Shown here piece by piece: positions 1 to 64,000 of a stretch of 64,000 bases of DNA (position 1 is the first letter of the stretch; each line of letters begins with the position of its first letter). This DNA comes from a bacterium. GTDB lineage: Bacteria; Armatimonadota; Zipacnadia; Zipacnadales; UBA11051. The notes below the pieces were generated by a model. That model saw only the letters and a list, made by a program, of their open reading frames with translations. It was not told the origin of the DNA and made no database searches. The stretch spans positions 1-64,000 of the forward strand of contig JAJFUB010000151.1 of NCBI GenBank assembly GCA_021372615.1. Reading direction: 5' to 3'. A program made the translations under genes and the position numbers.

Positions 1-30
1 GGGGCCCGCCGCACACGACGCGGCACCCGC
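1..30. repeat. Partial intergenic palindromic repeat (family C)
   Basis: The first 30 bases match one arm of the 34-bp inverted repeat at 33281-33314 (the core CGCACACGACGCG/CACCCGC is shared with few mismatches). The other arm would lie upstream, outside the window. Bases 31-56 are a short leader carrying the ribosome site GACAGGAGAG for the gene at 57. Confidence 0.6.
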
Positions 31-56
31 ACCCTATCCGGACAGGAGAGCCAACC

Positions 57-2390
57 ATGAACAACCTCCGCACCCGCCTGCTGATGGACCCCGGCTGGCG
101 CTTTCAACTCGGCGACCTGCAGACCGGCCCGGCGATCAACCATGCCGACACCTACGGCTCGGTCAAGGCCGGCAAGGCCGGCGGCCCGGCCGCGCCGGAC
201 TCCGATGACAGCGGCTGGCGCACGCTGGACCTGCCCCACGACTTCGTGGTCGAGCAGCCCTTCGACCCGGCCGGCAATGTCAGTCACGGCTTCAAGAACG
301 GCGCGGTCGGCTGGTACCGCAAGAGCTTCGACCTGCCCGCCGAAGACCTCGGCCAGCGCCTGTGGGTGGAGTTCGACGGAGTCTTCCGCAACTGCACGGT
401 GTGGCTCAACGGCTACATCCTGGGCACGCACGAGAGCGGCTACACCAGCTTCCACTGCGACATCACGGACGCGGCCAACTACGGCGGGCGCAACGTGCTC
501 GTCGTGCGGGTGGACGCGACGGCGTTCGAGGGCTGGTGGTACGAGGGCGGGGGCATCTACCGGCATGTGTGGCTCAGCAAGATGGCGCCCGTGCACGTCG
601 GCCACTGGGGCGTGTTCGCCTCGCCGGCGCTGAACGACGACTTCTCCATAGCCCGGGTGGACCTGACGACGACTGTCGTCAACGACGGCCCGACTGACAG
701 TGTGGCGACTATCACCTCCACGATCATCGCCCCGAACGGGCAGGCAGTCGGCGCGGCTACGGTCGAGCAGGCGCTGCCGGCCGGCACGAGTGCCGAGGTG
801 CCCCAGGCCGTCAACGTCGCCGCGCCCGTGCTGTGGGACCTCACCAACCCGGCGCTGTATCGCGTGGAAACGACTGTCGCGACCGGTGGCCTGTGCGATG
901 CGGTCAGCACGCCCTTCGGCATCCGCCACCTCCGCTTCGACCCCGAACAGGGCTTCATGCTCAACGGCCGCGTGGTGAAGCTGCAGGGGACGTGCAACCA
1001 CCAGGACCATGCCGGCGTGGGCATCGCCGTGCCGGACGCCGTGCAGCGCTACCGCGTCCAGCGGCTGCAGGCGATGGGCAGCAACGCCTACCGCTGCGCC
1101 CACAACCCGCCGGCCGCCGAGTTGCTCGACGCCTGCGACGAGCTGGGGATGCTGGTGATGGACGAGAGCCGGCATCTGTCCAGCGCGCCGTGGAACATGG
1201 CCGACCTGGAGAGCATGATCCGCCGCGACCGCAACCACCCCTGCATCATCATGTGGAGCATGGCCAACGAGGAGCCCGCCCAGAGCACCGAGGAGGGCAC
1301 GCGCATCGTCCGTAGCATGATCGCGCGCACCAAGCGACTCGACCCCACGCGCCCGACCATCACCGCCATGCACGGCAACTGGGGCGGGCCGTTCTCGCTG
1401 GCGCACGACCTACAGGGCTGCAACTACAGCTTCGGCAACTTCGACGAATACCACCAGTCGCACCCCGAGCACCCGATCCTGGGCAGCGAGCAGTCCAGCG
1501 CCCTGACCACCCGCGGCATCTACCAGACCGACGCGGCGCAGGGCGTCATGAGCGCCTATGATGTGAATGCCCCCGGCTGGGGCGCCACGGCCGAGGCCGC
1601 CTGGAAGCCCATCGCCGACCGGTCCTTCATGGCGGGCACGTTCATCTGGACGGGCTTTGACTACCGCGGTGAGCCGACGCCGTACGAGTGGCCATGCATC
1701 AGCTCCCACTTCGGCATCATGGACACCTGCGGCTACCCCAAGGACAACTTCTACTACTACCGCGCCCGCTGGTCCGGTGAGGTCGTGCTGCACCTGCTGC
1801 CCCACTGGAACTGGCCGGGCCGCGAGGGCGAGACGATCCCCGTCTGGGCGCACACGAACTGCGAGGAAGTGGAGCTGTTCCTGAACGGGGAGAGCCTCGG
1901 CCGCCGCAAGCTGGTGCCCAACAGCCACCTGGAGTGGGACGTGCCCTATGAGCCGGGCGTGCTGCGGGCGACGGGTATCCAGGGCGGCGCGGAGATCGCG
2001 ACCGCGACCGTCGAGACAACGGGTCCGGCGCACGAGTTGCGTCTGACGCCCCACCTGCCGTCCGTCGCCGCCGACGGTGAGGACGTATGCGTCATCACCT
2101 GCTCGGTCCACGACGCCGAGGGCCGCGTGATGCCGGTTGCCGATGACCACGTCACCTTCAGCGTGAGTGACAGCGCCACCATCCTCGGTGTCGGCAACGG
2201 CGACCCGACCTCCAAGGAAGATGACCGCGCGAACCACCGCCGGGCCTTCAACGGCCTGTGCCAGGTGCTCGTGCAGTCCAAGCGCGAGGCGGCCGCAACC
2301 ATCACCGTGACGGCGACCGCGCCGGGGTTATTGCCGGCGACGCTACAGATCGAGGCCAGGGCGGTGACGCCCAGACCGTACGTGCCGTAA
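57..2390 (+). CDS. Glycoside hydrolase family 2 protein (beta-galactosidase-like)
   Basis: A 777-residue GH2-type glycosidase, expected to hydrolyse terminal beta-linked sugars; the exact sugar cannot be read from the sequence. The order is a jelly-roll sugar-binding domain (about 10-180), an immunoglobulin-like domain (about 180-290) and a TIM barrel (about 290-580). These are followed by a DUF4982-like domain (about 580-670) and a last Ig-like domain similar to the GH2 C-terminal type (about 670-770). The expected acid/base is Glu405 in WSMANEE and the expected nucleophile is Glu478 in ILGSEQ. No signal peptide is visible, so it probably acts in the cytoplasm on imported oligosaccharides, unlike most of the carbohydrate-related proteins in this window. 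The start follows a good ribosome site (AGGAGAG) by 7 bases. Family assignment is firm, specificity is open. Confidence 0.9.
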   Translation: MNNLRTRLLMDPGWRFQLGDLQTGPAINHADTYGSVKAGKAGGPAAPDSDDSGWRTLDLPHDFVVEQPFDPAGNVSHGFKNGAVGWYRKSFDLPAEDLGQRLWVEFDGVFRNCTVWLNGYILGTHESGYTSFHCDITDAANYGGRNVLVVRVDATAFEGWWYEGGGIYRHVWLSKMAPVHVGHWGVFASPALNDDFSIARVDLTTTVVNDGPTDSVATITSTIIAPNGQAVGAATVEQALPAGTSAEVPQAVNVAAPVLWDLTNPALYRVETTVATGGLCDAVSTPFGIRHLRFDPEQGFMLNGRVVKLQGTCNHQDHAGVGIAVPDAVQRYRVQRLQAMGSNAYRCAHNPPAAELLDACDELGMLVMDESRHLSSAPWNMADLESMIRRDRNHPCIIMWSMANEEPAQSTEEGTRIVRSMIARTKRLDPTRPTITAMHGNWGGPFSLAHDLQGCNYSFGNFDEYHQSHPEHPILGSEQSSALTTRGIYQTDAAQGVMSAYDVNAPGWGATAEAAWKPIADRSFMAGTFIWTGFDYRGEPTPYEWPCISSHFGIMDTCGYPKDNFYYYRARWSGEVVLHLLPHWNWPGREGETIPVWAHTNCEEVELFLNGESLGRRKLVPNSHLEWDVPYEPGVLRATGIQGGAEIATATVETTGPAHELRLTPHLPSVAADGEDVCVITCSVHDAEGRVMPVADDHVTFSVSDSATILGVGNGDPTSKEDDRANHRRAFNGLCQVLVQSKREAAATITVTATAPGLLPATLQIEARAVTPRPYVP

Positions 2391-2402
2391 GGCGCCACTC
2401 CC

Positions 2403-2508
2403 CGGTACGCCCGACACTCTGGTCGGGCGCATGACACGCCGGTACGCCCGACACTCTTGTCGGGCGCATGACACCCATCTCGCCCGACAGGAGTGTCGGG
2501 CGTACCAT
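2403..2508. repeat. Three-unit palindromic repeat cluster (family A)
   Basis: Two direct copies of a 37-bp unit (2403-2439 and 2440-2476) begin CGGTACGCCCGACACTC. An inverted copy follows at 2481-2508. Each copy is itself a hairpin; the third is a perfect CGCCCGACA / TGTCGGGCG stem with a 4-base loop. A fourth copy is at 22344-22369. The cluster fills most of the gap between two genes and resembles REP/BIME elements. It could also act as a terminator or mRNA stabiliser, but no T-tract is present. Confidence 0.85.
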
Positions 2509-2534
2509 CCCCGCCGGGCACGGAAGGTGGTCCT

Positions 2535-4898
2535 ATGCGCACGGCACCACTCGCTCTGTTCCTCCTGGCCTCCGCCGCGCTGGCCCAGGCGCCGGCGCCA
2601 ATCAGGATCGCTGACACCGACGCGATCCCGTTCAACCAGCGACACGAAACGAAGGTCAGCCTCCCTGCCGTGCCTGCCGGGTACCGGGTGCTGCTGCATT
2701 TCCTGGGCCGCATCCAGAACGAGCGCCCCGCCGGCTCGGCGAACATGATCCGCACGGTGTTCAACGGCAAGCTGCTCGGCCGCGACCGCCTGGCGAACAA
2801 GGACAACGAGCTGCAGATGGCCAATGGCACCATGGGCCACTGGTTCGACGGCTCAGCCTGGCGGCTGCTGTACAGCCCCGACTTCACCCAGTGCGACGGC
2901 CCCTCGGACACCTTCTACGCCATTCTCACCGGCAAGGCCTACGAGTTCGAGCTCGACCTCACCGACCTCGTCCAGCCGGGCGAGAACACCCTCCTGCTGC
3001 AGCACGCGTGGCAAACGCAGTTCGCCGACGTGGTGCTCAAGGACGTGTCCATCGTCTTCCGCAAGCCCGAGGAGCTGTACAGCAAGCCGGGCGTGAAGCC
3101 GGTGGCCCCGACGGGCCCGCTGCCCACCATCGCGCCCCGAGCCCCACAGCCAGTCAACCCGCGCGTCTCCCTCGGCCCCGGTGGCGGCATCATCGTCAGC
3201 GCGGGTGGGCAGACGTACCGGGTCGAGAGTGACCTCACCTACCCCGGGGGGCACAACGCCATGGCACGTGCAAGTGGGGACGCGCCGGGCCATGCGAGTT
3301 GGCGGACGAGTGTGGTGGACGCCACCCACGCCCGCGCGGCGTGCCAGTGGTATGAGGTCCAGCGCGCGGTCCAGGCCGGCCCGTCGTGCGTGGATGTCAG
3401 CGACACCATCGCCAACCTGACCGATCAGGATATCGGCCTCATCATCCAGCACACCGTCCAGTTCGTCCCGGCGAAGGCCCGGGAGTTCCGCGTCGGCGGC
3501 CTGAAGCCCGTGCTGAGCAAGTACCGTGGCGGCGGCGGGGGCAACCCCACGACCTTTGTGGACCTCGGCAACCACTCCGTGGCCCTGATGCCCCGCGACG
3601 ACATCTTCCGCGTGCACTGTGTCAACTTCTACGAACCCGGCCGCCTCGGCATCGAGGAGCACTACTTCGCCCTGCCGCCCCGGGGCTCGTACACCCTCCG
3701 CTGGTCCGTCTTCCCCGGCGCAACGGGCAGCTACTGGGACTTCATCAACACCGCCCGCCGCGTGCTGGACGTGAACTTCACCCTCGACGGCTGCTTCGGC
3801 TTCTCGCACTGGGCGCTGTTCATGAAGGGCATCACCCCCGAGGCCGCCGGCGAGTGGTGCCGCAACCGCAGTCTCAAGTACGTCAGCAACGTGAACGCCT
3901 CGGACCTGGGCCTGTATGTGCAGGGCACCCACAACTTCATGCCGCAGGTACGCAAGCAGCTCGAAGAGATCCGCGACATCAGCAACACCATCAAGCAGGG
4001 CTGCCCGGGCAGCAAGAGCATGAACTACTTCCACTGCTACATCAGCAGCGAGCCGGGCGCGGCGGCGCAGTACCCCGACTCCATCGCTCGCGACGCTGGC
4101 GGCAAGCAGCTCGATTACACCGATCCCCGCTACCCGATCTTCGTCCCCACGCTGACGAACTCGTACGGCAAGGCGATGGAGAAGCTGCTGAGCCTCTGGC
4201 TCGATGACCTCAAGTTCGACGGCATCTACTGGGACGAGTTCGCGTACTCCAAGAGCCAACTCCTGTACGACTGGCCGGAGTGGGACGGCCACAGCGCGCT
4301 CATCAACGAGGCGACCGGCGAGATCGCGAGAAGGGTCTCCTTCCAGACGCTGATCTCGCAGCCGTGGCGCCTGGCGATGGTCAAGCGCCTCCTGGACCGT
4401 GGGGCCCCGCTCATCGCCAACGGCGAGCCGCTGACCGAAACCGAGATGCAGGTCCACTTCCCGCACTTCGTGGAGACCGGCAATCAGGCGGCGCTGTACG
4501 ACACGCACCTGTTCAGCCCCGTGGGCCTCAGCGACAGCATGACCGAGCAGAAGCCCGAGGACTTCGCCCGCAACATGCGCAAGCACCTGGACTACGGCTG
4601 CGTCTATTACTACTACCACTTCAACCCGCCCATGCCACACCCGATGCTGACGGCGTACATGTACCCGATCACGCCGGTGGAGTTGCACGAGGGGTACATC
4701 ATCGGCAAGGAGCGCCTCCTCACCAACCGCGCCGGGGTCTACGGCTGGGGCGACAGGAGCAAGCACGAGGTGCACGTCTTTGACGAAAAGGGCGACCCGG
4801 TCCCGCGGTTCGCCGCCCCGGCCCTGACGAAGAACGGGGCGGCATGGACGGAGCTACGGCTGCCGGAGGGCTACACGGCGGCGATTGTGAGGAAGTAG
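2535..4898 (+). CDS. Secreted protein with a probable glycosidase-type barrel
   Basis: A 787-residue exported protein of unknown exact function. Residues 1-19 (MRTAPLALFLLASAALAQA) form a clear signal peptide, which favours this ATG over an in-frame one 14 codons upstream that would lie inside the repeat cluster. GGAAGGTGG sits 6 bases before the ATG. Residues about 20-180 look like a beta-sandwich, about 200-400 is beta-rich, and about 410-760 looks like a (beta/alpha)8 region. Its segment LKFDGIYWDEFAYS has the Asp/Glu-ending strands typical of glycoside hydrolase barrels. There is no match to a family I can name with confidence. The neighbouring GH2 gene supports a role in polysaccharide breakdown. 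The catalytic residues are not assigned. Confidence 0.7.
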   Translation: MRTAPLALFLLASAALAQAPAPIRIADTDAIPFNQRHETKVSLPAVPAGYRVLLHFLGRIQNERPAGSANMIRTVFNGKLLGRDRLANKDNELQMANGTMGHWFDGSAWRLLYSPDFTQCDGPSDTFYAILTGKAYEFELDLTDLVQPGENTLLLQHAWQTQFADVVLKDVSIVFRKPEELYSKPGVKPVAPTGPLPTIAPRAPQPVNPRVSLGPGGGIIVSAGGQTYRVESDLTYPGGHNAMARASGDAPGHASWRTSVVDATHARAACQWYEVQRAVQAGPSCVDVSDTIANLTDQDIGLIIQHTVQFVPAKAREFRVGGLKPVLSKYRGGGGGNPTTFVDLGNHSVALMPRDDIFRVHCVNFYEPGRLGIEEHYFALPPRGSYTLRWSVFPGATGSYWDFINTARRVLDVNFTLDGCFGFSHWALFMKGITPEAAGEWCRNRSLKYVSNVNASDLGLYVQGTHNFMPQVRKQLEEIRDISNTIKQGCPGSKSMNYFHCYISSEPGAAAQYPDSIARDAGGKQLDYTDPRYPIFVPTLTNSYGKAMEKLLSLWLDDLKFDGIYWDEFAYSKSQLLYDWPEWDGHSALINEATGEIARRVSFQTLISQPWRLAMVKRLLDRGAPLIANGEPLTETEMQVHFPHFVETGNQAALYDTHLFSPVGLSDSMTEQKPEDFARNMRKHLDYGCVYYYYHFNPPMPHPMLTAYMYPITPVELHEGYIIGKERLLTNRAGVYGWGDRSKHEVHVFDEKGDPVPRFAAPALTKNGAAWTELRLPEGYTAAIVRK

Positions 4899-5069
4899 TA
4901 ACCGGCCACATGGTGCAGAAGCAAGGGCAGCAGGTGCAAGTGGACGATCTGGTCAAGCGAGGAAGAGGTATTCCACATAGACTGAATCCTCGTCTCAGAC
5001 AGCTCGGTCAAGTTCACTTGCGGTCGTTCGACGTGGCGCGAGCACGCCTGGAAAGGGAAGGGGAGCCCC

Positions 5070-6065
5070 ATGCCAACTGCGGAGCAGACGGTCCCGATGA
5101 GACGCCGCATCAGCTGGGTCATGGTCGTCGGTGTGGTGGTCGTCGTAGCTGTAGTGATTGGCGCGGTCGTGTTTGTTCCAGGATGGCGTGACGATCGGGC
5201 CTTTGCGGCGGCCCAGGGAACTCAGGCAGCAGGCGACCCGGCCCGTGCCGCTGAGGCCTACCAACAGTACCTCAGACGGTTCCCTGCCCCAAAGGGACGT
5301 CACTTCGGCGAGGCGGAGGCGGCGTTGGAGAGTATGAAGGAGGAGAAGGCCCGCGAGGCCCATGAAGCGGCAACGGCGGCGGTACGAGGTAGTCTTAGGA
5401 GCGGCCTCTCCGTCGTCCTTTCTTCACACGACTACGAGGGGGTACGATCACAACTACGCGAGAAGGTCAGACAGAGCCCGGGTGACCTGGCGTCCCTGCT
5501 GCAGCTTGCGCTTCTGGCTTGGGGCATCGACCGCTTCGATCGGGGTGCGTATGAGGAATCTGAACGGTGCATTGAGGCGATAGGCCCGGGCAAGCCAGAG
5601 AGCGACATTGCCAAGGAGATACACTTCCACAACTTCGATCACTGGTGTGTGGATTTCCTCACGCCTCGATCTGCGCTGGGCTCCATGTTCGCACGGCTGA
5701 AGACGCCCTACCGGGAGGGTCCCGCGACACTGCGGCCAAGTGGCCGGAACGAGGTGACTGTGGAGGGGGCGAACATGCAGGTTGTGCAGGGAATGCCGAC
5801 GGTCAAGGCCGGACAACGTCTGAGGTTCACATCCGACGGCACCCTTGATGCGGTCCTGGACGCGAGCGGGAAGACCGTCTGGCGCGTGTCGGGGAGCGGC
5901 GGCCGGGAATGGGTGTGCCTTGACGCGGAAGGGCGGAAGCACAAGTGTGTCGCGCCCATGATGACGGGGAAGGTGGTCTGCATATCGCTTGAAGAGATCG
6001 CGCAGTCACGGAAGTCCATCCTGGATACGCAGTACAAGCCCTCATATCTCAGACAGTCACAGTGA
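5070..6065 (+). CDS. Membrane-anchored protein of unknown function, TPR-like N-terminal segment
   Basis: A 331-residue protein with a basic N-terminus, then one strongly hydrophobic helix (about 13-36, rich in V and I), then a soluble part presumably outside the cytoplasm. Just after the helix, the stretch AAGDPARAAEAYQQYLRRFP reads like a tetratricopeptide helix pair. The rest alternates helical segments (about 95-190) with a beta-rich C-terminal region (about 215-300). I do not recognise a family. The ATG at 5070 follows AAGGGGAGCCCC; the ATG nine codons later is possible but lacks a ribosome site. Codon use seems less biased to G/C at third positions than in its neighbours, which may mean it was acquired or is under weak selection. 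The 171-base gap upstream shows nothing I can name. Confidence 0.6.
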   Translation: MPTAEQTVPMRRRISWVMVVGVVVVVAVVIGAVVFVPGWRDDRAFAAAQGTQAAGDPARAAEAYQQYLRRFPAPKGRHFGEAEAALESMKEEKAREAHEAATAAVRGSLRSGLSVVLSSHDYEGVRSQLREKVRQSPGDLASLLQLALLAWGIDRFDRGAYEESERCIEAIGPGKPESDIAKEIHFHNFDHWCVDFLTPRSALGSMFARLKTPYREGPATLRPSGRNEVTVEGANMQVVQGMPTVKAGQRLRFTSDGTLDAVLDASGKTVWRVSGSGGREWVCLDAEGRKHKCVAPMMTGKVVCISLEEIAQSRKSILDTQYKPSYLRQSQ

Positions 6066-6088
6066 TATCTGCTCAAGGAGAGACCACC

Positions 6089-7132
6089 ATGGCCAGGAAG
6101 ATCCGCGTGGGCGTCATCCGCTGTGACACGCACGGCTACTACTTCGGCTGCCAGATGGGCTATGAGGACCTCGACCCCGCCGGCCTGGTCCAACACGACT
6201 ACATCGTCGCCCACTACTACCAGAACATCTACAACCCGTGGGACCTGGAGAAGCTGCCCAGGGTCCCCGGGATGCAGATCACCGCGTGCTACGACGCCGA
6301 GCGCGAGCGGGCCGAGCAGTTCTCACAGACCTTCCGCGGCAAGCCTGTCGTCTGCGACACGGTCGAGGACATGATCCCGCTCCTTGACGCCGTCTTCATC
6401 TCCGACTGCGATGGCGGCGGCGGCGATCACCTCAAGCTGGCCACGCCCTTCCTGAAGGCCGGGGTGCCCACGTTCGTGGACAAGCCCTTCGCCAGCACGC
6501 TCAAGGACGCCCGCGCGCTCGTGAAGCTGGCCGAGAAGCACGGCACGCCGCTGTACAACTCTTCCATCCTCACGGTCGTTCCCGCGGCGGACATGTTCAA
6601 GTCGCGCTTCGTCGAGATCGGCGACGCCACCGTTGGGGTCATCAAGGGCGTCGGCGGGGCCTTCAGCCAGGAGAACCTCGGCACGCGGGACTTCGGGGGC
6701 ATCGAGGACCGACTGGCGTATCTCATCCACGGCGTGGCCCTGGCGCTGAACCTGTTCGGCAGCGACGTGGACTTCGTGGAGTGCATGGGCACGCTGCCGC
6801 TGGAGTACCTGCACCTGCACATGAAGTCCGGCAAGGAAGTGATGATCCTCAACACGAGTGTGGAGCACTTCCCGGAGCGCTGCAACTTCTACGCGGCCGG
6901 CTACAGCGCCCAGGGCGCGATCGCGAGCAACCCCATCGGCGACTTCGAGTTCATCTACGGTGGCCAGCGCATCCTCCAGAACTTCAAGCAGATGATCCAG
7001 ACCGGCAAGCCCCCGCGCAGCTATGATGACATCGTCTTCCACATCGCCGTCATCGAGGCCGCCCAGATCGCCCAGCAGACCGGGCGGCAGGTGCGGGTGG
7101 CGGATGTGCTGCGGGGCAGAGACGGGCTGTAG
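6089..7132 (+). CDS. Gfo/Idh/MocA-family oxidoreductase
   Basis: A 347-residue NAD(P)-dependent oxidoreductase-like protein. The N-terminal Rossmann half (about 1-130) ends in VPTFVDKPFA, where DKP (131-133) stands in for the usual EKP with its catalytic lysine. The C-terminal half (about 135-345) is the alpha/beta substrate domain. The usual GxGxxG loop is altered (VGVIRCDTHGYYFG) and an insertion at about 25-60 is rich in Tyr and Asn, so cofactor binding may differ. The ATG at 6089 is preceded by AAGGAGAGACCACC and is preferred to a GTG at 6062 that overlaps the previous stop. Substrate unknown; members of this family usually oxidise sugars or inositols. Confidence 0.85.
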   Translation: MARKIRVGVIRCDTHGYYFGCQMGYEDLDPAGLVQHDYIVAHYYQNIYNPWDLEKLPRVPGMQITACYDAERERAEQFSQTFRGKPVVCDTVEDMIPLLDAVFISDCDGGGGDHLKLATPFLKAGVPTFVDKPFASTLKDARALVKLAEKHGTPLYNSSILTVVPAADMFKSRFVEIGDATVGVIKGVGGAFSQENLGTRDFGGIEDRLAYLIHGVALALNLFGSDVDFVECMGTLPLEYLHLHMKSGKEVMILNTSVEHFPERCNFYAAGYSAQGAIASNPIGDFEFIYGGQRILQNFKQMIQTGKPPRSYDDIVFHIAVIEAAQIAQQTGRQVRVADVLRGRDGL

Positions 7133-7183
7133 ACTAGCGGGGTGAGCAAGCGCGGGAAACGACGACCACTACGGAGGAGTCAC

Positions 7184-7648
7184 GTGAGTCGGCCCATCTG
7201 GATGAGGGTATTGCTGCAGCCACTCTTGTCAGTGGCGTTGTACTGCTTGGTTCTTCCACCACTGGCAGTGCTCCAAGCTCGGTCTTTTCTCCCACTCCAC
7301 AACGGGTTGGCACACATTGGGTACACGAGGACTGCCTTTGAGGTCTGCGCCATGATGGAGGCAGCCCTTGTCTATGCTCTGGTAGGTGCACTGGCGGCGT
7401 CGGTGACCTGGCTTGCTGTGCGCACACCGTGGGACTCGCTGGGTGCGTGCGTCATCCTGTTGTTGCCCGTGCTGGCTGGCGCGGTCGCTCTCTCCTCAGT
7501 GACAGCCCATACCGCCTACCAATGGTGGGATGTGGGTGCCGTAGCCTCCACAGTGATGGGGCTGTTCGCGGGGAGCGCGGTGGTTGCTTGGCTGCTGCAG
7601 AGGCGAATGGGCTGCCTCCTGGCCGCTGCACCGCCCGTTCGTGAGTAG
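7184..7648 (+). CDS. Small four-helix membrane protein of unknown function
   Basis: About 154 residues with four hydrophobic segments, roughly at 8-28, 53-80, 86-106 and 118-140, joined by short loops. No enzymatic motif is seen. The GTG at 7184 follows CGGAGGAGTCAC, a strong ribosome site, and is preferred to a GTG at 7142 that has none and would add 14 very basic residues. It ends in RRMGCLLAAAPPVRE. The 197 bases that follow, up to the toxin-antitoxin pair, hold no gene I can support apart from the promoter described there. Confidence 0.55.
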   Translation: MSRPIWMRVLLQPLLSVALYCLVLPPLAVLQARSFLPLHNGLAHIGYTRTAFEVCAMMEAALVYALVGALAASVTWLAVRTPWDSLGACVILLLPVLAGAVALSSVTAHTAYQWWDVGAVASTVMGLFAGSAVVAWLLQRRMGCLLAAAPPVRE

Positions 7649-7780
7649 CGCCGGAGGCGCGACGCATGCTGGCCCAGCCCATCAGGGCTCGGAAGGCGTG
7701 GCGCCTGCGCGGTCTGCATCCCCTCCTCAACGGGACGTCGCGGGAGGGAGCAATGCGGACCACACAGGTGAGACCCGGGC

Positions 7781-7809
7781 TTGTACCACACGGACTAACA
7801 CAGTATAAT
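7781..7809 (+). promoter_or_regulatory. Predicted sigma-70 promoter of the toxin-antitoxin pair
   Basis: A perfect -10 box TATAAT (7804-7809) lies 17 bases after TTGTAC (7781-7786), a weak -35 box with three of six consensus bases. The distance to the antitoxin ATG is about 37 bases. Confidence 0.6.
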
Positions 7810-7813
7810 ACAG

Positions 7814-7835
7814 TCCTGTGCAGTCAAACACAGGA
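7814..7835. promoter_or_regulatory. Inverted repeat, probable operator overlapping the ribosome site
   Basis: Perfect 7-bp arms TCCTGTG (7814-7820) and CACAGGA (7829-7835) with an 8-base spacer lie just downstream of the TATAAT box. The right arm includes the CAGGA of the antitoxin ribosome site. The position fits autoregulation by the antitoxin or toxin-antitoxin complex, as is usual for type II systems; that role is inferred. Confidence 0.5.
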
Positions 7836-7845
7836 GCTTGCAGTC

Positions 7846-8124
7846 ATGCCTCAGCTCATGACCGTGGACGAAACCGCGCGCCTACTGCGCATCCATCCCG
7901 AGACCCTGCGCGAGCGTGCTCGCCAGGGCAAGATACCGGCCACCAAGCTCGGCCGCCAGTGGCGGTTCGTCAGGGAGCAGCTTGACGCCTGGCTCGACCA
8001 GGGCGCCGACCTGCCCACATCCAGCGAGGACTGGGCCCTGATCGCCATTGCCGAAGAGCGCATGGCGCAACCGGGCCGCCGTCTGCGCCCCTTTGCTGAG
8101 TTCCTGGCCGAGCTGGAGCAATGA
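7846..8124 (+). CDS. Antitoxin-like protein with excisionase/MerR-type helix-turn-helix
   Basis: A 92-residue DNA-binding protein. Residues about 4-52 (starting LMTVDETARLLRIHP) form the winged helix-turn-helix of the excisionase/DUF helix_turn_helix_17 type. The acidic C-terminal tail (about 57-92) is the likely toxin-binding part. Its stop codon overlaps the start of the RelE-like gene (ATGA, 4 bases), the classic arrangement of antitoxin and toxin. The start at 7846 follows CAGGAG by 9 bases. Expected to bind its toxin and repress the shared promoter at the 7814-7835 inverted repeat. The function is inferred from family and context. Confidence 0.8.
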   Translation: MPQLMTVDETARLLRIHPETLRERARQGKIPATKLGRQWRFVREQLDAWLDQGADLPTSSEDWALIAIAEERMAQPGRRLRPFAEFLAELEQ

Positions 8125-8405
8125 GGTTCCAGATACTCATTGATGAGGCGGCGGAGCGCGACTACCGGGGGCTGCCGCCGGACATGCGTGAGCGCGTCAA
8201 GCAGCGCATCTTCGCGCTCGGAGACGACCCTCTGCCCGGCAACGCCGCGCAACTGCGGTCCGACCTGCGGGGCCTGTGTCGCGTACGTGTGGGTGACTAC
8301 CGCATCGTGTACGAAGTGGACATGCCCGCCCGGACGCTGACGATCATCGCCATCGCCGACCGTCGTGATGTCTACGACACAGCCCGACGCCGCCGCCCGT
8401 CGTGA
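8121..8405 (+). CDS. RelE/ParE-family type II toxin
   Basis: A 94-residue protein of normal length for the RelE/ParE superfamily. The N-terminal helices carry AERDYRGLPPDMRERVKQRI, the middle has LRGLCRVRVGDYRIVYEVD, and the C-terminus has IADRRDVYD. The latter two match the conserved R-x-G-x-YR-hydrophobic and HRxxVY blocks of the fold. The His is Asp here, as in many members. RelE-type members cut mRNA at the ribosome and ParE-type members poison gyrase; the sequence does not tell which. Translationally coupled to the antitoxin. Confidence 0.85.
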   Translation: MRFQILIDEAAERDYRGLPPDMRERVKQRIFALGDDPLPGNAAQLRSDLRGLCRVRVGDYRIVYEVDMPARTLTIIAIADRRDVYDTARRRRPS

Positions 8406-8463
8406 CCCAACCCCCCGCTGCTCCCCCCTCCGGCCCATGCAGACTCCCCTCTCCACTCGGCTG

Positions 8464-8492
8464 TTGACACCGCCCCTAATCGTTGCCATAAT
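8464..8492 (+). promoter_or_regulatory. Strong sigma-70 type promoter of the 1454-residue secreted protein
   Basis: A perfect TTGACA (8464-8469), a 17-base spacer, then CATAAT (8487-8492, five of six). The gap from the -10 box to the operator at 8501 is the same as in the lacI-type promoter at 12931. The 58 bases between the toxin gene and this promoter show nothing else. Confidence 0.75.
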
Positions 8493-8500
8493 CGCCCTGC

Positions 8501-8512
8501 TTGAACGTTCAA
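8501..8512. promoter_or_regulatory. LacI-family operator
   Basis: TTGAACGTTCAA is a perfect 12-bp palindrome with the central CG typical of LacI/GalR operators. It begins 14 bases after the start of the -10 box, so it covers the expected transcription start and first transcribed bases. A near-identical site stands before the LacI-type gene (12968-12979). Repression by that protein is inferred. Confidence 0.7.
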
Positions 8513-8533
8513 CTTGACCACGGGAGCACTCCC

Positions 8534-11500
8534 ATGACACGCGCCGGGATCCTGCTGAGCCTCAGCCTGCTGGTCAGTCTTGTCGTGGTGGGGGTGTCGC
8601 TGGCCGGGGCGCAACCGGTGCAGCCGCCCGTCAACCTCCTGCCGAACCCCTCCTTCGAGCAGCCACAAGCGAACTCCGCGGAGTTGGCCGCCAACTGGGC
8701 CCCGTACCAGTGCGGCTACACCCGCACCCGCGAGCGCAGCTATGCCCCGGACATCTCGGGCGCCTGGAGCCTGCGCATTGCCGGCGCCGGCCAGGCCGAT
8801 GAGAAGGGCATCGGGGGCTGCAACACGGGCCTGAGTCAGGGCCTGCCCGCCCACGGCGCCTTCGCCGCGACCAACAGCATCTACGTCGCCGCGTACACCC
8901 AGGGCGCCATCTACGGCGCCTACGTCACCGCCGGCTACGCCGACGGCACCGAGAGGATCTTCAGCTTCCAGCTCAGCGACGCCCAGATCAAGGCCAACCT
9001 GGGCCACTGGAAGACCTACCGCCTCGCCTTCACCACCGACCCGCAGAAGAAGCTGAAGACGCTCAGCTACTGGTGCCTCGTGTGGGCAAGGGGCCAGCAG
9101 AAGTTCATCGGCACGGTGTACTTCGACGATGTGGAGCTGCGACAGGTCGGAAGCGGCGAGGAGGGAGCGGCCCTGCTCCCTTTTGCCCTCGCCTCGCACA
9201 CCCCGACGCCTCCCCGTGTGGATGGTGTGATGGACGACGAGTGCTGGCGGCGCTCACCTGAGCTGTCGCCGTTCTTGCTCAGTGGCGGGGCCGAGGCGGC
9301 CACGGAGCAGACCCGGGCCCGACTCGCCTACGACGAGGGCCACCTGTACCTCTGCCTCGAGTGCTGTGAAAGCGTCCTCGACCCGGTGCTGCAGAAGCGC
9401 GCCGCCTTCAAGGCCGAGCAGACCGCCCACGACTCCAACGTCTTCTCCGACGACGTCGTCGAGCTGTTCCTGCAGCCCTCTCCGGACCAGCCGGTCTACT
9501 ACCACCTCGCGGTCAACAGCCGCGGCGCCGTCTACGACGCCCACTGCCAGGCCGAGGGTATCTTCGACAAGGCCTGGGATTCGGGCGCGCAGGCCCAGGC
9601 CCGTGTCGGCGACAAGTCGTGGACGCTGGAGATCGCCATCCCGCGCGACCGGCTGGGAGCCGCGGACTTCGGTTCGGCGGGCTGCTGGCGGGTGAACCTG
9701 TGCCGCGAGGAGAAGCCGGCGGTCGAGAACTCCTGCTGGTCGCCCACCGGCGGTCCCTTCCACACGCCTGCCCGCTTCGGCGTGCTGGGCTTCGGTTCGC
9801 CCTCGGTCAGCGCCGGCAGCGTGGACCTGGGCGCCCTGCGCAAGGGCACCAGCCGTGTGCAACTCACAGTCAGCAACGCCACCCCCGAGGCGCACGTGGT
9901 GAGCGTCGCGGCGGCCGTGGTCGGGACGAACCCGGTCAGCGAGATCGGCCGGGCCATGGCCCGCGTCGAGCCGGGCCAGAGCGCGACCATCCCTGTCGAG
10001 TACACCGCCACCTCGGGCGAGGGCGCACTGCGCTATGAGATCGTCCAGGACGGACGCCTGGTGCTCCTCTCTCCCGGCTATCCGCTGCAGTCCGACAGCC
10101 CCTTCATCGCCTGTGTCAGCGTGCTGGGCAAGAACCAGTGCCATGTCGCGACCGGCTTCAGCGTCGCCGAGGGCGAGCCCCTCGTCCTGCCCCTGGTGCT
10201 GCCAGCCAGCTTCGAGGAGGCCGGGTTCCGCGACGCGCAGGTGACGCTGGAAGTGCCGGAGTTCCTGCGCCTCGTGAGTCCGCTAGGCGTCCCGCGGCGC
10301 TTCCCCGCGCCCCTGCGCGTGCAGGAGGAGACCATCTCGCGCGAGGGGCAGCCGTACCGCCGCCTCGTGCTGGACTTCGGCCCCGCGAGCGTGACCTATG
10401 CCGCGGCGCGCGAGCAGCGCGAGTATGTCGAGAACCCCCTGGTCTTCCGCGCCGAGTACGTCGGCCGGCCGGACACGCCCCCGTCGTACGTCGTGGCGTA
10501 TGAGATGCGCCTCAACGGGCAGAGCAAGGCCGAGGGCGCTGTGCCGCTGACGCTGCTCCCGCCCCTGGCGCGCAAGTCGCCGCGCCAACTCGTCGTCTGC
10601 AACTGGCCCTGCGGCAGCACCTACTACAACGGCTTCTTCGGCCGCCTCAGCCTCGCCGAGCAGGAGGCCATCTTCGACTCGTGGACCCGGACGGGCTTCA
10701 ACAGCTACAGCCACGCCGGCAGCCTCGCCAAACGCTATGAGGAGCTGGGCCTCAAAACAGCGTTGGGTCTGCCTGGCACGCTCGACGGCCTCTGCGCCAG
10801 CGTCCCCGAGGTCTCGGCCTACCTGCGTGCCCATCCCGAGTTCCAGGACGCCAACGGCGCGGGCAAGGCGCTGCCCGGCGTGGTGTCGCCGGCCTACCTG
10901 CTGACCCCCGACTGCCCGGTGCGGCCCCTGATCGGCGGCTTCGTCGCCAAGGCAGCCGGGCAGTACCCCGTACTGAGCTGGGACTACGAGGTGCCGGTGG
11001 CCCGACCGGAGTCCATCGGCTTCGGCCCGCACAACCTCGCGGCCTTCCGGCAGTTCGCGCGGATCGCCGACACCGTGGCCCTCACGCCCGAGGCGGTCCT
11101 GCGCGACTACCGCCCCCAGTGGATAGACTTCCGCTGCCGCCAGAACGCCGGGGTCGTCAAGCTGCTGCAAGACAGCGTCAAGGCCGCCAACCCGAAGTGC
11201 GAGTTCTTCGTCTACAGCGGCTACCAGGGCGCCCACACCCAGGAGACCTACGGGATCAACTGGGAGTACGTCGCGCCCTATCTCGACCAGGCCTGGTGCG
11301 GCTACGGTCGCCCCGTGCAGGAGACGCAGGACACGCTGCGGGCCCTGCAGGGCAAGCCGCTGGTGGGCGGGGAGTTGGCCTGGCTCGGCGATGGCCATCC
11401 CTACGACCAGGACGGCACTGAGCTCAACCTGCTGCGCCGCCTCACCGACTGCGCCGGCGGTGTCATGGTCTACTATGACTGGCTGGTGGACGGACGCTTC

Positions 11501-12898
11501 TACACCGGCCTCTCCCGCACCGCCGCCGTTGCCGCAGACTTCGAGCCCTTCTTCCGCGACGGCCGCCGCGATGACTCCCTCGCCACGGTCCAGGCCGGCG
11601 GCGAGGGCAATGTCGTCGTCTACACCCGCGGCGCCGAGCGGCTGGTCTTCCTCTTCGGTGCGGGCAAGGGGATGCAGGACTTCCGCGTGCAGGTGAAGGG
11701 CCTGCCCGTCGGGGCCGTCGGCCTGGACTACTGGGACAAGCAGCCGGTCGCCGTGTCCCCGCTGCTGACCGCCAGCGTCCCGGCCAACGGCGTCAAGATC
11801 ATCCACGTCAGGCCGTCCGCCGGCACGGCCGTCCCCGCCGCGCCGCGGCTGGTGAGCCCGACGCAGGGGACCGTGTCCGACCGGCGCCCGCTGCTGGTGT
11901 GGGATCAGGACGGCGGGGCCGACTGCCGCTACCGGGTGGAGGTGTCGGAGAGCCGCGCCTTCCCGCCGGCGAGCACGCTGTGCGCCGCCGACCTGGCGAC
12001 GAACACGCACGTCCTCGCCGAGCCGCTCACCGAAGACGGGACGTTCTTCTGGCGCGTGCGGGCCCAGGACGCCCTCAGCGGCAAGCAGAGCGCCTGGTCG
12101 CCGGTCGGCCAGTTCACCCTCGGCATCCTGGGAGTGGCGGTGGAGCCCACCGTCTTCTCCCCCAACGGCGACGGTCGCTATGATGCCGTGACGCTGCAGG
12201 CCGAGCTGCGCCAGGCAGCGCCCTGGAAGGTCGTCGTCGCCGACGCGACCGGCAAGACCGTGAAGACCGTCACCGGCCAGGGCGCGCGGCTGACGGCCTC
12301 CTGGGATGGGCGGGACAGCGCGGGCCAGCCGGCCGCGGAGGGCAAGTACGAGTTACGCCTGACCGTGAAGGGTCGGCAGATCGCTGCCCGGACCATCGAG
12401 CTGAACCGCCGCTTCGGCGTCCCGAACCCGGACCTGGAACGCTGGTGCTTCTGGCGCCCGCAGGCTCTGCCCGGCGGTGCGACCGAGATGGACTACCACA
12501 CTCCGGCCGGTAAGGCTTCGTACTCGCTGCTGCTCACCGGCGCCGACCCGGAGGCGAGGGCCTACTGGTCCAACTACCGCAGCGGCACCGAAATCCCGAT
12601 CACGGCGGGCAAGACCTACACCTTCAGCGGCCTCGTGCGGACCGACCTGCCCGCCGGCGCCGAGGCGTCAATCCGCCTGCACTTCTTCACCAGGGACGAC
12701 CGCTGGGCAGCCATCCCCGGCCTGACCGAGGAGTGGGAGGGCGTCGCCGCGCCCCTGCAGGGCAAGCAGGATTGGACGCGGCTGACAGTGTCCTGTCAGG
12801 CCCCCGCCAATGCGGCGAAGGCCGTGCTGTTCTTCTCGCTCAAGGGCCAGGGCCGCGCCTGGATGAGCGCGGCGGAGTTCGGGGAGAGCCGGAAGTAG
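8534..12898 (+). CDS. Very large secreted multi-domain protein, CBM9-like plus glycosidase-type barrel
   Basis: A 1454-residue exported protein. It has a signal peptide (1-26) and an N-terminal carbohydrate-binding-like sandwich (about 30-210, starting with LLPNPSFEQ). A CBM9-like domain (about 216-422) begins PPRVDGVMDDECW. An Ig-like stretch is followed by a probable TIM barrel (about 680-1095) containing SWDYEVP and VYSGYQGAHTQETYG. Next come a fibronectin-like domain (about 1100-1198), a FlgD-type Ig domain (about 1199-1284, SPNGDGRYDAV) and a final carbohydrate-binding sandwich (about 1290-1454). CBM9-like and barrel parts are paralogous to the protein at 18889. The probable role is attack on an extracellular polysaccharide; the bond is unknown. 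The ATG is chosen because the signal peptide begins there; a TTG at 8501 lies inside the operator. GGGAG precedes the start. Likely repressed by the LacI-type protein. Confidence 0.75.
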   Translation: MTRAGILLSLSLLVSLVVVGVSLAGAQPVQPPVNLLPNPSFEQPQANSAELAANWAPYQCGYTRTRERSYAPDISGAWSLRIAGAGQADEKGIGGCNTGLSQGLPAHGAFAATNSIYVAAYTQGAIYGAYVTAGYADGTERIFSFQLSDAQIKANLGHWKTYRLAFTTDPQKKLKTLSYWCLVWARGQQKFIGTVYFDDVELRQVGSGEEGAALLPFALASHTPTPPRVDGVMDDECWRRSPELSPFLLSGGAEAATEQTRARLAYDEGHLYLCLECCESVLDPVLQKRAAFKAEQTAHDSNVFSDDVVELFLQPSPDQPVYYHLAVNSRGAVYDAHCQAEGIFDKAWDSGAQAQARVGDKSWTLEIAIPRDRLGAADFGSAGCWRVNLCREEKPAVENSCWSPTGGPFHTPARFGVLGFGSPSVSAGSVDLGALRKGTSRVQLTVSNATPEAHVVSVAAAVVGTNPVSEIGRAMARVEPGQSATIPVEYTATSGEGALRYEIVQDGRLVLLSPGYPLQSDSPFIACVSVLGKNQCHVATGFSVAEGEPLVLPLVLPASFEEAGFRDAQVTLEVPEFLRLVSPLGVPRRFPAPLRVQEETISREGQPYRRLVLDFGPASVTYAAAREQREYVENPLVFRAEYVGRPDTPPSYVVAYEMRLNGQSKAEGAVPLTLLPPLARKSPRQLVVCNWPCGSTYYNGFFGRLSLAEQEAIFDSWTRTGFNSYSHAGSLAKRYEELGLKTALGLPGTLDGLCASVPEVSAYLRAHPEFQDANGAGKALPGVVSPAYLLTPDCPVRPLIGGFVAKAAGQYPVLSWDYEVPVARPESIGFGPHNLAAFRQFARIADTVALTPEAVLRDYRPQWIDFRCRQNAGVVKLLQDSVKAANPKCEFFVYSGYQGAHTQETYGINWEYVAPYLDQAWCGYGRPVQETQDTLRALQGKPLVGGELAWLGDGHPYDQDGTELNLLRRLTDCAGGVMVYYDWLVDGRFYTGLSRTAAVAADFEPFFRDGRRDDSLATVQAGGEGNVVVYTRGAERLVFLFGAGKGMQDFRVQVKGLPVGAVGLDYWDKQPVAVSPLLTASVPANGVKIIHVRPSAGTAVPAAPRLVSPTQGTVSDRRPLLVWDQDGGADCRYRVEVSESRAFPPASTLCAADLATNTHVLAEPLTEDGTFFWRVRAQDALSGKQSAWSPVGQFTLGILGVAVEPTVFSPNGDGRYDAVTLQAELRQAAPWKVVVADATGKTVKTVTGQGARLTASWDGRDSAGQPAAEGKYELRLTVKGRQIAARTIELNRRFGVPNPDLERWCFWRPQALPGGATEMDYHTPAGKASYSLLLTGADPEARAYWSNYRSGTEIPITAGKTYTFSGLVRTDLPAGAEASIRLHFFTRDDRWAAIPGLTEEWEGVAAPLQGKQDWTRLTVSCQAPANAAKAVLFFSLKGQGRAWMSAAEFGESRK

Positions 12899-12930
12899 GG
12901 GTCACCGCTGCCCAGGAGCCGAACCGGCCC

Positions 12931-12959
12931 TTGACAGCAGGCCCGAACACGGCTATAAG
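12931..12959 (+). promoter_or_regulatory. Strong sigma-70 type promoter of the LacI-type gene
   Basis: TTGACA (12931-12936), a 17-base spacer and TATAAG (12954-12959). It has the same spacer and the same distance to its operator as the promoter at 8464. Confidence 0.75.
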
Positions 12960-12967
12960 TACGCTGC

Positions 12968-12979
12968 TTTAACGTTCAA
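12968..12979. promoter_or_regulatory. LacI-family operator (autoregulatory)
   Basis: TTTAACGTTCAA differs by one base from the perfect palindrome at 8501-8512 and starts the same 14 bases after the start of its -10 box. It lies 23 bases before the repressor ATG, which suggests negative autoregulation. Confidence 0.7.
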
Positions 12980-13001
12980 CCTAGCTCTGGGAGCCTCTCC
13001 C

Positions 13002-14207
13002 ATGGCCGCCACCCTCAAGGACATCGCCGACCGCCTGGGCGTCTCACCCCAGGCCGTGTCACTGGCCCTCCACAAGCCCGAGGGAACAGGGCGAGTCAGC
13101 GCCGAGTTGCGCGAGCGCGCCCTCGCAGTGGCCCACGAGCTGGGGTACCAGCCCAACCGCCTCGCCCGCGCCCTCGTCCGCGGCCGCTCCCACTTCGTCG
13201 GCCTGCTCATGCTGGCTCCCCTGGAGCACCCCTACGCCGAGGCTGTGCGCGGTGTGGACGAGGAGGCAGCCGCCTCGGGCTATGCCGTCCTGCTCTGCAA
13301 CGCCCACGGCCGCAAGACCGCGCACGAGCAACTGCAGACCTTCGTGTCGAACCAGGTCGAGGGCATCATCGCCGTCGCCTCCTCCAATGTCGGCCTCTCC
13401 GACGAGGTCCTCGCCCGCAAGCCGGAGGGTGTGCCGTTGGTCTCCATCAACCGTGAGATCCGCGCGCCCAACGTCTACAGCATCCTCATGGACAACCGCA
13501 GCGCCGTGCGGCAGGCGACCGAGCACCTGATCGGCCTGGGGCACCGGCGCATCGCCTACTTCGACCAGACCCCCTCCTCCGTCACGCGTCCTCTGCAGTC
13601 CAGCGTGGAGCGCCGCGAGGGCTACCTCGCCGCCATGCACGCCGCCGGACTGACACCGCTCGTCGCCTCCTTGCCCAGCCAGCCCTTCGAGCTGCGCGTC
13701 GCCGAGTCTGCCCGCATCGCCCACCATCTGCTGACCCGTCCCGAGCCCCCGACGGCCTTCTGCGCCGTGACGGACTGGGAGGTCATCGGCGCGCTACGGG
13801 CCTGCCAGGCGCTGGGGCTGATCGTGCCCCGGGACGTGGCGCTGTTCGGCTTTGACGACCGCGAGGCGGGGCAGTGGACGGCGCCGGCTCTCAGCACGGT
13901 CCGCCCGGCGTTCCACGAGGCCGGCCGCCTGGCGGTGCGGCGCCTGTTGGACTGGGAGGATGGCTCGGACGCCGGCGTGGTCCGGCTCGACTGTCAGTTG
14001 GTCTTCCGAGGGTCAGCCCCCCCAGGGACGCACGAAGGACGCCGTCGCCTAGCAGGTGTTTCCCCCCGGCTTGGCCCGGGGTATGCTGTAGGCGGGGCAA
14101 TGCCCCGCGCGGGCGTACGGCGCAGTCGAGGGCGTCGCCCGCAACCTGAAAGGAGCTTGCCATGTTCTGCCTCACACCCCGTCGTGCCCGGTCAGGTTTC
14201 ACCCTGA
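13002..14207 (+). CDS. LacI/GalR-family transcriptional repressor
   Basis: A DNA-binding repressor with a classic N-terminal helix-turn-helix (about 3-25, starting [18 protein letters not shown]). The hinge (PNRLARAL, about 52-59) is followed by a periplasmic-binding-protein-like sugar sensor (about 63-340, ending near [11 protein letters not shown]). The open frame gives 401 residues. The last 55 or so are basic, low in structure and read through a hairpin into the next gene, overlapping it by 46 bases. The family usually ends near residue 340. A run of seven C at 14017-14023 marks the break; with one C fewer the frame would stop at 14050-14052, giving about 349 residues. The likely ligand is a sugar released by the protein at 8534. 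Operators at 8501 and 12968 are its probable sites. Confidence 0.9.
14092..14108. terminator. Strong hairpin between lacI-type gene and pseudopilin
   Basis: GCGGGGC / GCCCCGC stem of 7 bp with a 3-base loop, and no following T-run. It sits inside the frame-extended end of the repressor gene, which supports an earlier real stop at 14052. It may be a terminator or just a GC-rich palindrome. Confidence 0.35.
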
Positions 14208-14833
14208 TCGAGCTGCTCGTCGTCATTGCCATCATCGCGATTCTGGCGGCCATTCTCTTCCCGGTGTTCGCCAAGGCTCGCGAGAAGGCCCGACAGAGCA
14301 GTTGTCTGTCCAACCTCAAGCAGTTGGGCCTGGCCTGTCTGCAGTATGCTCAGGACTATGACGAGTGCTTCCCGTACTACTACCACTTCGCGGTGGCCGG
14401 ATACAATGACGGTGTCTCCGCGAACGGCATCTCCGACTACAGCGGGTTGATTCCCTACATCAAGAACCTCCAGATCTTCGCCTGCCCCAGCCTCCGGCCG
14501 ACTCCGACGTACACCTATGGCAGCAGCGGAGTGGTCATCACGACGAACTACCTGTTCAACAACTACATCCACCTCAACGGACCGCCCAGCTACAACTCCC
14601 TCGGGGCCATCACCTCGCCCGCGCAGACCGTGCTCATGGCGGAATACCGGAACTACCATGGTGCCTTCTTCGGCTACGCTCCGCCTGGCGCCAACTGGCC
14701 ACTTAGCAACATGCCCTTCTCGCACAATGATGGGGTGAACATCGTCTACACCGACGGCCATGCGAAGTGGGAGTCCAAGGGGAGCTTCACGACCGCATGC
14801 TCCGTCTTCGATCAGTTTGGCGTGAGGAAGTAG
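14162..14833 (+). CDS. Type IV pilin-like pseudopilin (DUF1559-like)
   Basis: A 223-residue protein with a class III (prepilin) signal: a short basic leader ending in Gly, then [19 protein letters not shown] with Glu at +5, to be cut and methylated by prepilin peptidase. It then forms the hydrophobic stalk helix. The globular part is rich in Tyr and Ser and ends with [16 protein letters not shown], the His-x-Gly-x-x-x-x-x-x-DGH block of the DUF1559 family. Such proteins are found in many copies in Armatimonadota and Planctomycetota, where their role is poorly known (export or surface structures). AAAGGAG precedes the ATG by 6 bases. This protein is the best taxonomic marker in the window. Confidence 0.9.
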
Positions 14834-14954
14834 CTCTTCTGTCGTCTGCCGGACACGTTCGCCAAACCGACATGCCGCAGCGCGGGCGTCGCCTGCCCGC
14901 GCTGCGCGTTCGGGGGGACAGGACGTCTCCTCCAGCGAGGGAAGCGTATCTATC

Positions 14955-16946
14955 GTGAGTGCCGCGATCCCTTGTCACGGGGCACGTGACACCGCGCCGA
15001 CCCCCGCCCTCACCGCGCGGGGCGCCGCCTGCGCCTTCGCCGTCGCCCTGGGCCTGCTGGTGCTGGTCAACCTGTTCATCCGCCGCTACGACCTGGAGGG
15101 CGGGCAGTCGTATGGGGTGCAGGGCGTGCCCCCGGCGGTGCCGTGGTTCGTGCTGCTGGTGCTGATGCTGGCCTCGGCGGCGGCCCGTCGTCTCTCCCCG
15201 CGCCTGGCGCTCAGCCGCCCCCAACTCCTGCTCATCTTCGGCTTCCTCGCCCTGGCCATCCCCATCTCGTCCTTCATGGGCGTGCGCTCGTTGCTCCCGC
15301 ACCTGTCGCTGCTGCCGTACTACGCCGGACCGGACAACGAGTTCGCGCGCATCGCCGACCACATCCCCGACTGGCTCATGCCCAAGGACCTGCAGGTGCT
15401 CATCCCCGCCTATGAGGGCAGCGAGACCGGGGCGGTGCTGTGGGGGCCATGGCTCGGGCCGGTGCTGCTATGGGGCGGCTTCATGCTGCTGCTGGGGCTG
15501 ACGACGCTGTGCCTCGTGGTGCTGGTGCGCCACCACTGGAACGTCGGCGAGCACCTGAGCTACCCGATGCTGGAGCTGCCGCGCGAACTGGTGGGCCTGC
15601 GCCATCGCGGCCGACGCTCGGTGCTGACCGACCCGCTGCTGTGGGTCGGCTTCGGCACGGCCTTCCTCATCCAGACCGGCAACATCGTCAAGTACTTCGT
15701 CCCCTCGCTGCCGGCGGTGCCGTTGCGGACCGACCTGGCGCCCTTCCTGACCGAAGAGCCGCTGCGCTTCCTGCTGCCCCTGCGCTTCTACATTGACCCG
15801 GTCACGATCGGGGCCGGCTACCTTGTCCCCCAGGACTTGCTGCTCTCGATCTGGACCATCTACCTGCTGTACAAGCTGGGCGGCATGGGCGCCGGGATGC
15901 TGGGCCTGCGCGACGCCTCCTTCCCGTACTTCCAGGAGCAGGCCACCGGGGGCACCATCGCCTACGGGCTGCTGCTGGTCATCGCGGCCCGCGGGCAGAT
16001 CGCCCGGCTGGCGCGCCTGGCCACCCGCGGCGAGCGCAGCGGCGAGGCCTACCCGCTCACTCCGGGCGTCGCCTTCTACGGCTTGCTCGTGGGCCTCGCG
16101 CTCATCATCCTCTGGTGCTCCCTCAACCAGTTCGCGCTCAAGCTGGCCGTCCCATACATCATCGTCCTGATGCTCTACACGCTGGTCCAGACGCGCCTGC
16201 GCGCCGAGGCGGGCATCCCACTCGGATGGCCCTACCCCTACGGCACCCAGAAGTCCCTCTTCAACCAGCTCCTGGGCACGAAGGGCCTCATGGCTCTGGG
16301 CGGCGAACAGGGCCTGGTCATGCTCTCCTTCTACTCGTGGCTGTCCCGCTACAACTACCTGGGCGAGACGGCGGCCTTCGAGGCCGACAACCTGACTTTG
16401 TGGGAGGGGCTCGACCTCAGCCCCCGGCAGACCAACGGCTTCCTGCTGAGCGCGCTGGTAGCCGGGCTGGCGCTGGGCTTCATGATTCACCTCAGCGCCT
16501 ACTACCGCTACGGGGCCTCGCTGCTGCAGGGCGGGAGCCTCTACGGGGGGGCGAACACGATGGTGGCGCGCGGCGAGTACCTGGGCCTCAGCGCCCAGCT
16601 CCTCTCCCCGGCGCCGCCCGACGTGCTCCGGGTCAAGTTCATGCTGGGTGGCTTCCTGCTGACCCCGGCCCTGGCGCTGCTGCGGCGCAGCTTCCTGCGC
16701 TTCCCGTTCCACCCCCTCGGCTTCCTGCTGGCCACCAGCTACGGCCCGACGCCCTACTACTGGTCCAGCGCGATGATCGCCTGGGCTGCCAAGGCGGGCA
16801 TCCTGCGCCTGGGCGGCGCGCGGCGGTACTGGCGCGGCGTCCCGTTCTTCCTGGGCCTGGTGCTCGGCAGCTCGATGACCTACGACATCGCCTGGATGGT
16901 CGTCCGGGCGTTACTGCCCGAAGGCATGGTGACTGACTATGTGTAG
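14955..16946 (+). CDS. Large polytopic membrane protein (DUF6785/DUF6784-like)
   Basis: A 663-residue integral membrane protein. At least ten hydrophobic segments can be seen, for example near 25-42, 62-75, 93-110, 160-182, 220-240, 290-310, 330-350, 365-400 and 505-525. Conserved-looking motifs include GEHLSYPMLELPREL in a cytoplasmic loop and AEAGIPLGWPYPYGTQ, which resemble the DUF6785/DUF6784 proteins of Armatimonadota and Planctomycetota. These have an oligopeptide-transporter-like look but no proven substrate. The GTG start follows GAGGGAAG. Its end overlaps the reading frame of the next gene by 8 bases, so the two may be co-expressed. The 121 bases before it hold nothing I can name. 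Confidence 0.7.
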   Translation: MSAAIPCHGARDTAPTPALTARGAACAFAVALGLLVLVNLFIRRYDLEGGQSYGVQGVPPAVPWFVLLVLMLASAAARRLSPRLALSRPQLLLIFGFLALAIPISSFMGVRSLLPHLSLLPYYAGPDNEFARIADHIPDWLMPKDLQVLIPAYEGSETGAVLWGPWLGPVLLWGGFMLLLGLTTLCLVVLVRHHWNVGEHLSYPMLELPRELVGLRHRGRRSVLTDPLLWVGFGTAFLIQTGNIVKYFVPSLPAVPLRTDLAPFLTEEPLRFLLPLRFYIDPVTIGAGYLVPQDLLLSIWTIYLLYKLGGMGAGMLGLRDASFPYFQEQATGGTIAYGLLLVIAARGQIARLARLATRGERSGEAYPLTPGVAFYGLLVGLALIILWCSLNQFALKLAVPYIIVLMLYTLVQTRLRAEAGIPLGWPYPYGTQKSLFNQLLGTKGLMALGGEQGLVMLSFYSWLSRYNYLGETAAFEADNLTLWEGLDLSPRQTNGFLLSALVAGLALGFMIHLSAYYRYGASLLQGGSLYGGANTMVARGEYLGLSAQLLSPAPPDVLRVKFMLGGFLLTPALALLRRSFLRFPFHPLGFLLATSYGPTPYYWSSAMIAWAAKAGILRLGGARRYWRGVPFFLGLVLGSSMTYDIAWMVVRALLPEGMVTDYV

Positions 16947-18813
16947 GCCGGCGTCACAGCGGGGTCTCATCGAGTGCCGTAGGGCAGGCGGCCCGCCTGC
17001 CCGCACCCAGCCTCGTACGGCAGGCGGCCCGCCTGCCCGCACCCAGTCTCGTACGGCAGGCGGCCCGCCTGCCCGCGCCTGGGGACTGTGCCTTGCCCTC
17101 CTCGCCCTCGCCGCTGCCGCCCCGGCCCAGCAGCTCCCCTCCGTGCCCGGCTGGACCGCGGCCCGGCCGACGGGCGACACCCACACCGTGGGGACTGACC
17201 TCGGCAACCCGCACGGTGGCAAGGGCTGCGGCGTCATCACGGGGACAACCGCCGCCAACGGCGCCCGCGCCGCCCTCGTCCAGGAGTTCTATGGGAAGAC
17301 CGCCCTGCCTGCCGGCCAGACGTACCGCTACACCCTCAGCTACCGCACCGAGGGCGCGGGGGACGGCAGCGCGACCGTCCTGGTGGACTGTTACACCGCC
17401 GCGGGGGAGAGCGGCTACAAGGGTCTGGTCAGTCTGAAGCTCCCCGCGTCGGCGGCCTGGCGCAGCGAGACCGGCGAGTTCGCGCTCCCCGAAGGCATCG
17501 TCCGCACCCGCATGTTGCTGTACCTGCGCGGCGCGGGGAAGGCCTGGTATGACGATGTCGCGCTCACGCCCGCCGCCGAACCCGAGAAGAACCTGCTACG
17601 CAACGGCGGCTTCGAGCCGCCGTCCTCGTATGTCTACGACCTGGCCCCCACAAAGGACGGTGGTCCCGTGCAGTTCTCTGCCGACTTCGACAATGGCACC
17701 CTCGGTCGCGTCAAGGCCGTGGGGCCCGACGAGTTCTACCTGTACGCCTTCCCGGAGGGCAAGCCGATCTCGCCGCAGACCTGGTTCCACTTCAAGATCG
17801 AGGGCTGTGCCGGCCGCGAGGTGACCTTCCACCTCAACCCGGCGCCCTACAGCCGCAAGACCGACTGGGGCTATGATGCGCGCACCCCGGTGATGAGCTA
17901 CGACGGGGACACCTGGGTGGGTATCGAGGACAAGTCGTGGAGCGACGACGGCAGCCTCCTGACCTTCCGCCAGCGCTTCACCCAGTCCCCGGCCTGGATC
18001 GCCTACTTCTATCCCTACGCCGGCGACCACATCACCCACTTCCTGCAGGCCCATGCCGCCAGCCCGTACTTCGCCTCCCGCGTCCTGGGCCAGACGAAGG
18101 CGGGGCGGCCGCTGCGGATGTACAGCCTCACCGATCCGGCCGTGCCCGAAGCGAACAAGCGCGCCGTCCTGCTGACCACGCTGCAGCATGACATCGAGAC
18201 GACGGGGGCGTGGGCGCTGGAGGGGATCGCGCGGTTCGTGCTCTCCGACGACCCGCGTGCCGCGGCCCTGCGCCGCGCCTTCGTCTTCTACATCGTGCCA
18301 CGCCTGGACGTGGACGGCGCGGCCGACGGCAACCTCTACACCCCGCCCGGCGTCGGCAACATGAACCGGCAGTGGGGGCTGGACACCGTCGCCGAGGTCA
18401 AGCTGGTCGAGGCCTTCGCGCGCGAGCTGGCCGCTCGCGGCCAGCGCCTGGAGCTGTTCATGGACTTCCACGGCTGGTGCACGCCCGAGCGCACCACGCT
18501 CTTCATGACCTTCGGTCGGGAGATCTCCAGTGACGCCGACGAGGCTGACGCCACGCGACTGGCCGACATGATCCGCCAACGACTGACCGGCAAGGTCCAC
18601 ACCACGGTCTGGCGCCACATGGAAGAGCACGTGACCGACGCGAAAACCGACCTGCGTCGCTTGGCGCCGGGCTGGATGAAGTACGAGGCCGGAGCGCGGC
18701 TGGCGTACTCGATCGAGATCTTCGGCGAGCCGACCTGCACCCAGGAGGGCTACCTCCAGTGGGGCCAGTCCTTCGCCGAGGGCTTCGCGGAGTTCGCCGG
18801 GTGCGGGAGGTAG
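16939..18813 (+). CDS. Secreted M14-family zinc carboxypeptidase with repeat-derived N-terminus
   Basis: A 624-residue protein. Residues about 360-620 are an M14 metallopeptidase. Zinc ligands are His417 and Glu420 in QHDIETTG and His511 in MDFHGW. LDVDGAADGN and NMNRQW form the substrate-binding stretch, and Glu593 in YSIEIFG is the expected general base. Two beta-sandwich domains precede it (about 65-200 and 215-340). The N-terminus is odd. Residues 14-48 are three copies of a 12-residue unit (GGPPARTQP and variants) encoded by the intergenic repeat at 16978. The hydrophobic signal sequence (LCLALLALAAAAPAQQ) starts only at about residue 50. No ATG, GTG or TTG lies between the repeat and the signal, so either translation starts at 16939 or the native start was lost. 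Enzyme family firm; start uncertain. Confidence 0.8.
   Translation: MCRPASQRGLIECRRAGGPPARTQPRTAGGPPARTQSRTAGGPPARAWGLCLALLALAAAAPAQQLPSVPGWTAARPTGDTHTVGTDLGNPHGGKGCGVITGTTAANGARAALVQEFYGKTALPAGQTYRYTLSYRTEGAGDGSATVLVDCYTAAGESGYKGLVSLKLPASAAWRSETGEFALPEGIVRTRMLLYLRGAGKAWYDDVALTPAAEPEKNLLRNGGFEPPSSYVYDLAPTKDGGPVQFSADFDNGTLGRVKAVGPDEFYLYAFPEGKPISPQTWFHFKIEGCAGREVTFHLNPAPYSRKTDWGYDARTPVMSYDGDTWVGIEDKSWSDDGSLLTFRQRFTQSPAWIAYFYPYAGDHITHFLQAHAASPYFASRVLGQTKAGRPLRMYSLTDPAVPEANKRAVLLTTLQHDIETTGAWALEGIARFVLSDDPRAAALRRAFVFYIVPRLDVDGAADGNLYTPPGVGNMNRQWGLDTVAEVKLVEAFARELAARGQRLELFMDFHGWCTPERTTLFMTFGREISSDADEADATRLADMIRQRLTGKVHTTVWRHMEEHVTDAKTDLRRLAPGWMKYEAGARLAYSIEIFGEPTCTQEGYLQWGQSFAEGFAEFAGCGR
16978..17076. 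repeat. Tandem palindromic repeat, 36-bp unit (family B)
   Basis: Units at 16978-17013, 17014-17049 and a partial one at 17050-17076, each with the perfect palindrome GGCAGGCGG-C-CCGCCTGCC. The 36-bp length is a multiple of three, so the repeat stays open and is read as 12-residue units in the carboxypeptidase frame. Relatives are at 39738-39759 and 50222-50271. Confidence 0.9.
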
Positions 18814-18847
18814 CGCGCCGTTGGAGCGCGGCTCTCCAGAGCCGCAG
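18813..18847. repeat. Intergenic hairpin repeat (family E), copy 1
   Basis: A 35-bp element starting GCGCGCCGTTGGAGCGCGG, with the stem GCGGCTC/GAGCCGC. An identical copy is at 52327-52361. It abuts the stop codon of the carboxypeptidase gene. Confidence 0.85.
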
Positions 18848-18888
18848 CCGTCTGGCACGACCATCTCGGGGAAAGAGGAACCACTCTG

Positions 18889-21800
18889 ATGACTTCCACA
18901 CGCACATGGGCGGCTGTTGGTCTTGCACTGCTGCTGACCGCGACCGTCTGTCTGGGCGATGGCCTGCCGCAGGTGCAGGTCGGCAAGACGGCGACGCCGC
19001 CGCGCCTGGACGGGAAGCTCGACGACGCCTGTTGGGGGCGGGCAGCACTCGTCACGCCGTTCCTGCTCAACAACGGCGGCGGTCCGGCGACCCAGCAGAC
19101 CGTCGGGCGGCTGTGCTGGGACGACCGTGCCCTCTACCTGGCGTTTGAGTGTGCCGAGCGCGCCCTCGTGCCCGAGACGCAGCAGTCACACTTGCTCAAG
19201 CAACGCATCACCGCCCATGACGGCGGGGTCTTCGGGGATGAGAGCCTGGAGATCTTCCTGCAGCCCGGCGGCAGCGGGGCGTACTACCAGTTCGCCGCCA
19301 ACATGCTCGGCACGCGCTACGAGAGCCGGGGCACCGACGCGAGCTTCAATGGCGCGTGGGAGACGGCCGCGAGCACCGGTCGCGACGCCTGGGTGCTCGA
19401 GGTGGCGATCCCCTTCGCTTCCGTGGGCGTGGCGGTCAAGCCCGGCGACAAGTGGAACCTGAACCTGTGCCGCAACGAGAACCCCTGCAACGAGCACAGC
19501 ACCTGGAGCGGGCTGCAGGGCGCCTACCACACCCCCGAGCAGTTCGGCGTGATGGTCCTGGCCGACACCACCGCGCCCGTGCGGCTGGCGAATGTGGCTT
19601 CCCTGGGCGCCGCCGCGACGGCCCTCCGCCTGGACCTGGCCGAGAACTCCCCGGCCGTCGCGGCCCTCGTCGTGCTCAAGGGCGACACCCGACGGCAGGC
19701 CAAGGCAGCCGCTCCGGCCGGCGCCCGCACCCTCTCGGTGCCCTATCCCATCGCCGCCAGCCTCAAGTCCCCCTCGATCCAGTACGAGGTGACGCTGCCC
19801 GACGGCACGGTCGTCTACCGCTCCCCCTGGTTCGCGCAGGCGGGCGTGCTGGTGGACCTCACCGGTGAGCTGACCCTCACCGGCGGGGCCGGGAAGCTGC
19901 TGCGCAACGGCGAGGAGGTCGCCGCCCTGCCGCCCGGCAGAAAGACCCCCGTGCGGGCCCAGCTCACCGCCGGCGAGAACGTGCTGGCCCTGGTCGCGCC
20001 CGGCGGCGCCGTGCTGACCGGCGCCCTGCAGGCCGGCGCGCAGAGCTTCGGCTTCGACCGCGGCTGGCGCTGGTCGGCGCAGCCGGCGGAAGGCTGGGAC
20101 AAGCCCGGCTGCGACGCCGAGCGGTGGACGCCCCTGACCGGCGGCACGGCAACCCGTGTGGCCCTGCCGGCCGGGCCGACGGTCCATCTCCGCCGCGTCG
20201 TCGCCATCTCCGACCGGCGCGAGCGGTTCTGGCCGCTGGAGGCCGACCTGAACCTGCCGCGCGGCGGTCGCATGTTCGTCAAGCCCCTGCTGGGGTGTGT
20301 CGGCTTCCCCTCGGCGGACTATGTGTACTACCTCGACGTGCCCGCCCCCGTGCGCATCGTCGGCTCAGACAACCTCGACGGCGCGCAGCTCAAGCCCCTC
20401 CACTCCGAGCCCCTGCGCCGCGACGGCCGCGCCTACACCCGCTATGCCCTCCAGCCCACCGGCACCCTCACCGGCGGCTTCACCCTCGAAGCCGTCTGGA
20501 AGAACCAGGCGAACACCAGCTCCCAGTACGTCTCGGCCCTGTCGCTGGGCGGCAACTTCGACTGGCGCGACTTCAGCATCGAGCTGACCTCCCCGCCCTT
20601 CGCCGAACTCGTCGGCGTGCTGTGCCTCAAGTGGCAGAACCGGGGCATCTCCGGCACCTGCTGGTACGACGACATCACCCTGACCGAGAAGGGCAGCACC
20701 ACCAACCTGCTGCCCCAGGGCGACTTCGAGGGCGAGGAGTGGCAGGGCAAGAGCCAGGTCGTGACCTACGAGCGCGACGGCAAGCAGAGCCACGCCTGCC
20801 GCCTGAGCGGCACGGCGGAGCAAGTGGACAAGCAGGCCGGGCTATGGGTCAGCGTGCCCACCATCGCCGTCAAGCCCAACACCCGCTACGTCCTGCGCAT
20901 GAGGGCCAAAGGCGAGAACATCGTGTCCCAGGGCGATGTGGCCCGCGCCGCGCTGCTGGCCGATGTCGGCTCGCCGCAGGGCGACGACCTGAAGGTGTAC
21001 TCGCACTACGAGGCCCTCGACGGGCACGTCGTGGAGGCGGAGCGCGAGAGCACGCTGCACGTGCTGCCGGCCCTCAAGGGCCGCGCGCCGAGGCGCGTGC
21101 CGGTCATCCTGTGCTACGACAGCGCGGCCTATGAGAACCCCGAGTTCTGGAAGGCCAGTGCGGAGATGGTGCGCGGGGCGGGGGCCAACTGGCTGTGGGG
21201 CGCGAACCAGAGCGCCCTGGCGACGGCCCTGAAGGGCTCCGGCATGAAGTACGTCTGGCACATTGACCGCGACGGGTTCTCGCAGATGCCGGTGGACAAG
21301 GACTACCTGACGCGGCACCCGGACCACGCCGCGCTGCAGCGCAACGGCGCCAAGAGCCCCAACCAGATCTGCCCCACCGTGCTGCTGGACACCGACAACG
21401 AGTTCCTCCCGAAGCTGCGCGTGTGGCTCGCCGAGCGGATCCGGGCCAACCCGTATGACATGATAGACTGGGACCACGAGTTCCCGAGCAACTACCCGCA
21501 GTCCGTCTGCCTGTGCGAGCGCTGCCGCAAGGCCTTCGCGGCATGGGCGAAGCTGGACGCCGTCCCCTCGCCCGAGCAGGTCTGGTCGCAGCACGAGAAG
21601 CAGTGGATCGCCTTCCGCTGCCTGCAGAACGCGCGCATGGCGGGCCTCATCCGCGAAGCCTGCAAGGCCGCCAACCCGCAGATCCCCTTCAGCGTCTACA
21701 GCGGCTACCAGAACGACCACACGCACGGGACGTACGGCGTGGACTGGACGCTGATGAAGCCGCACCTGGACTGGGGCATCGCCGGCTACAACGGCGACCG

Positions 21801-22323
21801 GGCGACGCTGCAGCGCACGCTGCAGAGCCTCGGCGGCGTGCCCTTCACCGGCGGCTACATGTACGTGGAGAAGCGCTTCCAGGCCGAGCGGCCCTTCCCG
21901 TCACCCAATGGCTGGCGAATCGGCGTGCTGCGCACGGTGCTGAACACCAACGGCGGCGGCTTCCTGATCTGGTATCTCCCCGTGCTCGACGGCGGCGGCT
22001 ACTGGGGGATCGGCTGGGTCTCGGCTCTCGTCGCCGACTACGAGGGCTTCTTCACCGACTTCCAGCGACATGACGAACTGGTGCAGGCCACCCCGGCCCT
22101 CGATGAGGACAGCCTCGTGGTGCTGACGAAGGGCCGCGAGCGCCTCCTCATCGCGATGAACTCGTCCGCCACGCCGAAGCAAGTCACGCTGACACAGAAG
22201 GACCTCCCCGGCGCGTGCAGTCTGACGGAGTACGAGACGAAGAAGACCCACGACCCGACGAAACCGCTGGCCCTGACGCTGGCCTCCGGCGAGATCAAGG
22301 TCCTGCACCTGGCGCCGCGCTAG
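18889..22323 (+). CDS. Very large secreted protein, CBM9-like plus glycosidase-type barrel (paralogue of the protein at 8534)
   Basis: A 1144-residue exported protein. It has a signal peptide (1-23) and a CBM9-like domain (about 25-225, PPRLDGKLDDACW). Beta-rich linker domains (about 230-560) and a sugar-binding-like sandwich (about 560-730) lead to a probable TIM barrel (about 735-1090). The barrel holds MIDWDHEFPSNY, a CLCERC cysteine pair and VYSGYQNDHTHGTYG. The corresponding protein at 8534 has WDYEVP and YSGYQGAHTQETYG at the same places, so the Asp/Glu residues there are the best catalytic candidates. The CLCERC pair suggests a bound metal or a disulfide and is missing in the paralogue. 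Unlike that gene, no TTGAACGTTCAA site is seen upstream. Substrate unknown. GGAAAGAGGAACC precedes the ATG. Confidence 0.75.
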   Translation: MTSTRTWAAVGLALLLTATVCLGDGLPQVQVGKTATPPRLDGKLDDACWGRAALVTPFLLNNGGGPATQQTVGRLCWDDRALYLAFECAERALVPETQQSHLLKQRITAHDGGVFGDESLEIFLQPGGSGAYYQFAANMLGTRYESRGTDASFNGAWETAASTGRDAWVLEVAIPFASVGVAVKPGDKWNLNLCRNENPCNEHSTWSGLQGAYHTPEQFGVMVLADTTAPVRLANVASLGAAATALRLDLAENSPAVAALVVLKGDTRRQAKAAAPAGARTLSVPYPIAASLKSPSIQYEVTLPDGTVVYRSPWFAQAGVLVDLTGELTLTGGAGKLLRNGEEVAALPPGRKTPVRAQLTAGENVLALVAPGGAVLTGALQAGAQSFGFDRGWRWSAQPAEGWDKPGCDAERWTPLTGGTATRVALPAGPTVHLRRVVAISDRRERFWPLEADLNLPRGGRMFVKPLLGCVGFPSADYVYYLDVPAPVRIVGSDNLDGAQLKPLHSEPLRRDGRAYTRYALQPTGTLTGGFTLEAVWKNQANTSSQYVSALSLGGNFDWRDFSIELTSPPFAELVGVLCLKWQNRGISGTCWYDDITLTEKGSTTNLLPQGDFEGEEWQGKSQVVTYERDGKQSHACRLSGTAEQVDKQAGLWVSVPTIAVKPNTRYVLRMRAKGENIVSQGDVARAALLADVGSPQGDDLKVYSHYEALDGHVVEAERESTLHVLPALKGRAPRRVPVILCYDSAAYENPEFWKASAEMVRGAGANWLWGANQSALATALKGSGMKYVWHIDRDGFSQMPVDKDYLTRHPDHAALQRNGAKSPNQICPTVLLDTDNEFLPKLRVWLAERIRANPYDMIDWDHEFPSNYPQSVCLCERCRKAFAAWAKLDAVPSPEQVWSQHEKQWIAFRCLQNARMAGLIREACKAANPQIPFSVYSGYQNDHTHGTYGVDWTLMKPHLDWGIAGYNGDRATLQRTLQSLGGVPFTGGYMYVEKRFQAERPFPSPNGWRIGVLRTVLNTNGGGFLIWYLPVLDGGGYWGIGWVSALVADYEGFFTDFQRHDELVQATPALDEDSLVVLTKGRERLLIAMNSSATPKQVTLTQKDLPGACSLTEYETKKTHDPTKPLALTLASGEIKVLHLAPR

Positions 22324-22343
22324 GCGCCTGTCATGGGCTGCAT

Positions 22344-22369
22344 GGTACGCCCGACACTCCTGTCGAGCG
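22344..22369. repeat. Single copy of palindromic repeat family A
   Basis: GGTACGCCCGACACTCCTG followed by TCGAGCG matches the units at 2403-2508, with one base changed in the right arm. It lies in the gap between two secreted-protein genes. Confidence 0.8.
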
Positions 22370-22430
22370 CCCGAGGGCAGAGGACCATCCGCTCCGCCGG
22401 GGAATAGAGCCGTCATAGGAGGCTCTGACC

Positions 22431-24614
22431 ATGCGGACGCTCGTGCTCGCCCTCTACCTCACCTTGACGTTGTGCGCCGGCGCGGCCCTGGCCGCGGACG
22501 TATACGGTGTCTCTGCGACTCAGAAGATCACTCCCGAGCAGGCCCCGGACGCCTCGTGGTCCACGGGCCCGCTGGCGCTGCAGTGCGCCCGCAACGAGTG
22601 GGAGGCCTGCCAGGTCGTGGTGCGGTCCCCCGAGGCCCTGGAGGGCGTCAGCCTCGCCCTCACGGTCCTGTGCGACCCCCGTAGCGGCGTCCTCCCGGCG
22701 AACTTGGCGCGGCTCTACCGGGTCGAGTGGGTGGACATCAACGCCCCCTACGAGGTGGACAAGCCCTCCGAGACCCCGGACCTGCGCGCCGATCCCCTCG
22801 TGCCCGTGCAGCCCGGCGAGGGCTGCTCGCTGGCGGCGGGCCGGAACCTCGTCTTCTGGGTGGCGCTCTACGTGCCCGAGGCGACGAAGCCCGGCAGCTA
22901 CTCCGGGCAGCTCAAGGTGAGCAGCGGGGGCCGGTTGCTCAAGGCCCTGCCGGTGACGCTGCGCGTCCGCAGCTTCGCGCTGCCGCGCAAGCCCCTCCTG
23001 CAGAGCATGATCGGCTTTGCCGGCGACAACATCTACAAGGCCCACGGCTGCAAGACGCCTGAGGACAAGGAGCGGATCATCCGCCTGTACTTCGACGAGT
23101 ACATCCGCGCCCGCCTGTCCCCGTTCCTGTACGCCCCGGGCACGATGGCCTTCAACCCCCTGCCCGACGGCGCCATCAAGTGGGAGTTCATCAAGGGCGC
23201 CGACGGCCGGCCCACCGGCGAGGTGAAGCTGGACTTCGCCACCTTCGACCGCGAAGGCCGGCGCTACTGCGATGAGCAGCAGGCCTTCAGCGCCTTCAAC
23301 TTCGCCCCGTACCTGTGGACGCGGCGCGATAAGCGCATGGTCCTCCGCTTCGCCGACCGCAACGGCACGGTCGTGGAGCGCCGCGCCGCCGACGGCGCGG
23401 TCAACCCCGTCTTCGATCAGCTCGTCGTCGGCGTCTTCCGGGGCATCGCCGCTCACCTGGCGGAGCAGGGCTGGCTCGACCGCTCGATCTACTACGTGAC
23501 CGACGAGCCCTCCGATGACGACATGCCGGCCATCAAGGAAGTCTGCCAGCTCATCCGGCAGGCCGACCCGCGGATCCGCACCTCGCTAACCTACGACCCC
23601 GCCAACCGCCCCAAGCTGGCCGAACTGGTAGACGAGCAGGGCAAGTCGCTGATCTCGGTCTGGATCCCCTACTGCACCATGTACCGGCAGCAGGTCGCCG
23701 ACGAGCAGCGCCGCAAGGGCGCCGACTACTGGCTCTATGATGTCAGCACCACCTGTCTGATCGGCATGACCGCGCAGACCAACCGCTCGATCATGTGGGA
23801 CATCTGGCGACGCGGCTGCCATGGCTACCTGTACTACCTGTCCACCTGGTGGGGACGCCAGGTCACCCCGTGGGATCGCCCCAGCTTCCTGCTGCCCGAG
23901 TTCACCTACCGCTACCGCCAGGGCGACGGCTACTTCTTCTACCCGCCCGAGCGCCAGTACAACCCCGCCCAGCCGATCCTCGACCACGTCGTGCCCACGA
24001 TCCGCTGGGAGATGCTGCGCGAGGGCGCCGAGGACTATGACTATCTGGCCATGCTGCAGAACCTCACACAGCGCGCGCAGGCGCGGAAGCTGAAGGTCGC
24101 GGCGGAGGGCGAGGCGGCGCTGAAGCTGGCGCGCGAGATGAGCGAGATCATGAGCGGGGTGACCGAGGGCCGCGGCATCCGCGACCTGACCTTCCAGCCC
24201 ACCGAGGGCTGGGGCTTCGGCCTGGAGGAGGGCTGGCTGCAGGGCAAGAGCGGCAAGCAGGTGGACCTGCCGATCAGCTTCAAGACCAGCCTGCCCGATG
24301 GCGAGTACCGCCTGATCCTGAACGTCTACGATGACCCGAACTACCGCGACATGCCCTACTCGCGCTTCCTGGTCAACGGCAAGCCCTACGCCTCCTCCGG
24401 CGGGATGAAGGGCCCGGTGGACGTGCCGACCGAGGTCGTCACGGTCAAGGGCGGCCAGTGCAGCTTCGTGCTCTCCTCCGTGGCCGACAAGTACGGGGTG
24501 ATCCTGTACCGGGTCGGCCTGCAGCCGGCCGCCCGGGGCGAGCGAGGCGATCTATACGCCGTCCGCGCGAAGATCGCCGACGCCATCGAGCACCTGCAGG
24601 CGGCCCTGAAGTAG
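22431..24614 (+). CDS. Secreted DUF4091 / glycoside hydrolase family 123-like protein
   Basis: A 727-residue exported protein. It has a signal peptide (1-21) and a beta-sandwich (about 25-180) with ARNEWEACQVVV, as in the N-terminal part of GH123 proteins. A TIM barrel follows (about 185-560). The barrel carries YYVTDEPSDDD, whose Asp358-Glu359 pair corresponds to the substrate-assisted Asp-Glu of GH123 beta-N-acetylgalactosaminidases. The end of the barrel has RWEMLREGAEDYDYL, a hallmark of DUF4091. A small C-terminal sandwich ends the protein. Likely a beta-hexosaminidase acting outside the cell, but many DUF4091 proteins are untested. AGGAGGCTCTGACC gives a strong ribosome site. Confidence 0.8.
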   Translation: MRTLVLALYLTLTLCAGAALAADVYGVSATQKITPEQAPDASWSTGPLALQCARNEWEACQVVVRSPEALEGVSLALTVLCDPRSGVLPANLARLYRVEWVDINAPYEVDKPSETPDLRADPLVPVQPGEGCSLAAGRNLVFWVALYVPEATKPGSYSGQLKVSSGGRLLKALPVTLRVRSFALPRKPLLQSMIGFAGDNIYKAHGCKTPEDKERIIRLYFDEYIRARLSPFLYAPGTMAFNPLPDGAIKWEFIKGADGRPTGEVKLDFATFDREGRRYCDEQQAFSAFNFAPYLWTRRDKRMVLRFADRNGTVVERRAADGAVNPVFDQLVVGVFRGIAAHLAEQGWLDRSIYYVTDEPSDDDMPAIKEVCQLIRQADPRIRTSLTYDPANRPKLAELVDEQGKSLISVWIPYCTMYRQQVADEQRRKGADYWLYDVSTTCLIGMTAQTNRSIMWDIWRRGCHGYLYYLSTWWGRQVTPWDRPSFLLPEFTYRYRQGDGYFFYPPERQYNPAQPILDHVVPTIRWEMLREGAEDYDYLAMLQNLTQRAQARKLKVAAEGEAALKLAREMSEIMSGVTEGRGIRDLTFQPTEGWGFGLEEGWLQGKSGKQVDLPISFKTSLPDGEYRLILNVYDDPNYRDMPYSRFLVNGKPYASSGGMKGPVDVPTEVVTVKGGQCSFVLSSVADKYGVILYRVGLQPAARGERGDLYAVRAKIADAIEHLQAALK

Positions 24615-24652
24615 GGCAGCCGGAATCTGTCTACGCCGTCAAGGAGCGATCC

Positions 24653-26284
24653 ATGCTGCGTCTCGCGCCCGTCCTGCTGTGCCTCACGCTGTCTTCCGGT
24701 CTTGTCCAGGCCGCGCCGAAAAGCATGACCGTCTACGGCCGCCCGCCCGTGGGGGCCTTCGGGGTCAACACGCTCGAGCACATCGAGGGCGCCGCCAAGC
24801 TGGGCATGACGCTGATCTACAGCTACAGCTCCGCCAGCGCCCGCAAGCAGCTCGACCCCGCCGACCCGGTGGGCCAGGCGGTCGTCGCGCACAAGATGAA
24901 AGTGATGTATCCGCTCTGCGGGCGCTTCACGCAGGTCCGCCTCGCCCGCGACCTGACTGCCGAGGACACCACCATCCCCGTCACGGCCCCCAAGCCCGAG
25001 TCCATCATGGCCTTCCCCGAGTCTGGCTATGTGGTGATCGAGGGCGAGCGCATCGAGTACACCGCGCGCACCGCCGAGGGGTTCAGCGGCTGCCGGCGCG
25101 GCACGGAGGGCACACAGGCCGCCCGCCATCCGCGCGGCCTGCTGCTCTGCGACTCCGAGGGCCTCCGCCGGGACCTCCTGGCCGTCAAGGACTCGCCCAG
25201 CCTCTGGGGCTACTGGCTCGTGGATGACAACCGGCCCCAGGAGATCGATTCGCTGCGTGAGATGTCGCGGATCATCCGCCTGACCGACCGCGACGCGCAG
25301 GGCCGCCCGAACAGCCACATCATCGTCATCGGCATCGGGGCCTCCTCGTCCATGGCGAACTTCGACGTGGGCATCGGCGACGCCCTCGGGGTCTACCCCT
25401 ACCCGTACCACAAGGGTCAGCTCAACCCCGTCACTCGCAACCAGATGCGGTTCATCATGTCCCGCGCGCGTTCCCTGCAGCCGGACATCGGCCTGATCGG
25501 CATCTACCAGGCCTTCGCCTATGGCGAGTCGCCCAACTGGAAGGAGATGCCGACCCCCGAGCAGGTGCGCGAGGACATGCTCAGCTTCTACGACTGGGGC
25601 GCCGACGGCGTGATGGCCTTCATCTACCACTGGGAGGGCAAGAACAAGGAGCCGCAGGGCCTGGACGCCTACCCGGCGGTCGCCGACATGATCCGCCGCA
25701 CGAATGAGGAGATCCTGGCCGGCAAGATCAAGCGCACCGTGCCGCCCGTGGAGACGAAGGACTGGTTCGCGGTGCTCAGCGGCGCGGCGGCCGTCCTCAC
25801 CCCCGGCGGCAAGCCCGTCTACGACCTCGGCGACCCGGCGAAGCTGGCGGCGCTGGTCAAGGGCCGCCCCGACCGTCTCTCCGCCGTCCCCTTCACCGCC
25901 GAGGGCCGCCCGTACCCCCTGCAGGTGGACTTCCCCGCCTGGGACAAGGCCGACCCCAAGAGCGACCGCTGGCCCATCGCGCAGATCATGGGTGAGGCCA
26001 TGGCCACCAGCGACTGGTCACAGGTGCGCGCGCTCGAGCAGCCGGTCTACAACGCCGGCGAGCACGCGATCACCGTGCGCATCTCGCTGGAGGACACGGC
26101 GAAGGGCTGGTGGGAGCGTGCGGACGTGGAGATCCCGGCGCGCACGCCGGTGGTGCTGCGGGTGCCGATGGACGAGGCCCGCCTGAACATTGACCCCGCC
26201 CGCCTCCGCCGCTGGCTCATCTGGGAAGCCGACCCGCCGACCGCCGTCCAGTTCCACCTGGGCACCCCGCTGCTCGTGCCCTGA
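24653..26284 (+). CDS. Secreted protein of unknown function with a phage-tail-like insert
   Basis: A 543-residue exported protein; signal peptide about 1-20. The N-terminal part (VGAFGVNTLEHIEGAAKLG) and a later stretch (GYWLVDDNRP; DVGIGDALGVYPYPY; FYDWGADGVMAFIYHWEG) look like strands and helices of a TIM barrel interrupted by an insert at about 105-162. The insert reads YVVIEGERIEYTAR then GCRRGTEGT. This resembles the fP-x-x-G-x-hydrophobic-IDGE-x-IxY and GCxRGxxGT blocks seen in phage tail and some surface proteins. The C-terminal 150 residues are beta-rich. I cannot name a family; a carbohydrate-related role is inferred from context. The ATG at 24653 follows AAGGAGCGATCC and starts the signal peptide, so longer frames are rejected. 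Confidence 0.65.
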   Translation: MLRLAPVLLCLTLSSGLVQAAPKSMTVYGRPPVGAFGVNTLEHIEGAAKLGMTLIYSYSSASARKQLDPADPVGQAVVAHKMKVMYPLCGRFTQVRLARDLTAEDTTIPVTAPKPESIMAFPESGYVVIEGERIEYTARTAEGFSGCRRGTEGTQAARHPRGLLLCDSEGLRRDLLAVKDSPSLWGYWLVDDNRPQEIDSLREMSRIIRLTDRDAQGRPNSHIIVIGIGASSSMANFDVGIGDALGVYPYPYHKGQLNPVTRNQMRFIMSRARSLQPDIGLIGIYQAFAYGESPNWKEMPTPEQVREDMLSFYDWGADGVMAFIYHWEGKNKEPQGLDAYPAVADMIRRTNEEILAGKIKRTVPPVETKDWFAVLSGAAAVLTPGGKPVYDLGDPAKLAALVKGRPDRLSAVPFTAEGRPYPLQVDFPAWDKADPKSDRWPIAQIMGEAMATSDWSQVRALEQPVYNAGEHAITVRISLEDTAKGWWERADVEIPARTPVVLRVPMDEARLNIDPARLRRWLIWEADPPTAVQFHLGTPLLVP

Positions 26285-26365
26285 GTGCCGCGCCGGCGGT
26301 TGCAGGTATCACGCGGCGCGACGGCGCAGTCCTTGCCATACTGCGCCTGCTCTGGAGGTGCCGCC

Positions 26366-29300
26366 ATGGCCGCTCGCGCCGCCCTCGCCTTGCTACTGCT
26401 CTGCGCCGCCGTGCCTGTCCGCGCTGCTGACCGACCGCTCTCCGTGCTGTTCCTCCATGGCGCCGTGAGCTCCCGGCCCCTGGGCGAAAGCAACCTCTTC
26501 ACGCGCCGCGGCTTCCTCCCGGACGAGAAGCTTCTGGCGCAGTTGGAGGCCGCGCAGATCACCTGGGGCGCCGAGAGCTTCTCCACGCAACTCTCCTGGG
26601 ACTTCCTCAAGCAGTTCAACGCCATCGTGATGCTCGACTTCCCCATCGTCGAGAAGCACGCCGACCTGAAGGCCGCCATCGCCGAGAAGGAGCAGCTCCT
26701 CGCCCGCTTCGTGGCCGAGGGGGGCGGGCTCATGCTCACGGGCAACACCGAGTACGGCATGTGGGCCCTGGAGCGCGACTTCGAGGAGATGGACCGCTTC
26801 CTCAAGCCCTACGGGGCGCAAGTCCTCCACGAGCAGGTGGCCGAGAACAGCCCTGCCCTGGTCTTGCCGACCATGGGCATCAGCGCCCTGGGCTGGACCG
26901 GCAATGTCGTCAAGCACCCGCTCACCGAGGGTGTGCGCGGCCTGCTCTACCCGACCGACCACGCCTGGTCCTACTGGACGCACCCCCTGCAGGTCGGGCC
27001 GGGCTGGGAGGTGCTGGTGAAGGGTTCCCCGAGCGCCTCGACCTTCACCCAACCCCTGGGTGGCGCTACCAGCGCCGTCGAAGCGCCGAAGACCGCGGGG
27101 ACCTACCAGTCCGAACCGCCCCTGGTAGCCGTCCGCAACCTCCGCGTGCGCGCGAACGTCCCGGACGCGCCGAAGGGCCGGCTCGCCCTGTGGCCCACCG
27201 TCCCCTCCGCCTTCATCATTGACGGCTACCACGCCTTCTGGGGCGGGGGCATCATCATGGACGGCACGAAGGCCGACCGCCCCTCCGATGCCTCCCGCCT
27301 GCTGCTGAGCCTGATCCGCTGGCTGGGCGAGCCCTCCGCCGCCACGTTCGGGGGCTACCAGCCCCCGCCGGAGAAGGGCGTCGGGGACGAGCCGGGGATG
27401 CAGCAGGTGGACTGGGACAAGGTCAAGATCGAGGGCAAGAGCCAGCCCCACTGCTGGCGCGGCCTGATCGGCATGCGCTCGAACCTCTCCGACGGCGCGG
27501 CCGCCCCGTCCGACATGATTGCCGCCGCCCGGGCCGCCGGCTACCACTTCGCGGCCTTCACCGACGACCTGGACAAGCTCACTGCCGACAAGCTCGAGGC
27601 CATGAAGCAGGCGTGCCTTGGCCAGTCCGGCCCGGACTTCCAGGCCTTCCCCGGCTTCACCTATCGCGACCAGTCCGGCAACCGCTGGTGCGTCTTCGGC
27701 CGGCAGATTCACTGGCCGAAGGACGAGTGGTGGAGCAAGTCGGCCCAAGGCGCGATCGGGATCAACAACTTCATCTTCCGCGGCTTCCAGTTCGCCCCGC
27801 TCATCATGCTCCCCGGCGACGCCGAGCCGCCCTGGCTGCAGGGCAACTTCAAGGGGATTGCTGTCCGTGAGTACGACGCCGGGAAGCTGCGACGCGACAG
27901 CCAGGATGTGTACATGAGGCTGCAGAAGCACGGCTTCGATCTCTTCCCGGTAGCCGTGCACCGGGTCGGCTCCCCGGCCGACATCCAGGCCGCCGCGGCC
28001 GCCCCCCTGCAGACCTATGTGCCGTGGTGGGAACTCACCGATGTCATCAGCGGCCTGTCCGGCAACGTCGCTACTTACCAGGGCCGCTACGTCTTCCACC
28101 GCCCCTCCTTCGTCTCCGGCGGGCCGCTCATCGAGGACTACCGCGTCTACAACTTCGGCTCGGCTGACCTGGCCCTCCCGCACAACGACCGCTACCGCCT
28201 GCACCTGCAGGTCAGCAGTCAGGTGGGTCTCCGGGAGATCGCCCTCTGCGACGGTCCGACGCTCTGGCGACGGGTGCTGCTGCGCGGGGAGAAGACCTGG
28301 ACCGGCGAGTTTGAGGGCTACCAGGACCGCAACCGGCACTTCCTCGCCCTCGTCACCGACACCGCCGGGAACCAGGCAATCAGCGCGGACCGCTGGACCT
28401 GCATCCAGGATGTCGGCCTCGTCCGCTGCACCGACAACCTCAACACCTACACCTCCGGCAAGTTCAAGGCCGTCAACGTCTTCGCCCCGCGTGGCCTGGA
28501 GAGCTACATTGACCAGCAGGCCGGCAGCTTCGTCCCATTCCCCTTCCTGGGTGTCCCCGACACCGAGCGCCCCGCCGTGGACCAACAGATCACGGTCAAC
28601 AGCCGCTTCGGCACCGTGAAGGATGACGTGATCGAGCACCACTATGCCGCAACGGCCTCAGCCAACTGGAACCGGACCGACGCTCCCGAGTGCGCCGAGC
28701 CCCAGACCACCATCCGCGGTCGGACCCGCACCACCATGTTCGCCAACCGCGCCGACGGCCCGTCCGTCTACCTCGTCGAGGGCGATTACCGCCTCCTCCG
28801 GGACATGGACCTGCCGCGCGGCAACATCCCCATCTACCGCGCCCCCTGGCTCACCGATGCCGACGGGCTGTATGTCTCCCGCGTCAACGCTCCCGGCTGG
28901 GCCGGCAAGCTCAACGCGCGCCGGAGCCACGTCTTCGGTCCGCTGGAGGGCCTTGAGTACGTCGCGCAGTTCGCTCCCCTCGGCGGCTCCCGCGCGCTCA
29001 TCCCGTTGCAGCCCGGCCTGTCCTACGAGGGCATCTTCAACGGCGAGCGCTGCTACCTGGCCGCCAACCTGGACGTGCCCGCGAAGAAGTTGACCCGGGG
29101 CCAACCGGTGCAGTACCGCTATGCGGCCGTGTGGGACACCGTCGGCGGCAAGCCCGACACCAGCTTCGTCGAGGACGTCTACCAGGCCCTGGGCCTGCGC
29201 GGGAAGCCCGCCTACACGGTCAAGCCCACCCACGGCCAGGTGCTGGACACGAAGCTTGCGCTGCGCCTGCAGGCCGAGGGCGGCGGCTTCGCGGGCACGA

Positions 29301-29758
29301 TCACGCAGGCCCGGCTGCCCCTGGACCTGCCGGTGTACATCACCGGCCTCAACGACCGTTGGCCCGCCGGGATCCTCTACAAGGGCAAGCACGCGCTCTA
29401 CCTCCCTGTCTGGAAGATGAACCGGGCCGGCGACCGCTGGTCGGTACGCGAGCAGCGCACGCTCGACAACGAGTTGCGCCGCTTCCCGGTGCTGGACGGT
29501 GTCGGCCTGCTGCAGGTGGACACCGAACTCGGCGACCGCGACCTGTACGTCGGCAACCTGCTCGTGTGCGACCAGCCGGAGGTCTTCCTCGAACTCGAAG
29601 ACGCCCGCCCGGGCAAGCAGGTCATCATGGTCAACAACCCGACCGACCGCGACCTGACCGTCACGGTGCAGGCCGGACCGGGCTTCGACCTGTTGGCAGG
29701 GCTCCGCAAGACGCTGGCAGTGAAAGCCGGCGAGGTCGTGCGCTTCGCACGGCAGTGA
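26366..29758 (+). CDS. Very large secreted protein with GATase-like and PHP-like domains
   Basis: A 1130-residue exported protein; signal peptide 1-21 (ending PVRAAD). Residues about 25-335 look like a class I glutamine-amidotransferase-like (ThuA or beta-galactosidase-trimerisation type) fold, with FVAEGGGLMLTGNTEYG. Residues about 365-600 resemble a PHP-type amidohydrolase barrel, with MRSNLSDGAAAPSDMIAAA and HFAAFTDD at the positions of the first motifs. However, the first metal-binding HxH appears as RSN, so activity is doubtful. The rest is beta-rich with no family I recognise. The ATG follows GGAGGTGCCGCC and begins the signal peptide. Closest in context to the other secreted carbohydrate-related proteins. 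Confidence 0.6.
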   Translation: MAARAALALLLLCAAVPVRAADRPLSVLFLHGAVSSRPLGESNLFTRRGFLPDEKLLAQLEAAQITWGAESFSTQLSWDFLKQFNAIVMLDFPIVEKHADLKAAIAEKEQLLARFVAEGGGLMLTGNTEYGMWALERDFEEMDRFLKPYGAQVLHEQVAENSPALVLPTMGISALGWTGNVVKHPLTEGVRGLLYPTDHAWSYWTHPLQVGPGWEVLVKGSPSASTFTQPLGGATSAVEAPKTAGTYQSEPPLVAVRNLRVRANVPDAPKGRLALWPTVPSAFIIDGYHAFWGGGIIMDGTKADRPSDASRLLLSLIRWLGEPSAATFGGYQPPPEKGVGDEPGMQQVDWDKVKIEGKSQPHCWRGLIGMRSNLSDGAAAPSDMIAAARAAGYHFAAFTDDLDKLTADKLEAMKQACLGQSGPDFQAFPGFTYRDQSGNRWCVFGRQIHWPKDEWWSKSAQGAIGINNFIFRGFQFAPLIMLPGDAEPPWLQGNFKGIAVREYDAGKLRRDSQDVYMRLQKHGFDLFPVAVHRVGSPADIQAAAAAPLQTYVPWWELTDVISGLSGNVATYQGRYVFHRPSFVSGGPLIEDYRVYNFGSADLALPHNDRYRLHLQVSSQVGLREIALCDGPTLWRRVLLRGEKTWTGEFEGYQDRNRHFLALVTDTAGNQAISADRWTCIQDVGLVRCTDNLNTYTSGKFKAVNVFAPRGLESYIDQQAGSFVPFPFLGVPDTERPAVDQQITVNSRFGTVKDDVIEHHYAATASANWNRTDAPECAEPQTTIRGRTRTTMFANRADGPSVYLVEGDYRLLRDMDLPRGNIPIYRAPWLTDADGLYVSRVNAPGWAGKLNARRSHVFGPLEGLEYVAQFAPLGGSRALIPLQPGLSYEGIFNGERCYLAANLDVPAKKLTRGQPVQYRYAAVWDTVGGKPDTSFVEDVYQALGLRGKPAYTVKPTHGQVLDTKLALRLQAEGGGFAGTITQARLPLDLPVYITGLNDRWPAGILYKGKHALYLPVWKMNRAGDRWSVREQRTLDNELRRFPVLDGVGLLQVDTELGDRDLYVGNLLVCDQPEVFLELEDARPGKQVIMVNNPTDRDLTVTVQAGPGFDLLAGLRKTLAVKAGEVVRFARQ

Positions 29759-29803
29759 CACCCGAGGAGCACCCGATGGGAGCCGTGATAGGGGGCTTAC
29801 TAC

Positions 29804-31798
29804 GTGCCAGCTCACCACGTCTGTAGCTTTGGCGACTTCCTGCAACAGGACCACCAACTGATCCTGGGAGCACTCACGGCCGGCAACGCGACAGCGGGAT
29901 TTGACGGGCGTCGCAGTCAGGTCTCTGCGTGGCAACTGACTCTGGACGTACTCCGGGAAGCCGTAGCACGAGTGCTGCAGGATGCAGATTGCGCCTCATG
30001 GGCGCTGCTGTTCGAGTACGAGATACCACTGCGGCAGAAGCGGCCGGACGTCGTTGTGCTGGCTCACGATTTGGTCTTCGTTCTCGAGTTCAAGACTGGG
30101 GCCGCTACCCATAGCCTTGCAGACCAGCGGCAGGTGGAAGCCTACTGCCTGGACCTCCGCGACTTCCACGCCGAGAGCCACAGCCGCACGATCATCCCTG
30201 TGCTGGTCGCTTGCCAGGCCGGCAGCGGGGCCGAACTCCCGCCTCCCCGGCCGGAACCAGTCCAGGGCGTCGTTTCCGCTGCCTCAGCGGACCTTGGGCC
30301 ACTGCTGTTGGCTGCGTTCGCGGTGTACCATCAACCAGCCGCGCCGCCCGTTGACCCCGAGCGGTGGAACACCTCAGCCTATCGCCCGGTGCCCACGATC
30401 CTCCAGGCTGCGGAGGCGCTCTATGCTGGCCACAGCGTCCGTGAGATCTCCCGTGCTCACGCCGCCAATCTCACGCGAACGGCTGACTACCTACTGCAGA
30501 CCATCCAGGCGTGCGCCGAGAAGCACCAGAAGCGCATCTGCTTCGTGACTGGTATCCCCGGAGCCGGCAAGACACTCTCCGGGCTCAACCTTGTGCACGC
30601 GCCGGAACTGAGTACGCGTGGCGCAGGCACGGCAACGTTCCTGTCCGGGAACGGGCCTCTGGTCCAGATCATGCGCGAAGCCCTTGCTCGTGATGAACGT
30701 GAGCGGACCGGTACCGGCCTCGGCGAGACGCGCAGGCGAGTCAGCACGTTCATCCAGAATGTCCACCACTTCATGAGGCAATACACTCAGGACAGCCCCA
30801 CGGAGGTGCCCTATCACCGGGTCGTCGTCTTCGACGAGGCTCAGCGGGCGTGGAATGCCGAGCAGGCGGCCCGGAAGTTCGGACGGGCTGACTCGGAACC
30901 GATGGAGATGCTCAGCGTGATGGACCGGCATCGGGACTGGGCCATCATTGTGGCTCTGGTCGGCGGCGGGCAGGAGATCAACACCGGTGAAGCTGGGTTG
31001 GCCGAGTGGGGCCGGGCGCTAGCTGCGTCCTTTCCTCACTGGCACGTTGCGGTGTCGCCGGAGGCACTGCACGGCGGCGAAAGCATCGCCGGGACCGCCC
31101 TCTTCCCCGATGGCGTGCCCGGGGGCTTGGCTGTGGACACCGAGCCGGCGCTGCATCTCGACGTGTCCCTTCGTTCGTGGCGGGCAGAAGCCCTTACCAG
31201 TTGGGTCAACGCGCTGCTGGTAGGCGACAGCACGCGAGCCCGAGGGCTCATGGGCCAAATGGCTGACTTCCCCGTTGCCGTGACCCGTTCTCTGGCGGAG
31301 GCCCGTGGGTGGCTCCGTAGCGTGACCCGCGGAGACCGCCGCTGCGGACTGATCGCGAGTTCCCGAGCCGTTCGCCTGCGTGCCTACGGACTCGAGCTCT
31401 CCTCCGGGTTCACCCGCGGCTACCCGTTCTGCGACTGGTGGCTGGCCCCGGCTGATGACGTTCGGTCGTCGTACCAACTCGAAGTGCCGGCTAGCGAGTT
31501 TGAGTGCCAGGGCCTGGAGCTAGACTGGACGGGGCTGTGCTGGGGGAATGATCTCGTCTGGCGGGGTGGTCAGTCCTGGGACTACCGCAGGTTCTCCGGA
31601 AGCCGATGGCAGTCCGTCCGTGACCCGATGGCACGCGATTACCTGCGCAACACCTACCGTGTACTGCTGACGAGGGCGCGCGAGGGACTGATCATCTGGG
31701 TTCCTCGCGGCAATCCAGACGATGCCACCATCCCGCCTCACGATTTCGACTCCACGGTGGACTACCTCACGGCATGCGGAGCGCAGTTGCTGAGATGA
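29804..31798 (+). CDS. Nuclease-helicase fusion, DUF2075-like
   Basis: A 664-residue cytoplasmic protein. The N-terminal region (about 60-140) has Glu71, Asp82 (RPDVVVL), Glu95 and Lys97 (LEFK) and a following Gln, the pattern of a PD-(D/E)xK nuclease. Residues about 240-640 are an SF1-like helicase/ATPase of the DUF2075 type. It has Walker A GIPGAGKT (250-257), Walker B VVVFDEAQ (340-347), GGGQEIN (motif III), the FECQGLELDW block (motif V) and NTYRVLLTRAREG (motif VI). This is probably a DNA- or RNA-acting enzyme of a defence or repair type, acting alone since neither neighbour is related. The GTG start follows AGGGGGCTTACTAC. It differs from the flanking secreted-protein genes in kind and may be an acquired gene. 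Confidence 0.75.
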   Translation: MPAHHVCSFGDFLQQDHQLILGALTAGNATAGFDGRRSQVSAWQLTLDVLREAVARVLQDADCASWALLFEYEIPLRQKRPDVVVLAHDLVFVLEFKTGAATHSLADQRQVEAYCLDLRDFHAESHSRTIIPVLVACQAGSGAELPPPRPEPVQGVVSAASADLGPLLLAAFAVYHQPAAPPVDPERWNTSAYRPVPTILQAAEALYAGHSVREISRAHAANLTRTADYLLQTIQACAEKHQKRICFVTGIPGAGKTLSGLNLVHAPELSTRGAGTATFLSGNGPLVQIMREALARDERERTGTGLGETRRRVSTFIQNVHHFMRQYTQDSPTEVPYHRVVVFDEAQRAWNAEQAARKFGRADSEPMEMLSVMDRHRDWAIIVALVGGGQEINTGEAGLAEWGRALAASFPHWHVAVSPEALHGGESIAGTALFPDGVPGGLAVDTEPALHLDVSLRSWRAEALTSWVNALLVGDSTRARGLMGQMADFPVAVTRSLAEARGWLRSVTRGDRRCGLIASSRAVRLRAYGLELSSGFTRGYPFCDWWLAPADDVRSSYQLEVPASEFECQGLELDWTGLCWGNDLVWRGGQSWDYRRFSGSRWQSVRDPMARDYLRNTYRVLLTRAREGLIIWVPRGNPDDATIPPHDFDSTVDYLTACGAQLLR

Positions 31799-31834
31799 GC
31801 ATGGAACGCCGCGGGCCCGACAGGAGAAGCACCA

Positions 31835-32269
31835 GTGACGATGGCGAGTCGACGTACGGGCATGACGCTGATCGAACTGCTGGGCTGCAGTGTGCTACTG
31901 GCCGTGGGGCTGGCGGTGGCTGTTGCCGCCGGGAAGCACTACGGGTGGCTCGGGGCCGTCGTCGGCTTCCTCGTGGGCTTCGTGGGCGCGTATCTGCTCC
32001 TGTTCCTGCTCGTGGCCATCGCGGAGATGCTGTGGCTGGGAGGCCCCAAGTACCCCCCGTGCCACAACGGCTGCTGCAAATGGCGCGAGCGGTCTTGGGG
32101 CGACTACGAGATCAAGAACGCAGACGGGGACATGGTACTGCGCTGCCGTTGCGGCCGGGACTACGACCAGCGGGGGCGGCGGTTCATGGAGCGGCTCCCC
32201 GACGGAACGTTCAAGCCGTACATGGTCCACCGGCCCTTCCGGGGCTGGTTCCTCGACCCCGACGCCTGA
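31835..32269 (+). CDS. Membrane protein with pilin-like leader and cysteine cluster
   Basis: A 144-residue protein of a kind I do not recognise. It begins MTMASRRTGMTLIELLGCSV, which resembles a prepilin leader: a basic stretch, Gly, then a hydrophobic run with Glu at +5. However, the hydrophobic part continues as two or three membrane segments (about 10-30, 36-62), unlike a pilin. A soluble tail holds four cysteines in CHNGCC and CRCG, a likely zinc site. The GTG at 31835 follows CAGGAGAAGCACCA. The gene lies 36 bases after the nuclease-helicase, so co-expression is possible. Role unknown. Confidence 0.6.
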   Translation: MTMASRRTGMTLIELLGCSVLLAVGLAVAVAAGKHYGWLGAVVGFLVGFVGAYLLLFLLVAIAEMLWLGGPKYPPCHNGCCKWRERSWGDYEIKNADGDMVLRCRCGRDYDQRGRRFMERLPDGTFKPYMVHRPFRGWFLDPDA

Positions 32270-32379
32270 GTCTCGTTCGCCCCCTCAGCGGTCCGTCCAT
32301 GACTCGGGCCGGTCACATCCCTGCCGGATGGGAGCCAGCGCGGGAGGTCATGCCCCGGCCGGCGGCCAATAGAGCGGCC

Positions 32380-33198
32380 ATGATCTCCATCGCCACCGAT
32401 TTCCAACAAGGCACCGGCAACCCGTACCCGCATCTACAGGCCATATCCGCCGCCGGCTTCACCCACATCCACTGGTGCCACCAGTGGAACACTGACTTCC
32501 TGTACTCCACCCCCGAGATCAACCAGATCCGCGACTGGCTGGCCGAACTGAACCTGCAGCTCACTGATCTCCACGCCTCGGCGGGGTCCGAGAAGAACTG
32601 GACCTCGGCCCTGGAATACGAGCGTCTCTCCGGCGTGGAGCTGGTCGCCAACCGTCTGGAGATGGTCGCGCGCCTCGGCAGCGACGTGGCCGTGCTCCAC
32701 ATCCCCCTCGAGCCCGAGGACGAGCCTGCCCGAACGGCGTACTGGGACCGCGTGCGACGCTCGCTCGATGCCCTCCAGGCCTGCAGCCGGGCCACGGGCG
32801 TCCGCGTGGCGCTGGAGAACGGCGGCACGCCCCAGAGTTGGCACCCCATCCTCAAGGTCTTCGCCGACTATGGTCCGGACTTCGTCGGGCTCTGCTATGA
32901 CTCCGGCCACGGGAACATGTCCGGCGACGGGCTGGACCAGCTCGGCGCCCACGCGAACCGCCTCATCGCCGTGCATCTGCACGACAACGACGGCTCCACC
33001 GACCAACACGCGTTGCCGTTCATGGGCACGGTGGACTGGGACCGGCTGACGAAGCTCATCGCCGCCTCCAGCTACGGCAAGTGGATCAACCTCGAGCTAT
33101 CGCAGGCGCGCTCGGGCTATGAGGACACCACCGCCTTCTTGCGCGACGCGTTCAGCATCGCGAATCGCCTCACCGCGGCCGTCGCCACCGCCGGCTAG
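32380..33198 (+). CDS. Sugar isomerase/epimerase (xylose isomerase-like TIM barrel)
   Basis: A 272-residue enzyme of the sugar phosphate isomerase/epimerase family (AP-endonuclease-2-like fold). The metal and substrate residues expected of the family are present: Glu146 in VALENGG, Asp174 and His177 in CYDSGHGNM, His199 and His201 in VHLHDND, and Glu239 in INLEL. Members interconvert keto- and aldo-sugars or inositol derivatives. Two Gfo/Idh/MocA oxidoreductases follow on the same strand, the usual partners in 3-keto-sugar or inositol breakdown. The start at 32380 gives the normal family N-terminus (MISIATDF). Upstream in-frame ATGs at 32299 and 32350 would add an unrelated stretch. No clear ribosome site is visible. 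Confidence 0.85.
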   Translation: MISIATDFQQGTGNPYPHLQAISAAGFTHIHWCHQWNTDFLYSTPEINQIRDWLAELNLQLTDLHASAGSEKNWTSALEYERLSGVELVANRLEMVARLGSDVAVLHIPLEPEDEPARTAYWDRVRRSLDALQACSRATGVRVALENGGTPQSWHPILKVFADYGPDFVGLCYDSGHGNMSGDGLDQLGAHANRLIAVHLHDNDGSTDQHALPFMGTVDWDRLTKLIAASSYGKWINLELSQARSGYEDTTAFLRDAFSIANRLTAAVATAG

Positions 33199-33225
33199 GC
33201 TGAACGAGTTCGCGTCAGAACAGGC

Positions 33226-33314
33226 GGCGGGTGGCGCGCCGTGTGCGCCGGGCCCCGCCGCCTCGGTAGCGCAGGCCGCTGGCGGGGCCCGTCGCACACG
33301 ACGCGACACCCGCC
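33226..33314. repeat. Long inverted repeat, 34-bp arms (family C)
   Basis: Left arm 33226-33259 and right arm 33281-33314 are complementary at 31 of 34 positions, with a 21-base loop. The arms match the fragment at 1-30, and looser copies are at 52231-52288 and 53433-53470. It fills the 212-base gap between the isomerase and the next oxidoreductase gene and could form a cruciform in DNA or a stable hairpin in the transcript. No transposase is nearby. Confidence 0.85.
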
Positions 33315-33410
33315 AGCTTGCTTCGGCTATCACACGAACTTGCCCAACCCGGATGTGCCACGCGGCTACGGCCGAACGCAGACCGACGCACCAGAAAGGG
33401 AGCAATGCAG

Positions 33411-34445
33411 ATGGCCACCCCGAAGTTGCGCTGTGCGCTGATCGGCTGTGGCGGCATGTCCGCCGGCCACGCCATGGGCTACAACAACCACCCGCAATGT
33501 GAGATCGTGGCAGTCGCCGACATCGCCGAGGACAAGGCGAAGGCCCGGGCACAGTCCCACGCCCCGAACGCCGCGATCTACACCGACTACGCCAAGATGC
33601 TGAAGGCCGAGCAGCCCGACATCGTCAGCATCTGCCTGTGGCCGCACCTGCACGGTCCCGCCGTGTTCGCCAGCGTTCGCGCCGGCGTGCGGGCGGTCCA
33701 CTGCGAGAAGCCCATGGCCCCGACGTGGGGCGAGGCGCAGAAGATGGCCGCCGCCTGTGACAAGGCCGGCATCCAACTCACCTTCGGCCACCAGCGCCGC
33801 TTCCTGCCCGCCTTCCGCCAGGCGAAGGAGCTGGCCGCGGCCGGCGCCATCGGCGACCTGAAGCGTATCGAGGGCGCTTGCAGCAACATGATTGACTGGG
33901 GCACCCACTGGCTGGACATGATGTTCTTCCTGAACAACGAGACCCCGGCGGTCTGGGTGCTGGGCCAGATCTCGGCCACCGAGTGGCGCGAAGTCTTCGG
34001 CCTGCCGCTGGAGACCCAGGCCCTCTGCGAGGTCCTGTTCGCCAACGGCGTGCGCGGGATGCTCTACACGGGCACGGACAACGACATCGGCTGCACCATG
34101 CGGCTGATGGGCACCGACGGTCTGATCGAGTTGCGCGAGGGCGAGCAGCCTCTGTGGGTGCGCGGCAAGGGCGACAGCAAGTGGAAGACCCCGAAGGTGG
34201 CCGGCCGCCTCCACGGTAGCGAGGCCGTCGCGGCGGGCGTGTGCGATGTGGCCGACGCGCTGCTCACCGGGCGCGAGCCTGAGTTGGCCGCCCGCAAGGC
34301 CCTGCAGGCCACCGAGGTCATCTTCGCGACCTACGAGTCCAGCCGCCGCCGCGGCCGCGTAGACCTGCCGCTCAAGCAGAAGGACTCGGCCTACCTGACC
34401 ATGCTCGAGACCGGCGACCTCAAGCCCAGGCGCGTGAAGAAGTAG
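33411..34445 (+). CDS. Gfo/Idh/MocA-family oxidoreductase
   Basis: A 344-residue NAD(P)-dependent oxidoreductase. The dinucleotide-binding loop LIGCGGMSAGHA (about 10-21) and the EKP motif (99-101, HCEKPMAPT) with its catalytic lysine are both intact. The C-terminal half has the usual substrate domain, with WGTHWLDMMFFLN carrying the His expected in the active site. The start at 33411 follows AGGGAG by 8 bases; an ATG two codons upstream lies too close to that site. It forms a cluster with the isomerase before it and the oxidoreductase after it. Likely oxidises a sugar or inositol; substrate not determined. Confidence 0.9.
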   Translation: MATPKLRCALIGCGGMSAGHAMGYNNHPQCEIVAVADIAEDKAKARAQSHAPNAAIYTDYAKMLKAEQPDIVSICLWPHLHGPAVFASVRAGVRAVHCEKPMAPTWGEAQKMAAACDKAGIQLTFGHQRRFLPAFRQAKELAAAGAIGDLKRIEGACSNMIDWGTHWLDMMFFLNNETPAVWVLGQISATEWREVFGLPLETQALCEVLFANGVRGMLYTGTDNDIGCTMRLMGTDGLIELREGEQPLWVRGKGDSKWKTPKVAGRLHGSEAVAAGVCDVADALLTGREPELAARKALQATEVIFATYESSRRRGRVDLPLKQKDSAYLTMLETGDLKPRRVKK

Positions 34446-34490
34446 GACCCGCGGTCCGCACCGGCGGGCTGACACCAGGAGGGTATCGCC

Positions 34491-35750
34491 ATGTCCAAAC
34501 GTAACCGCAAGACCATCCGCGTCGGTGTCTATGGCATCGGACGCGGTCGTTCCTTTGCCGATCAAGCCGCGGCCATGGAGGGCGTCGAGCTGGCGGCCAT
34601 CTGCGATCAGCGCGAGCGTCCGCTGCAGGACTTCCTCCGCGCCCATCCCGGCGTGACCGGCTACACGGACTACGCCCGGATGCTGGAGCACGACCTGGAC
34701 GCGGTCGTGCTGGCCAACTACTGCACCGAGCACGCCCCGGCGGCCATCCAGGCCCTGCAGGCCGGCAAGCACGTACAGAGCGAGTCCATCGCCATCAAGA
34801 CCATGGGGGAGGCGGTGGACCTGGTCCGCGCCGTCGAGGCCACCGGCAAGATCTACATGTACGCCGAGAACTACGCCTACATGAACTTCGCCCAGGAGAT
34901 GGCGTACCTGTATCAGCAGGGCGAGATCGGCGAGTTCCGCTACGGTGAGGGCGAGTACGTCCACCCGGTCTCCGCCGACACGAAGATCAGCCTCTCACCC
35001 ACGCTCGACCACTGGCGCAACTGGATCCCCGCCACCTACTACTGCACTCACAGCATGAGTCCCATCATGTACATCACGCGCCTGCGCCCGGTGAAGGTCA
35101 ACGGGTTCGTGATCCCCTGGGACCCGCAGACCCCAGCCTGCAGCCAGACCTACAAGCGCAACGACCTCGCGGCGATCATCATGGTGCAGATGGAGAACGG
35201 CGCCTACGCCAAGCTCCTGTTCGGGGCGCTGGAGAAGCACCACTACTGGTACCGCATCTACGGCCACAAGGGGGAGATGGAGAACTCGCGCACCGACGCC
35301 GGCCAGTTGCTCATCCACAAGGAGCCCTGGAACAAGCGCCCCGGCGAGCCGGCCGACCTGGCCTACCGGCCGGAGTTCCGCCAGTTCCACGACCTCGCCG
35401 CGCGCAGCGGCCATGGCGGCGGCGACTTCTTCATGCTCCACGAGTTCGTCGAGGCCATCCGCACCGGCGTCCCGCCGTATTTCGACATCTACCGCGGCCT
35501 GCAGATGAGCTGCCTGGGCATCCTCGCGTACAAGAGCGCGCTGAATGACAACAGGGCGTTCGACGTGCCCAGCTTCCACAGCGCCGCCGAGCTCAAGCCG
35601 TACGAGGAGGACAACTGGACGTGCGACCCGGCCGACGCCGGGCCCGGCCAGCCATGGCCGAGCATCCTGGGGAACATCAAGAAGCCGAAGGCCCTGCGGG
35701 ACAAAGTCGCCAAACGCGCGCGGGAGTTACGCCCCGACTGGGACCTGTAG
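34491..35750 (+). CDS. Gfo/Idh/MocA-family protein with altered active-site motif
   Basis: A 419-residue member of the family with an intact Rossmann loop (VGVYGIGRGRSFAD, about 11-24). Where EKPxA is expected it has ESI (98-100, VQSESIAIKT), so the catalytic lysine is missing. It may be a dehydratase-like, isomerase-like or glycosidase-type member (some family members are hydrolases using NAD), or it may bind only. The C-terminal part is longer than usual, with a YYCTHSMSPIMYITR stretch. AGGAGGGTATCGCC precedes the ATG. Its stop is only 16 bases from the convergent stop of the giant minus-strand gene at 35767. Confidence 0.85.
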   Translation: MSKRNRKTIRVGVYGIGRGRSFADQAAAMEGVELAAICDQRERPLQDFLRAHPGVTGYTDYARMLEHDLDAVVLANYCTEHAPAAIQALQAGKHVQSESIAIKTMGEAVDLVRAVEATGKIYMYAENYAYMNFAQEMAYLYQQGEIGEFRYGEGEYVHPVSADTKISLSPTLDHWRNWIPATYYCTHSMSPIMYITRLRPVKVNGFVIPWDPQTPACSQTYKRNDLAAIIMVQMENGAYAKLLFGALEKHHYWYRIYGHKGEMENSRTDAGQLLIHKEPWNKRPGEPADLAYRPEFRQFHDLAARSGHGGGDFFMLHEFVEAIRTGVPPYFDIYRGLQMSCLGILAYKSALNDNRAFDVPSFHSAAELKPYEEDNWTCDPADAGPGQPWPSILGNIKKPKALRDKVAKRARELRPDWDL

Positions 35751-35766
35751 CGAGCCGCCACAGCCC

Positions 35767-38700
35767 TCACTGCGCGATGACGCGGCCGTCCTTCGTGCCG
35801 ACCAGCAGCTTCTCCCCGACACGGTGGTCGCCCGGACGCATCACCGCCGAGACGCTGCTGCCCAGTTCCACGCGCCCCTCCAGTTGGCCGCCAGGCCCCA
35901 CCAGGAAGACCCTCCCGGCCGGTGTGACGGCGGCCAGACGCCCCTCGGCTGTCAGGGCCAGCAGCACGACCGGCTCCCCCAGGTAGCAGGCCCAGAGGCG
36001 CTTGCCGGTCGCCCCGGCGAAGGCCGCCACGTACCCCGAGTTGCCCCCGCCGTAGATCGTGTCGCCCTTCACCGCCAGCGCCTCGGCGGCCCCGGCCATG
36101 TCCGCGTCCCACAGCACCTTCCCGTCCTCGCGGTACACGACCAGTTGCCGGCAGTTGGTGTCCACGGCGTTGATGATCTCGGTGACGCCGTCGCCGTTCA
36201 GGTCCACCAACCGCATGTCGCGGAACTGCGACGGCACCGACCAGGAGACGAGGTCCGGCCGGGTCAGGGCCTGCGGCCGGCCGCCGTCGGCCGGGAAGAT
36301 CAGGCAGCGTCCATGGATCGAGGGCCGGGAGGTGCCGCCGAACAGGGCGAACTTGCCGCCGAAGCTCCCCGGCGTCATCCCCGTGAAGATGCCCCACTCG
36401 ACCGGAGCCCGCCACAGCAGTCTGCCGTCGCCGGTGAAAGCATGGACGCGGCGGTCGGAGTTGGAGAGCAATATCTCCGCCTGCCCGTCGCCATTGAGGT
36501 CGGCCGACGTGATCTCGCGCACCCGGCTGCGGTACTCGCTCCAGTAGTCCCACGGCATCGGCTCGTAGGGGATCACGACCTGCCAGCGCGTGGCCCCATC
36601 CGGGCCCAGCCTCGTCAGCGCCCCCCGGTCCTCGCCCACCAGCAGGTCCTCACCCAGGAAGTGCAGCGCGAGCGCCTGGCTCTCCATCTCTGCCGAGGCC
36701 ACGCGCTTCCCGTCGGCCGAGAAGACGCCCACCGCGCCCTTCGCATCCCCGGCGGCGACGCGCCCGTCCGCCGCGCGCACCACGGCTGTGATCGGGGCCT
36801 CGGCCAGCTTCAGAGCGCGCCATGGCAGCGGCGCCGCAGCCACCTGCGGGTGCAGCGGCAGCAGGCCCTGCAGGTCCACCGGCGCCGCCTGCAAGCTCGT
36901 CGCGGACGGTGTTGCCGCGGGCTGCCCGACTTGCCACGCCGGGAAGCCGGCCGCCCCCTGCTCGCCCACGGTGATGACTTCCGTATGGCCCTGACCCTCG
37001 ACGCGCCAGCCGGCGGCGGTGCGGGTCAGGGAGTAGACCGGCTGTCCCGGCGCCGGGAGCGCCGTCGCGGTGCCCGGCGTCACCAGCAGCCCACCCAGCC
37101 CGATGTAGCACTTGCCGTCCGCCGGGGGATCGCCGACGACCTCCAGGCGCAGACGGTGCTCCCCCGCCGCCAACTCGTATCGCCCCAGCGACACCCGCTG
37201 TGACACCACGCCGGCCGCCCGGTGCTCGTATCGCGCCACGATCTGCTTGCCATCCAGCAGCACCCGGACCGGCCCGCGGTCGGTGAAGCCGAGCAAGTCC
37301 ACCGCGACCTCCCCCGCCACCGGCTGGGCCAGGCGGAAGGGCATCTCCAGCCAGTTCCCCGGCTGCGTCGCCCGCAAGACGACAATGCCCAGGTCCGTGA
37401 GCCGCCCGATGCCGGCGGGCGCGGCCGGGGCCCCGGTGCAGGGCTGGTCGAGGGCCCGGACCTGCAAGGCTCCGGCCGGCAGGGGAGTCTCCGGCGACAC
37501 GTGCAGCAGCGTCGCGAACTCCAGCGGCTGGCCAGGCCGCACGGGCGCCCGCACCGCCTCGACGCGGTCCGTGGTGCCGCTCATCCCCTCGGGCAGCACG
37601 CCGGCGGTCTGCAGGTGCAGGGCCCGCCGCTGCGCCCCGACGGACTGCACGGCGGTCAGGCCATCGGCGCGGGGCGTCAGTTCGCCGCGCAGGTACCAGT
37701 GCCGCTCTGCCAGCGCCTCGCCCTCGCGCCGGGCCAGCACCCGGTCCACCACCAGCGTCCACTGCCCGCGCTTGCGGATGATGTGCCGCTGCCAGTCGGC
37801 GTCGCCCACGCCCTCGAAGGCGGTGCCGACGGCCATGTATCCCGCGCTCTCGCCGCTGTACAGCAGCCGCGCGTAGCGGTGGAGGCGCCCGGGGCCGGAG
37901 CCATCCAGCGCGATCGCGACCCCGTTGCTGGACTTGACCGTGCCGGACTCACTGAGGCTGCGGCCGGTGCGCGCGCTCCACATCGCCCCGGCTTCCTGCA
38001 GCATGATGATGCAGTTGCCGTCCTCGTACGAGTGGTGGCCGCCGGAGATGCCGTCCAGCAGCAGGTAATAGTCATTGCCGCCCCAGCCCTCGCGCACGGA
38101 CAGCTTGTCGAAGCCCTGCTCGCGCGGCACCGTGACAGTGAACAGGTCGCCGGGGTTGAAGCCGGCCGCATCAATCGTGCCATACCAGAGCTGATCCAGC
38201 GGCGCCACCTTCACGCCCAACAGGTCCTGGCGCTCGCGGACGGGGTCATTCGTGCAGAACCCGCGCAGCAGCTCATTGCACGTGCCGTTCATCCCCGCGC
38301 ACCGCTGGCCGTAGCCCTCGCCGGCAGTGAAGCCGCTCAGGTATCCCGTGTCGCCGGTGGCGACGGCGAGCGCGGACAGATAGCCGCGCGGCGCTCCGGC
38401 GCGCGCATGGGCGATCAGCGCTCGGTCCGCCGCCTGGCGCAGGGCCTGCGCAGTGAAGTACTCGGTCCGGTCAGCCAGCATCGCGTACAGCAGCGTGTCA
38501 TACAGCGAAGCCGCCCACTGGTGCCCCCACGAGTCTTCCACCGGCTTGGCCGAGCCCATCTGGGTGGTGAAGTAGGCGTCGGCGATGCTCAGCCACTCCT
38601 TCGCCTGCGTCGCCACCGCCGGGTCGCTCCCCCCGAACCGCCGCAGGAAGAACCGCCCGCCGTACATGCCGTCGAGCCCGGTCCGTGTGCCGTGGTTGTC

Positions 38701-39630
38701 GCGGATGCGCCGCACCTGGCTCGCACCCTTGATGCGCGCCGGCCCCTCGCCCGAGCGGTAGACGACCAGGAAGTCCTCGTCGAGCTTCAGCCGCTCCTGG
38801 GCGGTGAACGAGGGGTGGTCGCGGACCAGATCCCAGATCATCAACATGCTGTGCAGGAAGCCGTGGCTCTGGGGCGGGGCGTCGGTCCGCAGGTTGAGGA
38901 CATAGTGGTCGAACCAGCACCGCAGCTCGCGCTGGAACACGGGCAGATAGCGCTCATCGCCGGTGCGCAGGTAGCCGACACCGGCGCGGCCGATCTGCTG
39001 CTGGTAGTCCCAGCTTCCCGCCCCGCCCACGCGCGTCCAGGTCTTGGCGTCATCCCCCAGGTAGCGTCCCGTGAAGCCGATGATCTCGGCGGCCCACTTC
39101 CCGAGGTGCACCAGGTTCAGGTAGCCCAGCTTCGGCCCCCGGGCGCGCACGTGGGCGAGCAGGGCGTCCACCGCCGCCGCCACACCGGCGGGGTCGCTGC
39201 CCCCGAGCATCAGCACATGGGCGCCGGTGCCGAGTGGATCGCGGATGGTGCGCACCACGTGTCCGCCGGGGCTGGGCCAGGAGTAGTCCGTGAAGTCGTA
39301 GGCATGCAGGTACAGACTGCGGGCAAGGTGGTTGTCCATGAGGTTACCCAGGACGAGCACCGGCCCGGCGCCGAGGGCGTCCACGGCAGTGGTATCGGCG
39401 ACGATCCGCGGCTTCTGCTGGGTCACCGCGGCCAGACCCTCAGCCAGCCGCGCGGCCAGCGCGGGGTATTCCCCTGCCTGTGGCGCGACGATCACCGTTC
39501 CGGGGCTGTCCAGCGCGAGCTGCAGCGGCGGCGTGGGCGTCAGGGCCACGCGTTGCTGTGGCTGGGCGACTGCCATGAGACTGATGAGAGCTAGCGAGAT
39601 GCTGGTCGCGGCGGCGAGGTGGCAGGACAT
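35767..39630 (-). CDS. Giant secreted protein, lyase-like toroid plus FG-GAP repeats
   Basis: About 1287 residues after a signal peptide (MSCHLAAATSISLALISLMA). The N-terminal 180 residues resemble the non-catalytic alpha/beta domain found before GH20/GH67-type enzymes. A helical region (about 190-430) and a beta-sandwich (about 440-680) recall the alpha/alpha-toroid plus sandwich of heparinase II/III and alginate lyases. A binding domain follows (about 720-830). The C-terminus has a beta-propeller with FG-GAP-type repeats such as DLNGDGQAEI and DLNGDGVTEI. A second protein of the same plan is at 53538-57662. Probably a polysaccharide lyase acting outside the cell. The start at 39630 begins the signal peptide and follows AGGGGTGCACC; the frame is open 24 codons further. 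Confidence 0.7.
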   Translation of the reverse strand: MSCHLAAATSISLALISLMAVAQPQQRVALTPTPPLQLALDSPGTVIVAPQAGEYPALAARLAEGLAAVTQQKPRIVADTTAVDALGAGPVLVLGNLMDNHLARSLYLHAYDFTDYSWPSPGGHVVRTIRDPLGTGAHVLMLGGSDPAGVAAAVDALLAHVRARGPKLGYLNLVHLGKWAAEIIGFTGRYLGDDAKTWTRVGGAGSWDYQQQIGRAGVGYLRTGDERYLPVFQRELRCWFDHYVLNLRTDAPPQSHGFLHSMLMIWDLVRDHPSFTAQERLKLDEDFLVVYRSGEGPARIKGASQVRRIRDNHGTRTGLDGMYGGRFFLRRFGGSDPAVATQAKEWLSIADAYFTTQMGSAKPVEDSWGHQWAASLYDTLLYAMLADRTEYFTAQALRQAADRALIAHARAGAPRGYLSALAVATGDTGYLSGFTAGEGYGQRCAGMNGTCNELLRGFCTNDPVRERQDLLGVKVAPLDQLWYGTIDAAGFNPGDLFTVTVPREQGFDKLSVREGWGGNDYYLLLDGISGGHHSYEDGNCIIMLQEAGAMWSARTGRSLSESGTVKSSNGVAIALDGSGPGRLHRYARLLYSGESAGYMAVGTAFEGVGDADWQRHIIRKRGQWTLVVDRVLARREGEALAERHWYLRGELTPRADGLTAVQSVGAQRRALHLQTAGVLPEGMSGTTDRVEAVRAPVRPGQPLEFATLLHVSPETPLPAGALQVRALDQPCTGAPAAPAGIGRLTDLGIVVLRATQPGNWLEMPFRLAQPVAGEVAVDLLGFTDRGPVRVLLDGKQIVARYEHRAAGVVSQRVSLGRYELAAGEHRLRLEVVGDPPADGKCYIGLGGLLVTPGTATALPAPGQPVYSLTRTAAGWRVEGQGHTEVITVGEQGAAGFPAWQVGQPAATPSATSLQAAPVDLQGLLPLHPQVAAAPLPWRALKLAEAPITAVVRAADGRVAAGDAKGAVGVFSADGKRVASAEMESQALALHFLGEDLLVGEDRGALTRLGPDGATRWQVVIPYEPMPWDYWSEYRSRVREITSADLNGDGQAEILLSNSDRRVHAFTGDGRLLWRAPVEWGIFTGMTPGSFGGKFALFGGTSRPSIHGRCLIFPADGGRPQALTRPDLVSWSVPSQFRDMRLVDLNGDGVTEIINAVDTNCRQLVVYREDGKVLWDADMAGAAEALAVKGDTIYGGGNSGYVAAFAGATGKRLWACYLGEPVVLLALTAEGRLAAVTPAGRVFLVGPGGQLEGRVELGSSVSAVMRPGDHRVGEKLLVGTKDGRVIAQ

Positions 39631-39737
39631 GGTGCACCCCTGCAGGGAGTTGACGTGCCGCACACGCCTTTCGCGCCGGCAGCAAGCGCTCCCTGCAAAC
39701 AAGCAGCGCCCGGCGCGGACACCCGTGGCACCCCGTA

Positions 39738-39759
39738 GGGCAGGCGGCCTCGCCTGCCC
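39738..39759. repeat. Palindromic repeat family B, single copy
   Basis: GGGCAGGCG / CGCCTGCCC hairpin with a 4-base loop, preceded by CGTA as in the tandem units at 16978. It lies in the 167-base gap between two minus-strand genes, in which nothing else is seen. Confidence 0.8.
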
Positions 39760-39797
39760 GTGCTAACGGGGCGCCGCCGCCAGCCGCCGGACCAGCC

Positions 39798-41744
39798 TTA
39801 CGGCTCCAGCACATCCAGCGGGCGCCCGCTGACGGTACTCGGGTCGTAGGGGACATCGAGCAACGCGAGGATCGTCGGCACCACGTCCACGGTCCGCCCG
39901 GTCTTCAGCTCGACGCGCTTGATGCCCTTGCCCCAGAACATGATCGGGACGACCGACTGCGCCCGGTCCAGGCCGCCGTGCGTGCCCGTCAGGACGTTGC
40001 TAGAGACGTTGGCGGGCGTGAAGTCCCACCCCTCCGCCGCGACCAGGTGCAGGTCGCCGTCGCGCTCTCCCCCGAAGGAGTTCATCATGCGGTGCAGCAC
40101 GTCCGGGTAGCGTAGCGTGCACGTCAAGTCCAGCCAGCGCGTGTCGCTCAGCCACCGGCCAGTGTTGACATAGGGCTTCAGGGCCGGGACAGCGGCATAG
40201 CCCAGCGGGTCCTGCCCGCGCACGATGTCATAGCGGTAGGCCGCTTCATTGCCCTGCAGGGGCCGCCGCAGCGCCCGCGCCCGCCCCTCCCTCGAGCAGA
40301 TCAGGACCTCGTCCGGGGCCGGGTGCGCCACCACAAAGCCCACTCCCGGCGAGTAGTCCAGGATGCGCTCGATCAGGTTGGCCTCCTCGCCCTTGATGTT
40401 GTACGCCTCCAGACTCGCCAGCGTCGGCTTGATGTCCCAGGTGCTGCGCACAGCCTTCCCCTGCGCATCACGCTCCTGCCCCTTGATGTACAGGAGCGCG
40501 TCGGAGTTGCCGCCCCACAGCGCGAGACAGTCGTAGCGGTGGTCGAACTTCCGGCGTGTCCCCTTCCAGAAGTTCGACTCGAACGAGCCCCACACCGTGG
40601 CCATGGTGTAGCGGAAAGCCCGGTACGGGTAGAACCGCAGGTCCTCGAGCACGTGGTCAATCGTCAGGTGCTTGCTCACCGGGGCGATGCCGTGATCCGC
40701 GCACAGGACGAAGGTCGTCTTGTCGAGCAGTCCGCGCTCGCCCATGAAGTCAATCATCAGGCCGACGAGACGGTCCACATTCTTGTACGTCTCCACGATC
40801 TCCTCGGATCCCAGGTAGGTGACATGCGAGGCGTGGTCTATGCTGGCGAGGGTGACCACCTGCACCCGCGGGACGCCCGGCCGCCCGGTACGCTTCCCCA
40901 GGCCGTTGAGGCACGACACGACCCAACGCCACTCCGCAAAGGCCGTGTTGTCGTCCGGTGGGCCGGGGAAGTACACGGTGCAGCCGCGGTTGGCAACCTG
41001 CACGACGGCGGTGCTCCGCGCCCGGGGAAAGTACTCAAAGAGGGTCTTCGCCGTCGGCAGGAGCTGGTTGTTGTGCTGGGTGATGCCGAGCCCGATGTAC
41101 GATACGTGGTGGCGCAGCGCCCGCTCGTAGTAGCGCTGGCCCAGTATGCCGTGCTTGCCGGGATAGCAGCCGGTCATGATGCTGGTATGGGCGGGCACGC
41201 TCGAGGAGGGCCAGATGCAGGTGCCGTTGAGGGTGTAAGCGCCTTCGCGCAGGAAGTGCTGGCTGATGTTGGGGAAGGCGCCGTTGATCTGCTCGCGGTA
41301 ATGGGCCGGATCGCGGGCCGACTTCATGAACAGCTCGACCGCCCGGTCGAAGCTGCCCCCGTCGGCGATGATCAGGACCACGTAGCGGTCCTGGCCGTTG
41401 AGCAGGTCCTGATGCCCGGCGAGCCGGACGGAGTGAAACGACAGCAGCGACACTACGCCCACGGCCGGCAGGATGAGCAGCACACCCAGCGCTGGCAGCC
41501 ACCAGCGGCGCCGCCGCCGCCCGGGCCCCCCGCGCCACCAGTGGCCCACCAACCAACCGCCTGTCAGCCACAGCGGCGAGGTGAGCACCGGGCCTCCGCT
41601 GATCGCGATCAGTATGAGCAGGCTGGCGAACGCATCCCGCCTGACCAGGGCAAACGCGGCGGCCGCCAGGACGACCGCCACTGCCGCGATGAGCCCCCGC
41701 CAGCGCCAGCACACACCCCCGGCAGCCGGTCTGGACGTACCCAT
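39798..41744 (-). CDS. Membrane-anchored alkaline-phosphatase-superfamily protein (type I phosphodiesterase-like)
   Basis: A 648-residue protein. Three hydrophobic segments (about 17-34, 40-68, 83-104) anchor it, and a large domain outside the membrane belongs to the type I phosphodiesterase/nucleotide pyrophosphatase family. Metal ligands expected at Asp128 (IIADGG), the nucleophile at Ser182 (SSSVPAHTSIMTG, where many members have Thr), DHASH and CADHG are all present. The CYPGKHGILG block is typical. Such enzymes cleave phosphate or sulfate esters; the substrate is unknown. A strong ribosome site (GGAGGGGAAAGG) precedes the ATG. A lone member among the carbohydrate genes, it may remove phosphate or sulfate groups from sugars. 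Confidence 0.8.
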   Translation of the reverse strand: MGTSRPAAGGVCWRWRGLIAAVAVVLAAAAFALVRRDAFASLLILIAISGGPVLTSPLWLTGGWLVGHWWRGGPGRRRRRWWLPALGVLLILPAVGVVSLLSFHSVRLAGHQDLLNGQDRYVVLIIADGGSFDRAVELFMKSARDPAHYREQINGAFPNISQHFLREGAYTLNGTCIWPSSSVPAHTSIMTGCYPGKHGILGQRYYERALRHHVSYIGLGITQHNNQLLPTAKTLFEYFPRARSTAVVQVANRGCTVYFPGPPDDNTAFAEWRWVVSCLNGLGKRTGRPGVPRVQVVTLASIDHASHVTYLGSEEIVETYKNVDRLVGLMIDFMGERGLLDKTTFVLCADHGIAPVSKHLTIDHVLEDLRFYPYRAFRYTMATVWGSFESNFWKGTRRKFDHRYDCLALWGGNSDALLYIKGQERDAQGKAVRSTWDIKPTLASLEAYNIKGEEANLIERILDYSPGVGFVVAHPAPDEVLICSREGRARALRRPLQGNEAAYRYDIVRGQDPLGYAAVPALKPYVNTGRWLSDTRWLDLTCTLRYPDVLHRMMNSFGGERDGDLHLVAAEGWDFTPANVSSNVLTGTHGGLDRAQSVVPIMFWGKGIKRVELKTGRTVDVVPTILALLDVPYDPSTVSGRPLDVLEP

Positions 41745-41805
41745 GGCCTTTCCCCTCCCGTCCGTCAGGATGGAGTGTCGGCTTCAGGCGCAACCCGGGG
41801 CGTCG

Positions 41806-41892
41806 TCACGGCACAGGCCGTATCGCCAGGAACATGCAGAAGGCGAACACGACGGCACTGCCGACGAGCACCCCCAGCACGATGGCGCGCAT
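41806..41892 (-). CDS. Possible 28-residue single-span membrane microprotein
   Basis: An ATG-started frame of 28 codons reading MRAIVLGVLVGSAVVFAFCM then FLAIRPVP, ending in TGA: a basic start and one hydrophobic helix. The ribosome site is weak (GGTGATCCGCC). It lies alone in the 301-base gap between two minus-strand genes, the rest of which holds only the family D repeat at 41988. AT-richer sequence just upstream (41905-41945) could carry a promoter, but no clear one is seen. Could be a real membrane microprotein or chance. Confidence 0.35.
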   Translation of the reverse strand: MRAIVLGVLVGSAVVFAFCMFLAIRPVP

Positions 41893-41987
41893 GGCGGATC
41901 ACCAGTTGGTCATTTATGCACGTGTTGGATATGATTTCGCCAGAGAGTCGGGGAACGCCTGCTGTGCCACTGCTGGCAGAGAGCCAG

Positions 41988-42038
41988 GGCGGGGTGTCCG
42001 GCGTCGCGCGCAGCGCGAAGACGGACAGGGACCCCGCC
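41988..42038. repeat. Palindromic repeat family D, copy 1
   Basis: Begins GGCGGGGTGTCCGGCGTCG and ends GGGACCCCGCC, so the ends pair as GGCGGGGT/ACCCCGCC. Related copies are at 53490-53533 and 59394-59450. It abuts the end of the minus-strand gene at 42046. Confidence 0.8.
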
Positions 42039-42045
42039 GCTCGGG

Positions 42046-45000
42046 CTACTCCCCCCACACCTCCACCTCGCTGACGGTGATGTAGCTGCAGCCCACCTTG
42101 CGCGTGAAGCGCAGGACCAGCCGGTCGGTGTTCACCGTCAGGCCGTCAAAGTGGTACCACGCCGCATTCATCGGCTTGACCTCCCCCAGCACCTGCTGCG
42201 TCTTCCCGTCCAGCAGTTGCACCTTCTCGGTCCCGTGCGACTCACCCATGTGGACGAACAAGCTGACCTGGCGGACGTTGTGGGCCTGGGGGAAGGTGAC
42301 GGTCAGATCGGCGGCCGCCTGCTGCCAGTACGAGTACGTCGCCCGCTCGACATTCTGGTACTTCAGCCCCCGCTCGCCGTCGGTCAGGGAGCCGCGCGAG
42401 AAGGGGATCGGGCCTGTGTCCTTGGCGTCGCCGCCGTCAATCTTCGGGTTGCCCTCATAGGTGCCGCCGGCCTTGACCATCAGGGCCTCGCGGCGCGGGT
42501 CCTGCACGCGACCCAGCCCGTTGTCGGTCAGCAGACGGTACAGCGGCCCCACCTCCTGCACGGTGGCATCATCGAACCACACGTCCCCGGTGCCGTTGCG
42601 CTGGGACACACCGATGACCGCCACGGCGCGGTTGAGCGTCATGAACTCGGCCGCGCGCTCCTCCCAGCCGTTCTCCGTCTTGCCCGTCGCCGCCAGCGCG
42701 ATCCCCTGCTTGGCGTCCACGTCATACTCGTAGGTCGTAATCGAGGCGGCCGGGTTCATCCCCGGCGCGGGCTTGACCCAGATGCTCGCCCGGAAGCGTC
42801 GCCCCGCCGGCAGCGCCATCCTGCAGCTCGCGCTCATGAACCGGCTGAAGTTGTCCGAGTGCGCCCGCAGCGACAGCTTCCCCCCGTGCTTCACCTGGTC
42901 GTCGAGATACCAGCCGACGTTCACGAGCTTGTCGTAGAAGAACGTCTGTCCGGGCACCTTTTTGATGTCCCAGTTGCGGAAGTTGCCCAGCTCCAGGTCG
43001 CCGTTGACCAGCGTCTTGGGGTGCTGCTCCCAGGCGAAGTCCCGCGCCGCGGCGAAGGCCGCGGCCTCCTCCTTGGCGCCCATGCCGGCCTCGCGCACCT
43101 CGCGCAAGAAGGGCGTCATGAACGAGGTCGCCGAGGCGTCCGAGCCCCCGCGCTGGTTCATCAGGCAGAAGGCCAGCACTTTCATGCCGACATCGAGGTA
43201 CTTCCGGTCATGGGTGAGGCGGTAGGCATAGCCGATCGGCTGGAAGACCACCGACCCGCGCCCGAGCGCGAAGATGCCGATCTCCTCGGCGCGCTTCATT
43301 TCACTGACGTCCTCGTCCGGGTAGAACGCCAGGCAGCGCCGGCCCTTGGTCTTCACATCCAGCGACAGGTCCAGCTCGCGCAGGAACGTGTCCTTGAGGA
43401 AGTCGTCGCCGACGTTCTGATGCAACCGCGCCATCGCCAGGCAGCCATACCACGTGAAGGCGCTGCCGCAGGTGTAGCGGTCCTCATACCACGAGCCCTT
43501 CTCGGCCCCGCAGATGCTTTTGTCCGGCTCCTGCCGCTCCCGCAGCACCTTGATGTGCCCCATCACGCAGTCCAGGTAGCGCTTGTCGCCGGTGGCGTTG
43601 TAGATGTCCACGAGGTTCTCGATGGGCCGCGTCCAGTCGCGTCCCGTCGTGAAGCCGTACTCCTTGGACAGCAGCCGCGTCCCCACCTCATTGAGCACAT
43701 CCAGGCAGCGCCCGTCACCGGTCAGGAAGTAGATGTCCGCCAGCCCCTGGATCCACGCGTGCGACCACCCCTCCTCGCTCTCGGTGTGGTTGGAGCAGTG
43801 GGTATGGCAGAAGCCCAGCCCGTGGTGGATGTCCACATCCCGGTAGTGCTCGGCGGCCAGGCGCGCGCCGTCGAAGTGCTCGCGCGACAGCGTGCGGAAG
43901 GTATGCAGCAGCAACTCATGGTCGCCCATGGTCTCCAGGTTGCCCCACCCGCCGTCGCCGGGGATGTCGCCATGGTTGAAGCAGCCGTACAGCCCCCGCG
44001 CGTCCTTCTGGACCCACGCGAAGTTGCCCAGCGTGGACAGGCTGCCCAGCCGCTTCTCGAAGATCGGGAAGGTCTTCTCATCCGGCGGCAGCAGGAAACC
44101 GAACACGCCCGAGTCGCAGTACCAGTCGGCGGTGGCCTGCAGCAGCGGCATCCGGCGGGTGCTGTACGTGGGCAGCGGCACATCGAGGCCCGTCGCCAGG
44201 GCGAACTCCATTGTCTTGCCCACGCCCTGCGTCCACACGACTGGCGGCGCGAGGGGGGAGTAGGTCCACACCGTCAACCCCTCCGGGCCGTTCTGCAGGC
44301 CGCAGGGGTAGTTCTCCAGGAAGTCGCGCACCGACACCGAGAGCTGGCCATCGGCCAGGCAGCCCGCCTCCTCCGGCTTCTCCAGCACGGTCTCGGTCCC
44401 ACCGCCGGTGTCACTGGCCCCCAGCTTGCCCTCCCGCCGCCATGCGACGCGGTTGACGGGTGCGCGGCTCTGCAGCGGCCGGTCCAGCCGCACCCCGGCG
44501 GCTCGTATGGTCAGCCACGGCTCGCGGGAGATGTTGGCCAGGCTCTGCTGGCAGAGCATGAGACCCTCGCCGAAGACCTGCACGCGCAGGTCGGAGGCGA
44601 ACTGCGGCTGATTGGCCGCGCCGAACTGCGAGCGGATGACGAAGGTGGCATACACCGGCCCCGTCCGCTCGATCGCGACGGTCGAGGGCCCCACCTGCGG
44701 CAGCGGCTTGCCGTCCAGGCCGATGAGGACGGGGCGCAGGCTGCCGCGCACCACACCTCCGGCGCGCACTTCTACCGGGCCCGGGGCCGAGGTGCTAAGG
44801 CGGAAGCCCTCCGGCCGCGCGGCATTCACGGCATAGCCGTCCGCGGTCCGGGCGAGGGTGGGCGGTGTGGCAGGGGAGGGCACGCGGGCGCTCCGCACGC
44901 CCGGGCCGTACTCCAGCGCGAGCGGCTTGTCCCCCTCGGGGAACGGGCCCGGCAGGTTCACAAGCAGCGCCATGATCGAGCTGTCGCCATGCCAGCGGGC

Positions 45001-45747
45001 CAGCACATCGGCCTGGCAGGCGAGGGGCTGCCCACCGGCCGTCACGCGCACGTCATCGCGCGAGAACAGCACGCCTTTGGGGAACGGGATGCCGGCTGAC
45101 AGCGCGCCCAGGCCCATGTTCTCCGGCGCGTTGATGGTCAGCGGTACCTTCCCGCTCCGGCTCTTGCCCGGCCCCCGGTACTCCTGCAGCTTCAGCAGGT
45201 CCAGCGCCGGCGGCTCGATGCGCTGCTCCTCGGCCATCGGGTTGGCCGGGCCGGTCTCCGCCAACAGCGCCAGGTCGTCCACGAAGATCGCTCCCCCGGC
45301 CTGCTCGGCGCGCAGGCCGATCTCGCACGGGCCGGAGATGACCTCCTTGACCTCCAGCCGCACCTCCTGCCACTGCGTCCCCGCCTTAAAGGGCTGCGTC
45401 ACGTCCTTGCGGACCCAGCGGTCATAGCTCGCGACCCGCAACACGACCGGCGTGTCGGCCTTCGCGGCGCGCACCTTCGCGACCGCAACCAGCTTCCCGC
45501 CACGGCTCTCGGCCCCCAACACGAACTCCTGGGCGCTCTCGGTGGTGACGCACACCTGGCCGCCTGCCGGCTGGTCAGTGCACACGCGCCACTGGTCGCA
45601 GCCCACCGGCTCGCCCATCCGGTTCCACACCGGCAGTGCCGCCGTGCCGCCGGCGAGGTACTCGCAGTCGCCGTACGGGATCAGGTTGACCTGCGCGGCG
45701 GCCACGATCGGGGCCGCCAGGGCCACCAGCAGTTGCGCGATGCGCAT
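42046..45747 (-). CDS. Secreted exo-rhamnogalacturonan-lyase-like protein (PcRGLX/YetA family)
   Basis: A 1233-residue exported protein. It has a signal peptide (1-18) and a sandwich domain (about 20-165). The PcRGLX/YetA-type RIFT-barrel signature follows (about 210-290: GIPFPKGVLFSRDDVRV and ARWHGDSSIMALLV). Central domains (about 300-540) and a helical toroid (about 545-900) with HGLGFCHTHCSNHTESEEG hold probable active-site histidines. Two C-terminal sandwich domains end the protein, the last discoidin-like. The closest known enzymes are exo-acting lyases on rhamnogalacturonan or arabinogalactan side chains (PL26 and relatives). GGAGG lies 9 bases before the ATG. Good family match, substrate inferred. 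Confidence 0.8.
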   Translation of the reverse strand: MRIAQLLVALAAPIVAAAQVNLIPYGDCEYLAGGTAALPVWNRMGEPVGCDQWRVCTDQPAGGQVCVTTESAQEFVLGAESRGGKLVAVAKVRAAKADTPVVLRVASYDRWVRKDVTQPFKAGTQWQEVRLEVKEVISGPCEIGLRAEQAGGAIFVDDLALLAETGPANPMAEEQRIEPPALDLLKLQEYRGPGKSRSGKVPLTINAPENMGLGALSAGIPFPKGVLFSRDDVRVTAGGQPLACQADVLARWHGDSSIMALLVNLPGPFPEGDKPLALEYGPGVRSARVPSPATPPTLARTADGYAVNAARPEGFRLSTSAPGPVEVRAGGVVRGSLRPVLIGLDGKPLPQVGPSTVAIERTGPVYATFVIRSQFGAANQPQFASDLRVQVFGEGLMLCQQSLANISREPWLTIRAAGVRLDRPLQSRAPVNRVAWRREGKLGASDTGGGTETVLEKPEEAGCLADGQLSVSVRDFLENYPCGLQNGPEGLTVWTYSPLAPPVVWTQGVGKTMEFALATGLDVPLPTYSTRRMPLLQATADWYCDSGVFGFLLPPDEKTFPIFEKRLGSLSTLGNFAWVQKDARGLYGCFNHGDIPGDGGWGNLETMGDHELLLHTFRTLSREHFDGARLAAEHYRDVDIHHGLGFCHTHCSNHTESEEGWSHAWIQGLADIYFLTGDGRCLDVLNEVGTRLLSKEYGFTTGRDWTRPIENLVDIYNATGDKRYLDCVMGHIKVLRERQEPDKSICGAEKGSWYEDRYTCGSAFTWYGCLAMARLHQNVGDDFLKDTFLRELDLSLDVKTKGRRCLAFYPDEDVSEMKRAEEIGIFALGRGSVVFQPIGYAYRLTHDRKYLDVGMKVLAFCLMNQRGGSDASATSFMTPFLREVREAGMGAKEEAAAFAAARDFAWEQHPKTLVNGDLELGNFRNWDIKKVPGQTFFYDKLVNVGWYLDDQVKHGGKLSLRAHSDNFSRFMSASCRMALPAGRRFRASIWVKPAPGMNPAASITTYEYDVDAKQGIALAATGKTENGWEERAAEFMTLNRAVAVIGVSQRNGTGDVWFDDATVQEVGPLYRLLTDNGLGRVQDPRREALMVKAGGTYEGNPKIDGGDAKDTGPIPFSRGSLTDGERGLKYQNVERATYSYWQQAAADLTVTFPQAHNVRQVSLFVHMGESHGTEKVQLLDGKTQQVLGEVKPMNAAWYHFDGLTVNTDRLVLRFTRKVGCSYITVSEVEVWGE

Positions 45748-45810
45748 CGTTCGTTTCCTCCAGCGTCCGTCGGGCGCGGACCTGCCTGCCCCGGACCTTC
45801 GTGAATGCTT

Positions 45811-45830
45811 GCGTCAAGCTACACTGACGC
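45811..45830. promoter_or_regulatory. Inverted repeat between divergent genes, possible operator
   Basis: GCGTCA (45811-45816) and TGACGC (45825-45830) are perfect arms around 8 bases. A loose -10 box TACACT (45820-45825) lies inside. It is placed in the 252-base gap between the lyase-like gene (minus) and the glutamate dehydrogenase (plus). The regulator is unknown and could act in either direction. The rest of the gap shows nothing else. Confidence 0.3.
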
Positions 45831-45999
45831 GCGTAGGGTTCCGATACCGGGGTGGGTTCTCCTGCCCGCAGGGCCCCCGTGAGGAAGGCGGATGCGGCGA
45901 CCGCGGCGAACCTCAATGCGACATGGTCGGCCACCCGGCCGCCGCGCTGTACGGCCGACCCCAGACGAGACGAGCCGAGACGTACTGGAGGCGTTTTGC

Positions 46000-48900
46000 A
46001 TGAAGTTCGAGCGAGGAACCTGTCGCACGGGATCGGTCATCGAGCGTGCCGAGGGAATGGGCCTGGATCCCCGGATGCTCTACGAGACGGTCATCGAGTT
46101 GGCGAGCGAGGGCCTGCTGACCGCCCGCTGTGTCAACGCTGCCGCCGGTGTGCTGCTCACGCAACTGGGCCTGGCCGAGTACTTCTTCCGCAACATCTCC
46201 CGCGACGGCCTCAAGCGCGTGCTGCGCGCCGTCGCCACGAACATTCAGGTGCGCGACGACGACGAAGTGGTGCTGCGCGGGGAAGTGTCCGAGGCCCGCT
46301 TCGACATTGACGGTGGCGTGCAGGCGCGCATCGCCACCCCCGAGAACCGCGACCGCATGGAGGCGGTGCTCGACTCGGTCATGAACGGCAACCGGGTGGA
46401 GTACTACTTCAGCCCCGAGAGCCTCTACTACACCTACATCATTCACCCGCAGACACCGCCCCCCCCGCGCCACGGGGCCCGGCCCGAGGAGCTGTTCGCC
46501 TTCGCCGCCGACCCCACGAGCCCGGCCAGCACCCGCAAGCGGTATCTGGACTTCTACCGACGCTGGGTGAAGCAGACCGTGCCTCTGGTCGAGGTCTCGC
46601 CCTCGGACAGCACCCACGAGACCCGCATCATGTTCGCGGACGACTTCAGCCACTCGATCCTGCCGGTCCTCCGCCGCATGTTCGCCGACCTGGGCCTGGT
46701 CCTGCGCCGGGCGTATTGGGAGACCTTCCGGGGCAGCACCGGCCGCCTCGAGTCCATCTGCTCGATGTACGTGGCGGACAACTGCCCGCCGGCTGCGGTG
46801 GACCGGGCGGTCGCCAACATCCACGCGCTGCTATCCACCCACTCGGGCGAGCTGGACCCCATGTACGTGACCGGCCAGCTCAACTTCGAGGAGTACATCT
46901 TCGCCACGGTCGCCTGGGCCTTCGTTCACAGCTTCATTCACAAGGACCTGCAGATTGACCTGGACATCATGCACGGCCTGGCGCGCAAGGAGCTGCGCGA
47001 CGCCTTCGCCCGCCGCGTCTTCGATTCCAGCCGCTCGGAGTACACGCGCCGCTGGATCCTCGATACCGTCAGCTCCAGCCCCGACCTGGTCAAGTGGCTC
47101 TACCGGCTGTTCGACCAGAAGTTCAACCCCGCCCGCAAAACCCACCCCAGCGCCGCTAGGCTCGAGCGCGAGACCGCGGAGTTCAGGCGCCAGGCCGCCA
47201 TCGCCTTCGTGGACAACCGCACCGGCTACGACATCTTCAGCTTCATGACCCGGATCGTCACCCATGTCCAGAAGACGAACTTCTACAAGGTGCAGAAGCG
47301 CTCCCATGCCCTCCGGCTCGACGCCAGCCTGCTCGACCCGCTCGTCTTCCACGGTCCGCTTTACGGCATCTTCTTCGTGCTGGGGTTCTACGCCACGGCC
47401 ACTCACATGCGCGCCGAGGACGTCGCCCGCGGTGGCGTGCGTCTCATCCGCGTGACCGCCGGCAACTACGATGACGAGCTGGACCGGATGCCGCTGCTCA
47501 ACTACGCCCTGGGGCCCGTCGCCCAGCGCCTCAAGCACAAGGACATCGCCGAGAGCGGCGCCAAGGGCGTCGTGGTTCCCCACCAGGAGTTTGCCCGCGA
47601 GGGTCTGCGGGCCGTGCTCGACCTCTCCGAGGGTGTCATGGACCTGACGCAGCCCTGCCCCGAGGTCGTGGACTACCTGGGCCGCCCCGAGCGGCTCTAC
47701 TTCGGCCCCGACGAGGGCACCGCCGGCTTCATGGACGCCGTCGCCTACCGTGCCCGCGAGCGCGGCGACAAGTACTGGCGCACCGCCACCACCGGCAAGA
47801 GCTTCGGCATCCCGCACGACGCCTACGGGCTCACCGCTGACCGCCGCGTCTTCGGGCTGATCCCGCGCGGGGACGAGGGCACCGAGCTGCAGATCGAGGG
47901 CGTGCCGGTGCTGGTCACAACCGACGCCGCCCGCATCTACCGCAAGATCGGGCCCCACATTGACACCAGCGGCATGACCACCATGGGCGTGATGGCCACG
48001 CTGCGCACGGTCCTGGCCCATGCCGGCATGCCGGAGGCCGAGACGAACCTGATGATGACCGGCGGCCCCGATGGCGACTTGGGCGCCAACCAGATCCAGT
48101 CCTTCAAGGGCCGCATCTGCCTGGTCGTGGACGGTGGCTCGGTGCTGTTCGACCCCGACGGGCTGGACCGCGAGGCGCTCATGACCATCGCCCTCGCCCG
48201 CCACACCGAGCCCCGGCTTGACAGCATGGCCTACCCGGTCGAGAAGCTGGGGCCGCGGGGCTTCAAGGTCCCCCGCCAGCCCGGGTCCGTGCGCCTTCCG
48301 GATGGCGTCGTGGTGCCCGACGGCGCCTTCTTCCACCGCAACTTCCTGTTCAACCCGGATGTCCGCCCGTACATCGCCGCGGCCAACATCACCACCTTCG
48401 TGCCGTGCGGGGGCTTCAAGGACACCATCAACGGCGAGAACGTCGCCCAGTTCATGGACCTGTTCCGCGAGCTGCGCGTCATCGTCGAGGGCGCCAACGT
48501 CTTCTTCGATGACACCTCCCGCGAACACATCGCCCGCCAGACGTGCATCCTGCACATCAAGGACTCCACGGCCAACAAGGGCGGCGTGACCAGCAGCGCC
48601 ATCGCCGAGGTGCTCAGCGCCATCCTGCTGGGCGACAGCTACGAGCGCTTCCTGGTGCAGGACGCGCACACCCGCTCGGGCCTGATTCGCTCGGTGCTCG
48701 ACCTCATCGCCGCCAACGCGGCCGCCGAGACCCGCGTGCTGCTCGCCCTGCACGAGCGCACCGGCGCGCCCCTCTACGAGCTGTCCGTGCGCACCAGCGA
48801 GGCGCTGCTGGAGTTGCAGCAGCACCTCTACACGCGCCTGGATGACATCATGGCGGACCGCGACCTGGTCCGCAGCGTGATCGCCGCCTATGTGCCCGAG

Positions 48901-49095
48901 GTGTTGATGGAGCACCTGGGCATGGCGCGCGTGTGGCAGGTCCTCAACCGGCCCGAGCTGCACGCCTACCGCGACGCGATCATCACCAAGAAGATCGCCG
49001 CCATGGCCCTGTATGGGCACGCGGCGGACTGGGATACCTTCCGCGAGCGTCTCGACACCGACTTCGTCGGCGAACTCCGGCGCATCGTCGGGTAA
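46000..49095 (+). CDS. Large NAD-specific glutamate dehydrogenase
   Basis: A 1031-residue enzyme of the large NAD-dependent glutamate dehydrogenase class (about 115-kDa type), which deaminates glutamate to 2-oxoglutarate and ammonia. The N-terminal 500 residues are regulatory or oligomerisation domains. The catalytic part (about 470-880) has EDVARGGVRLI, KDIAESGAKGVVVPHQE, TTGKSFGIPHDAYG and GGPDGDLGANQI. EGANVFFDDTSREHI and DSTANKGGVTSSA follow, as in this class. The C-terminal 150 residues are helical. The start at 46000 (MKFERGTC) follows TGGAGGCGTTTTGC; in-frame codons upstream would add an Arg-rich stretch with no ribosome site. The only central-metabolism gene of this part of the window. 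Confidence 0.9.
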   Translation: MKFERGTCRTGSVIERAEGMGLDPRMLYETVIELASEGLLTARCVNAAAGVLLTQLGLAEYFFRNISRDGLKRVLRAVATNIQVRDDDEVVLRGEVSEARFDIDGGVQARIATPENRDRMEAVLDSVMNGNRVEYYFSPESLYYTYIIHPQTPPPPRHGARPEELFAFAADPTSPASTRKRYLDFYRRWVKQTVPLVEVSPSDSTHETRIMFADDFSHSILPVLRRMFADLGLVLRRAYWETFRGSTGRLESICSMYVADNCPPAAVDRAVANIHALLSTHSGELDPMYVTGQLNFEEYIFATVAWAFVHSFIHKDLQIDLDIMHGLARKELRDAFARRVFDSSRSEYTRRWILDTVSSSPDLVKWLYRLFDQKFNPARKTHPSAARLERETAEFRRQAAIAFVDNRTGYDIFSFMTRIVTHVQKTNFYKVQKRSHALRLDASLLDPLVFHGPLYGIFFVLGFYATATHMRAEDVARGGVRLIRVTAGNYDDELDRMPLLNYALGPVAQRLKHKDIAESGAKGVVVPHQEFAREGLRAVLDLSEGVMDLTQPCPEVVDYLGRPERLYFGPDEGTAGFMDAVAYRARERGDKYWRTATTGKSFGIPHDAYGLTADRRVFGLIPRGDEGTELQIEGVPVLVTTDAARIYRKIGPHIDTSGMTTMGVMATLRTVLAHAGMPEAETNLMMTGGPDGDLGANQIQSFKGRICLVVDGGSVLFDPDGLDREALMTIALARHTEPRLDSMAYPVEKLGPRGFKVPRQPGSVRLPDGVVVPDGAFFHRNFLFNPDVRPYIAAANITTFVPCGGFKDTINGENVAQFMDLFRELRVIVEGANVFFDDTSREHIARQTCILHIKDSTANKGGVTSSAIAEVLSAILLGDSYERFLVQDAHTRSGLIRSVLDLIAANAAAETRVLLALHERTGAPLYELSVRTSEALLELQQHLYTRLDDIMADRDLVRSVIAAYVPEVLMEHLGMARVWQVLNRPELHAYRDAIITKKIAAMALYGHAADWDTFRERLDTDFVGELRRIVG

Positions 49096-49115
49096 CCCTT
49101 CGCACACCGAGGCCC

Positions 49116-50189
49116 ATGATGACCTCACGAGAGCGCGTGCGGGCAGCCTTTGCCCGGTCTGAGCCGGACCGGGTGCCGGTCAACTACCTGGGCAATCCGG
49201 GCATCACCGCCCGGCTGCAGGAGCACTTCGGCCTGGCCGCGGGAGACCACCAGGGGCTCCTGCAGGCCCTGCGGGTGGACTTCCGCTCCCTGTCCGCGCC
49301 GTACGTCGGGCCGCCGCTGCACGAGCAGCTCCCCGGCCGCAGCGTGGACAACTGGGGCATCCACCGCCGCTACATCGAGCACCCCAGCGGCGGCTACTGG
49401 GACTACTGCGACTTCCCGCTGCGCGAGGCCACCGTCGAGCAGGTCGCCGACTGGCCGCTACCCTCCCCCGACGACTTCGATCTCTCCGGCCTCGCCGACC
49501 AGTGCCGCCGTCACGACCCGTATGCCCTCAACGGCTCGGCGGGCTATGGCGACATCATCAACGGCAACGGGATGCTGCGGGGCATGGAGCAGACGCTGGT
49601 GGACCTGGTGACCGACGACCCGGCAGGGCTGCTGCTCGCCGACCGTCGCCTGGCCATCCAGCTCGAGGTGACCGCCCGCATGCTGGAGGCCGCGCGGGGC
49701 CGGGCGGACTTCATCTGGCTCGGCGAGGACCTCGGCACCCAGATCGCCCCCATCATCAGCCCCGCCGTCTTCCGCAAGCATATCCGGCCGCGCTACCAGC
49801 CCTTCTGCGATCTGGCCCGGGCGCACGGCGCGTACGTGATGATGCACTGCTGCGGCTCCAGCAGTTGGGCCTTCGAGGACTTCATCGCCATGGGCATTCA
49901 CGTGGTGGACACGCTCCAGCCCGAGGCCACCAACATGGAGCCGGCGTACCTCAAGCGCACCTTCGGCGACCGCCTGGCCTTCCACGGCGCCATCTCAACG
50001 GCCGGGCCGCTCGCCTACGGCACGCGGGAGGATGTGGTCGCCTGCGTGCGCGAGACGCTCGACATCATGATGCCGGGTGGCGGCTACTGCCTGGCCCCGA
50101 CCCACCAGATCCAGGACAACACGCCGACCGAGAACGTGCTGGCGATGTACGAGACCGCCTGGACCCATGGCGTCTACAGCCGCGCCTGA
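49116..50189 (+). CDS. Uroporphyrinogen decarboxylase-family protein
   Basis: A 357-residue member of the URO-D superfamily. This group includes true heme enzymes as well as corrinoid methyltransferases such as MtaA/MtbA-like proteins. The start MTSRERVRAAFARSEPDRVPV is the typical family start. A TIM barrel follows, with a GEDLGTQIAPIISPAVF stretch. MMHCCGSSSWAFEDFIAMGI and the late GGYCLAPTHQIQDNTPTENV block are typical of methyltransferase-like members that bind zinc through His and Cys residues. The absence of heme genes nearby also favours a methyltransferase or unknown role. It begins 20 bases after the glutamate dehydrogenase stop; GAGGCC is a weak ribosome site. Confidence 0.85.
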   Translation: MMTSRERVRAAFARSEPDRVPVNYLGNPGITARLQEHFGLAAGDHQGLLQALRVDFRSLSAPYVGPPLHEQLPGRSVDNWGIHRRYIEHPSGGYWDYCDFPLREATVEQVADWPLPSPDDFDLSGLADQCRRHDPYALNGSAGYGDIINGNGMLRGMEQTLVDLVTDDPAGLLLADRRLAIQLEVTARMLEAARGRADFIWLGEDLGTQIAPIISPAVFRKHIRPRYQPFCDLARAHGAYVMMHCCGSSSWAFEDFIAMGIHVVDTLQPEATNMEPAYLKRTFGDRLAFHGAISTAGPLAYGTREDVVACVRETLDIMMPGGGYCLAPTHQIQDNTPTENVLAMYETAWTHGVYSRA

Positions 50190-50221
50190 TGTCGTGTGCC
50201 GCAAGTCCCTTGCCATATTGC

Positions 50222-50271
50222 CGTAGCGCGGGCGGCTCGCCCGCGCGGGCAGGCGAGCCGCCTGCCCTACT
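50222..50271. repeat. Double palindromic repeat, family B relative
   Basis: Two nested hairpins: GCGGGC/GCCCGC and GGGCAGGC/GCCTGCCC with loop GAGCC, also pairing with each other across the element. It shares the CGTAG start and GGCAGGC core with 16978 and 39738. It lies in the gap before the amidohydrolase. Confidence 0.8.
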
Positions 50272-50339
50272 GGAGGCAGGTCCCCTCCACAGATCATCCC
50301 GGCCCGCACCGGGCCGCCCACAGACAGGGGAACGCGCAC

Positions 50340-51227
50340 ATGCTCATTGACGTCCACGGTCACATTGGTCGCGTCCTGCCAGACCGGCGGGAGTTCGTTG
50401 ATGTCACGAACTTGATCGCCAAGATGGATGCCTGGGGCCTTGACCGGACGTGCGTCCTGGCGCTCAGCGAGCACCCTGAGGGAGCCTACCTGGAGAGTGA
50501 CACCGAGGACGTCATCGGCGTCTGCGCCCAGTACCCCGACCGGCTCACGCCCTTCTGTCTGATTGACCCGCGCTACGGCAACCGCGCCGACATGGACTTC
50601 ACCCACCTGCTCGAGGAATACACCGCCCGTGGCTGCAGGGGCCTCGGCGAGCTCCTGCCCAAGCTCGACTTCGATGACCCCCGCTGCCTGAACCTGTACC
50701 GCCAGGCGGGCCGGTTCGGGCTGCCGGTGCTCTTCGACATGCAGGACCGCCCGGACGGCTACGGCCTGCGCGACGAGTTCGGGCTGCCCCGGCTGCAGCG
50801 CGCCCTGCAGCACTGCCCCGAGACAGTCTTCATCGGCCACGGCCCGACCTTCTGGGCCGAGATCTCCGGCGAAGTCCCCGCCGACAACCGGTCCGGCTAC
50901 CCCAAGGGCCCCGTCGCGCCCGGTGGAGCCGTGCCGCGGCTGATGCGGCAGTACGCCAACCTGTGGGCGGACATCTCGGCCGGCAGCGGCCACAATGCCC
51001 TCACCCGTGACCCGGGCGTCGGCCTGGAGTTTCTCGACGAGTTCCAGGACCAGCTCATGTTCGGCACGGACTCCTGCGCGCGCCGCGACGTCAATGGCAT
51101 CTACCCCAACGTGCAGTTCGTCCGCGACCTGCGCGAGGGCCGGAAGCTGTCCGCGAGCGCCCTTCAGAAGATCGAGTGGCGCAACGCTGTCCGCCTGCTG
51201 GGCCTGCCGGTGACCGGCGAGGCCTGA
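50340..51227 (+). CDS. Amidohydrolase family 2 protein
   Basis: A 295-residue TIM-barrel metal hydrolase of the amidohydrolase-2 (ACMSD-like) family. The metal-binding HxH is His6 and His8 in MLIDVHGHIG. Later metal and active-site residues are expected in VFIGHGP and in MFGTDSC, whose Asp is the catalytic base of the family. Members decarboxylate or hydrolyse aromatic or sugar acids; the substrate here is unknown. The ATG at 50340 follows CAGGGGAACGCGCAC and starts at the expected first strand; longer frames into the repeat are rejected. The next gene starts 29 bases after its stop, so the pair is likely an operon. Confidence 0.85.
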   Translation: MLIDVHGHIGRVLPDRREFVDVTNLIAKMDAWGLDRTCVLALSEHPEGAYLESDTEDVIGVCAQYPDRLTPFCLIDPRYGNRADMDFTHLLEEYTARGCRGLGELLPKLDFDDPRCLNLYRQAGRFGLPVLFDMQDRPDGYGLRDEFGLPRLQRALQHCPETVFIGHGPTFWAEISGEVPADNRSGYPKGPVAPGGAVPRLMRQYANLWADISAGSGHNALTRDPGVGLEFLDEFQDQLMFGTDSCARRDVNGIYPNVQFVRDLREGRKLSASALQKIEWRNAVRLLGLPVTGEA

Positions 51228-51256
51228 GGCCCGCCAGGGCCACTGCCCGGGAGACG

Positions 51257-52228
51257 ATGCGCGTGATCTACCACAACCGCCTGCAGAAGCTCACGGACCC
51301 TCCGCCCCTGCTGGCGGACTTCCCCGAGTTCGTGGAACCCCTGCGCTGCGACGACCGCTACCTCGCCCCGCCGGTGGTGAACGAGCCCCACGCCGACCTG
51401 ACCGTCCGCGCCTGGCGCTACTGGTACAACGTCCGCGGGATCGTGGAGATGGAGAACCGGCTGGAGGCCAAAGCCACCGCGGTCCTCATGGTCCACCCGT
51501 GGGGGATTGACGATGGCCATGGCCTGCCCACGCCGGAGCCCGCGGGCTGCGCGTTCTTTTGCACCCGCAGAAAGAACCTGCTCGTCCGGCCGCATATCGA
51601 GCAGGTCATCAACCCCTTCCTCGGGCGGCTGCGGGACCGCGTGGCGCTGGTCGGCTACTCGATGCCGCGGACGGAGGACGACCTCCGCAAGCTGCTCTAC
51701 GCCTCCATCAACACGCCACCAGAGGCACTCGACCCCGAGGCGGGGGAGAGGCAACTGGCGGAGCTGCTCGCGGCGCAACCGTTCACCGGCCAGCCCCTGG
51801 CGACCGAGATCGAGTTGGACCCCGCCCACCCGGCGCGCAGCTACATGCTGCAGACGCCCTCCACCGACGCCCATCGCGGCTGCAACGGTGAGGGCTTCTG
51901 GGAGCTGCCCATGCCGGTGCACGCCGCCCTGGACCGCCGCCCCACAGACCTGGTGTTCTACGACGCCGAGGGCTATGAGCAGGTGCGGGATCACCTGCAG
52001 AGCCGGGGCGTGCGACACGTGCTGCTGCTGGGCTACGCCACGGACATGTGCGTGAAGGCCACCACCTGCGGCTACGACAACCTGTGCCAGGACTTCAACG
52101 TCTTCCTCGTTGGCGACGCGACACTGGCCACCTTCCCCGCGAGCACCACGCCGCGCTTCGCGACGCAGGTGGCCCTGCACAACGCGGCGCTGTGGCAACT
52201 CGTGACGCAGGTGGGGTGGGTGAACTAG
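51257..52228 (+). CDS. Isochorismatase-like cysteine hydrolase
   Basis: A 323-residue member of the isochorismatase-like hydrolase superfamily. The nucleophile is Cys265 in LLLGYATDMCVKATTCG, followed by the usual NVFLVGDATLATFPA block. The N-terminal half is longer than in typical members (about 180-220 residues), with an Asp/His-rich MVHPWGIDDGHG. This may be the Asp of the catalytic triad. Members hydrolyse amides or vinyl ethers such as nicotinamide or isochorismate; no guess at the substrate is safe. GGGAGACG precedes the ATG. Likely co-transcribed with the amidohydrolase. Confidence 0.8.
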   Translation: MRVIYHNRLQKLTDPPPLLADFPEFVEPLRCDDRYLAPPVVNEPHADLTVRAWRYWYNVRGIVEMENRLEAKATAVLMVHPWGIDDGHGLPTPEPAGCAFFCTRRKNLLVRPHIEQVINPFLGRLRDRVALVGYSMPRTEDDLRKLLYASINTPPEALDPEAGERQLAELLAAQPFTGQPLATEIELDPAHPARSYMLQTPSTDAHRGCNGEGFWELPMPVHAALDRRPTDLVFYDAEGYEQVRDHLQSRGVRHVLLLGYATDMCVKATTCGYDNLCQDFNVFLVGDATLATFPASTTPRFATQVALHNAALWQLVTQVGWVN

Positions 52229-52230
52229 TA

Positions 52231-52288
52231 GGCGGCGGGTGTCGCGGTGAGGTCGCGACGCGACCTCCGTGCGACGGGCCCCGCCGCC
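52231..52288. repeat. Palindromic repeat family C, variant
   Basis: Outer arms GGCGGCGGG / CCCCGCCGCC with an inner perfect palindrome GAGGTCGCG-A-CGCGACCTC. It shares the GGCGGGTGTCGCG and GTGCGACGGGCCCCGCC ends with the element at 33226. Confidence 0.75.
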
Positions 52289-52326
52289 GGAGTTGCTTGA
52301 CGCGTGTGGCGGTGCGACCTGCCACC

Positions 52327-52361
52327 GCGCGCCGTTGGAGCGCGGCTCTCCAGAGCCGCAG
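52327..52361. repeat. Intergenic hairpin repeat (family E), copy 2
   Basis: Identical over 35 bp to the element at 18813-18847, with stem GCGGCTC/GAGCCGC. Confidence 0.85.
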
Positions 52362-52395
52362 TCGTCGCGGTGTGCCACCCACTGGAGGCAGACAG

Positions 52396-53394
52396 ATGCG
52401 GCGCCTACCCGTACTGCTCGGACTGATACTGACAGGAGTGACAGGAACCATGAGTGAAGCCAGACAGGGCCCGGACTGGGTGCTGGTCAACCCCCAGGCG
52501 GACTGGCGGGCGCGCGATTCACAGGGCGAGTTCGTCTTCGACAACCAACTGTGGATCCTCGGCGGCTGGGTCGCCTCGGATCAGCCCAACCTGCGCGATG
52601 TGTGGAAGTCGCCGGACGGCCGCCAGTGGACCCGCACCGTGGAGGAGGCGCCGTGGCGGTTCAGCGACCTCTCCGTGGCCCTGATCTACCGGGGCAAGAT
52701 GTGGTTCATGGGCGGGCGCAAGCTCCCCGGCAAGGAGAACAGCAACGAGGTCTGGTCCTCGCCCGACGGCGCGCAGTGGACGCTGGAGGCCGAGCATGCC
52801 GGCTGGTGCCCGCGCGTGGCTCCCTGTTTCGCCGTGTTCAAGGACCGCATGTGGGTCTATGGCGGCACCGAGAACTTCTACGAGGACACCGACCTCACGC
52901 TCAAGAACGATGTTTGGTCCTCCACCGATGGGAAGGACTGGACGCTCGAGACCGCCGGGGCCGCCTGGCCCAAGCGCACCAATGCCCAGACCGTCGTCTT
53001 CGACAACAAGCTGTGGATCATGGGCGGCGGCCGCTGGTGCCCCGAGACCGTGGTCCGCAATGATGTCTGGTGCTCCGAGGACGGCGTGAACTGGACCGAG
53101 GTGACCCCCGCCGCCCCCTGGCAGCCGCGCCAGTGGTTCTCCCTGGTCGTCTACCGGGGCTGCATGTGGGTCCTCGGCGGCTGGTCGCGGGACAACGGCA
53201 ACTTCGGGGACGTGTGGTACTCGAAGGACGGCCGGAACTGGACCGAGCTGAAGTCCAGCGCCATCTGGAAGAACCGCCACGAGCACTCCGTGGTGGTCTT
53301 CCAGGACAAGCTCTGGCTCTACGGCGGCTACGCGGACAAGCTGAACAGCGAAGTCTGGACCCTCGAGCTACCCGCCGACTGGACCGGCGACTAG
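52396..53394 (+). CDS. Secreted Kelch-type beta-propeller protein
   Basis: A 332-residue exported protein with a signal peptide (about 1-21). Six blades repeat the pattern hydrophobic-W-hydrophobic-x-GG, then DVW-x-S-x-DG-x-x-W (for example DVWSSTDGKDW, DVWYSKDGRNW), as in Kelch-type galactose-oxidase-like propellers. No enzyme motif is seen; the fold suggests sugar or protein binding. The ATG at 52396 follows GGAGGCAGACAG and begins the signal peptide. It could be a surface lectin-like protein serving the polysaccharide-degrading set. Confidence 0.8.
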   Translation: MRRLPVLLGLILTGVTGTMSEARQGPDWVLVNPQADWRARDSQGEFVFDNQLWILGGWVASDQPNLRDVWKSPDGRQWTRTVEEAPWRFSDLSVALIYRGKMWFMGGRKLPGKENSNEVWSSPDGAQWTLEAEHAGWCPRVAPCFAVFKDRMWVYGGTENFYEDTDLTLKNDVWSSTDGKDWTLETAGAAWPKRTNAQTVVFDNKLWIMGGGRWCPETVVRNDVWCSEDGVNWTEVTPAAPWQPRQWFSLVVYRGCMWVLGGWSRDNGNFGDVWYSKDGRNWTELKSSAIWKNRHEHSVVVFQDKLWLYGGYADKLNSEVWTLELPADWTGD

Positions 53395-53432
53395 CGCACA
53401 CTTGAGTGAGTCCGTGCATCAGCGGAAGCCAG

Positions 53433-53470
53433 GTCGTGGGTGCCGCGCCGTGTGCGGCGGGCCCCACGAC
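53433..53470. repeat. Palindromic repeat family C, variant
   Basis: Outer arms GTCGTGGG / CCCACGAC around GCCGTGTGCGGCGGGC, the core shared with 33226-33259. Confidence 0.75.
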
Positions 53471-53489
53471 CGGCGAGCGGCACAACCAG

Positions 53490-53533
53490 GGCGGGGTGTT
53501 CGCCGTCGCGCGCAGGCGGACGGGGACCCCGCC
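53490..53533. repeat. Palindromic repeat family D, copy 2
   Basis: GGCGGGGTGTTCGCCGTCG to GACCCCGCC, matching 41988-42038. It abuts the end of the giant minus-strand gene, as copy 1 does for its neighbour. Confidence 0.8.
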
Positions 53534-53537
53534 CTGC

Positions 53538-56500
53538 TCACTTCATCTGCAGCGCGTACACCGCTCCGTCGTCACACGTGGCCAGCAGCTCCCTCGTGGC
53601 CGGGTTGCCGTCCAGTTCGGCCGGCGTCACCTGCCGCATCCAGCCCTCCCCGCGGAACGAGGCCAGGTCGTCCCCCCGCGCCCCGAGCACCCGCACCGTC
53701 CGGTCCTCCCCCGCCACCAGCAGCTCCGGCTTCCCATCCCCGTTCATGTCAGCGGCCTTCACCTGCCGCGGCACATCCAGCAGGTTGCGGTGCCACAGCA
53801 GCTTGCCCTCGCTGTCAAACCCGTACAGCAGGTAGTTCTTGGCGCCCGCCACGGTCTCGAGCTTCCCGTCGCCGTTGAGGTCGCTCAGCGCAAGGCTGGT
53901 GATCTCGCTCCCGATCTGGTAGCTGGGTAGCTGGCGCCCCTTCCACTCCAGGAACTGCAGCCACCCGGCCCGGTCGCCCATGACCACCGTCCCCTTCCCG
54001 TTGCCCGTCAAGTCGCCTGCAGCCAGCGCCGTGGGGCCCGCATGGCCAGTCGCGTTCAGGTAGCCCGCCTCCTTCCCCTGCCAGTCCCACACCTGCGCTC
54101 CGGCGTACGTGTTGCCCATCGCCACCTCCCGCTTGCCGTCGCCGTCCAGGTCATAGGCCACGCCGCACGTGGGTTGATGGGCCCAGTTGCAGCCGCTCCA
54201 GCGCAACTGCCCCGTCCCGTCGAAGCAGTATCCCCACCAGTTGCCGGACCCCACCAGCACCTCCTGCTTGCCGTCACCCTCCAGGTCGGCGGTGAAGACG
54301 ACGCGCAGCGGTCCGGTGAAAGGCGGCACTCCGCGGTAGCCCGGACGCTCGTAACTCCGCGCCGGTGGCTTGACCGTCCACAGCTCGCTCCCGTCCGCCT
54401 TCCGCGCGTACAGCGTGTGGTCGGCGCACCCCGCGATCACCTCCACCTGCCCATCGCCGTTGATGTCCCCGGCGGCCACGTCCAGCACCTGGTCGGGCAG
54501 CGGCGTCTTCCACAGCAGGCGGCCATCCGCCCCGATCGCGCGCAGGGCCCGGTCGGTGCCGCCGGTCAGCGCCTCCATCTTGCCATCGCCGTTCAGGTCC
54601 GCCGCCACCAGGGCCTTGAGGTGGAAGCCACTCTTCACGATCTCCGCCGCGCCCCCCAACCCCCAGATCTCCACCGAGTCGAAGTAGACCTTGTGCTTCT
54701 CCGTGTACGGCTCGGCGCTGATCCGCACAGTCCGGGCGCGCAGCGCCGTTGGGGCCGCGATCGGGTAGGGCACGAGGTTGTTCTCCAGCGGCTTGCTGAT
54801 GCTCACCTCACCCAGCAGCCGCCTGTCCTGTCTGAACCCGTCATTGCTGACTTCCACGGACAGCTTCTTCACCCCGCAGCCGCCCTGGAAGGTGACCAAT
54901 TGCCGCGAGTTGACCGTCACGCGGGTGAGGTCGGCGGGTCGGCCCAGGTCAAAGCTCAGAACCACCGGCTTCCCCGTCGCGAACATGACGTTCCCGTTGG
55001 CCGCGCGGACCGCGTCCAGCTCACCGACGCCGTAGTCCACATCCCTGGGGGTGAGCGGCGCCACACTGCTCGTGACCTTCGTCTCCTTCTGCGGCGCGCA
55101 GTTGATGACCGCATCAAACCCACGGAACGCCCACAACGGTCTGAGCCCCTGGCCGTCGCCGCCCGCCGTCTTCTCGGGCGCTTTCCTCGCCAGCTCCGCG
55201 TATCGCCGGCTCAGCGCCTGGTCCAGCTTCTGGCACACGGCTGCCGCCGCCGGCGCAAAGCGCAAGTCGTGCCGCCCTGCCGCCAGCATCTCCGCCTTCC
55301 CGCCCAGAGTCACCGTCGTCGGCTCCTGGCAGACCACCGTCGCCTGGCCCGTCCGCAGGTTCAGGTGCGCATCCACCGGCAGGTTCGCCGCCAGCTTCAC
55401 GCCGCCGTACTCCACCTGTGTCGCCCCGGCGAGTCGCAGTTCGTCGCCGGTCACATGCAGCAGGGCGGCCTGCACGCTCAGCCCCGCGAGGCCCTCTGCC
55501 TGCCGCAGCCCCACCAGCGCCACCCCCTGGTCCTTCACCAGGACCGACGAGCTGTCCAACGCCCGCACGTCCACCACCTGCTGCGGCCGGGCCACGTGGA
55601 ACGCATTGGCAAACATGCGGTGGTCGCCCGGCTGCAACTGGGCGCTCTTGGCCTGGTACAGCGCCCGCGCGTTGGCCGGCCCCTGGCAGGACTTCTCACT
55701 CAGCGCCGCCCCGTCGGCATTGACCAGATGGAACGTCTCCCCGCCCTGCCTGGCGGTCCAGCGGTTGCCGCCCAGCTCCGTGTCTCCCAGCGTGCGCCAG
55801 ATGCACTGCAGGTCATAGGTCCCGGCCTGCTCGGCCAGCAAGTCGTCGAGGACGATCATGTACCGATCCTTCACCCAGATCAGGTTGCGGTCCCAGGTCA
55901 GCCCGTTGTACCCGACCAGCCGCGACTGCACCAACCCCACCCCCGGCCAGTCCGCCCGTGCGGTCAGCTCGGCCAGTTCCGGCGTCGGCGCGCTGAACCC
56001 GTCGCGGTTGATGGTCAGGGTGCTGTGCTCGGTCAGCTCGGGGATCATGTACCCGTCATCGAACAGGAACACGCGCCCCCGGTCCGAGTAGTTGATGATG
56101 ACATTGGCCGAGGGGTGCGAGTGGAAGCCATAGCACATCCCGCCCAGCAGCAGGTACTCGCGCTGCGGATCGAAGGTTTCCCGCAGCGAGATCTTGTCAA
56201 AGCACCGCTCCAGGGGCATGGCCCGCTTCCCGCCGCGGTCATAGACCCACTGCGCCAGCGGCATCACCTTGACCCCCAGCATGTCGGTCGGCTCCTGCCG
56301 GGGCAGTACCTCCGGCGGCACCCAGTACGTCCCCGGCCCGCCGCCGAGGTGCTCATACCACCACAGGTACCGCCCGTCCCGGTACAGCCACGCCGCCAGC
56401 TTCAGCGCCTCGACCGTGTACTTGCCGCCGAGCTGCGAGGTGTCGCCGAAGCCCCCGGCATTCCCCACGTTGTTGGTGATCAGGATGTCATAGTCGGCCA

Positions 56501-57662
56501 GCGTCTTGAGGCTGCCGCTGTCGAAGTACGCCCGGTTCGGCCGGTTGAGCGCGAAGGTGTAGTTGTCGTACACCGTGATGTTGCCATACCCGGGGCAGTC
56601 CTCGGACACTTTCCAGTTCACGAGGTCATTCTGGTAGTACACATCCAGGTTCTTGAGGATCTTCTCGCCGATGGGGAGGCCGGGGTAGTAGCGCGCGAAG
56701 TACAGCCCGGCAAAGAACGACCCGACGGCATTCCAGTTGTTGCCGTGGGGGGCGGCGGAGGGCTTCACGGTCTGCCGCGCATACGGCACCGCGTAGGCAT
56801 ACCGCGCGAAGATGTTGGTCAGCTCGAGGCGGTCGGCGTCGCTGAACGCCTCCCCCTCCTCGATCGCGTCCCAGAGCTGCACAAGTGTCTGCGTGCTGCG
56901 CAGATCGTCGGCCGCCCCCTGCCGCTCGACCACCTTGTCCAGGGTTCGCATGGCCGCGAGGAACAGTCGCGCGTATGACGGGACGCCGTACAGGTAGTAC
57001 TGCGTCCCCCAGCCGATCCCACGGGCGCCGATCTCGGAGTACGTCGCCCCCTCCACACTCTTGAGCAGCCTCGCCTGCTCCTCCGCCGACACCTCAGCCG
57101 GCGGCTTGCCCCCGACCGTCACATGCAGCGGCCCCAGCGTCTGCCCGCCTGTCCGGGCGAGCAGCTCGCCCAGCCGCTGCACCGCCGCCTGCGTCCCGGC
57201 CACGCTGCTCCCCGCCACGCAGAGGACGTTCTTCCCGGTCTGCCAGGGGTTGTGCACGGTGCGCAGGTCGGCGCCATCGCCGCCGGGGAAGGCGAAGTCA
57301 CACGGCGTGAACTGCCGCAGATAGAGGTCCTCGGCCACCCTGTTGGTCGCGAAGTTGCCGATGGCGATGAGGTGCTTCGTCTGCCGGTCGGCGTCGGTGA
57401 TCTGACTCGCCGGCTTGATCGGCAGCGTCACCCCGCAGGCCGCCTTCACCGCCGCCTGCACCGCCTCGGCGGTCCCCTCCAGCCCCTGGCCCTCCGGCGC
57501 CGCGATGAGGCACGCCGCCTGCCCGTTGGTCACCAGCGCCGTCTGCAGGCACATGTCCTTGAGCGCACTGATCGCGGGGGCCGCCTCCGCCGCGAGCGCC
57601 TGCCCCACCCCCAGCACCAGCAGCACAACGCTCAGAGCGGCAACACGTCCGGGGGATGCCAT
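53538..57662 (-). CDS. Giant secreted protein, lyase-like toroid, discoidin-like domain and FG-GAP propeller
   Basis: About 1374 residues after a signal peptide (MASPGRVAALSVVLLVLGVG, ending QALA). The N-terminal part (about 25-190) is like the alpha/beta domain before GH67-type enzymes. A helical region (about 200-480) and a beta-sandwich (about 490-800) recall alginate or heparin lyases. A discoidin-like domain (about 880-1030) is followed by a propeller with seven FG-GAP-type repeats plus one decayed: DLNGDGKMEA, DINGDGQVEV, DLEGDGKQEV, DLDGDGKREV, DLTGNGKGTV, DLNGDGKLET and DMNGDGKPEL. The DxDGDG loops should bind calcium. Same plan as the protein at 35767. Start at 57662 begins the signal peptide after AAGGAG. 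Probably an exported polysaccharide lyase. Confidence 0.75.
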   Translation of the reverse strand: MASPGRVAALSVVLLVLGVGQALAAEAAPAISALKDMCLQTALVTNGQAACLIAAPEGQGLEGTAEAVQAAVKAACGVTLPIKPASQITDADRQTKHLIAIGNFATNRVAEDLYLRQFTPCDFAFPGGDGADLRTVHNPWQTGKNVLCVAGSSVAGTQAAVQRLGELLARTGGQTLGPLHVTVGGKPPAEVSAEEQARLLKSVEGATYSEIGARGIGWGTQYYLYGVPSYARLFLAAMRTLDKVVERQGAADDLRSTQTLVQLWDAIEEGEAFSDADRLELTNIFARYAYAVPYARQTVKPSAAPHGNNWNAVGSFFAGLYFARYYPGLPIGEKILKNLDVYYQNDLVNWKVSEDCPGYGNITVYDNYTFALNRPNRAYFDSGSLKTLADYDILITNNVGNAGGFGDTSQLGGKYTVEALKLAAWLYRDGRYLWWYEHLGGGPGTYWVPPEVLPRQEPTDMLGVKVMPLAQWVYDRGGKRAMPLERCFDKISLRETFDPQREYLLLGGMCYGFHSHPSANVIINYSDRGRVFLFDDGYMIPELTEHSTLTINRDGFSAPTPELAELTARADWPGVGLVQSRLVGYNGLTWDRNLIWVKDRYMIVLDDLLAEQAGTYDLQCIWRTLGDTELGGNRWTARQGGETFHLVNADGAALSEKSCQGPANARALYQAKSAQLQPGDHRMFANAFHVARPQQVVDVRALDSSSVLVKDQGVALVGLRQAEGLAGLSVQAALLHVTGDELRLAGATQVEYGGVKLAANLPVDAHLNLRTGQATVVCQEPTTVTLGGKAEMLAAGRHDLRFAPAAAAVCQKLDQALSRRYAELARKAPEKTAGGDGQGLRPLWAFRGFDAVINCAPQKETKVTSSVAPLTPRDVDYGVGELDAVRAANGNVMFATGKPVVLSFDLGRPADLTRVTVNSRQLVTFQGGCGVKKLSVEVSNDGFRQDRRLLGEVSISKPLENNLVPYPIAAPTALRARTVRISAEPYTEKHKVYFDSVEIWGLGGAAEIVKSGFHLKALVAADLNGDGKMEALTGGTDRALRAIGADGRLLWKTPLPDQVLDVAAGDINGDGQVEVIAGCADHTLYARKADGSELWTVKPPARSYERPGYRGVPPFTGPLRVVFTADLEGDGKQEVLVGSGNWWGYCFDGTGQLRWSGCNWAHQPTCGVAYDLDGDGKREVAMGNTYAGAQVWDWQGKEAGYLNATGHAGPTALAAGDLTGNGKGTVVMGDRAGWLQFLEWKGRQLPSYQIGSEITSLALSDLNGDGKLETVAGAKNYLLYGFDSEGKLLWHRNLLDVPRQVKAADMNGDGKPELLVAGEDRTVRVLGARGDDLASFRGEGWMRQVTPAELDGNPATRELLATCDDGAVYALQMK

Positions 57663-57738
57663 GGGAGGTTCTCCTTTGGGGCACGGGTGCTGGCGACAAA
57701 GCAGGCGCGCGCGGACGGTCGGTGCCATCGCGATGGCC

Positions 57739-58509
57739 TCAGGCCGGACGCACCAACTGCACCCCATGTTCTGCCAGATAGCGCTTCACATCCGGGATGC
57801 TCAGCATGCCGAAGTGGAACACCGAGGCCGCCAGCAGGATGCTGGCCCCGGCCTCGACCGCCTCCACGAAGTGCGCCAGCGTCCCCGCCCCGCCCGAGGC
57901 CACGACGGGGGCGTTGACACTCTCGGCGATGCCGCGGATGAGCGGCAGGTCATAGCCGGTCTTGGCCCCATCCCCGGCCTTGCTGGTGGGCAGGATGCAC
58001 CCGACTCCGTAGCCGTCCACCTGCTTCGCCCACTCCACCGCGTCGGTACCGGTCGCGGTGCGGCCGCCGTCCACATACACCTCGTAGCCCGAGGGCAGTG
58101 CCGGGTTGGCGTCCACGTCAATCGCCACCGTCACGCGCTCGGGACCGAACTCCCGGACCATCTCGGCGATCACCTCGGGCCGCCGAAAGGCCGCGCTGCT
58201 GGTGGACACCTTGTCCGCACCCGCCGCCAGGACCTGGGCCGCCGATGGCACATCCCGGATGCCACCGCCGACGGTGAAGGGTACGGTCACGACCTCAGCG
58301 ACCCGCTGCACCACCTCCAGCATGGTCGCCCGCCCCTCCACCGTGGCCGTGATGTCCAGTAGGGCAAGCTCGTCGGCGCCCGCGGCGCAGTATGCCTGGG
58401 CGCACGCCACCGGATCGCCCGCGTCGCGGATGCTGACGAAGTGGACGCCCTTGACGACCCTCCCGCTCTGCATGTCCAGGCACGGCATGATCGTGATCGG
58501 GTTTGCCAT
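57739..58509 (-). CDS. hisF: Imidazole glycerol phosphate synthase, cyclase subunit
   Basis: A 256-residue TIM-barrel enzyme of histidine synthesis. With HisH it turns PRFAR and ammonia into imidazole glycerol phosphate and AICAR. Catalytic Asp12 ([14 protein letters not shown]) and Asp131 (VAIDVDA) are present, as are the phosphate loops VGGGIRD and ASGGAGT. One loop is unusual: [20 protein letters not shown], where most bacteria have LLTSMDRDGTK. No other his gene is visible, so the pathway genes are scattered. GGGAGGACGATA precedes the ATG. The gap of 76 bases to the giant gene downstream shows nothing. Confidence 0.95.
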
Positions 58510-58647
58510 TATCGTCCTCCCTACGGTGTCAGGAGCGCCGGCCCAGACGATCCGGGCCTCTCTCCCAGGCCTTCCTCGCCCTGCTCTCCCTTCCCTCTGT
58601 GGGGTGTGACCTTCAGTTGTCGGTGCCGGTGCTAGATGCCGCGCGGA

Positions 58648-58980
58648 CCTTCCCGCCCGCAGGACGGTCGGTGGTGCTCAGGATGGTGGCCTTCCCGTCC
58701 GCAGGACGGTCGGCGGTGCGCAGCACCGCCCCCCAGCCGGACGCTTCCGCGCCCGGGCCGCCGCCGCCCCCTTGTCTCTCTCTGCGGTCGTTCCGTTCCG
58801 TCCGCAGGACGGTCGGCGGGACGCCCGGCGAGCCCTTGCGCCCGCGCCGGGCCTGCGGCCAACCGTCCTGCGGACGGAAGGCACTCCTGACGGAGAGGAA
58901 AGGGGTGGCGTTCCTTCCCGGCGTTGAAACGCCGGGCTGAGGGGCGGTGCCGCGCACTGCCGAGCGTCCTGCGGACGCCA
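58648..58980. repeat. Repeat-rich non-coding stretch (family F)
   Basis: The 586-base gap between hisF and arsR holds no convincing gene. It carries at least five copies of a short element around CCGCAGGACGGTCGG: direct at 58648-58680, 58690-58722 and about 58791-58819, inverted at about 58858-58881 and 58959-58980. The open frames across it are GC-driven and not conserved in style. The arsR promoter lies at its right end. Confidence 0.75.
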
Positions 58981-59051
58981 CGACTCCCGCCCCGCCGCAC
59001 CTCCGCCCCCCAGGCCACGCGCCGACAACCAACTGCCCCTTCGTGCCCCCC

Positions 59052-59080
59052 TTGACAGACGTACCATATTTGGCTATATT
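59052..59080 (+). promoter_or_regulatory. Strong sigma-70 type promoter of arsR
   Basis: TTGACA (59052-59057), a 17-base spacer and TATATT (59075-59080). The predicted start point is about 8 bases before the ATG, so the message would be nearly leaderless, and no ribosome site is seen. Confidence 0.8.
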
Positions 59081-59086
59081 GCCAAA
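59069..59086. promoter_or_regulatory. ArsR-type operator around the -10 box
   Basis: Perfect arms TTTGGC (59069-59074) and GCCAAA (59081-59086) with the -10 box TATATT as the exact 6-base spacer. A bound dimer would hide the -10 box. A possible half-site ATAGCCAA lies at 59495-59502, just before the permease start. Confidence 0.75.
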
Positions 59087-59095
59087 CAGACAACT

Positions 59096-59419
59096 ATGAG
59101 CACCGAAGCCTACAAAGCCAAAGCCGACATCATCAAGGCCCTCGCGCACCCCAGCCGCCTCGCCATGGTCGAGGCCCTCGCCGGCGGCGAAATGTGCGTC
59201 TGCCACCTGCAGGAGCTGGTCGGCTCCGACATGTCTACCGTCTCCAAGCACCTCAGCCTCCTCAAGCACGCTGGCATCGTCCGCGACCGCAAGCAGGGCC
59301 TGTGGGTGTACTACAGCCTGCGCACCCCGTGCGTGCTCAACTTCCTGGGCTGCATCGAGGCGATGGTCGAGGAGGACGCGGCAGCAGCCTCAGGGCGGGG
59401 TGCCCGCCATAGCGCGTAG
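59096..59419 (+). CDS. arsR: ArsR/SmtB-family metal(loid)-sensing repressor
   Basis: A 107-residue winged-helix repressor. The metal site of the arsenic-sensing type is Cys34-Val-Cys36 (GGEMCVCHL, compare ELCVCDL of the classic ArsR), at the start of the DNA-recognition part. SDMSTVSKHLSLLKHAGIV forms the recognition helix and following strand. Further cysteines, Cys79 and Cys86, may join the site. Binding of arsenite-type ions would release it from the operator at 59069-59086. The last eight codons (GRGARHSA) are supplied by the family D repeat, so the C-terminus may have been changed by its insertion. Heads the operon of permease, thioredoxins and related proteins. Confidence 0.9.
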   Translation: MSTEAYKAKADIIKALAHPSRLAMVEALAGGEMCVCHLQELVGSDMSTVSKHLSLLKHAGIVRDRKQGLWVYYSLRTPCVLNFLGCIEAMVEEDAAAASGRGARHSA

Positions 59420-59450
59420 CGCGACGGCGGACGGGACCCCCGTCACCGCC
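59394..59450. repeat. Palindromic repeat family D, copy 3, overlapping the end of arsR
   Basis: Begins GGCGGGGTGCCCGCCATAG and ends with GGGACCCCCGTCACCGCC. It supplies the last codons and stop of arsR and fills most of the gap to the permease. Copies 1 and 2 also touch gene ends. Confidence 0.8.
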
Positions 59451-59507
59451 TGAGCACGCCGACTGCCTCGCATCGTGGTTGTCAGCTCGCCAAGATAGCC
59501 AACTAAC

Positions 59508-60536
59508 ATGAACACTGCTCCCTGGTGGACCGGGCCCTTCAAGAGCCTCGGCAACCTCCTCGCCTACAACCTGCTCGGCCTCGACCCCAAGAGCCACTTC
59601 GGCAGCTCCGTCCAGTTCTTCATCTGGGACGTCATCAAGATCCTCTTCCTGCTGACGGTCATCGTCTTCGCCGTCGCCATCATTCGCAGCTTCTTCTCGC
59701 CCGAGCGCTCCCGCCGCATCCTCGGCGGCAAGCACGAGTGGGCCGGCAACATCCTGGCCTCCCTCCTGGGCGTGGTCACACCCTTCTGCTCGTGCTCGGC
59801 CTGCCCGCTGTTCATCGGCTTCGTCGAGAGCGGTATCCCCCTGGGCGTGGCGATGTCCTTCCTGATCTCCGCCCCCACGGTCAACGAGGTCGCCCTGATC
59901 CTGCTGCTGGGCCTGTTCGGCTGGCGCGTGGCGGGCCTGTACCTGCTCACGGGCGTGCTCATGGCGATCGTGGCCGGGATGGTCATCGGGCGACTCAGGC
60001 TCGAACGGTTCGTCGAGGAGTACGTCTGGCAGGTCCAGATGGCCGAGACCGAGGAGGAAGACCCCACCTGGGCTGACCGCCTCGCCTACGCCAAAGACTA
60101 CACGAAGACGCTGATGAAGAAGGTCGGACCATGGGTCCTGATCGGCGTGGGCGTGGCCGCCGGCATCCACGGCTACGTGCCCGTCGAGTTCGTCGCCCGG
60201 GCCGCGGGCCAGGGCAACCCGCTGGCTGTCCCCATCGCCGTCCTCATTGGCATCCCGCTGTACTCCAATGCCGCGGGCACCATCCCCATCGTCCAGGTGC
60301 TGGTGGAGAAGGGCGTGCCCATCGGCACCGCCCTGGCGCTGATGATGTCCATCGTCGCCATCTCGGTGCCCGAGATGCTGATCCTCCGGCAGGTCGTGAA
60401 GTGGCCGCTGCTCGGGGTCTTTGCCGGGGTGGTGGTCGTGGCGATCATCATCATCGGGACCATGTTCAACACTGTCATCTTCCCCGGTGGCACGCCGCCG
60501 GAGATCATGCAGCAACTGCAGAGTCTGGGAGGCTGA
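59508..60536 (+). CDS. ArsP/DUF318-type permease
   Basis: A 342-residue polytopic membrane protein of the ArsP/SO_0444-type permease family (COG0701), with about eight to ten membrane spans. The family motif TPFCSCSACPLFIGF holds Cys94, Cys96 and Cys99. The second half repeats the fold with IGIPLYSNAAGTIPIV. Characterised members export trivalent methyl- or phenyl-arsenicals (ArsP) or other soft metals. A cytoplasmic acidic loop (about 175-195) lies between the halves. No ribosome site is clear before the ATG, so translation may depend on arsR. Function as organo-arsenical exporter is inferred. Confidence 0.85.
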   Translation: MNTAPWWTGPFKSLGNLLAYNLLGLDPKSHFGSSVQFFIWDVIKILFLLTVIVFAVAIIRSFFSPERSRRILGGKHEWAGNILASLLGVVTPFCSCSACPLFIGFVESGIPLGVAMSFLISAPTVNEVALILLLGLFGWRVAGLYLLTGVLMAIVAGMVIGRLRLERFVEEYVWQVQMAETEEEDPTWADRLAYAKDYTKTLMKKVGPWVLIGVGVAAGIHGYVPVEFVARAAGQGNPLAVPIAVLIGIPLYSNAAGTIPIVQVLVEKGVPIGTALALMMSIVAISVPEMLILRQVVKWPLLGVFAGVVVVAIIIIGTMFNTVIFPGGTPPEIMQQLQSLGG

Positions 60537-60537
60537 C

Positions 60538-60780
60538 ATGAAGATCGTCATCTATGGCACCGGCTGCAAGAAGTGCAAGCAGCTCTTCGCCAACGCGGAG
60601 GAGGCCGTGCGCCTGGCGGGCGTTGAGGCCGAGGTCACCAAGGTCGAGCAGGTGGCCGACATCGTCCAGGCCGGGATCATGTTCACCCCGGGCCTGACGA
60701 TTGACGGCCAGGTCAAGTCCACGGGCAGAGTGCCCGATGCGGCCAAGATCGCGGCCTGGATACAGGAAGCCAGGTCGTAG
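60538..60780 (+). CDS. Mini-thioredoxin (small redox-active disulfide protein)
   Basis: An 80-residue thioredoxin-fold protein, about the size of the archaeal/bacterial small redox-active disulfide proteins, with Cys10 and Cys13 in GTGCKKCKQ. It lacks a signal peptide and should work in the cytoplasm, perhaps reducing a substrate before export or serving as a donor. The conserved cis-Pro is in MFTPGLTIDG. It begins two bases after the permease stop, preceded by GGGAGGCTGAC, so it is translationally linked. Confidence 0.85.
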   Translation: MKIVIYGTGCKKCKQLFANAEEAVRLAGVEAEVTKVEQVADIVQAGIMFTPGLTIDGQVKSTGRVPDAAKIAAWIQEARS

Positions 60781-60829
60781 CCCCGACCGCCCCGCCGGGG
60801 CGGCAGCCCATGTGAAGGAGGGGACACTT

Positions 60830-61201
60830 ATGTCCTCATGTTGCGCCGGGAGCAAGACGCTGGTGTTCGCGTGTAGTGGCGGCTCAAACGTCGGGCAGCT
60901 CAGCAATGAGGCCGCCAAGCAACTCGACATGGAGGGTGTCGGCAGCTTCTTCTGCGCCGCCGGCATCGGCGGCGGCCTGGCAGGCTTCATCACCAAGGCG
61001 CGCGAGGCCGACGCGACCATCGTCATTGACGGCTGTGACCTCGGCTGCGTCAAGGCCGCCTTTGAGCGCGAGGACGTGCCCATCTCCAAGTACGTGGTCA
61101 TCACCGACCTCGGCATCGAGAAGGGGCACCACTTCAATCTGACCGACGAGCAGGTCGCGACCGTCTGCGCAGCGGCGAAGAAGAGCTGCTGCTGCGGGTA
61201 A
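60830..61201 (+). CDS. Cysteine-rich DGC-motif protein (putative zinc-binding)
   Basis: A 123-residue protein of the DGC family (DUF1847-like / putative zinc-binding protein). The signature IDGCDLGC gives Cys69 and Cys73, and the ends carry more cysteines: SSCC near the start (4-5) and Cys113 and CCC (120-122) at the end. FACSGGSNVG and FFCAAGIGGG give Cys15 and Cys42. It probably binds a metal or a sulfur-linked ligand; such proteins often sit with ArsP-type permeases. Cytoplasmic, no signal. AAGGAGGGGACACTT is a very strong ribosome site, and the gene sits 49 bases after the mini-thioredoxin. Confidence 0.8.
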   Translation: MSSCCAGSKTLVFACSGGSNVGQLSNEAAKQLDMEGVGSFFCAAGIGGGLAGFITKAREADATIVIDGCDLGCVKAAFEREDVPISKYVVITDLGIEKGHHFNLTDEQVATVCAAAKKSCCCG

Positions 61202-61291
61202 GGCTGCAGCCGGGACGGCCTAGGGTGAGGGTCAGGCGGCCCTCGCCCCGCTCGTCCGGGTGCCGCGCCATCGGATGAAAGGTTGGTTCAT

Positions 61292-61762
61292 GTGAAACGG
61301 ACACAGGTGGCAGCGCTCATTCTCGTCCTGCTCGTCGTCGGGGCGGTCGTGGCCATGAAGGCCAACCAGATGCAGGACAGCAACACGGTGCCCGAAGGGG
61401 CAACCTGTCCCACGGTCCCGAGCAGGAGCGACACCGGCTCACCACCGGCCCCGGCCCCCACGGCCCAGGAGTCGGCTGCATCGCTGCCGCGGCTGGTGGA
61501 CCTCGGCTCCACCACCTGCATCCCCTGCAAGCAGATGGCGCCGATCCTCGAGGAGCTCAAGGTGGAGTTGCAGGGCAAGGTCGAGGTCGAGTTCATAGAC
61601 ATCGCCCAGAACCCGCAGGCGGCCGACAAGTACGCCATCAACGTGATCCCCACCCAGATCTTCCTCGACCAGACCGGCCAGGAAGCGTTCCGTCACGAGG
61701 GCTTCTACCCCAAGGCGGACATCCTGGCCCAGCTGGAGAAGATGGGCGTCAAGACCAACTAG
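61292..61762 (+). CDS. Membrane-anchored thioredoxin
   Basis: A 156-residue protein with an N-terminal anchor helix (about 7-22), a Pro/Ser/Thr-rich linker (about 30-62), then a thioredoxin domain (about 65-156). The site is Cys76-Ile-Pro-Cys79 (STTCIPCKQM), with the cis-Pro in INVIPTQIF. It should work outside the cytoplasm, reduced by the CcdA protein encoded downstream. It closely matches the thioredoxin domain of the next gene (STTCLPCKQM, VIPTQVF, FRHEGFY), a sign of duplication. The GTG at 61292 follows AAAGG; a TTG three codons upstream is less likely. Confidence 0.9.
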   Translation: MKRTQVAALILVLLVVGAVVAMKANQMQDSNTVPEGATCPTVPSRSDTGSPPAPAPTAQESAASLPRLVDLGSTTCIPCKQMAPILEELKVELQGKVEVEFIDIAQNPQAADKYAINVIPTQIFLDQTGQEAFRHEGFYPKADILAQLEKMGVKTN

Positions 61763-61782
61763 GCCAACTGGAGGAGTGCCCC

Positions 61783-62991
61783 ATGCTGCCAAGGCGCTTT
61801 GCTCTGTGTGCCGCTGCGGCCCTCTGCGCCGCCGGCGTGGTCGTGGCCCAGGGCGCGGTCAAGCTGCCGAAGCTGGTGGACCTGGGCTCCACCACCTGCC
61901 TCCCCTGCAAGCAGATGGAACCCATCCTCAAGGAGTTGAAGACCGAGCTGGCGGGCGTCGTGGACGTGGTGTTCATCAACGTCTACGCACAGCCGGAGAT
62001 GGCCCGGGACTTCCGCATCGAGGTCATCCCGACCCAGGTCTTCCTCGGCGCAGATGGCAAGGAGCTGTTCCGCCACGAGGGCTTCTATGCCAAGAGCGCG
62101 ATCCTCGCGAAGTGGCGCGAGTTGGGCGTGGCGGTGCCGCTCCCGGCGCTGCCCTCCGTCAGCCGCTGGAACGTGCCGCCGGACACCCGCCCCCGGGACA
62201 CCATCTGCTACCTGTGCGATGGCGCCGTGGCCCCAAAGACCGCAGTCCTGGTGAAGACCGACAAAGGCGAGGTGCGCCTGTGCTCTCCGCACTGCTTCCT
62301 CGTGATGCTCTCCTCCTACACCGGCGACTGCGCGCCGCTGGAGGACAAGGCCTGCGTGACGGACTACAAGAGCGGCCGTCCGGCGCCCCTGCGGGACGCC
62401 AGCTATCTCGTTGTACTCAACGAGGAGACGGGGAGGCCCTTCGTGATGGCCTTCGCCAAGCGCGAGGCGGCGCTGTCCGCCCGGCGGAGTGTCGGTGGCA
62501 GCATCCTGACCTATGAGCTGCTGAAGGCCTGCGAGTTGGCGACCCGCTGCGGCTTCTGCGATCGCGCCGTCTACCCGCAGGATGCCGCGCTGGTGACGGC
62601 CGGGGGCCTGCACACCTACGGCTGCTGTTCGCACTGCGCCATGGGTGTGGCGGCTCGCACAGGCAAGGACATCGAGGTGCATCAGCCCGACGCCCTGACC
62701 GGGCAGATGATCGTCGTCAAGACCCTCGACGGCACGATTGCCTCCCTGGACCCGCCGACGGCCGTGGCCTGGTTTGGCCAGCGGACGAAGCCGGACGGCA
62801 AGCATGCTTCCGCCGGCTGTTTCCATCAGGGCTTCTTCGTATCCGTCGAGAACCTGCAGCAGTGGCTGGCCGCCCATCCGCTGGAGACGGGCGAGCTGAT
62901 CACCATCGAGAAGGCCCTGGCCGACAAGATGGCGCTCTCGGCCGAGCAGATCAAGAAGGCCTGCAAGATCGGCGAGTGCGCCCCCAAGTAG
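61783..62991 (+). CDS. Secreted thioredoxin-NosL-MerB fusion protein
   Basis: A 402-residue exported protein with three parts. Signal peptide about 1-22. Thioredoxin domain (about 27-115) with Cys39 and Cys42. NosL-like domain (about 138-250): Cys142 and Cys145 (ICYLCDGAV), Cys167/Cys171 (LCSPHC), ACVTDYKSG and RSVGGSILTY, the order seen in copper-chaperone NosL. MerB-like domain (about 253-385): RCGFCDRAVYP, then HTYGCCSHCAMG (Cys281, 282, 285), and AGCFHQGFFVSVENLQQWL (Cys346). In alkylmercury lyase, Cys96, Asp99 and Cys159 do the work. Here Cys282 and Cys346 line up with the cysteines while the Asp place is Cys285. The NosL and MerB folds are related, so the tail may be a tandem duplicate. 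Probable organometal or metal-thiol handling outside the cytoplasm, with reduction through the thioredoxin part. Confidence 0.7.
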   Translation: MLPRRFALCAAAALCAAGVVVAQGAVKLPKLVDLGSTTCLPCKQMEPILKELKTELAGVVDVVFINVYAQPEMARDFRIEVIPTQVFLGADGKELFRHEGFYAKSAILAKWRELGVAVPLPALPSVSRWNVPPDTRPRDTICYLCDGAVAPKTAVLVKTDKGEVRLCSPHCFLVMLSSYTGDCAPLEDKACVTDYKSGRPAPLRDASYLVVLNEETGRPFVMAFAKREAALSARRSVGGSILTYELLKACELATRCGFCDRAVYPQDAALVTAGGLHTYGCCSHCAMGVAARTGKDIEVHQPDALTGQMIVVKTLDGTIASLDPPTAVAWFGQRTKPDGKHASAGCFHQGFFVSVENLQQWLAAHPLETGELITIEKALADKMALSAEQIKKACKIGECAPK

Positions 62992-63009
62992 CCTGACAGG
63001 AGCACGACC

Positions 63010-63693
63010 TTGGACCTCATGCAGCCGCTGCAACAGGCCCTCGACCAATCGTCGCTGCTGGTGGTCCCGCTGGTCTTCTTGGGCGGGGCGGCCACGGGGC
63101 TGAACCCGTGCGTCTACCCCACCATCCCGGTGCTCGTCGGCTACATCTCGGGCCAGAAGGAGCAGCCCCGCTGGCGCGGACTCGCCCTGGCCCTGACCTT
63201 TGTGTTCGGGCTGGCTATCACTTACGTGATCATCGGGGCGACCGCGTCCTTCGTCGGCAGCGTCCTGGGCCTGTCCAAGGCCGGCTGGATGTATGTTGTC
63301 GCCGCCGTCTGCCTGCTCGTCGGGCTGAACATGACGGGGCTGCTGCCGCTGAGCTTCAGCACCTGGGCCCCCGCGCAGTCGAAGTGGTCGCGGCTCAGCG
63401 GCTTCGCCGGCGCCCTGGTCCTGGGCATGCTCTTCGGCCTCGTCGCCAGCCCGTGTGCCATGCCGATCCTCACGCTGATCCTGGCGCTCATCGCCCAGAA
63501 GGGGCAGGTGGCCTACGGCTCGCTGTTGATGTTCACGTACGCCGTGGGCCATGGCCTGCCGCTGGTGATCATCGGCACCGTAGCGGGCGCGCTCACCAGC
63601 CTCGAACGCTGCACCAGGTACTCCGTCCTGATACAGCGGGTCGGCGGCTGGCTCCTGGTCGCTGTGGGCGTGTACTTCATCTGGACAGCCTGA
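63010..63693 (+). CDS. CcdA-type thiol-disulfide transmembrane protein
   Basis: A 227-residue integral membrane protein of six spans, of the CcdA/DsbD-beta family, which carries electrons from cytoplasmic thioredoxin to proteins outside the cell membrane. Cys34 (GLNPCVYPTIPV) and Cys149 (ASPCAMPIL) are the working pair, each next to a Pro. The TTG start follows AGGAGCACGACC; an ATG three codons later is possible. It lies among three thioredoxin-type genes that could be its clients, so it is probably the electron source for the secreted fusion protein. Confidence 0.9.
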   Translation: MDLMQPLQQALDQSSLLVVPLVFLGGAATGLNPCVYPTIPVLVGYISGQKEQPRWRGLALALTFVFGLAITYVIIGATASFVGSVLGLSKAGWMYVVAAVCLLVGLNMTGLLPLSFSTWAPAQSKWSRLSGFAGALVLGMLFGLVASPCAMPILTLILALIAQKGQVAYGSLLMFTYAVGHGLPLVIIGTVAGALTSLERCTRYSVLIQRVGGWLLVAVGVYFIWTA

Positions 63694-63716
63694 CCATACC
63701 GCAGAGGAACAGAGAC

Positions 63717-64000
63717 ATGCGCAGGAACCTCAGACTTGCCGTCACCGCCGCCCTGTGTGCGACCGTCCTGACAGCGGCCCACGCCGAGGGGCTCAGCGTC
63801 GGTGCCAGGGCCCCCGGCTTTACCCTCAAGACCCTCGCCGGGAAGCCCTACAAGCTGTCGGACTACAAGGGCAAGAGCGTGGTCATACTCGACTTTGGCC
63901 GCTTCACCTGCCTGCCTTGCCGCGACATGCTCAAGGACCTGCAGAAGCTGCAGGCCAAGTACAAGGGCCACGGTGTGCGGATCTTCCAGGTGAACCTCGA
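63717..64000 (+). CDS. TlpA/ResA-type exported thioredoxin, cut by the window end
   Basis: The first 94 or so residues of a secreted thioredoxin-like protein: signal peptide (about 1-23), then GLSVGARAPGFTLKTLAGK, the typical start of AhpC/TSA- and TlpA-type proteins. Cys65 and Cys68 lie in DFGRFTCLPCRDM. The gene runs off the right edge, so its end and any further operon members are not seen. It probably receives electrons from CcdA. GAGGAACAGAGAC precedes the ATG. Confidence 0.85.
   Translation, partial: MRRNLRLAVTAALCATVLTAAHAEGLSVGARAPGFTLKTLAGKPYKLSDYKGKSVVILDFGRFTCLPCRDMLKDLQKLQAKYKGHGVRIFQVNL

Follow-up and report, generated by a model that had tools for sequence, protein, structure and literature searches.

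Within the 64,000-nucleotide stretch of bacterial DNA analysed here (the window; its genome comprises 6.41 Mb in 171 contigs), a tight run of genes on one strand encodes an ArsR regulator, an ArsP_1 permease, an ArsE-type thioredoxin, a DGC-domain protein, an exported thioredoxin, a fusion protein, CcdA and a ResA-like redoxin:

59096..59419, + strand: ArsR/SmtB-type metalloregulator, first of the cluster (NF033788, 96.5 bits, cut-off 55; PF01022)
59508..60536, + strand: ArsP_1-type permease, of the methylarsenite efflux permease ArsP family (PF03773, 1.6e-70)
60538..60780, + strand: small MTH895/ArsE-family thioredoxin-like protein (TIGR00412, 88.7 bits, cut-off 62)
60824..61201, + strand: DGC-domain protein, putatively zinc-binding, Cys-rich (PF08859, 3.1e-32)
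61283..61762, + strand: exported thioredoxin with a CIPC motif (PF00085, 1.8e-13)
61783..62991, + strand: fusion gene, 402 aa, with signal peptide, thioredoxin, NosL-like and MerB-like domains and a Cys tail
63010..63693, + strand: CcdA/DsbD transmembrane protein, by family an electron carrier across the membrane (PF02683, 2.7e-31)
63711..64000, + strand: ResA/AhpC-TSA-like exported redoxin, running past the window (PF00578, 7e-13; contig end at 64625)

The SaoE and SO_0444 equivalogs also match the permease, both below cut-off, and the CIPC thioredoxin is 57% identical to the thioredoxin domain of the fusion (tblastn within the genome). In the GC-rich intergenic stretch before arsR (58600-59000), short words repeat (e.g. 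ones encoding RPSCGR/RPADGK, in several frames), possibly forming a small repeat array. The open reading frame of the fusion starts 20 bp past the thioredoxin gene and ends 18 bp short of the CcdA gene, with GGAGG directly 5' of its ATG as a good ribosome-binding site. Its parts are the following:

61783..61851, + strand: predicted signal peptide, residues 1-23 (from sequence; pLDDT below 50, a low model confidence)
61852..62133, + strand: thioredoxin domain, residues 24-117, with C39-L-P-C42 (PF00085, 5e-11; conservation)
62158..62538, + strand: NosL-like domain, residues 126-252, C142-x2-C145 ... C167-x3-C171, without the CXM copper Met
62539..62931, + strand: MerB-like domain, residues 253-383, with C256-x2-C259, C281-C282-x2-C285, D303 and C346
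62626..62637, + strand: codons from Cys282 (MerB C96 position) to Cys285 (MerB D99 position), by HMM alignment; both invariant in 69/69
62818..62820, + strand: codon of Cys346 (MerB C159 position), by HMM alignment; invariant in 69/69, inside a retrieval pattern
62962..62979, + strand: C-terminal tail C394-K-I-G-E-C399, not in MerB, both Cys invariant

The preliminary description had proposed a secreted protein with thioredoxin, NosL-like and MerB-like domains in this order, and profiles, hhalign and Foldseek bear the order out, with export by prediction. PF00085 matches residues 29-109 of the window protein (42.9 bits, cut-off 23.5), and the CxPC site is present together with its cis-Pro (C39-x-P41-C42 and P83 invariant; P83-T84-Q85 conserved). 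A hydrophobic N-terminal stretch occurs in 55 of 69 orthologues, and the protein is predicted from its signal peptide to be exported. AF2 modelling of the whole fusion with 66 orthologues as input gave a mean pLDDT of 91.8 and a pTM of 0.83, and the best PDB match of this model was MerB2 (5C17, E 9.7e-9), ranking above every thioredoxin. The fusion reading frame and all three domain calls are confirmed as real.

The C-terminal domain is matched by MerB PF03243 over residues 271-379 (59.5 bits, cut-off 27), and the MerB and thioredoxin profiles both match 66 of 66 aligned orthologues. By hhalign this domain aligns with MerB at 99.3% (E 1.8e-20) and fails against the NosL family (1-2%); together with the Foldseek match to MerB2 5C17, these results uphold the MerB relation put forward earlier. 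The claim that Cys282 and Cys346 occupy two MerB catalytic positions, with Cys285 in place of the Asp, likewise held in the HMM alignment with solved MerB2 and E. coli MerB: C282 corresponds to Cys96 and C346 to Cys159, both equivalents being kept, and C285 falls at position 99, which is Asp in MerB and Ser in MerB2 and Cys in all 69 copies. D303 lies at the MerB Cys117 position and is Asp in 69/69. In the MerB enzymes two cysteines hold the metal, with Asp99 helping in both protonation and thiol exchange (PMC4525700). Cysteines absent from MerB comprise the C256-x2-C259 pair, C281 and the tail C394-x4-C399. Outside the retrieval patterns, C256, C259, C281, C282, C285, C394 and C399 are invariant in 69/69; C39, C42, C142 and C346 are invariant as well, although for C346, C39 and C42 this is partly by construction, because the loci were fetched with patterns containing them (CFHQGFF or C[IL]PCK...). 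The NCBIfam MerB equivalog scores 28.7 bits, below its cut-off of 200. The fusion is a MerB-domain relative that lacks Asp99, the N-terminal HTH domain and MerA, and not a canonical organomercurial lyase; by sequence and structure it belongs to the MerB domain family but fails MerB-enzyme features (Asp99, Cys117, equivalog score, MerA).

For the middle domain, neither Pfam nor NCBIfam profiles gave a NosL match on the window protein alone, so orthologues and fold comparison were needed. The NosL profile matches 38 of 66 aligned orthologues at E<=1; among ten inspected orthologues it falls on the middle domain in nine, and two of the ten exceed the Pfam NosL cut-off of 24 (L119 with 27.7 bits, L080 with 24.2 bits). 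Modelled alone with AF2, the middle domain reached a pLDDT of 95.4, and the five best Foldseek matches of this model in the PDB are all NosL (E 4e-4 to 3.5e-3, probability 1.00, TM 0.56-0.61); the next ones are only TRASH-like fragments of ribosomal L24 type, at E >0.3. In hhalign the domain aligns with NosL at 65.8% and fails against the MerB family (1-2%). The NosL relation suspected earlier is thus corroborated by orthologue profiles, the AF2 model and the top five Foldseek matches. The alignment of the middle with the C-terminal domain is weak (14.8%), and a recent internal duplication is therefore not claimed. The cysteines of the NosL-like domain are well kept (C142 in 69/69, C145 in 68/69, C167 in 66/69 and C171 in 60/69, with His in 8); the Met position of CXXCXM is Gly in 57 of 69 copies, so that the copper Met is missing, and TGRP stands at the site of the second conserved Met of NosL. 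By sequence and structure the middle domain belongs to the NosL fold, but it fails the NosL-defining copper motif.

A scan of genome contigs returned 299 stretches encoding a relative, and 67 full-length fusions were found among the best 80 of these 299; with the window and G104, at least 69 copies are known, answering the earlier question of whether the same fusion occurs in other genomes. The carriers span about eight phyla and are all MAGs, i.e. uncultured organisms: Planctomycetota (Phycisphaerae, Sedimentisphaerales), Kiritimatiellota, Lentisphaerota/Victivallales, Verrucomicrobiota, Armatimonadota, Riflebacteria, Omnitrophota and Sumerlaeota. Identity to the window protein is 48-69% among the aligned copies, and an architecture preserved in 69 copies from about eight phyla is more than chance. 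Within the window's phylum, a MerB domain exceeds the cut-off in only 4 of 251 genomes, in all four as the fusion, and the nearest fusion-bearing relatives of the window genome, among publicly named ones, are Armatimonadota MAGs. The copies cluster by phylum on a tree, with several off-phylum placements that could reflect transfer, mis-binning or paralogy. On a contig binned as Desulfovibrio sp. UBA6121 (L056), the genes are ordered similarly and the encoded protein shares about 70% identity with that of the window, with which it forms a group on the tree (100/100); the contig is probably mis-binned. No relative of the fusion was found among IMG/VR viral contigs.

The genes surrounding the fusion were counted in 69 loci of about 8 kb, many of them shorter, so that the counts depend on incomplete MAG contigs; ranges reflect two gene-finding methods, one of them a small codon-usage gene caller. 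Neighbours include ArsE-type thioredoxins (57 loci), CcdA (49-51), ArsP-type permeases (about 50), ArsR (46-49), DGC proteins (about 38), FMN reductases (30), ACR3 (26), ArsC (about 20), ArsF-like proteins (19), ArsM (13-17) and ArsG-like proteins (12), and representative neighbours pass the NCBIfam cut-offs for ACR3, ArsM, ArsF, ArsG and ArsA. Among the 38 carriers with ACR3 over cut-off, 20 have it within 10 kb of the fusion, against about 0.2 expected by a rough estimate of random placement in a 5-Mb genome. The suggestion that the fusion stays with arsR, arsP and ccdA genes therefore holds across genomes, as these counts attest, and its position mostly inside arsenic-resistance clusters makes it a candidate for handling organic arsenic compounds. 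No nos genes were recognised among its conserved neighbours. In L042 and L043, the same permease/thioredoxin/CcdA cassette carries a SurA-like-thioredoxin fusion and no MerB fusion, which makes the latter look like an optional part of a broader cassette. In some carriers ArsR and low-molecular-weight-type ArsC seemingly form one fused ORF (e.g. L087, 14953-15741, - strand).

The organometal substrate envisaged earlier is supported in part: the surrounding genes (ArsP, ArsE/F/G, ArsM) suggest arsenicals, organoarsenicals among them, rather than mercury, MerA being nearly absent. MerA exceeds the cut-off in one of 47 carriers and is not in the window genome; a mer operon as the main reading was rejected because the other 46 have no MerA over cut-off. 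An adjacent MerA-like match in G299 turned out to be a dihydrolipoyl dehydrogenase, and no MerR, MerT or MerP was recognised among the conserved neighbours. HgcA, the protein of Hg methylation, exceeds its cut-off in 7 of 47 carriers and lies near the fusion in two of these (G316, 1.5 kb, contig C19; G299, 7-14 kb); the other 40, the window genome among them, have none over cut-off. In the G299 locus (L161; G299:C1:442500-462000), HgcA and an HgcB-like 4Fe-4S ferredoxin (15729-16929) close a 16-kb cluster opened by the fusion, with ArsR, DGC, dihydrolipoyl dehydrogenase, CcdA, ArsA, ArsC and ACR3 also present. The HgcA linkage was weighed in favour of mercury, but hgcAB is independently known beside ars genes (PMC7438021).

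We tentatively read the fusion as an exported protein that handles arsenicals within a thiol-based arsenic/organoarsenic cluster, giving this a little less than an even chance. A MerB-type pocket in which Cys-Asp-Cys has become Cys-Cys-Cys (C282, C285, C346) would create a three-thiol site, the coordination preferred by As(III), and could suit trivalent arsenic (As(III) or methylarsenite), while the NosL-like domain may offer thiols for a second metal(loid) site. Kept reduced via the neighbouring CcdA and thioredoxin proteins, the N-terminal thioredoxin domain might keep the pocket cysteines reduced and/or strip bound arsenic, which could be passed to ArsP/ACR3-type exporters or be retained outside after them. 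Computational support comes from the domains, the positional equivalence of the pocket residues, cysteine conservation and the arsenic gene context. We infer export, the electron path, the substrate, and capture or reduction over bond cleavage: the fewest assumptions are needed if trivalent (organo)arsenicals are captured or reduced, and cleavage by thiol protonation, although possible, would be chemically demanding. Against our reading, the window genome lacks ACR3, and no ArsM lies next to the gene; the arsenic link of the window consists of ArsR, ArsP_1 and ArsE-type genes, and among the members of these families are transporters of other metals (SO_0444, Cu/Zn). Moreover, a three-Cys pocket would bind Hg, Cu, Cd or Sb as well, and the presence of two zinc-type CxxC pairs means that much of the cysteine conservation could be structural.

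The same pocket, with both metal-binding cysteines kept, and the same neighbours that make or handle organoarsenicals (ArsM, ArsP, ArsE/F/G) would also fit a carbon-metalloid lyase for methylarsenicals, an oxygen-independent C-As lyase, which we regard as unlikely. MAs(III) would be held by two thiolates, Cys285 in place of Asp99 would protonate the methyl group, methane would leave, and As(III) would remain as a tri-thiolate until stripped by the thioredoxin domain. This scheme is weakened by the resistance of C-As bonds to protonolysis, which is much greater than that of C-Hg bonds, by the loss of the Asp99 that aids protonation and thiol exchange in MerB, and by ArsM lying next door in just 13-17 of 69 loci. 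It gains interest from the identified C-As lyase having come from an aerobic bacterium, with whether and how demethylation proceeds in anoxic paddy soil not known (PMC6776024). A fuller version, in which MerB was retooled from Hg to As through Asp99 to Cys as an exported, oxygen-independent C-As lyase recharged by its own thioredoxin, and which would also be a TRASH/NosL-MerB paralogue, seems rather improbable; its hosts would probably be uncultured bacteria, largely anaerobic.

We consider it a minor prospect that the fusion, with no arsenical chemistry, acts outside the cell membrane as a general thiol oxidoreductase or as a factor in metal assembly, its NosL and MerB domains acting as zinc/copper modules that mature or protect a membrane transporter. 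The CxxC+CxxxC and CxxC+CCxxC patterns resemble zinc treble-clef ancestors (PMC4999995), CcdA, ResA-like and thioredoxin neighbours would fit, and NosL itself is a Cu(I) chaperone (PMC6530538); however, the NosL copper Met is gone, and the strong linkage to ACR3, ArsC, ArsM, ArsF and ArsG would be left unexplained. That the fusion is exported to cleave organomercurials (methylmercury) or to carry Hg, and lies by chance in an ars-like cluster, is very unlikely given the rarity of MerA, the lack of recognised MerR, MerT and MerP and the 40 carriers without HgcA over cut-off, even though the nearest solved relative is MerB2 with its Ser at position 99 and HgcA lies near the fusion in G316 and G299.

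Two testable questions arise from the fusion family. One concerns the oxygen-independent handling of methylated and other organic arsenicals. The other is the origin of MerB: a survey found no suitable MerB paralogues for rooting in databases (PMC8261052), and a proposal by Kaur & Subramanian, as cited in PMC4999995, derives MerB from duplicated zinc-type TRASH domains. The fusions present a zinc-finger-like CxxC...CxxC layout in a clear MerB domain, with a NosL domain in the same chain. Besides, two short, apparently exported MerB-like proteins from the window's phylum (L051, L053; Pfam 23-25 bits, below cut-off) carry the motif CPxC...RCVxCAL in a zinc-type layout, and are possible single-domain intermediates between TRASH/NosL and MerB.

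Among known systems, the ArsEFG/ArsP organoarsenical resistance clusters, whose ArsE/F/G and ArsP proteins act on organoarsenicals (PMC9144182), share ArsE-, ArsF-, ArsG- and ArsP-family neighbours with many fusion carriers, whereas no MerB/NosL-containing member of them is described in the open-licence literature searched. SaoL (NF040728), the MerB-like selenoprotein of the Sec-assisted organometallic (SAO) system, also has a MerB-like domain, and the SAO efflux model SaoE also matches the neighbouring permease below cut-off; unlike SaoL, however, the fusion has three domains without Sec, and scores 12.2-14.8 bits against 140 on a short model of 159 positions. NosL (PF05573), the chaperone of nitrous oxide reductase, shares the fold of the middle domain, some orthologues passing its Pfam cut-off, but the latter lacks the CXM copper Met and is joined to other domains. 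That no protein with this domain order had been described, as the preliminary description stated, requires narrowing: a simpler Trx-like-MerB fusion exists in Actinomycetota, which leaves just the Trx-NosL-MerB order and the export as apparent novelties. Nothing relevant to this architecture or to a MerB-arsenic link was found in open-licence literature, which is weak evidence of absence. The actinobacterial proteins (L148, L149, L151, L152 and L154; Streptomyces, Nocardia and Rhodococcus plasmids; 'alkylmercury lyase family protein', 322-335 aa) place a thioredoxin-like domain of the Thioredoxin_3/DF family N-terminal to MerB and represent an independent fusion, L152 adjoining ArsR and ACR3; they differ in their thioredoxin type, a CAxDA motif with the Asp kept, no NosL domain and no evident signal peptide. 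Canonical MerB and its 99Ser variant MerB2 (5C17) share with the fusion the catalytic-domain fold and family and the C96 and C159 equivalents, position 99 being altered in MerB2 too. Unlike them, the fusion is predicted to be exported, has Asp at the C117 position, an extra CxxC before the pocket and a CxxxxC tail, lacks the N-terminal HTH_15, and carries attached thioredoxin and NosL domains in an arsenic rather than a mer context.
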